A stretch of DNA of 24,268 bases, taken from IMG/VR virus record IMGVR_UViG_3300025108_006336, positions 1 through 24,268 of that record; one strand, written 5' to 3'. The position numbers were made by a program, and so were the translations under genes. Positions 1 through 24,268 of this stretch are shown piece after piece. How positions within the stretch are numbered: the first letter of the stretch is position 1; every line of letters begins with the position of its first letter. Origin of the DNA: a virus. Under the pieces are notes generated by a model that searched no databases, was not told the origin of the DNA, and worked only from the letters and a program-made list of their open reading frames with translations.

Positions 1-188
1 AAAAAGAAAGAAAAGTAGGTAATCTAGCAAAACAAAGACTAAAGGACGTATGGTTAGGAGAAGATCTAAATACAATACGTAAAAGATTAATAAAAGGAGA
101 TAGAACAGAAAGCCCATGTAATAAATGCACAGTAAATGGACAATTATTCGGTAAACCAAGTTTTGAAATATTGAAATCTAACTTATGA
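1..188 (+). CDS. radical SAM/SPASM protein, C-terminal fragment
   Basis: The open frame enters from the left edge (codons from base 3) and ends at the TGA at 186-188, so only about 61 C-terminal residues are present. They read like the end of a SPASM auxiliary iron-sulfur domain: a GNLAKQRLKDVW segment followed by a lysine/arginine-rich helix and a CNKC pair in SPCNKCTVNG. In this family the 'GNL...LKDIW' segment precedes the last cysteines that hold an auxiliary 4Fe-4S cluster. The stop overlaps the start of the next gene (ATGA), so it belongs to the same operon. The radical SAM core would lie outside the window, so substrate and reaction cannot be read. It could be a paralogue of the complete radical SAM gene at 2308-3228. 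Confidence 0.6.
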   Translation, partial: KERKVGNLAKQRLKDVWLGEDLNTIRKRLIKGDRTESPCNKCTVNGQLFGKPSFEILKSNL

Positions 189-676
189 AAATCTCAATAA
201 CAAATAGCCACAGAGGTTTAGGATTAGAAATAGCTAAACGGTTTAATCACGTAGTAGATGGATTTGATGAAACTAGTGATATATTTATTAATAACAGACA
301 TAATAGTTTTAGTCAAACAGAACTACTTATGACAGTATTCGATAAATGGAAAGACACTGATAAAACAATAGTTAACATTATCAGTAGAAGTAAGTACTCT
401 AATATATCGAAAGGTTATTTATACTCTGCTTCAAAAGCAGCATTAAGTCACTTATCTAATAACTTAAGATTGAATAGTGATAAAAAATGCAGAATAATAG
501 ATATTAACCCAGGGTTATTAGAATCTGATCTACCTTCTTTAAAGTATAGAGAAGTAGTTGATGCTATTGAATATTGTATTTACCTCCCAGCTCATATTGA
601 GGTAGGAGAACTATCTATATGGCACAAAACACCGTATAGTCAAATATCAAAAATGAAAGATGAAAGAAAATTTTAA
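185..676 (+). CDS. minimal short-chain dehydrogenase/reductase (SDR)
   Basis: This encodes 163 residues with the hallmarks of a classical SDR, an NAD(P)-dependent oxidoreductase. They are a TNSHRGLG cofactor loop at residues 6-13 (TGxxxGxG type), an INN element at 35-37 in place of NNAG, a serine at 67 in IISRS, the catalytic Y80-S-A-S-K84 pair and an NPG motif near 108-110. The usual SDR length is about 250, so the segment between the cofactor loop and NN (normally two strand-helix units) is strongly shortened. Catalytic residues are intact, which argues against a decayed gene. The start overlaps the previous stop by 4 bases, and the 3' end overlaps the glycosyltransferase gene by 17. Its likely job is oxidising or reducing a sugar intermediate. 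The substrate is not readable. Confidence 0.75.
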   Translation: MKISITNSHRGLGLEIAKRFNHVVDGFDETSDIFINNRHNSFSQTELLMTVFDKWKDTDKTIVNIISRSKYSNISKGYLYSASKAALSHLSNNLRLNSDKKCRIIDINPGLLESDLPSLKYREVVDAIEYCIYLPAHIEVGELSIWHKTPYSQISKMKDERKF

Positions 677-1358
677 AGTATACATAGGATACGATTCAAG
701 ACAAGATAGAGACACCTTAGGTAAAGGAATTACTAACCCTCCTTTTGAAGTCTGTAAAGCTTCTATAAGGAAGTATAACTCAGAAGTTGAGATTATACCA
801 ATAAAACTTAACGATCTAATTGCAAAAGGTATATACAGTAGAGAGAATGACCCTTTAGCATCTACTGAATTTACTTATTCAAGATTTTTAGTTCCTTTTC
901 TAAATAACTATGAAGGTAAAGCATTGTTTATAGATTCAGATTTTTTATGGCAATGTAATGTAGAGGAGTTATTAGAATTTTATAATACAGAAAAGTCTGT
1001 AGCATGTGTGAAACACGACTATATACCGTCTAGTGATACAAAAATGGATGGATTAAAACAATCTGTATACCCTAGAAAAAATTGGTCAAGCCTAATGTTA
1101 TTTAATTGCTCAGACAGTGACTGTAAAAAACTAACCCCTGATGTTATCAATAATGAAACACCAAAATACTTGCACCGTATGCTTTGGACTAACGATAATA
1201 AAATAGGAAACATACCGTTAGAGTATAATTGGCTAGAAGGAGACTATAATGTTATAGATGATCCAAAAGTTATTCATTACACTAATGGGGGACCTTGGCA
1301 CGATACATGGGACGGTGATTATAGAAACAACTGGGAGAAACAATATAGAGAACTGTGA
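660..1358 (+). CDS. GT-A glycosyltransferase, GT8-like
   Basis: The 232-residue protein begins with a strand typical of GT8/GT-A enzymes (KVYIGYDSRQD). It carries a DSD metal-binding motif at about residues 92-94 within LFIDSDFLW, corresponding to the DxD that holds the divalent metal and nucleotide-sugar. Near the C-terminus is VIHYTNGGPWH, matching the H-x-x-G element of GT8 enzymes. It probably transfers a sugar from an activated donor to a glycan acceptor in the cytoplasm. No membrane segment is visible. It is translationally linked to both neighbours: its start lies inside the SDR gene and its TGA overlaps the next ATG by one base. Donor and acceptor are unknown. Confidence 0.75.
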   Translation: MKENFKVYIGYDSRQDRDTLGKGITNPPFEVCKASIRKYNSEVEIIPIKLNDLIAKGIYSRENDPLASTEFTYSRFLVPFLNNYEGKALFIDSDFLWQCNVEELLEFYNTEKSVACVKHDYIPSSDTKMDGLKQSVYPRKNWSSLMLFNCSDSDCKKLTPDVINNETPKYLHRMLWTNDNKIGNIPLEYNWLEGDYNVIDDPKVIHYTNGGPWHDTWDGDYRNNWEKQYREL

Positions 1359-2311
1359 TGATAAAGTGGTGGAAAAAAGGATATTTTGATGATTTAAAAC
1401 CTTTCGATATTTATCCTATAGAAAATTTTTTAGATAGATATAAAGGAGCAATAAGCACCTTTGAGGGGTACGATGAAATGGAATCAGAAGGCAGGTACTT
1501 TTTAGGTATTGAATCAGATAACCTTAATGATCCAGATGTAAAACATTTTAATAGTAAGTATAATAATATTAACTGCTCTATTCCTCAAAGTTCTGAACAT
1601 AAAATTTGCTTTGTATACAGTCAAGCTAGAAATTTTAATAGACCTGAATACCATACAGAAGAAAATATAAAATTTAAAGGAGGTACAACAAACTATAACG
1701 GTAGAGATGGCCAAATCCGGACAGGATGGTCTTCTCCTAAAATAGAAAACATACATATAAACCCAGTTAGAAAAGGACAGTTAACAGGAGATTGGATATA
1801 CTTAGAATTACCTCATGAATTATTTTATAGAAATACAATTAAAACCGGCAACGGTGCATCTATAAAACTAGCAAAAAAGTTTGTCAAAGAAGTAGAGAGT
1901 ACTGTCGGATGGGATAATATTGAAAAAATTAAAACAGTAATTAAAAAGTATGATAAAATAGACCCTGACTGGAGTCACGATTTTCCTATCAATGGATACT
2001 TTCAACTTAAAAAAGATGGATTACTATTTCCCGGTGTTTGGGACAAATACAACCTCATATGCGGGCATTCATACCATAGAATGATAATGACAAGTTTTAA
2101 TAAAATAAATTTTCCGTATATTCTTCCTGTACCTAAAGGTTTTGACGGATTATGGTATGCGTGTTCAAAATACGATTCGTTTACATTTAATAAGGAAGAT
2201 TACTACTTAGGAGTACAAATAGATACTAATAATAAAAATATTGAGTATACATTTACTAAAAATAAAAATTGGGCGAAACAAAAAAATACTAATAGGCTGA
2301 AAAATATATGA
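1358..2311 (+). CDS. unknown protein with WYAC motif, sugar-operon member
   Basis: I do not recognise a family for this 317-residue protein. The frame allows GTG at 1355 or ATG at 1358; I chose ATG because it gives a TGATG junction with the glycosyltransferase. There is no signal peptide or membrane span, and the N-terminus is rich in aromatic and basic residues (IKWWKKGYFDDL). The middle is soluble and charged. Near residue 235 is an LLFPGVWDKYNL...GHSYHRM segment, followed by LWYACSKYDSF. A similar WYAC-x(2)-(F/Y)-D-(S/T)-F motif occurs in the unknown protein at 5081-6490, also after an HPG/FPG element, so the two may be distant relatives. Its position implies a role in the same sugar pathway. 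Confidence 0.6.
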   Translation: MIKWWKKGYFDDLKPFDIYPIENFLDRYKGAISTFEGYDEMESEGRYFLGIESDNLNDPDVKHFNSKYNNINCSIPQSSEHKICFVYSQARNFNRPEYHTEENIKFKGGTTNYNGRDGQIRTGWSSPKIENIHINPVRKGQLTGDWIYLELPHELFYRNTIKTGNGASIKLAKKFVKEVESTVGWDNIEKIKTVIKKYDKIDPDWSHDFPINGYFQLKKDGLLFPGVWDKYNLICGHSYHRMIMTSFNKINFPYILPVPKGFDGLWYACSKYDSFTFNKEDYYLGVQIDTNNKNIEYTFTKNKNWAKQKNTNRLKNI

Positions 2312-3228
2312 AACCAATAACATATGCTTACTTAGAAACTACTAACTACTGTAACTTACAGTGTTCTTTTTGTAACAGAGATGAGGTTATAGGAGCATTA
2401 CAGCATATGCCGTTATCAAAATTTAAAAAGATGTTAGACGGGCTCAAACACCACCCTATAAAAGAAGCTAAGCTTATGGGAATGGGTGAACCAATGTTGC
2501 ATCCTCAATTTGACGAAGTATGTAAAACCTTTAAAGAGTACTTTCCGGAAGCCTTTCTTATAGTTGCTACTAATTGTCAATATAATATAGGTGAAGGTAG
2601 ACCACTAAGAAAGCGATTCAAAAACGCATTGCAATATATTGATTTACTTTACTTTTCAATTGATGGTTATGATAAAAGTTATGAAAGGGACCGTTCTCCT
2701 GCAAAATGGAGTAGATTACTGTCATTTTTAGGTGACTTTAAAGAAATAGATAGAAAAGGATGTAGAGTAACCTGTAATTATGTTGTAAATCCTGAAAACG
2801 TAACTGATATTCAGAGAGTAAGCGATGAAATTGTAGACGGTTACGGTTTAGAAGAATTACGTTTAAATATTGCACAGGATTGGAGTGAAGATAGAACACT
2901 TTCTGGAGGATATACTGCGGATCAAATTGAATACCTTAAAAAAAATTGGAAAGACAATATTAAAGGTAAAAGTGAATGGGATTTCCCTGATTGTTTTTGG
3001 GTTAAAGAAGGAATATACACAACAGTAGAAGGTCATGTTAAAATGTGCTGTCTAAACACAGGTGCTAAACCTTTTGGTAACTTATTTGAACAGACTATAG
3101 AAGAGATAAGAGAGACTAAAGACTATAACGCAGTAAGAACAGGGTGTAACACAAATAATCCAACCAGCCATTGCACTACCTGCTCATATAAAGAATTAGC
3201 TCCAATGTTAAAATTAATAAAAAATTGA
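2308..3228 (+). CDS. radical SAM enzyme with SPASM-like C-terminus
   Basis: This 306-residue protein has the canonical radical SAM CxxxCxxC motif at C15-C19-C22 (YCNLQCSFC), which binds the 4Fe-4S cluster that cleaves S-adenosylmethionine. A GMGEP element follows near residue 60 (SAM-binding GGE-type loop), and a YFSIDG strand sits near 115. The C-terminal part has a cysteine set typical of a SPASM/Twitch auxiliary cluster: C in DCFW, CC in KMCCLNTG, then GCNTNN...CTTC. Length and layout fit a complete enzyme. SPASM proteins modify peptides, sugars or other small molecules by radical chemistry. Among sugar-handling neighbours a sugar dehydratase, epimerase or dehydrogenase role is plausible but not shown. 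Start and stop overlap both neighbours by 4 bases. Confidence 0.85.
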   Translation: MKPITYAYLETTNYCNLQCSFCNRDEVIGALQHMPLSKFKKMLDGLKHHPIKEAKLMGMGEPMLHPQFDEVCKTFKEYFPEAFLIVATNCQYNIGEGRPLRKRFKNALQYIDLLYFSIDGYDKSYERDRSPAKWSRLLSFLGDFKEIDRKGCRVTCNYVVNPENVTDIQRVSDEIVDGYGLEELRLNIAQDWSEDRTLSGGYTADQIEYLKKNWKDNIKGKSEWDFPDCFWVKEGIYTTVEGHVKMCCLNTGAKPFGNLFEQTIEEIRETKDYNAVRTGCNTNNPTSHCTTCSYKELAPMLKLIKN

Positions 3229-4088
3229 AAAAAGCAAAAATAGCAATTTTACTTCATGGGATGCTTAGATCCTGGAAAGAATGCAGTACTTGTTTTTCTT
3301 ATATAGATACATTGTACGAAGATGTAGAGTTTGATTTTTATCTAGCAACATGGGAAGATACTAATAGAGTACCTATAAATAAAGGACAGCATGAAAATTT
3401 TTCAGACAATAAATTTTTAAAGTTAAAAAAATATAAACTTTATACTGAAAAAGAAATGATTGACAATATGGCTGTTTCTCCTAAAAATCATTTCAAAAAA
3501 GATTTAGATAATAAAAGATTTACCGCTCCATATAGTTTTCTTAAGCAAAAAGTAGTCGAACTAGCTAGTTTAAGTAAAATCGAATACGATGCTTGTATTT
3601 TAACTAGGTCCGATGTCTTTATTTACAAAGAACTACTCGACACAGTTAGACTATCTACTATATACAGTAGATTTGATTTAGTACCTGAAGAAGAAAACCC
3701 CTGGATGTATAATCAATTAGGAGATAACATAGTTTATAATTCCACAGGTACACGTTATGAAAATACGTCTCTTTTTGTTCCTAGAGATTTACTTTGGTAC
3801 GGTAATCAAAAAGCTATATTTGAACATAGATCTTTTTTTGATGATAGTTATAAATTTTGTAAACTTTCACCACAAGGTATTCATGGATATAATGCTAGTT
3901 GGTTACATTTCAAAAAACTTTATAACTGCAAAATGGAAGCAAAAGACTGTGTTATAGTAAGAGCAACAGAAATAAATAAAAAAAGAGGTGCACCTGATAA
4001 ATTACAATTAATGCAAACGATAGAAAAATACGGGAAAAATATCTATAACACACCTCTCAAGATATTACAGCAAAAAATGTGGACTTAA
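3225..4088 (+). CDS. glycosyltransferase-like protein
   Basis: The gene starts with TTG at 3225, giving a TTGA overlap with the previous stop. The next in-frame ATG (about 3258) would remove the first beta strand, AKIAILLHGMLRSW, so TTG is preferred. The 287-residue protein opens with a strand and an (L/S)G-x-(L/F)R/Y element. It has a DFYLATWED segment near 40-45 and an ILTRSDVF segment near 125, resembling the 'RxD' part of phage and bacterial surface-glycan glycosyltransferase-like proteins. The protein at 9943-10608 has the same order: an opening strand with G-F/M-L, then D-x-x-x-x-(S/T)W, then a lysine/arginine-PDL/SDV element. I infer a GT-like role in this operon, with no direct evidence of activity. 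Confidence 0.55.
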   Translation: MKKAKIAILLHGMLRSWKECSTCFSYIDTLYEDVEFDFYLATWEDTNRVPINKGQHENFSDNKFLKLKKYKLYTEKEMIDNMAVSPKNHFKKDLDNKRFTAPYSFLKQKVVELASLSKIEYDACILTRSDVFIYKELLDTVRLSTIYSRFDLVPEEENPWMYNQLGDNIVYNSTGTRYENTSLFVPRDLLWYGNQKAIFEHRSFFDDSYKFCKLSPQGIHGYNASWLHFKKLYNCKMEAKDCVIVRATEINKKRGAPDKLQLMQTIEKYGKNIYNTPLKILQQKMWT

Positions 4089-4089
4089 A

Positions 4090-5106
4090 ATGAAAAAACA
4101 TCTCAAAAACATATACAGAAAGAATAATCAAGAGGATAAAACCAAATTTAAATATATTCTAACTCAGAATGAAAGAAATTACCCTATTGCACATGAGTTA
4201 CTAGATGAATTTTTTAACTCACTAACACAGACAGACCTTACTTTTTACCCTAATACTGAAATTCTAAAATCTAAAATATGTGATTACCATAACATAGAAA
4301 AAGAAAATTTACTTTTAACTCCTGGTTCTACATTTTCTATCAAGACAATTTTCGAAACATTCGATGTCAAAGGTAATAACGTTATTACTTCAGATTATAA
4401 TTTCCCTATGTATCAAGTATATAGTGATCTGTACGAAGTTGAACTAAGAAAAGCTAAGTATAGGAGTATGAAACTCGATATTCAAGACCTACTTTACCTT
4501 ATAGACGGAAATACAAAGTTTATTATTTTAGCTAATCCAAACTCACCATTAGGTGATTTATATACAGAAGAAGAGATAAAAGTACTTCTTAACACAGGAA
4601 TACCAGTAGTTATAGATGAAGCGTACATAGAATTTACCGGTCAAGATAGCTGTATGCACTTAATACAAAGCTATCCAAATTTAATAGTAACTAAAACATT
4701 TTCTAAAGCTTATGGTGCTGCTGGATGTAGAGTAGGATTCATGGTTAGCAGTAAAGAGAAAATGGAATATTTTTCTAAATTTAGAGCTATGTACGAAATT
4801 AACGGTATCGGAGCAAAGTATACTGAGTTTATATTAGATAATATTCAAGACTATAATAGTTATATCAATAAAACATTTAAAAATAAAAAAATAGCAATAA
4901 AACAACTAAAAAAAGCAGGTCACACAATAATTGATACCGATGCTAGTTGGTTTTTCTTGAAAAGATGGGATAAAGAAGATAATTTAAGAAAGTTTAACAA
5001 GATTGGTATGACTTTTAGAACCTTAATCCTACCAGACGGAATAGAATATATCAAATTTAATTACGATTTAAAGTTACATTATGATCACGACAACCCTTTC
5101 AAGTAA
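4090..5106 (+). CDS. PLP-dependent aminotransferase (class I/II, HisC-like)
   Basis: The 338-residue protein is a fold-type I aminotransferase. It shows LTPGSTFSIKTIF near 76-88 (phosphate-binding loop), NPNSPLG at 149-155 (cofactor and substrate contact), VVIDEAY at 173-179 with the Asp that pairs with the pyridine nitrogen, and TFSKAYGAAGCRVGF with the Schiff-base lysine at 206 and an arginine at 214. The arrangement is that of histidinol-phosphate or threonine-phosphate-type aminotransferases, slightly shorter than the usual 350-360. Beside sugar enzymes it probably installs an amino group on a keto-sugar or keto-acid intermediate rather than making histidine. One base separates it from the previous gene, and its 3' end overlaps the next gene by 26 bases. 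Confidence 0.85.
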   Translation: MKKHLKNIYRKNNQEDKTKFKYILTQNERNYPIAHELLDEFFNSLTQTDLTFYPNTEILKSKICDYHNIEKENLLLTPGSTFSIKTIFETFDVKGNNVITSDYNFPMYQVYSDLYEVELRKAKYRSMKLDIQDLLYLIDGNTKFIILANPNSPLGDLYTEEEIKVLLNTGIPVVIDEAYIEFTGQDSCMHLIQSYPNLIVTKTFSKAYGAAGCRVGFMVSSKEKMEYFSKFRAMYEINGIGAKYTEFILDNIQDYNSYINKTFKNKKIAIKQLKKAGHTIIDTDASWFFLKRWDKEDNLRKFNKIGMTFRTLILPDGIEYIKFNYDLKLHYDHDNPFK

Positions 5107-6490
5107 AAAAATATTAGATACTGTATTTGAGTCTACTGATGTATACCACTGTAATAATTTCGAACCTTCTTGGGCTCTTACTGCATACGGAAGAGACTAT
5201 AGGCTACTGCTTAACGGTATGAGGTTTGAACACCTATACTCAACTAATGGTTTTGTAAGTAGCATAAATCAGTATTGTACTGAACCTAGTAGAGTGATGG
5301 AGTTTATTACATATAATGATCAACCCTCAACCTTAAGACATAGGTTAAACATGATCGATACTTTAATTAGTAATGATATGAAAACAAACCTTCCAACTCA
5401 TATTAGTATAGCACCTAAATTTCAAGGAGAAGAAGTAGATATACAGGATTTATTTTTTAATCCTACAAAATATAAGATGGTTGTGCACCCCGGGTTTACT
5501 AGAATGAATGGAGCTATTTTTCTTAACACTCCTTTACGAAATGTTCTGATACATATTAATAAATCACATAACGTACAATTTGCAAAACATCCTTCACTAC
5601 AGAAAATAAATTCTAATGAAGAACTATTTGAGTTTTATAAACCCTTTACTGACAATGATAGTTACAGGATAGATTTCTTCGTACCTAATAAAAACCCAGA
5701 AATTGATAAATGGACTATCGAAGGAACGAAGTATCACGAAGGTACTAAGACTCCTGTGTTAAAATGCAATAAAATATCAATAGAGCCATATAGCAATGAA
5801 GCTAAAGACTCTGTTCATCCATCTGATTGGTATGCCTGCAGTACATTTGATACTTTTAACTCTTACTGTAATACACTATTCAGCAATAAAATCAAAGTAT
5901 ATACCCCACAGGGTTCAGTTCATATAATACATAATATGCTTGCTGATAATATAATAAAGTTCAGCACCGAATATTTAGGAAAACATGACATTATTTCAGG
6001 AAAAATTATACGTAGTAATGGCAATAATGAACAATTCTTTGCTGTTGATGATATACATAATTCAACAAACCTATCTAAGGAAAAGATAAGTTTCTATAAT
6101 AGATTTACTGAACCCTTGAAAGATTTTCATAAAAAACGTAAAGAAGAAGACTTACCTCACCCTTTCATAAATCACCGGGCACCTGATTATATAAAAGACA
6201 GCACAGAACTAGAACCAAAAGAAGAAGAGTTAATAAAGGATAAAAAGTTTCTTAAGACATTAGTAGAAAAAAATAAATTTAAAGGACTATTAGTTATTTT
6301 TTCTAGAGAGTTTATAAAAGAAAAAACTCATAGAACTTTTTCTGAAATACTAATGTGCATGAGTCCAACATCAGCAGTTACTAGAAAAGCTAATAGTAGT
6401 GTAGTACTAATTAACTGTAATCACGAGTTTTGGTCTACCGGTGCTAACTATACTGATAAAATTATACCAAAAAGTTTTTTTAAAATATGA
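5081..6490 (+). CDS. unknown 469-residue protein, sugar-operon member
   Basis: This starts at an ATG 26 bases inside the aminotransferase gene, the longest overlap in the operon. I do not recognise the family. It is soluble, without signal peptide or membrane segments. A MVVHPGFTRMNGAIF stretch near residues 145-159 vaguely recalls the 'V-x-x-G-x-x-R' turn of ParB/sulfiredoxin-like folds. A DWYACSTFDTF motif near 245 resembles one in the protein at 1358-2311. The C-terminal part (about 340-430) is rich in lysine and glutamate and ends in a hydrophobic strand (SSVVLINCNHEF). Codon use matches its neighbours. Function unknown; context suggests a role in the sugar pathway. Confidence 0.6.
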   Translation: MITTTLSSKKILDTVFESTDVYHCNNFEPSWALTAYGRDYRLLLNGMRFEHLYSTNGFVSSINQYCTEPSRVMEFITYNDQPSTLRHRLNMIDTLISNDMKTNLPTHISIAPKFQGEEVDIQDLFFNPTKYKMVVHPGFTRMNGAIFLNTPLRNVLIHINKSHNVQFAKHPSLQKINSNEELFEFYKPFTDNDSYRIDFFVPNKNPEIDKWTIEGTKYHEGTKTPVLKCNKISIEPYSNEAKDSVHPSDWYACSTFDTFNSYCNTLFSNKIKVYTPQGSVHIIHNMLADNIIKFSTEYLGKHDIISGKIIRSNGNNEQFFAVDDIHNSTNLSKEKISFYNRFTEPLKDFHKKRKEEDLPHPFINHRAPDYIKDSTELEPKEEELIKDKKFLKTLVEKNKFKGLLVIFSREFIKEKTHRTFSEILMCMSPTSAVTRKANSSVVLINCNHEFWSTGANYTDKIIPKSFFKI

Positions 6491-7320
6491 AAACCATAGG
6501 ATTTTTAACACCATATAAACACTTGCCAGAATTTAGTAGATATGTTAAGAGCAATTTTAAATGTATTGATATGGTTGGCTTACCAAAAGATAAGCTAAAT
6601 ATTTTTAAAAGTGTAGATTATTTATTTGCAGCTCCAAATTATCTTAAATATATTATAGAGCAAGAAGATATAGAAGGATCAAACATAAAAGGAATAATAA
6701 CTCCTTCTACTGGCGACAATCATATAAACGTCTCTATACCGGTTATCTCTATAAAGAATGATACCATATTAGAAGAAATATACTCTACCGCAGAGCATAA
6801 CTTATACTTATGTTTAGCTTTACCTCGGCAAGTTGGGAATATAGTTGAACTTAAAGAAAAAACTTTAGGTATATTAGGGTACGGTAGGTTAGGAAAAATT
6901 CTAGAAAAAATTACTAAGCCGTTATTTAAAAAAATAGTAAAAGCAGATATTAATTTTATTGATGATGATTTCTTTTTTGATTCAGATTTTCTTTCTATCA
7001 ATATAGACTATAAAAAATCTAATATTGATTATATAAATGCAGAATTCGTTGGTAAATTCAGAAAAAATATCTATATTGTAAATACTAGCCGTGGTGAAGT
7101 AGTTAATGAAGTTGATATAATAAAGCAAATTCACGATGGTAAAGTGCTTGGATATGCTACCGACGTAATCAAAGAAGAGCATACACCGGTTTGCACTGTA
7201 CTTAAAGATAATAATGATAAAAGGTTACTGAGAACACCCCATATTGGAGGTACAGCAATAGAAGCACAAGAAAAAGCTTATAAAAGAGTTATAGAGAAAG
7301 TATATGAAAATAATATCTGA
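6487..7320 (+). CDS. D-2-hydroxyacid dehydrogenase (SerA-like)
   Basis: The 277-residue protein has the Rossmann signature GILGYGRLGKIL at about 128-139 (GxGxxG). It also has the family's IVNTSRGEVVNE element with the substrate-binding arginine at 202, a GYATDVIKEEH stretch carrying acidic residues at 226-231, and LRTPHIGGTAIEAQ with the catalytic histidine at 252. These are the standard Arg/Glu/His residues of D-isomer-specific 2-hydroxyacid dehydrogenases, which interconvert 2-keto and 2-hydroxy acids with NAD(H). It is 30-50 residues shorter than usual. The N-terminal substrate domain is shorter than in phosphoglycerate dehydrogenase, and there is no ACT domain. Its start overlaps the previous stop by 4 bases. 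The substrate may be a keto-acid sugar, given the NeuB-like neighbour. Confidence 0.85.
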   Translation: MKTIGFLTPYKHLPEFSRYVKSNFKCIDMVGLPKDKLNIFKSVDYLFAAPNYLKYIIEQEDIEGSNIKGIITPSTGDNHINVSIPVISIKNDTILEEIYSTAEHNLYLCLALPRQVGNIVELKEKTLGILGYGRLGKILEKITKPLFKKIVKADINFIDDDFFFDSDFLSINIDYKKSNIDYINAEFVGKFRKNIYIVNTSRGEVVNEVDIIKQIHDGKVLGYATDVIKEEHTPVCTVLKDNNDKRLLRTPHIGGTAIEAQEKAYKRVIEKVYENNI

Positions 7321-8137
7321 GTTATGTCAAAATCACAACGGTGATAGAGATTTATTAGAAAGAATGGTTAAAAATGCTGCGGTATGTAGCGATATAGTTA
7401 AAATACAGTCCATTAAAGCTAATACATTTACTTACAGAAAGGAGTATGAAGAATATAGACCATACGAACCAGAGTTTGTTAGGTTGAAAGGTTTAGAGTT
7501 ATCTAGAATAGATGAAGAGTTCTTTATCTTTAAATGTATGGAGTATGGAGTTGAATCAATGACTACAGTTTTTGTACCTCAACACGCTCCTAGGTTTAAC
7601 GAGTTAGGTTATGATAACTTAAAACTATCAGGTTACTCTATTCCAGCTTTTGATTACGGTAAAAAGTTAAAAAACTTTAAGTTTAAAAGATTATTCTTCT
7701 CTACCTCTAGTTTAACTATAGAAGAGATTAAACAAACTGTTAATAATCTAAATGAAATGGGAATTGAGTACTATATGTTACAATGTACCTGTGTATACCC
7801 TACCCCTTTATCTAAACTTAATTTACAGAATATAGAATATTTTCGTAACGAACTTGGAGTCAAGAATGTTGGGTTAAGTGATCACACTAATCCTCATGAA
7901 GATAATTTACTATCTTCTAAGTTAGCTATATTTCAAGGTATAGATGTTATAGAGAGACATTTTACAGTTCTTGATATAGATGATACTCGAGATGGTAAAG
8001 TATCTGTCACTCCTAAAATGATGTCAGAGATAAAAAGATTTAGTACCTTATCAAAAGATGATCAGTATCGTGAACTTAACCAGTTTGACGAACAACAAAT
8101 ATTTAATCACGATTATTATAGAGGAAGGTTCAAATGA
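7304..8137 (+). CDS. NeuB-like sugar acid synthase
   Basis: This encodes 277 residues related to N-acetylneuraminate synthase (NeuB/SpsE). That family condenses phosphoenolpyruvate with an aldose to give a nine-carbon 2-keto-3-deoxy sugar acid. Visible signatures are the start SELCQNHNGD (E-x-x-x-NH-x-G), VKIQSIKA (the VKFQ strand), YYMLQCTCVYPTP near 160 (LHCTS-x-YP), VGLSDHT near 185 and IERHFT near 212 (EKHFT). This is the complete TIM-barrel core, but the C-terminal antifreeze-like (SAF) domain of standard ~340-350-residue NeuB proteins is absent. It overlaps the dehydrogenase gene by 17 bases and the HAD-nucleotidyltransferase gene by 4. It is the strongest pointer to a nonulosonate-like product. 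Confidence 0.85.
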   Translation: MKIISELCQNHNGDRDLLERMVKNAAVCSDIVKIQSIKANTFTYRKEYEEYRPYEPEFVRLKGLELSRIDEEFFIFKCMEYGVESMTTVFVPQHAPRFNELGYDNLKLSGYSIPAFDYGKKLKNFKFKRLFFSTSSLTIEEIKQTVNNLNEMGIEYYMLQCTCVYPTPLSKLNLQNIEYFRNELGVKNVGLSDHTNPHEDNLLSSKLAIFQGIDVIERHFTVLDIDDTRDGKVSVTPKMMSEIKRFSTLSKDDQYRELNQFDEQQIFNHDYYRGRFK

Positions 8138-9507
8138 GCAGTATAAAATTAATAGTATTTGATTTAGATGGAGTTTTAGTTGAAGCAAAAAATATACATT
8201 TTGATGCTCTCAATGAAGCTCTAACAAAAGTTAATCCTGGATTCAAAATAGGCTGGACTGAACATTTAAATAAATACGATGGGCTAAAAACATCTCAAAA
8301 GTTAGAATTACTTACACAAGAAAAAGGCTTACCGTCAGAGATACATAATCAAGTTTGGAAAACTAAACAAGAATTGACTGTACGTAAGTTAACTAACCTT
8401 AAACCTAATAGAGAATTAGTAGCTACTATTAAACTTCTCCATAACGAAGGGTTTAAGTTAGCTGTATGTTCTAATTCTATAAGAAGAACCTGTTTAACAG
8501 TTTTAGCTAAGTTAGAACTAATAGAGTATTTAGATCTTATTATATCTAACGAAGATGTAACTAACAGTAAACCACATCCTGAAATGTATTGGAAAGCAAT
8601 TTCTGTAATGAGTATGTTACCGGAAGAAACTTTGATAGTAGAAGATTCTCCGTACGGTTTATTAGCTGCTGCAAGAAGTAAGTCGTATATTTTAAGAGTT
8701 AAAAACCCAACAGAGGTTACATATAATAATATTATGGATAAAATTAACACTATAGACAACGGAGAAAAACAAACAACACCAGCCTGGAGAGATAAAAACC
8801 TAACAGTTTTAATACCTATGGCAGGAGCAGGAAGTAGATTTGAACAAGCCGGGTATACTTTTCCTAAGCCTCTTATAGATGTCAAAGGTAAACCTATGAT
8901 TCAGGTGGTGACTGAAAATTTAAATATAAAAGCTAATTTTGTGTATGTAGTACAGAAAGCACATAGAAAGAAGTATAACTTAGATACTCTGTTAAATTTG
9001 ATAACTCCTAAATGTAAGATAGTAGAAGTAGAAGGGGTAACAGAAGGAGCAGCTTGTACAGCATTATTAGCGAAAGAATATATTAATAAAGACAAACCTC
9101 TCTTCTTTGCAAATTCAGATCAATTTGTGGAATGGGATAGTAATGAGTTTTTGTATAAGATGAACGAAACAGAGGCAGACGGTGGGATAGTAACATTTAA
9201 AGCTACACATCCTAAATGGTCTTTTGCTAAAACTAATGAAGAAGGATTAGTCACAGAAGTCGCAGAAAAAAATCCTATATCTAATACAGCAACTGTTGGG
9301 TTCTACTACTGGAAAAAAGGTTCTGATTTCGTTAAGTATGCTGAAGAAATGATTAAGAATAATATTAGAGTAAATGGTGAGTTTTATGTATGTCCTGTTT
9401 TTAATCAAGCTATAAAAGATAATAAACAGATAAGAATATTCAATGTCGATAACATGTGGGGACTAGGCACACCAGAAGACTTAAAATATTACTTAGAAAA
9501 TATTTAA
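8134..9507 (+). CDS. HAD phosphatase - sugar nucleotidyltransferase fusion
   Basis: This is a two-domain protein of 457 residues. Residues 1-205 are a HAD-superfamily domain of the beta-phosphoglucomutase type, with FDLDGVL (D10 nucleophile, D12 acid/base), CSNS near 112-115, SKPHPE with K146 and VEDSPYG with D171. Residues 223-457 are a GT-A nucleotidyltransferase of the RmlA/GlmU type, with MAGAGSRF near 229-236 (LAGGxGxR), FPKPLIDVKGKPMI (essential lysine) and a FFANSDQFV strand carrying the catalytic-site aspartate. It could dephosphorylate one intermediate and activate another sugar phosphate to an NDP- or CMP-sugar, next to the NeuB-like enzyme. An SD-like GGAAGG lies just upstream but falls in coding sequence, so its role is unclear. 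Confidence 0.85.
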   Translation: MSSIKLIVFDLDGVLVEAKNIHFDALNEALTKVNPGFKIGWTEHLNKYDGLKTSQKLELLTQEKGLPSEIHNQVWKTKQELTVRKLTNLKPNRELVATIKLLHNEGFKLAVCSNSIRRTCLTVLAKLELIEYLDLIISNEDVTNSKPHPEMYWKAISVMSMLPEETLIVEDSPYGLLAAARSKSYILRVKNPTEVTYNNIMDKINTIDNGEKQTTPAWRDKNLTVLIPMAGAGSRFEQAGYTFPKPLIDVKGKPMIQVVTENLNIKANFVYVVQKAHRKKYNLDTLLNLITPKCKIVEVEGVTEGAACTALLAKEYINKDKPLFFANSDQFVEWDSNEFLYKMNETEADGGIVTFKATHPKWSFAKTNEEGLVTEVAEKNPISNTATVGFYYWKKGSDFVKYAEEMIKNNIRVNGEFYVCPVFNQAIKDNKQIRIFNVDNMWGLGTPEDLKYYLENI

Positions 9508-9950
9508 TGGTTCTTATATCACATAGAGGAAATATAAACGGTAAACAAGAAGAAAAAGAAAATAAACCTTCTTATATAGCTCAAGCCATATCTAAAGGGT
9601 ATGATTGTGAAGTAGACTTTTGGTTTGTTAAAGGTAAGTTTGCTTTAGGACACGATAAACCTCAATACGACATACCGATAGAATTCATTGAAAGCTATTA
9701 CAGACATTTATGGATACATTGTAAGAACTATGACGCTTTGTCTAAGTTAATCGAAATTGATAGAGGAGGAGTCTACTTAAATTACTTTTGGCATGATACC
9801 GACGATGTAATTATAACATCTCAAGGTTACATGTGGGCTAATCCCGGTACCTATATAGAAGGAAGTATAGCCGTACTGCCGGAGTATAAAAAAGACAATA
9901 TAGAAAATAGATTAGGAGTATGCAGTGACTATATAATAAATTATGAATAA
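9507..9950 (+). CDS. miniature glycerophosphodiester phosphodiesterase-like protein
   Basis: I chose ATG at 9507 (TAATG junction, one-base overlap). A longer frame from 9456 would add 17 basic residues that read as out-of-frame coding sequence of the upstream gene. The 147-residue product starts with LISHRGN, continues with ENKPSYIAQAISKGYDCEVDF and then FALGHD. This matches the GDPD active-site order: HRG, E-N-(S/T) (here ENKP), GYDxExD (here CEVD), GH. GDPD enzymes hydrolyse glycerophosphodiesters using a TIM barrel of about 250 residues, so roughly the second half of the barrel is missing. It might act on phosphodiester-linked glycan or lipid, or have lost catalysis. The truncation looks natural, because the frame is intact and the next gene starts inside its end. 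Confidence 0.7.
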   Translation: MVLISHRGNINGKQEEKENKPSYIAQAISKGYDCEVDFWFVKGKFALGHDKPQYDIPIEFIESYYRHLWIHCKNYDALSKLIEIDRGGVYLNYFWHDTDDVIITSQGYMWANPGTYIEGSIAVLPEYKKDNIENRLGVCSDYIINYE

Positions 9951-10608
9951 AGCAGTTTTTATATCCGGTTTTTTATACGGCTTATCTGATAATATTATTC
10001 CATTTTTAGATAAGGATACTGACTTATTTGTACATTCTTGGCAAACTAAAGATAATGAAAGGTGGATTAAAAAGCTAGAAAGATATAAAAAATACTGCAA
10101 TGAAACTACTTTTATGTTTAGCAAACCAGAACATAAAAGAAAAAGAATATCATACTTACAGTCTACATTCTACGCTACTAACCTTATTAAAGACCCGTAT
10201 AGGTATAAATCAATAGTAAAATTTAAACCAGATTTAGATACAAAGACTATTACATATAAGGAAGATATGAAAAATAGTTTTAGAAAAGCATATCTGCAAA
10301 ATCAACCGTTATTAAATGAAATAACAAAAGAAGAGTGTGTTTACGGCTATATGCACTATAAAGCTATAGACGAAAGAGTTTTTACTTGTCACCCCTACGT
10401 AATAGATAAGATGTTTCAGGATGACGGTACTAAAAGTTATCAGAATGGTTTTATGGAAGAAGCTATAAAGCTAGATAAGAAGCTCCAATGGTGGGTGGCG
10501 AAAGAATATGAAGGAAGTTTACTATGGACTGAACTTTTTGATTACTATAATATAGAACTTATACAGGATATTAACCTTAAATTACCTAATAACATAAAAT
10601 GGCAGTAA
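9943..10608 (+). CDS. glycosyltransferase-like protein, possible paralogue of 3225-4088
   Basis: The 221-residue protein starts with AVFISGFLYG, a beta strand with a Gly turn, then has DTDLFVHSWQTKD near 27-39 and IVKFKPDLDTKTI near 88-100. The same three landmarks occur in the protein at 3225-4088 (AILLHGMLRSW, FDFYLATWEDT, ILTRSDVF), which suggests a shared glycan-modifying or GT-like fold. The end is a hydrophobic helix region rich in Trp and Tyr (QWWVAKEYEGSLLWTELF), as often seen near the C-terminus of such proteins. The start overlaps the GDPD-like gene by 8 bases. Donor, acceptor and activity are unknown. Confidence 0.5.
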   Translation: MNKAVFISGFLYGLSDNIIPFLDKDTDLFVHSWQTKDNERWIKKLERYKKYCNETTFMFSKPEHKRKRISYLQSTFYATNLIKDPYRYKSIVKFKPDLDTKTITYKEDMKNSFRKAYLQNQPLLNEITKEECVYGYMHYKAIDERVFTCHPYVIDKMFQDDGTKSYQNGFMEEAIKLDKKLQWWVAKEYEGSLLWTELFDYYNIELIQDINLKLPNNIKWQ

Positions 10609-10856
10609 AAAGAAGTATAAAACTCGAATCAGAAGAAAAAAAAGCTATTCTCAATCTACAAAAAAGAAGAAGTCTAATAGACGAAGAATGCGCAGAAATA
10701 AAAAAAACTGAGCTATCTATAGAAAGAAGACTTGATGCTGTAAAGAGTTTTATGTTAGCCACAGATGAAATCGAAAAAAACCTTTCTATCGGTTTACAAA
10801 AAAGATACGGAAAAGGTAAATTTGATTCTTTAAAAGGCTTATTCGTTCCTGAGTAA
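10599..10856 (+). CDS. small coiled-coil protein of unknown function
   Basis: The 85-residue protein overlaps the preceding gene by 10 bases and is the last gene before the tail module. It is highly charged, and residues 8-65 have a heptad-like spacing of leucine and isoleucine that suggests a single coiled coil. The end reads LQKRYGKGKFDSLKGLFVPE. Small coiled-coil proteins ending in a KYG-x-G-x-x-D-x-x-x-G-x-x-x-P pattern seem familiar from marine phage genomes, but I know no function for them. It may be structural or regulatory rather than part of the sugar pathway. No cysteine clusters, helix-turn-helix or membrane segment is visible. Confidence 0.6.
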   Translation: MAVKRSIKLESEEKKAILNLQKRRSLIDEECAEIKKTELSIERRLDAVKSFMLATDEIEKNLSIGLQKRYGKGKFDSLKGLFVPE

Positions 10857-10872
10857 TTTTCGAATATTGCAG

Positions 10873-10889
10873 TCTATTTATATAAGACA
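10873..10889 (+). promoter_or_regulatory. promoter-like motif upstream of tail sheath, distal
   Basis: TCTATTTATATAAGACA lies about 80 bases before the sheath ATG. It matches the repeated intergenic element seen at 10930 and 13291, including the trailing AGACA. No convincing -35 element was found at normal spacing. Assigned by recurrence only. Confidence 0.4.
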
Positions 10890-10890
10890 A

Positions 10891-10919
10891 CGAATACTCT
10901 CTTCATAAGAGGTGTTTCG
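10891..10919 (+). repeat. hairpin between two promoter-like motifs
   Basis: CTCTT-CAT-AAGAG (10899-10911) can form a 5-bp hairpin, flanked by CGAA (10891-10894) and TTCG (10916-10919), which can pair as an outer clamp across a mismatched internal loop. No U-run follows, so it is not a standard terminator. It would lie in the 5' leader of transcripts from the distal motif. Confidence 0.4.
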
Positions 10920-10929
10920 ATTATTACAA

Positions 10930-10947
10930 TATATTTATTAATAGACA
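10930..10947 (+). promoter_or_regulatory. promoter-like motif upstream of tail sheath, proximal
   Basis: TATATTTATTAATAGACA lies 20 bases before the sheath start. It aligns with TATATTTATATAAAAGACA before gp26, sharing the TATATTTAT core and AGACA. It may be a -10 element for a modified polymerase, since no TTG -35 sits at 16-17 bases upstream. Assigned by recurrence. Confidence 0.45.
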
Positions 10948-10967
10948 TAAATTAAACTTAACCTAAC

Positions 10968-12692
10968 ATGGCAGAAACTATAATCTCCCCAGGTGTATTT
11001 ACAAGAGAAAACGATATCTCTTTTGTAACACCAGCACCAACTGAAGTCGGAGCATGTATAATAGGACCAACAGTTAAAGGGCCGGTAGAAATACCAACTA
11101 CTGTTACTTCCTATAATGAATATGTAAGAGTATTCGGAGATACATTTGAATCAGCTTCATCTAAACAAGAATTTTTAACTTCTATAGCCGCTAAGAATTA
11201 TTTTTCTCAAGGAGGAAATAACTTATTAGTAGCAAGAGTAGTAAATGGAACATTTGCAGGAGCAAGTAACACTCATATATCAGCTTCAGCATATGGAAGT
11301 TCTCAACCTTTCGAATTAGAGACTCTTGGTAAAGGAGTAATCTACAATAACGCTACAGGTTCTATACAAGCACAAGGAGAACATAATACCGATTCATCTA
11401 TCGTATCTGGATCAAGTGATAATTTGAGATGGGAGATCTCAAACGTAAACAATTCTAAAGGTACTTTTACAGTTTCTGTAAGAAGAGGAGATGATAGCTT
11501 GAAAAATAAAATAGTTCTAGAAACATTTAATAATGTAGATCTAGATCCTAACTCACCTAACTATATTGAAAAAGTAATTGGTAATCAAAGAGTTGCAATA
11601 TCTGCAGAAAACGATAACATCGTTACTTCTGGGGAGTATGTAAATAAATCAAAATACATTAGAGTTAGTTCTGCTAGTCTTACTACTATCAACTATATTG
11701 GTAATAACGGACAAATAAGAGTTAACGCAGCTTCTAGTTCATTACCTATAGCACAATCTGGATCATTCTACGGGGCTACAGGAAATATTGTTAAAGCTGG
11801 AATGAACTTTAACGATAATATTGCAGCTGATACTCAAGGATTAGGAGTATCTGATTATAGTAACGTAATTACATTACTTAATAATTCAGATGACTTTAAA
11901 TTTAATGTTGTATCTGCACCAGGTATAGTTGATAATCATCACGGTGCTACAGTCGATAGTTTAATTGACTTAGCTGAAAGCAGAGGAGACTGTATTGCAG
12001 TAGTTGATTTATATGCTCATGGAGCTTCAGTAGCAAATGTAACTGGTCAAGCAGACACTTTAAATAGTTCTTATGCAGCAGCATACTGGCCTTGGTTACA
12101 AACTGATTCAGCAACAGGTAAGAATGTATGGGCACCAGCTTCAGCATTTATTCCTGGAGTATATGCATTTACAGATGGAGCTAACGCACCATGGTTTGCA
12201 CCAGCAGGATTAGTAAGAGGAGGATTAGCAGGAGTTATTCAAGCAGAAAGAAGATTATCTCGTACACAAAGAGATTCTTTATATGATGCTAAAGTTAACC
12301 CAATAGCTTCTTTTCCAGGAACAGGTATAGCAGTATTTGGTCAAAAGACCTTACAAACTAAATCTTCAGCATTAGATAGAGTAAATGTAAGAAGATTATT
12401 AATAGACTTAAAAGAGTTTATTGGTAACCAAGCACAAAACTTAGTATTCGAACAGAATACAGTAAATACAAGAAATAAATTCTTAGCAGCAGTTAATCCA
12501 TACTTAGATTCAGTAGTACAGAGACAAGGTCTTTATGCTTATAAGGTAGCTATGGATGACAGTAATAATACAGCAGATGTAGTAGATAGAAACCAGTTAA
12601 TTGGTCAAGTATTTATACAACCAGCTAAAACAGCAGAATTTATAGTACTAGACTTCACAGTTGAACCAACAGGGGCATCTTTTGGAGCATAA
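10968..12692 (+). CDS. 18: tail sheath protein (gp18-like)
   Basis: This 574-residue protein is the contractile tail sheath, which polymerises around the tail tube and shortens to drive DNA delivery. The N-terminus (SPGVFTRENDIS) and the GACIIGPTVKGP strand are typical sheath starts. The C-terminal third has the most conserved block: SFPGTGIAVFGQKTL at about 443-457, then SALDRVNVRRLLIDLKEF, then FIQPAKTAEFIVLDFTVEP near the end, which forms the interlocking strands of the sheath core. The T4 protein is about 660 residues, so this version lacks some outer domain. It is the first gene after the sugar operon, has its own leader with two promoter-like motifs, no Shine-Dalgarno and ATGGCAG at the start. 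It is followed by tube and a terminator. Confidence 0.95.
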   Translation: MAETIISPGVFTRENDISFVTPAPTEVGACIIGPTVKGPVEIPTTVTSYNEYVRVFGDTFESASSKQEFLTSIAAKNYFSQGGNNLLVARVVNGTFAGASNTHISASAYGSSQPFELETLGKGVIYNNATGSIQAQGEHNTDSSIVSGSSDNLRWEISNVNNSKGTFTVSVRRGDDSLKNKIVLETFNNVDLDPNSPNYIEKVIGNQRVAISAENDNIVTSGEYVNKSKYIRVSSASLTTINYIGNNGQIRVNAASSSLPIAQSGSFYGATGNIVKAGMNFNDNIAADTQGLGVSDYSNVITLLNNSDDFKFNVVSAPGIVDNHHGATVDSLIDLAESRGDCIAVVDLYAHGASVANVTGQADTLNSSYAAAYWPWLQTDSATGKNVWAPASAFIPGVYAFTDGANAPWFAPAGLVRGGLAGVIQAERRLSRTQRDSLYDAKVNPIASFPGTGIAVFGQKTLQTKSSALDRVNVRRLLIDLKEFIGNQAQNLVFEQNTVNTRNKFLAAVNPYLDSVVQRQGLYAYKVAMDDSNNTADVVDRNQLIGQVFIQPAKTAEFIVLDFTVEPTGASFGA

Positions 12693-12704
12693 TAAAATAA
12701 ATAA

Positions 12705-12716
12705 CTATTTATAATA
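12705..12716 (+). promoter_or_regulatory. promoter-like motif before tail tube gene
   Basis: CTATTTATAATA sits in the 39-base gap between sheath and tube genes, 15 bases before the tube ATG. It matches CTATTTATAACA before the tape measure gene and ATATTTATAACA before the gene at 22632. It is the reverse complement of the T4 late TATAAATA box, so T4-type polarity would point away from the gene. Assigned by recurrence. Confidence 0.35.
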
Positions 12717-12731
12717 AATTAAAAACATAAA

Positions 12732-13217
12732 ATGGCAGTATTAGACCCAAATGAAATAATGTTCAGAGCTTTTGAGCCAAAGGTGCAAAACAGGTTTGCC
12801 CTTTTTATAGACGGTATTCCATCGTTTATGGTAAAGAATGTAAAAGCTCCGAGCTTTACTGACGAAGTAATAAAGTTAGATCATATTAACTCTTATAGAA
12901 AAATTCGTGGGAAAAGAGAATGGCAAGATATGGATCTTGTATTATATGATCCAATCACACCTTCTGGAGCACAAGCAGTAATGGAGTGGGCTCGTTTATC
13001 ATACGAATCAGTAACCGGTAGAGCTGGTTATTCAGATTTTTATAAAAAAGACTTAACACTTAATGTTCTTGGACCTGTAGGAGACATTATAGGTGAATGG
13101 GTAATGAAAGGTGCCTTTATTCAAACAGCAGACTTTGGTCAGTATGACTGGTCTAGTTCTGAAGTAGTTGACTTAAATATGACTATTTCAATGGACTACT
13201 GTATATTGAACTTCTAA
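12732..13217 (+). CDS. 19: tail tube protein (gp19-like)
   Basis: The 161-residue protein is the inner tail tube subunit, the same length class as T4 gp19 (163). Visible family features are an N-terminal FEPKVQNRFALFIDGIPSFM strand, the VKAPSF loop near 38-43, the WQDMDLVLYDPI strand near 64-75 and a GPVGDIIGEWVMKGAF beta hairpin near 113-128. It assembles as hexameric rings on the baseplate, guided by the tape measure protein, and is surrounded by sheath. It follows the sheath gene directly, as in most T4-like phages, and precedes a strong terminator, so sheath and tube probably form a highly expressed unit. No Shine-Dalgarno is visible; the leader is A-rich. Confidence 0.93.
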   Translation: MAVLDPNEIMFRAFEPKVQNRFALFIDGIPSFMVKNVKAPSFTDEVIKLDHINSYRKIRGKREWQDMDLVLYDPITPSGAQAVMEWARLSYESVTGRAGYSDFYKKDLTLNVLGPVGDIIGEWVMKGAFIQTADFGQYDWSSSEVVDLNMTISMDYCILNF

Positions 13218-13241
13218 TAAACTACCACATATAAATCTTAG

Positions 13242-13267
13242 AACCCGGCATTTAGTCGGGTTTTTTG
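13242..13267 (+). terminator. rho-independent terminator after tail tube
   Basis: AACCCGGC (13242-13249) pairs with GTCGGGTT (13255-13262) through an 8-bp stem with one G-T wobble around an ATTTA loop. The second arm runs into a T6 tract (13261-13266). This is a textbook intrinsic terminator, 25 bases past the tube stop, closing the sheath-tube unit. Confidence 0.9.
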
Positions 13268-13268
13268 T

Positions 13269-13309
13269 TTGTCCCATAATTTAATTTTCGTATATTTATA
13301 TAAAAGACA
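13269..13309 (+). promoter_or_regulatory. promoter before gp26
   Basis: TTGTCC (13269-13274) lies 16 bases before TATATT (13291-13296), within TATATTTATATAAAAGACA. The element sits immediately after the terminator and 21 bases before the gp26 ATG, as expected for a restart of transcription. It is the best-supported member of the motif family, together with the one before gp32. Confidence 0.6.
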
Positions 13310-13329
13310 AGTTATATTTAATAAAATTT

Positions 13330-14055
13330 ATGGAATCACAATTTAAAATACCCACAGAAACAGTACAATTGCCTTCAAAAGGCTTATTATACCCAAAAGA
13401 TTCTCCCTTAAGTAAAGGTGAAGTAGAGATGAAGTATATGACAGCTAAAGAAGAAGATATTCTTACAAATAATAATTATATTTCAAACGGTACAGTTATT
13501 GATAAACTGCTTCAAGCATTGATTATTACAGAAGGAATTAATTTTAATGATCTTTTAATAGGAGATAAGAATGCTATTATGATAGCAGCAAGAATACTAT
13601 CTTACGGTAAAGACTACGTTTTTAATTTTGGAGGTAAAGAGTATACAGTAGATTTAACTGGATTAAAAAATAAAGAAGTTGATATTAAAGAAGGTAAAAA
13701 TGAATTCGAATTTACTTTACCTAAATCTGAAAATAAAGTAACTTTTAAATTTTTAACTCATAAAGACGAAAGAGAGATAGAGAATGAAATGAAAGGTCTT
13801 AAAAAGTTAAATAAAGACAGTAGTACTGAAACAACAACAAGGCTTAAACATACTTTAACTTCAGTTAATGGTTTAGTAGAAAAAAAAGATATTAGAGAAT
13901 TTGTAGATAAGTACCTATTAGCAGCAGATGCTAGAGCACTTAGAAAATTTATGGTTACTGTAACTCCGGATGTAGATTTAGTATTTTATCCGGACGGCGT
14001 GTCGGGGGGCGTTGACTTGCCGATAGGCATAGGGTTTTTTTGGCCTGACGTCTAG
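13330..14055 (+). CDS. 26: baseplate hub assembly protein (gp26-like)
   Basis: The 241-residue protein matches gp26-type proteins of T4-like phages. It starts with FKIPTETVQLPSKGLLYP, continues with a MKYMTAKEEDILTN block and ALIITEGINFNDLLIGD, and ends in LPIGIGFFWPDV; FFWP is the usual gp26 C-terminus. In T4, gp26 acts in baseplate hub assembly. By position before the tape measure gene it may correspond to the tail assembly chaperones of other phages. The last ~25 codons are unusually G+C-rich (CCG, GGC, GTG, TCG, GGG) compared with the rest of the gene. They run into a T7 tract where the downstream gp51 reading frame, lacking a start codon, takes over in +1. A fusion product is likely made by frameshifting. 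Confidence 0.85.
   Translation: MESQFKIPTETVQLPSKGLLYPKDSPLSKGEVEMKYMTAKEEDILTNNNYISNGTVIDKLLQALIITEGINFNDLLIGDKNAIMIAARILSYGKDYVFNFGGKEYTVDLTGLKNKEVDIKEGKNEFEFTLPKSENKVTFKFLTHKDEREIENEMKGLKKLNKDSSTETTTRLKHTLTSVNGLVEKKDIREFVDKYLLAADARALRKFMVTVTPDVDLVFYPDGVSGGVDLPIGIGFFWPDV
14031..14043 (+). other. candidate +1 programmed frameshift site (gp26 to gp51)
   Basis: In the gp26 frame the codons are GGG-TTT-TTT-TGG, and AGGG stands 3 bases before the second TTT. Slipping from UUU to the overlapping +1 UUU within the T7 run (14035-14041) moves the ribosome into GGC-CTG-ACG and the gp51 frame. This resembles the prfB site (AGGGGG-TAT-CTT-TGA): an SD-like element, 3-base spacer, a P-site codon that can re-pair in +1 and a slow A-site codon (here UGG). 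Upstream, TCGG and CCGA around 14002-14023 can pair, as can TGAC/GTCA just downstream. A -2 slip would reach the same frame. Confidence 0.6.
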
Positions 14056-14290
14056 TCATAGAACTGCAATATTCACTCAAATACATGAAATAGTATTTCA
14101 CGGTAACGGCGGTTATACTTGGAGTGAAGTGTATAATATGCCCATATGGTTGAGAAAATTTACTTTTCAAAAAATACAAGAACATTTTGATTCTTTAGCA
14201 GAACAAAATAAAACTAAAAGTCCTAAAAAGAAAAAAACCTTTGGACCTGATATAAAACCATCCTTTACAGCAAAGGCGTCTAAAAAATAG
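14033..14290 (+). CDS. 51: gp51-like hub assembly protein, expressed in +1 frame of gp26
   Basis: After the TAG at 14030-14032 this frame is open to the TAG at 14288-14290, about 85 residues. It reads GLTSSHRTAIFTQIHEIVFH, then GNGGYTWSEVYNMPIWLRKF and a lysine-rich tail. The IHEIVFHG...YNMPIWLR block is typical of the gp51-type baseplate hub proteins that follow gp26 in T4-like phages. No ATG, GTG or TTG precedes that block; the first ATG (in YNM) would cut off the conserved part. It is therefore most simply the C-terminal extension of a gp26-gp51 fusion made by frameshifting near 14035-14041. A CTG start at 14045 or a sequencing indel in the T7 run are the alternatives. Confidence 0.7.
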   Translation, partial: GFFGLTSSHRTAIFTQIHEIVFHGNGGYTWSEVYNMPIWLRKFTFQKIQEHFDSLAEQNKTKSPKKKKTFGPDIKPSFTAKASKK

Positions 14291-14298
14291 ACGTCTTT
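14273..14298 (+). terminator. terminator-like hairpin overlapping gp51 stop
   Basis: AAGGCGTCTA (14273-14282) pairs fully with TAGACGTCTT (14288-14297), a 10-bp stem with one G-T wobble and an AAAAA loop. Only a short TTT follows, so termination may be partial. The stem includes the stop codon of the gp51 frame. A promoter-like TATTTATAACA follows immediately. Confidence 0.65.
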
Positions 14299-14299
14299 C

Positions 14300-14311
14300 C
14301 TATTTATAACA
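14300..14311 (+). promoter_or_regulatory. promoter-like motif before tape measure gene
   Basis: CTATTTATAACA lies directly after the hairpin and 12 bases before the ATG at 14324. The same element recurs before the tube gene and before the gene at 22632. Assigned by recurrence and position. Confidence 0.4.
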
Positions 14312-14323
14312 TATATACTCTAT

Positions 14324-16462
14324 ATGGCAGAAGAATTTAAAGGCTTATCGCAAGAACAAATCGATAAAATTGATCAGTATAAAGCTAGTGCAGCAGAAAT
14401 CTATAAAAGCTATAGTGATATTAATGCACAACTTAAAGACGCGGTTGGTGCGCAAGACAAACTTGGAATTGGACAATTTAGATCTGTTAATATTACAAAG
14501 GATATTGCTAAACTACAGAAAGAAGCTATAAGCTCTACTAAAGCTGTAGCTAATTTAGAAAAAAAGAAAAGTGAAGAACTTGCTAAAGTAGTAGCATTAG
14601 AAGCCAAAAAAAATAATTTACTTATTAAAGCAGCCGGTACTTCTGGTAAAGTAAAAGAATTATTTTTAAAACAAGCAGAAAATCTAGCAAATGCAGCTGA
14701 TCAAGCTAAATTCATGGCTGAAGCCATTGGAGAAGTACAAAAAGATGCAGCTAAATTAAATAATTCAACTAAATTTTTTACTAGTCTATCCTCTGTTATA
14801 GGAGACATCCCAGGACTCCGTAAACTTTCCGGACCATTTGATGCCGCTGCAAAAGCATCAAAAGAAGCAGTCCTTAGTAACGCTAAGCTCAAAAAAGGAT
14901 CTAAAGATATGAAGAGTCCTTTTGCTGCTGGAATGAAAGGATTTGGAAAAAGTTTAAGCGGAATGGCTAAAGCTTTTGGTCCAGCCGGTATTATAGCAAC
15001 AGCATTAAAATTAATTTTTGAAATACTTAAAGGAGCGAATGCACAAGCTGTTGATTTAGGTAGGTCAATGGGGACTAGTGTACAAGAAGCTGATAATCTA
15101 CGTGCACGATTTGTAGGTGTAAGAAAAGGTATCGGTGAAAGTAGAGCTAACTTAGATTACTTAATTGAAGCACAAAAAGACCTTAACTCAGAATTTGGAG
15201 CAACATTTGGAGCATCCCAAGATATACTTAACTCTCAAACATTTCTTACAAAAAGATTAATGATGAGCAGCAATGAAGCTGCAGGACTTAATCTAAGAAT
15301 GAATGCAACAGGAGAAGCAGCATACGGTACTCTAGAAAATATTAATAATTTAAATAGAAGCTTTGCTCAAACCAATGGTTTTGGAATGAGTATGAAACAA
15401 CTTATGGGGCAAGTTGCTGGAGCTACTGGTCAAGTTGCAGCCTCATTTGGTTTTTCTAACGAAGCTATAGCAAAAGGAGTACTTCAAGTAAGAAGATTTG
15501 GAGTAAATTTACAACAAGCTTCTAATGTAGCTAGTAATTTATTAGATTTTGAACAATCTATAGGTGCTGAACTTGAAGCAGAACTATTAACAGGACAGCA
15601 ATTTAACTTAGAAAGAGCTAGAGCTAAAGCCGCAACCGGAGATATAGCAGGAGCAACAGCAGATGTATTATCTCAAATGCAGAATTTAACTGCTGAACAG
15701 AGAAGAAGTCCTATTATAATGGAAGCAATAGCTAAAGCAACAGGATTATCAGCAGATGAACTACAAAAAGCATACCTTATACAGGGTAATAATAAAGTAG
15801 CAGCTGAGGAATACTACAGAGTATTAAGAGAAGGAGATAAACAAGCCATTGAAGACTTTAAAACTAAATCAGGATTAGATAAAGCAACTATGGCTCAAAT
15901 AGAAGCAAGAAAAACATTAGAAGAAGATTTTGCTGAGGCAATGAAAGACTTAAAACAACAATTTGTAGGCTTAGCCAAAGGTGGTACTTTACAAAGTTTA
16001 GGTGCCTCGTTAAAAAAATTAATTAAGTTCATAGGTTTCTTGACCGGTACAAATCTAAGTATCGATGAAAAAAAGAAAATAGCAGACTTAGAAAAGAAAG
16101 GAATGTCTTCCGAAGAAGCTAGAAGATTAGCAACAGCCTCATCTGGACCAGGAGTTATGGACTATTTAGGACTTATGAGCCCTGGTGGACTTATTAACCT
16201 TCAGATGAAAAAGAAAAACGCAGAATTTGCTAATAAAAAAATTGCTGCAAATATGGCACTGCCAGATGTAATTAAACCTGATGATTTTACTATAAGACAA
16301 AATCCAAAAGATACTTTAGTAATGGCTGGTGGTACTCAATTTGGTAAAGAAACAAACGGATTACTTAGACAGCTTATATCAGCTGTAGAAGGAGGAAAGG
16401 TAATAAATTTAGAAGGTAGAAAAGTAGGTGAAACATTAGTAATGTCAAGCTATAAAAGTTAA
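14324..16462 (+). CDS. 29: tape measure protein (gp29-like)
   Basis: The 712-residue protein is probably the tape measure, which sets tail length and passes through the tube. It has a long alpha-helical, coiled-coil N-terminal half rich in Ala, Lys and Glu (about 1-190), then a glycine/alanine-rich hydrophobic stretch near 205-240 (FGKSLSGMAKAFGPAGIIAT, then ALKLIFEILKG) that could interact with membrane. Helical repeats continue to about 560. A conserved-looking C-terminus includes DTLVMAGGTQFG near 660 and GGKVINLEGRKVGETL near 690, typical of tape measure ends. T4 gp29 is 590 residues, so this predicts a somewhat longer tail if scaling holds. Its position directly after gp26/gp51 supports the call. 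Sequence similarity in such proteins is low, so gp29 is a positional name. Confidence 0.82.
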   Translation: MAEEFKGLSQEQIDKIDQYKASAAEIYKSYSDINAQLKDAVGAQDKLGIGQFRSVNITKDIAKLQKEAISSTKAVANLEKKKSEELAKVVALEAKKNNLLIKAAGTSGKVKELFLKQAENLANAADQAKFMAEAIGEVQKDAAKLNNSTKFFTSLSSVIGDIPGLRKLSGPFDAAAKASKEAVLSNAKLKKGSKDMKSPFAAGMKGFGKSLSGMAKAFGPAGIIATALKLIFEILKGANAQAVDLGRSMGTSVQEADNLRARFVGVRKGIGESRANLDYLIEAQKDLNSEFGATFGASQDILNSQTFLTKRLMMSSNEAAGLNLRMNATGEAAYGTLENINNLNRSFAQTNGFGMSMKQLMGQVAGATGQVAASFGFSNEAIAKGVLQVRRFGVNLQQASNVASNLLDFEQSIGAELEAELLTGQQFNLERARAKAATGDIAGATADVLSQMQNLTAEQRRSPIIMEAIAKATGLSADELQKAYLIQGNNKVAAEEYYRVLREGDKQAIEDFKTKSGLDKATMAQIEARKTLEEDFAEAMKDLKQQFVGLAKGGTLQSLGASLKKLIKFIGFLTGTNLSIDEKKKIADLEKKGMSSEEARRLATASSGPGVMDYLGLMSPGGLINLQMKKKNAEFANKKIAANMALPDVIKPDDFTIRQNPKDTLVMAGGTQFGKETNGLLRQLISAVEGGKVINLEGRKVGETLVMSSYKS

Positions 16463-16465
16463 CAT

Positions 16466-17800
16466 ATGTCAATTTTAAAAAATTATATAGAAGGTAAAAC
16501 TCAACTTAATAAACTTAAGTACGGAACTTTTAATGTAGGAAATGAACCTATCATACAAAAAACTATTCCTTCTACTATCGAAGAACAAGGTAATAGATCT
16601 AGCCAAGGAAGCAAAAGAGCAGACGACTTAGCAAGAATAGCTGCGTTAATGACTAGATCACAAGGATTAAGTTACCTATCTAATGAAGCACAGTTAGGTA
16701 GAGTAAGAATAAAAGGTAAAGAACAATCAGAAGAAGGATCTAGTCTTCTAGGTAACCTATTAGGTGGAAGTGTTAATGCAGCTAGAGTACTTGGTTCTAC
16801 ACTTGCACAAGTACCAGTTAATAACACAGGTATACATTTTGTAAAAGGCTTTCAAGCTAACAGTCATTACTTAGGTAGAAACTACGCTGGTGAAGTAAAA
16901 GAAGGCGGTAAGTTTGTAAATACTGGATTCGAAAAACAAGTCGCAGCTTTTGAATTAAAATCTCAAACAGCTCCTATTGAAATTACAGGTCAGGAAGCAA
17001 CGTTAATCTACAAAGGTCAGACACCTCCTGAAAAAGTACCTCAACCAAACCGTGAGCAAAAAATTGAAAATAGAGTAGGTCTAGGTAATATAAGTAAAAA
17101 AATATCGAAAGACCCTAAAACAACATATTCTAAATTTGTTATTAAAGATGAACTGGACAGAATAAATTTATTAGAACCATATAAAACCGGAGGACCAATT
17201 ACTACTTTTGAACAATTCAACGCAGTAAAAGATTCCAGAGATTTAGCTAAATTTAGATTTGAAGTTATAAATTCAGATAATAACGGTAAAAATACAGTAT
17301 TAGTTTTTAGAGCATTAATAGATAGTATAGATGATAGTCATACAGCTGATTGGAGTTCTACAAATTATATTGGTAGAGGAGAACCTTTTTATAATTATAT
17401 AGGCTCTCAAAGATCTATCAACCTATCTTTTAAGGTCGCTGCTATGACTAGGCATGAATTAAAACCAATTTACAATAAGTTAAATAATTTAATTTCTACT
17501 ACATCACCGACTTACAACACGGAAGGATTTATGAGAGGAACATTCACTAAGTTAACAGTAGGTAGCTTTTTTTATGAAATACCAGGATTTATAGAATCTT
17601 TAGACTTGTCTTGGAATACTACATATCCATGGGAAATAGCAATGACTGAACCTGATGTACCTGATTCAGACGATGACGTTCAAGAGTTACCAATGGTATT
17701 AGATGTTAGTCTAAGTTTTAGACCGGTTCATAGCTTTAGACCTGAAACTGGCAATACCCCTTTTTTAACTAGATCCGATAAAAAACCATTTTTACCATAA
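16466..17800 (+). CDS. baseplate-tail tube junction protein (gp48/gp54-like)
   Basis: The 444-residue protein begins 3 bases after the tape measure stop. The first 200 residues look flexible and partly low in hydrophobicity. The C-terminal 170 residues form the recognisable part: FRALIDSIDDSHTADWSSTN near 278, YIGRGEPFYNYIGSQRSI near 299, FKVAAMTRHELKPIYNKLNN near 320 and FFYEIPGFIESLDLSWN near 365, followed by PWEIAM. This pattern (R-x-x-x-F-Y-x-Y..., then G-x-x-x-x-x-PG-x-I) is the tube-like domain of the T4 gp48/gp54 group that caps the baseplate hub and starts tube polymerisation. I cannot decide between gp48 and gp54, and one protein may do both jobs. It overlaps the LysM gene by 1 base. 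Confidence 0.72.
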   Translation: MSILKNYIEGKTQLNKLKYGTFNVGNEPIIQKTIPSTIEEQGNRSSQGSKRADDLARIAALMTRSQGLSYLSNEAQLGRVRIKGKEQSEEGSSLLGNLLGGSVNAARVLGSTLAQVPVNNTGIHFVKGFQANSHYLGRNYAGEVKEGGKFVNTGFEKQVAAFELKSQTAPIEITGQEATLIYKGQTPPEKVPQPNREQKIENRVGLGNISKKISKDPKTTYSKFVIKDELDRINLLEPYKTGGPITTFEQFNAVKDSRDLAKFRFEVINSDNNGKNTVLVFRALIDSIDDSHTADWSSTNYIGRGEPFYNYIGSQRSINLSFKVAAMTRHELKPIYNKLNNLISTTSPTYNTEGFMRGTFTKLTVGSFFYEIPGFIESLDLSWNTTYPWEIAMTEPDVPDSDDDVQELPMVLDVSLSFRPVHSFRPETGNTPFLTRSDKKPFLP

Positions 17801-18102
17801 TGAGACGATATAAAGACATCGATAAATATAAAACTAAAGAAGGCATAAGTTATATTACTAATGCTATATATCCATCAGTTCCAGAGAATGAAGATGATAT
17901 ATACATAATTGCTTCTGTGAGTGATAGATACGATAAACTTGCTTTTCAATACTATAACGATTCTACTTTATGGTGGATTATAGCTTCTTCAAACAATCAT
18001 CAAAGAGCTTCTCTCAACCCTACACCGGGAGAGCAGATAAGAATACCTGCTTCTAAAGAGCTAGCTATACAGTTATATGATGATATAAATTCTTCAAGAT
18101 AA
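17800..18102 (+). CDS. 53: LysM-type baseplate wedge protein (gp53-like)
   Basis: The 100-residue protein contains one LysM-like module at about residues 30-90: DIYIIASVSDRYDKLAFQYY, then NDSTLWWIIASSNN, then PTPGEQIRIP. The D-R-x-D-x-L-A-x-x-x-Y-x-D-x-x-L-W-W-x-I-A signature is characteristic of gp53 of T4-like phages, where the LysM domain lies in the baseplate wedge. T4 gp53 is about 196 residues, so this is roughly the LysM half only, with a short N-terminal arm. The ATG overlaps the preceding stop (TAATG), and the next gene begins right after its stop, so the three genes are probably translated together. It could also be a generic tail LysM protein (gpX type). Confidence 0.8.
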   Translation: MRRYKDIDKYKTKEGISYITNAIYPSVPENEDDIYIIASVSDRYDKLAFQYYNDSTLWWIIASSNNHQRASLNPTPGEQIRIPASKELAIQLYDDINSSR

Positions 18103-20736
18103 ATGTCAATAGGTTGGTCAAAAAAATCGACTATATACAGTAATGTAGCTGAAAGTGTTGAGACACAGTTAAACACTAGAAAGAGTATAGTTGAAAAACG
18201 AAAACGCACTGATAGCGATCTACTATTTCTTAATAGTAATACCGGTTGGGTTAAATTATCTTCTGGAGCAGATGTTTCCAATACAGATAATAGTAATACA
18301 GCTAGCCAAAATATACTTTTTGGGGGCACCTACAACGGTTCCTTAAAACAAGGCTTTACTCAAGATAATAATAGCTCTTATTCTCATAGTAAACGATTCG
18401 GCTTTAGACCAATGGCTGGAATAACGAGAGTATCAATAAACTCTCAAGGCACTTTTGGTGCTATAAAGAAAGCAACTGTAGAATTTCAAGTAAATAGTTT
18501 AGACGATTTAGAAAAATTTGAAAGACTGTACCTACTTCCCGGGTATTCTATGCTACTAGAATGGGGACATTCCGTACTATTAGATAATAATACTGGGACA
18601 ACGTCCTCTAATATAAAAACATATAATAACTGGTTTGACGGGCTTCCACCTAATGATCCAAAAAAAGGAATACATAGAAGTGTTGCAATACTTAAACAGC
18701 TAAAAAAATTAAGAACAGATCAATCTAATAACTACGACGCTCTACTCGGTAAAACTAGTAACTTTATCTGGAGCTACAATAATGAAGGTGTTTATGACTG
18801 TTCGATTGATATAACAGGGTACGGCGAGCTAACAGAATCATTATCAGCTCTATTTCAACCAGGAGTAAGTGAAAAAGAAAGAGAATTAGGTATAGTTAAT
18901 AAGATATACCACTACCTTGATACAATACTCTCCTCGGTTCCTGCACCTACAGGAGGAATGACAGGAGTTATTAAGGAAAGAGATTTCAAATCAATGAAAT
19001 TTACAAATGATGCAAAACCAGAGATATTAAGAGAGTTTGATAATGTATTTGTAGCTAATATTGATACTGCTAACTCAGATAAACCATCTGGATTTAATTC
19101 GTACAGGTATATTACTTTAGGAAGCTTTTTAAATTTTATAAATAATAATTATCAGTTAAAAGACAGTAATATTCCTTTCGTAAAATTTTACTGCGGTAAA
19201 TTTGATTCTAAACCTTCAGGTAAGTACGAAAATAGAAATGCTTTTGCAACATTCAGTAATCATGTGTCTTTGCAACCTGATATATGTATTCTACCTAAAC
19301 CTAAAAATTCTAACGCTCTACTAAAACTAAATGTAGCATCTTCACAAGGAGTACATAACTGCATAAAAGGAAACACAGATGATTTACTAAATCTTTTAAT
19401 AAATGTTTCATTTTTAAAAAATATGTACTCAGAGATTTTGGAAAACAATAAGAATAAAGATATTAACATATACGATATGTTGAGAAGTTTGCTTGATTCT
19501 ATAAACTCTACTCTTGGAAATATAAATGATTTAGATTTATTCGAAGAAGATCAAAGGTACTATATTGTTGATAGAAAAATAACACCAAAAAATAATGAAA
19601 TTGGTTTTACTTTAGATCTAGTAGGACTTAAAGGACTCACCACTAATATATCGGTATCAAGTAATATACCTTCTAATGCTAGTAACCTGATAGCTATAGC
19701 AGCATCTGCAGGCGGTAGTAGTCTTACAGAAGACATATTTAGTTTTACTAATTTTTATGATAACGTAAGAGATAGAATTGTACCACAAAGATCTCTAGAC
19801 AATATTAATTCAGATAATGCCCAACAGCGAGCAGCTGAAGAAAATAAATTATATAATCATATATTAGATATTTCCGCATATTATAATGCTATTAATAAAA
19901 AAAATACCTTACCAACAGCTTCAATAGCAAAACTTAAACCTGCTCACCAAGCAGTAATGATATTATTATATAAAAATGAAATAATTACTAAAAAAACTAA
20001 CCCTCCCGGCATACTACCGATACAACTTAGCTTTGATATATTAGGAATATCAGGTTTTAGAATAACAGATGTATTTAAGCTTGGACCTGGTTTATTGCCT
20101 TCAAGATATAATGGCAATGTTAGTTTTACTATTACAGGTTTAGATAATAAAATCGAAAACAATCAATGGATTACCTCTATATCCGCTTTAATGATGATTA
20201 CAGCTCAATATAATGAGACAGTCGTAGTAAAGAACCCAATTACAGATAGAATAAAATTGATACAAGATATACTAGCAGTAGATCAAGACGATGAAAGTTT
20301 ATTTCCAAATGCTACAGAACTTAGAAAAATAATTGCAACTAAGCCTAATTTTTCTGAAAAAGGATATGAATTAACATCAAGTGGGGAAGATATTGAGAAA
20401 GTTACAGCTAATAGAGGACAGGTAATAATGAGTAATATACAGCGGAAACTCTCCGAAGAGGGTATAAAAGACTTACACTTTAGATGGACCGGTGGTCACG
20501 ATTTTTTCCATATACTTAACCCTATTCCACCAAAGTCAACTTTCCACAGGAAAGGAAGAGCTTTAGATTTAGCTATACAGCAAACTGCAACTACTGAGCA
20601 AGTAGAAAAAGCTTCTGCTATAGTGGAAGGTATTATTGCAGGTATGGTAGAATCAGGCTTAGTTAACTTTTTAAACGAATATAAGACACCAACAGGTCAC
20701 GCTACTGGCGGCCACTGGCACTTTACCTTTAATTAA
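18103..20736 (+). CDS. baseplate hub-like protein with C-terminal M15-type peptidase domain
   Basis: The 877-residue protein starts directly after the LysM gene. Its N-terminal part has hub-like features: FRPMAGITRVSINSQGTFG near 97-115, then ATVEFQVNSLDDLEKFERLY and LPGYSMLLEWGH near 140-155, the sort of tube-like beta domain seen in gp27-type hub proteins. The middle is long and hard to place. The last 95 residues form a D,D-carboxypeptidase/hedgehog-type (M15-like) domain, with GGHDFFH at 797-803, STFHRKGRALDL at 812-823 and GGHWHF at 869-874. H815, D822 and H873 (or H871) are the expected zinc ligands. It may thus be the cell-wall-cutting tip of the tail, taking the role gp5 lysozyme has in T4. 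Confidence 0.75.
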   Translation: MSIGWSKKSTIYSNVAESVETQLNTRKSIVEKRKRTDSDLLFLNSNTGWVKLSSGADVSNTDNSNTASQNILFGGTYNGSLKQGFTQDNNSSYSHSKRFGFRPMAGITRVSINSQGTFGAIKKATVEFQVNSLDDLEKFERLYLLPGYSMLLEWGHSVLLDNNTGTTSSNIKTYNNWFDGLPPNDPKKGIHRSVAILKQLKKLRTDQSNNYDALLGKTSNFIWSYNNEGVYDCSIDITGYGELTESLSALFQPGVSEKERELGIVNKIYHYLDTILSSVPAPTGGMTGVIKERDFKSMKFTNDAKPEILREFDNVFVANIDTANSDKPSGFNSYRYITLGSFLNFINNNYQLKDSNIPFVKFYCGKFDSKPSGKYENRNAFATFSNHVSLQPDICILPKPKNSNALLKLNVASSQGVHNCIKGNTDDLLNLLINVSFLKNMYSEILENNKNKDINIYDMLRSLLDSINSTLGNINDLDLFEEDQRYYIVDRKITPKNNEIGFTLDLVGLKGLTTNISVSSNIPSNASNLIAIAASAGGSSLTEDIFSFTNFYDNVRDRIVPQRSLDNINSDNAQQRAAEENKLYNHILDISAYYNAINKKNTLPTASIAKLKPAHQAVMILLYKNEIITKKTNPPGILPIQLSFDILGISGFRITDVFKLGPGLLPSRYNGNVSFTITGLDNKIENNQWITSISALMMITAQYNETVVVKNPITDRIKLIQDILAVDQDDESLFPNATELRKIIATKPNFSEKGYELTSSGEDIEKVTANRGQVIMSNIQRKLSEEGIKDLHFRWTGGHDFFHILNPIPPKSTFHRKGRALDLAIQQTATTEQVEKASAIVEGIIAGMVESGLVNFLNEYKTPTGHATGGHWHFTFN

Positions 20737-20737
20737 T

Positions 20738-21250
20738 ATGTACTTACCAAAATCGAAATATAACGTTAAACACACAAAAGGAGGTGAACTATTCAACGCA
20801 GATGGATCAGAATACATAGGCCCATTTATAGAGTCTTTTTCTGGAGAAGTATATAAAGGAAAAAAGTTTACAAGTAACACAACTCAACTCCAAGATCTTA
20901 GATCAGCAGATACCGGTGATGAATCTCCTTTAGTACTTAAAAACGATTATATAAAACCTACCGACAGAGATTACGAAATTGGTAAATTTAAAAGGTATTT
21001 TGTACAAGATAGAAGGACAAATGCAATTATAGAAGCAAATCGAAAAAATTATAATAGATTTGAATCAGTAAACTATGCAGTAACATTAAAATTAGACTGG
21101 ATTATTAAAGGACCAGTTGGAGATATAAATAAAGGACCTTATATTTACTTTGGAGCTACTTCACAAAACAAAGAAACTGTGCTAAAAGGTGAAAAAACAA
21201 TAAAAGGTTTATCACAAATAGTAAATAATTACAGACAGTTTGTAGTCTAA
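20738..21250 (+). CDS. probable tail/virion structural protein
   Basis: This 170-residue protein starts one base after the hub gene's stop. The N-terminus reads YLPKSKYNVKHTKGGELF, then GSEYIGPFIESFSGEVYKG. This 'lysine-rich turn, GGE, Y-x-GP-(F/Y)-I-E, Y-x-G-K' arrangement is what I would expect of small baseplate or tail-accessory proteins in such phages, but I cannot name the family. The rest is soluble with two possible beta strands (NYAVTLKLDWIIKGPVGDI and PYIYFGATSQ). No signal or membrane segment is present. Being last in the tail module it may decorate the baseplate or connect a fibre. The function is inferred from context only. Confidence 0.6.
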   Translation: MYLPKSKYNVKHTKGGELFNADGSEYIGPFIESFSGEVYKGKKFTSNTTQLQDLRSADTGDESPLVLKNDYIKPTDRDYEIGKFKRYFVQDRRTNAIIEANRKNYNRFESVNYAVTLKLDWIIKGPVGDINKGPYIYFGATSQNKETVLKGEKTIKGLSQIVNNYRQFVV

Positions 21251-21277
21251 AGAAATAATCTTATATTATATAAAAGG
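21240..21277 (+). promoter_or_regulatory. promoter before DNA polymerase gene
   Basis: TTGTAG (21240-21245) lies 16 bases before TATATT (21262-21267), inside TATATTATATAAAAGG. The element resembles those before gp26 and gp32. It starts within the end of the previous gene, and the ATG follows 6 bases after AAAGG, which might also serve as a weak ribosome binding site. Confidence 0.5.
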
Positions 21278-21283
21278 TTATGT

Positions 21284-22609
21284 ATGTTTTATATTATTGA
21301 GACAGATACTCAATTAGATCGGTTACAATCATTAGGTAGACTAGGAGGGTATGTAGATATTATACCAACCAGCTTCTACTATCACCCAAAATTAACAGAT
21401 ACTGTAGCAGTCTATATTAGACCTATAAACTCTAAACACGGTTTTATTATACCTATAGATCACGATGAAGGTTTAAATGTAGACAAACAACGTGTCTACG
21501 AACTGTTGAAAGCTTTTACTACACTTTATACGTTAGATAAAAAGCAACTACTCTATCACTTTAATCTACAGGGAGCAACTGATTTATCCCTACTTTACTC
21601 GATGGTTAAGTTCGATAGATTAGAGTATTCAAGAGATTTTTCTTATATCAATATATTCTATAATAAATTTAAGGATATTAGCATAACAAATAAACTTATT
21701 CCCATATCTAAGTTATATGAAGCAAGCGAAAGCATATACCATACAGTTAAAGATGTAATTAGTTTAGATATACCAAATGGATTCGATTTTTATAATAATA
21801 CAGCAACTAATGTATTCTTTTTATTAGAACAATCAGGTATAGGTATTTTTAAAGAACAATTTGAAGAGATGTTCACACCTAGAAACCCTAAATATAATAT
21901 AATTGACGATATTACATATAGTTACTACAATTTATATAATATTACTTCTAGACCTACCAATGCTTTTAATTCAGTAAACTATGCTGCTATACCTAAAACA
22001 GATAAACACCGAAAAAGCTTTAAACCACAAAATGATTTTTTTGTTGAATTTGATTTTGACGGATATCATGTTAGACTTCTTTGTGAACAATTAGGCTACG
22101 AATTAACTGAGGAATCAGCACATATGCAGCTTGCTAAAAAGTATTTTAAGAAATCTGTTATAGGTGACGAAGAGTACTCTAAAGCAAAACAAATAAATTT
22201 TCATGCTTTATACGGCAGAATACCGCAAGAGTATAAAGATGTTGATATTTTTGTAAAGATCCAAGAGTTTATTAACTCGTTGTGGATCAAGTATGAAGCT
22301 ATAGGAGAAGTAAATAATCCTACATCAAATAAGCCATTCACCGAGGAACTTAAAGATATGAATCCTCAAAAATTAATGAACTATTTAATGCAATCGTTGG
22401 AAACTTCAAGAAATATTACTATCTTAAAAGAAGTACTTAGGTATCTACAAAATAAAAAAACAAAGGTAGTACTCTATACTTACGATGCGTTACTTTTTGA
22501 CTTCAGTAAGGAGGATGGGAAGGACACTTTAGAAGAGTTAAAAATAATTTTAGAATCAGGTAACAAGTACCCGGTAAAATTTAAATACTCTAAAGATTTA
22601 TGTTTGTGA
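21284..22609 (+). CDS. short divergent family A DNA polymerase
   Basis: The 441-residue protein carries the three palm motifs of family A (Pol I-like) polymerases. Motif A is FDFDGYHVRLL with D257 in the place of the first catalytic Asp (D-Y-S-Q-I-E-L-R pattern). Motif B is AKQINFHALYG at 301-311 with K302, F306 and Y310. Motif C is YTYDALLF with D401. The RPTNAFNSVNYAAIPKTD block (223-240) corresponds to the R-x-x-S...NLQNIP element. Odd points: the usual HDE of motif C is YDA, and the O-helix Arg four residues before K302 is Tyr. Residues 1-190 look like a 3'-5' exonuclease remnant without a convincing DxE, and no 5' nuclease is present. It opens the replication module, where T4 would use a family B polymerase. 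Confidence 0.75.
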   Translation: MFYIIETDTQLDRLQSLGRLGGYVDIIPTSFYYHPKLTDTVAVYIRPINSKHGFIIPIDHDEGLNVDKQRVYELLKAFTTLYTLDKKQLLYHFNLQGATDLSLLYSMVKFDRLEYSRDFSYINIFYNKFKDISITNKLIPISKLYEASESIYHTVKDVISLDIPNGFDFYNNTATNVFFLLEQSGIGIFKEQFEEMFTPRNPKYNIIDDITYSYYNLYNITSRPTNAFNSVNYAAIPKTDKHRKSFKPQNDFFVEFDFDGYHVRLLCEQLGYELTEESAHMQLAKKYFKKSVIGDEEYSKAKQINFHALYGRIPQEYKDVDIFVKIQEFINSLWIKYEAIGEVNNPTSNKPFTEELKDMNPQKLMNYLMQSLETSRNITILKEVLRYLQNKKTKVVLYTYDALLFDFSKEDGKDTLEELKIILESGNKYPVKFKYSKDLCL

Positions 22610-22618
22610 AACACTTTA

Positions 22619-22630
22619 ATATTTATAACA
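22619..22630 (+). promoter_or_regulatory. promoter-like motif before gene at 22632
   Basis: ATATTTATAACA ends one base before the ATG at 22632. The same TATTTATAACA occurs before the tape measure gene. If it were a -10 box the transcript would start inside the coding region, so it may instead be part of an A/T-rich translation leader. Confidence 0.25.
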
Positions 22631-22631
22631 A

Positions 22632-23081
22632 ATGACAATGGTTGCAGAAAGTAGGTTCGACTATGACATCGACCCTATAACATTAAATGAAGATATGAGT
22701 AATAAATTATTCTGTACTTTCGCTACAGAAGAAACGCTTGAGCCTGTTTTAGAGAATATTCAAGAGCGCTACAACATCATTTACAATAAAATATTTGTAC
22801 TGTATTCGAAAAGTTTAAACGAATACATATGTACATATAATGTAGATTTCGGTAATGTAGGAACGTTTCTTGAAAATACTATACTTGTACATAGAAAAAA
22901 AGAATCCAACACCCTTTACACAATTAATGCTCTTAATACACTTATTAAAGAGCTTAACGGCGGACAATTAGATACCTCTTACAGAATTAACTGGCCAGAT
23001 TTTAGAAATTGTGTACTTCTTACAAAAGGACCAGATTTAAAAAGAATTAATACTAAGTTATATAAAATAATTGAGTTATAG
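22632..23081 (+). CDS. unknown protein between polymerase and gp32 genes
   Basis: The 149-residue protein is not one I can name. Two in-frame ATGs (22632 and 22638) are possible; the first gives 149 residues. It has an NKLFCTFATEETLEPVLENI segment near 25-44, an IFVLYSKSLNEYICTYNVD strand near 54-72, a TILVHRKKESNTLYTINALN block near 84-103 and IKELNGGQLD near 107. The strand-turn pattern suggests a small alpha/beta protein. The TLYTINALN...GG-x-x-D block looks conserved in marine T4-like phages beside gp32, from memory only. It lies between polymerase and ssDNA-binding genes, so a role in replication or late-transcription coupling is possible, but nothing in the sequence proves it. Confidence 0.55.
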   Translation: MTMVAESRFDYDIDPITLNEDMSNKLFCTFATEETLEPVLENIQERYNIIYNKIFVLYSKSLNEYICTYNVDFGNVGTFLENTILVHRKKESNTLYTINALNTLIKELNGGQLDTSYRINWPDFRNCVLLTKGPDLKRINTKLYKIIEL

Positions 23082-23119
23082 TTGCTCGTTAATTTTATTT
23101 TTCTTATATTAATATAAAG
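23082..23119 (+). promoter_or_regulatory. promoter before gp32 gene
   Basis: TTGCTC (23082-23087) is followed after exactly 17 bases by TATATT (23105-23110). The latter lies in TTATATTAATATAA, a perfect 14-bp palindrome (23104-23117). Spacing and hexamers fit a sigma70-like promoter, and the palindrome could also bind a dimeric regulator. Transcription would start before the gp32 ATG at 23141. Confidence 0.6.
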
Positions 23120-23140
23120 TTATTAATTAAAATTAGTTAT

Positions 23141-23914
23141 ATGGATTTAAATGCTATTAAGGCTAAGCTAGATGCCTTGAACAACAGCGGTCAGCAAAGA
23201 GAAAAGACTGACTACTCAACAATTTTTTGGAAACCACAATTAGGAAAACAAACTGTAAGGTTAGTACCTTCGTTTTATGATCCTACTATGCCTTTTAAAG
23301 AGCTAAAGTTTCATTACGGTATTGGAAAATACCCTATGGTTGCTTTGTCTAATTTTGGTAAACAAGACCCTGTAGAAGAGTTTGTAAAAGAACTAAGAAA
23401 AACTTCTGACAGAGACAACTGGTCATTGGCCGGTAAAATTTCACCTAAAACTAGAATCTTTGCACCAGTAGTGGTAAGAGGAGAAGAAGAAAAGGGTGTT
23501 AGATTATGGGGATTCGGGATCACAATATACAAAGCTTTATTAGCTCTAATCGCTGATGAAGACATTGGTGACATTACGGATGTAATTAACGGCTGGGATT
23601 TAGTTGTAGAACAACAACAAGGAAACCCTTACCCTGAAACATCAGTTAGAATCAAACCTAAACAAACTGCGTTATCTAACGATAATAATCAGGTAGAAAC
23701 ATGGTTAAAAACTCAACCAGACCCTTCTGATGTACATACTCAGTATGATTACGATTTCATTAAAAAGCAACTTCAAAACCACCTTAACCCTGGTTCTGCA
23801 GAAGACACTCCAGCTAAAGCTGAAGCACCAGTAAAGAAAGACTTTACTCTAGAAACTGCAACAACTGGTAACAAGGATACAGTAAGTAAATTTGACGACC
23901 TTTTTAACGAATAA
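23141..23914 (+). CDS. 32: single-stranded DNA-binding protein (gp32-like)
   Basis: The 257-residue protein matches T4 gp32, which coats single-stranded DNA and organises replication and recombination. Visible parts are a basic N-terminal arm (LNAIKAKLDAL), IFWKPQLGKQTVRLVPSF at about 28-45, PFKELKFHYGIG near 51-62, the DNA-binding OB-fold strands including VRLWGFGITIYKALLAL near 120-136, and an acidic end SKFDDLFNE that recruits partner proteins in gp32. T4 gp32 is 301 residues. The zinc-binding His/Cys subdomain is altered: where relatives have C-x-x-C-type ligands this protein has FGKQDPVEEFV, and the whole protein contains no cysteine. It is 2 bases upstream of uvsX and is driven by its own promoter. 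Confidence 0.9.
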   Translation: MDLNAIKAKLDALNNSGQQREKTDYSTIFWKPQLGKQTVRLVPSFYDPTMPFKELKFHYGIGKYPMVALSNFGKQDPVEEFVKELRKTSDRDNWSLAGKISPKTRIFAPVVVRGEEEKGVRLWGFGITIYKALLALIADEDIGDITDVINGWDLVVEQQQGNPYPETSVRIKPKQTALSNDNNQVETWLKTQPDPSDVHTQYDYDFIKKQLQNHLNPGSAEDTPAKAEAPVKKDFTLETATTGNKDTVSKFDDLFNE

Positions 23915-23916
23915 GT

Positions 23917-24268
23917 ATGGCAAAAAAGAAAGAAGTACAGGCAAGAGCGACTGCGAATGTTCGAAAGTCGTTTAATTTAAGCAATTTTAAGAATAAGAAA
24001 GGATTTTCTAATGCGTCTGTTAAGTTTAAAGAACAAGGATGGATTCCTTTATCTAAAGCTTTTCAGGACATTACTTCCCTCCCCGGTATTCCCACCGGAC
24101 ATATCACTCTTCTGAGAGGACATAGTGATACGGGCAAAACTACTGCCCTGATAGAAGCTGCGGTGAATGCTCAAAAACTGGGCATTCTCCCAGTCTTTAT
24201 AGTAACCGAGATGAAATGGTCTTGGGAACATGCTAAAGAGATGGGATTACAGTTTGACGAAGTAAAAG
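23917..24268 (+). CDS. uvsX: UvsX/RecA-like recombinase, N-terminal part
   Basis: This frame runs from ATG at 23917 to the right edge (117 residues, incomplete). It shows a basic N-terminus (AKKKEVQARATANVRKSF), then GIPTGHITLLRGHSDTGKTT with the Walker A motif GHSDTGKT at 68-75, then GILPVFIVTEMKWSWEHA, where the glutamate after the beta strand corresponds to the catalytic Glu of the RecA fold. UvsX makes helical filaments on ssDNA and catalyses strand exchange with gp32 and UvsY. It lies two bases after gp32, as expected for a recombination pair. The region from about 24075 to 24200 uses many G/C-ending codons (CTC, CCC, CTG, ACG, GGC), unlike the rest of the window. Confidence 0.88.
   Translation, partial: MAKKKEVQARATANVRKSFNLSNFKNKKGFSNASVKFKEQGWIPLSKAFQDITSLPGIPTGHITLLRGHSDTGKTTALIEAAVNAQKLGILPVFIVTEMKWSWEHAKEMGLQFDEVK

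Follow-up and report, generated by a model that had tools for sequence, protein, structure and literature searches.

The locus described here very probably encodes a tail assembly chaperone in two lengths, of which the longer would be produced by a +1 slip of the ribosome on a run of T's; sequence comparison strongly supports +1 ribosomal frameshifting in this chaperone gene. A sequence-only reading of the same DNA had proposed that such a shift joins a second domain to a gp26-type protein, at a place preceding the tape measure gene, and relatives bear this out, with the +1 phase found at 254 of 254 overlapping loci and the T-run kept. The novelty lies in the +1 direction of the shift, across a large group of T4-like phages associated mainly with Flavobacteriales, and in a GGAGG element ∼31 nt upstream of the run.

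Two overlapping frames in a T4-like tail module

The window, by which we mean the whole viral contig of 24,268 nucleotides that was analysed, contains a T4-like tail module in which all of the features discussed lie on the + strand. A tail sheath gene (10968..12692; Pfam PF04984, E=4e-15; phrog_23, E=9e-75) and a gp19-like tail tube gene (12732..13217; phrog_4542, E=3e-25; PF06841, E=1e-4) are followed by a gp26-like ORF (13330..14055) and then by a probable tape measure gene (14324..16462), so designated from its position and from the tape measure annotation in the related phage Immuto. Between the tube and tape measure genes sits a pair of ORFs that differ in phase. The first, TAC-N, the short form of the putative chaperone, has 241 aa and the C-terminus GIGFFWPDV. 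The second, TAC-C (14042..14290), which would form the C-terminal extension of the long form, lies in the +1 frame directly upstream of the tape measure gene, begins GLTSSHRTAIFTQIHEIVFHGNGGYTWSEVYNMPIWLRKFTF and is present in all overlapping relatives. Upstream of the tail module, positions 2308-9507 encode radical SAM/SPASM, class I/II aminotransferase, 2-hydroxyacid dehydrogenase and NeuB-family synthase proteins and a HAD-nucleotidyltransferase fusion; this block of sugar/amino-acid metabolism may serve surface-sugar or capsid decoration.

The end of the gp26 frame reads ATA GGG TTT TTT TGG CCT GAC GTC TAG, with the stop at 14053-14055. In the +1 frame, a TAG at 14030-14032 is followed by GGT TTT TTT GGC CTG ACG, and the frame remains open from 14033 to the TAG at 14288-14290. 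Its first ATG, GTG or TTG is the GTG at 14129, the next being the ATG at 14138, and both lie within the conserved block WSEVYNMPIWLR; the earlier description of a +1 frame that opens after the upstream TAG and has no start before its conserved block was accurate. Past the gp26 stop, differences between relatives in the +1 frame fall mostly on third positions (5383, 3052 and 12971 at first, second and third positions respectively; 1117 pairs), which identifies this frame as selected coding sequence. Both products had been thought to look functional, and both are indeed under selection.

In the mechanism that we propose, most ribosomes would read TAC-N and terminate at 14053. A fraction would stand over 14038..14043, with peptidyl-tRNA-Phe on the second TTT (14038-14040) in the P site and TGG, a codon read by a single tRNA and perhaps slow, in the A site. 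The tRNA-Phe would then slip one base forward to re-pair with TTT at 14039-14041, and translation would resume with GGC CTG ACG, from the GGC at 14042, to give a long form of 319 aa (...LPIGIGFF-GLTSSHR...). On the model of lambda gpG/gpGT, the short form, in many copies, and the long form, in few, might coat the tape measure protein and recruit tube subunits. Recoding the run as TTCTTCTGG would be expected to abolish the slip.

TAC-N matches phrog_150 (E=1.5e-12), and T4 gp26 (7e-71) and T4 gp51 (3e-84) each match the same family along their length. T4 gp51 is therefore a complete long form and not an extension alone; the name gp51, given earlier to the second frame, is misplaced, because that frame corresponds only to the C-terminal extension. 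Since direct hhalign comparison of the window profile with single T4 gp26 or gp51 sequences found nothing, kinship with the two T4 proteins is drawn from phrog_150. For the AlphaFold model of TAC-N (pLDDT 90), the best solved matches, modest ones over residues 1-97, are 3klu (Z 5.9) and 2ob9 (Z 5.0), with the next at 2.2, Z values below 8 not being proof. These two structures, YqbN and HK97 gp13 respectively, have been described as phage tail assembly chaperones (PMC9603447). The model of TAC-C is poor (pLDDT 65) and gave no fold match, and a PDB sequence search returned no chaperone. Taken together, family, fold and position suggest that the locus has a chaperone role; we found no virion proteomics of phage Immuto in the literature. 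The second domain occurs once per genome in each of the 10 phage records searched, and frameshifting is therefore the only evident route to it.

Conservation of the phase and of the slippery run

Relatives were compared as 145 representatives, which are below 85% identity, and as a set of 177 at 95% identity; for codon choice, the codon usage of the same genes served as the yardstick. Initial scans yielded 160 loci at which the two parts are adjacent, 158 of them in +1 phase and 2 as separate genes, and two further scans of viral contigs extended the overlapping loci to the 254 given above. Outside the split-gene forms, only L168 overlaps in a different phase (-1); it comes from a distant jumbo-phage relative, and its match to the second part has E=0.28. 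The run itself (14035..14041), read as TTT TTT T in the gp26 frame, is TTTTTTT in 126 representatives and TTTCTTT in 16 (142/145 together), the remainder being TTCTTTT (2) and TTTCTAT (1). A slippery YTT followed by T is present in 176/177, and the three main variants (TTT T, CTT T and TTC TTT T) all keep +1 pairing. The runs of L003 and L163 (TTT CTA T) are at odds with slippage on the second codon and would require a slip on TTT C.

In most of the distant members found in bacterial assemblies, with identity as low as 35%, TTTTTTTGGCCT and the +1 phase persist; over the same range most members have TTTTTTTGGCC in +1 phase, an exception being L273 with TTT TTT TTC. Rhodothermus phage RM378 has TTTTTTTGG (TTT TTT TGG) with a +1 ORF. 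Similarly, the second ORF is in +1 phase in Bacillus phage SP-15, Listeria phage LIS04 and Streptococcus phage GXN1, at TTT C or TTT A. By itself TTTTTTTGG is unremarkable in the AT-rich window (3 found versus 0.9 expected); the pattern goes beyond chance because phase and T-run are kept in 254 relatives and codon usage does not explain them.

Codon choice indicates that selection at the run acts on bases, not only on residues. Where the slip codon encodes Leu it is CTT in 16/17 cases, against a usage of 19% (p ∼3e-11), and where it encodes Phe it is TTT in 128/128, against 85% (p ∼7e-10); the Phe codon that precedes it is TTT in 143/145. The base before the run (14034) is C or G in 140/145. 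A T is found there in 2 representatives, whereas codon usage predicts 78, and it never precedes T7, so that T TTT TTT, the -1 signal of homologous cyanophages, is absent among the representatives. Downstream, the A-site codon is TGG in 138, TAC in 6 and TTC in 1 of the 145, and GGCCTGAC follows the run because both frames code there (WPD and GLT).

Alternative explanations and the split-gene relatives

A ribosome that slips by -2, as in Mu, would enter the identical frame and add one extra Phe at the junction. A P-site codon on TTTTTTT can fully re-pair on a -2 slip as well, and Mu tail chaperones do use -2 (PMC5009743). The variant runs nevertheless make this improbable: in the CTT T variants (22/177 at 95% identity) pairing is kept only on a +1 slip, and TTC TTT T likewise allows full re-pairing only on +1. 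In addition, L066, in which the genes are split, reads AFFGLTPE, the length given by +1.

Considerably less probable is a reading in which the second frame forms a gene of its own with an unusual start, possibly coupled to gp26 termination. Split genes do occur among the relatives (L063, L066, L261 and L266), and CTG is common as the second codon of the +1 part (138/145), but it is missing in L100 and RM378. Moreover, 62/145 representatives have no ATG, GTG or TTG between the upstream stop and the run, and the lack of Shine-Dalgarno sites at starts in these genomes also argues against a separate start. A start of its own would not preserve the T-run, and the T-run is lost where an ATG is present.

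The split-gene lineages serve as natural controls. Downstream of the gp26 stop, L063, L066/L070 and L261/L266 carry an ATG dedicated to the second protein. All four lineages have a broken run (TTCTTC, TTCTTG or TTCCTT), although the gp26-type protein keeps FFWP, FLYP or FLWP at its end. TTTYTTT is found in 170/177 overlapping loci versus 0/4 split loci (Fisher p=8e-6), L261 and L266 being sisters and the four therefore not fully independent. In the gp26 tree, split forms are nested in frameshift clades and the split state must have arisen at least twice, which makes that state the derived one. The GGAGG element is absent from L063 and L066; L261 has the residues EEG but the codons GAA GAA GGA, and L266 retains the element. 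In L063, gp26 and the second chaperone gene are separated by a GIY-YIG homing endonuclease that has a NUMOD-like domain (L063:4790-5410).

Slippage of RNA polymerase on the T-run, giving mixed mRNAs that encode both forms, is marginally less probable again. T7 is a homopolymer, which favours that reading, but seven T's are fewer than is usual for polymerase slippage, and about one-eighth of relatives interrupt the run (TTTCTTT, TTCTTTT) and yet stay in +1 phase. Finally, although one homopolymer indel would give a like pattern, a sequencing error or broken gene is hardly credible, because the pattern recurs in Immuto, a cultured phage, as well as in hundreds of contigs, the TTTCTTT and TTCTTTT variants exclude a homopolymer miscount and the second frame is under purifying selection. 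Four contigs that are identical over gp26 have seven T's in each.

Upstream elements and comparison with known systems

In the window, AGGG (14031-14034) does lie 3 bases before the second TTT, as had been pointed out. Aligning the gp26/gp51 loci upheld the conservation of phase and T-run but not that of AGGG, which is found at this position in 7/145; GGG at -9..-7 is present in its place in 76/145. A G-rich element lies further upstream, GGGGGG at 14004..14009 in the window (-31..-26) and a purine-rich GAGGAGG in the consensus of the relatives (-33..-27, next to window 14002-14009). GGAGG is found within 60 nt upstream of the run in 97/145, against a gene body rate of 0.5% per 20-nt window, and in about half of the representatives it lies ∼31 nt before the run. 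Synonymous constraint on the element is strong, the Glu codon at -30 being GAG in 80/84 versus a usage of 16%. Known Shine-Dalgarno stimulators act at a spacing of 3 nt (prfB) or about 10 nt (dnaX-type), and GGAGG at ∼31 nt is too distant for either geometry.

Shine-Dalgarno sites are not enriched at starts in these genomes (17/509 versus 14 in shuffled sequence), in keeping with hosts such as Flavobacterium, in which the anti-Shine-Dalgarno is occluded (PMC8710568); help from a Shine-Dalgarno interaction in Bacteroidota-type hosts is doubtful. Internal initiation from GGAGG was considered and rejected, as in many relatives the +1 frame contains a stop at -5 or -11, which separates element from run. 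No RNA structure was found near the site, the RNAalifold consensus having a fold energy of 0 and z values, upstream and downstream, of -0.6 to 0.1. We suggest tentatively, as a possibility on the unlikely side, that GGAGG (∼31 nt upstream; commonest place 26 nt before the T-run), GGG at -9 and C/G at -1 together form a new long-range +1 stimulator for ribosomes with a hidden anti-Shine-Dalgarno, acting for example via a trailing or collided ribosome.

Of the prfB-like signal proposed earlier, the slippery YTT T stands, whereas the AGGG spacing does not; nor is the A-site codon a stop. CTT T, the form used in prfB (RF2), occurs in about one-tenth of the window relatives. The prfB site has an A-site stop and a Shine-Dalgarno 3 bases upstream and is autoregulatory; in contrast, the window group has TGG and no conserved Shine-Dalgarno and is not autoregulatory.

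A review (PMC5009743) covers shifts of -1, -2 (Mu) and +1 (HSTV-2) in tail chaperone genes. The archaeal myovirus HSTV-2 very likely uses +1 at the equivalent gene (PMC5009743), a likeness of gene and direction alone. Lambda gpG/gpGT and P2 E/E' are alike in position before the tape measure gene, in the proposed two-length logic and perhaps in chaperone-like fold, but they use a -1 shift, unlike the one proposed for the window. The idea that a T4-like counterpart would unify the two systems is not new. As cited in PMC12846349, the chaperone genes for tail assembly in T4-like phages, and the frameshifting in them, had been reported in 2022 (Vladimirov, Gautam and Davidson, Virology). The cyanophage and alphaproteobacterial T4-like phages that we checked carry -1 sites. 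The abstract of the 2022 report is said to state that frameshifting is kept in several T4-like groups and that T4 uses the separate genes 26 and 51. These T4 genes belong to the same family and supply a short and a long form, both as separate, complete genes. Within the open-access literature searched, no +1 counterpart in T4-like phages came to light.

By profile positions, the second part is in -1 phase in P-SSM2, S-PM2, Cr30, phiM12 and HTVC008M, at T TTT TTC or T TTT TTT. The -1 chaperones of T4-like phages (Kyanoviridae P-SSM2 and S-PM2; phiM12, Cr30 and PhiW-14) likewise join a phrog_150 N-terminal part to a short C-terminal part with a similar MPW/MPF-type motif, frameshift-fused before the stop. 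The Kyanoviridae-type sites (T TTT TTC or T TTT TTT) shift by -1, some with GGAGG ∼10 nt upstream, whereas in the window group the shift would be +1, no T precedes T7 and GGAGG lies ∼31 nt upstream. In two jumbo-phage relatives, Xanthomonas phage XacN1 (L169) and LR756511 (L168), the second part follows T TTT TTT and T TTT TTC in the -1 phase, and polarity has therefore changed within the family.

One homologous chaperone family would thus reach its long form by three routes: -1 (cyanophages and others), +1 (the window group) and separate genes (T4, and more than once in the group, in one case with a homing endonuclease between the genes), so that the evolution of frameshift polarity can be traced at base resolution. 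The group also offers hundreds of natural candidate +1 sites with neither a stop codon nor a Shine-Dalgarno of the prfB type, in hosts whose anti-Shine-Dalgarno is reportedly hidden. Present annotations overlook the long form: for Flavobacterium phage Immuto 3-5A, GenBank has only a 37-aa hypothetical protein at the C-terminal extension (L001:3854-3964). Family phage contigs are also binned to archaeal (Woesearchaeota), Halobacteriovorax, WOR-3 and Methylococcaceae assemblies (L276, L280, L281 and L282), host assignments that may be binning errors.
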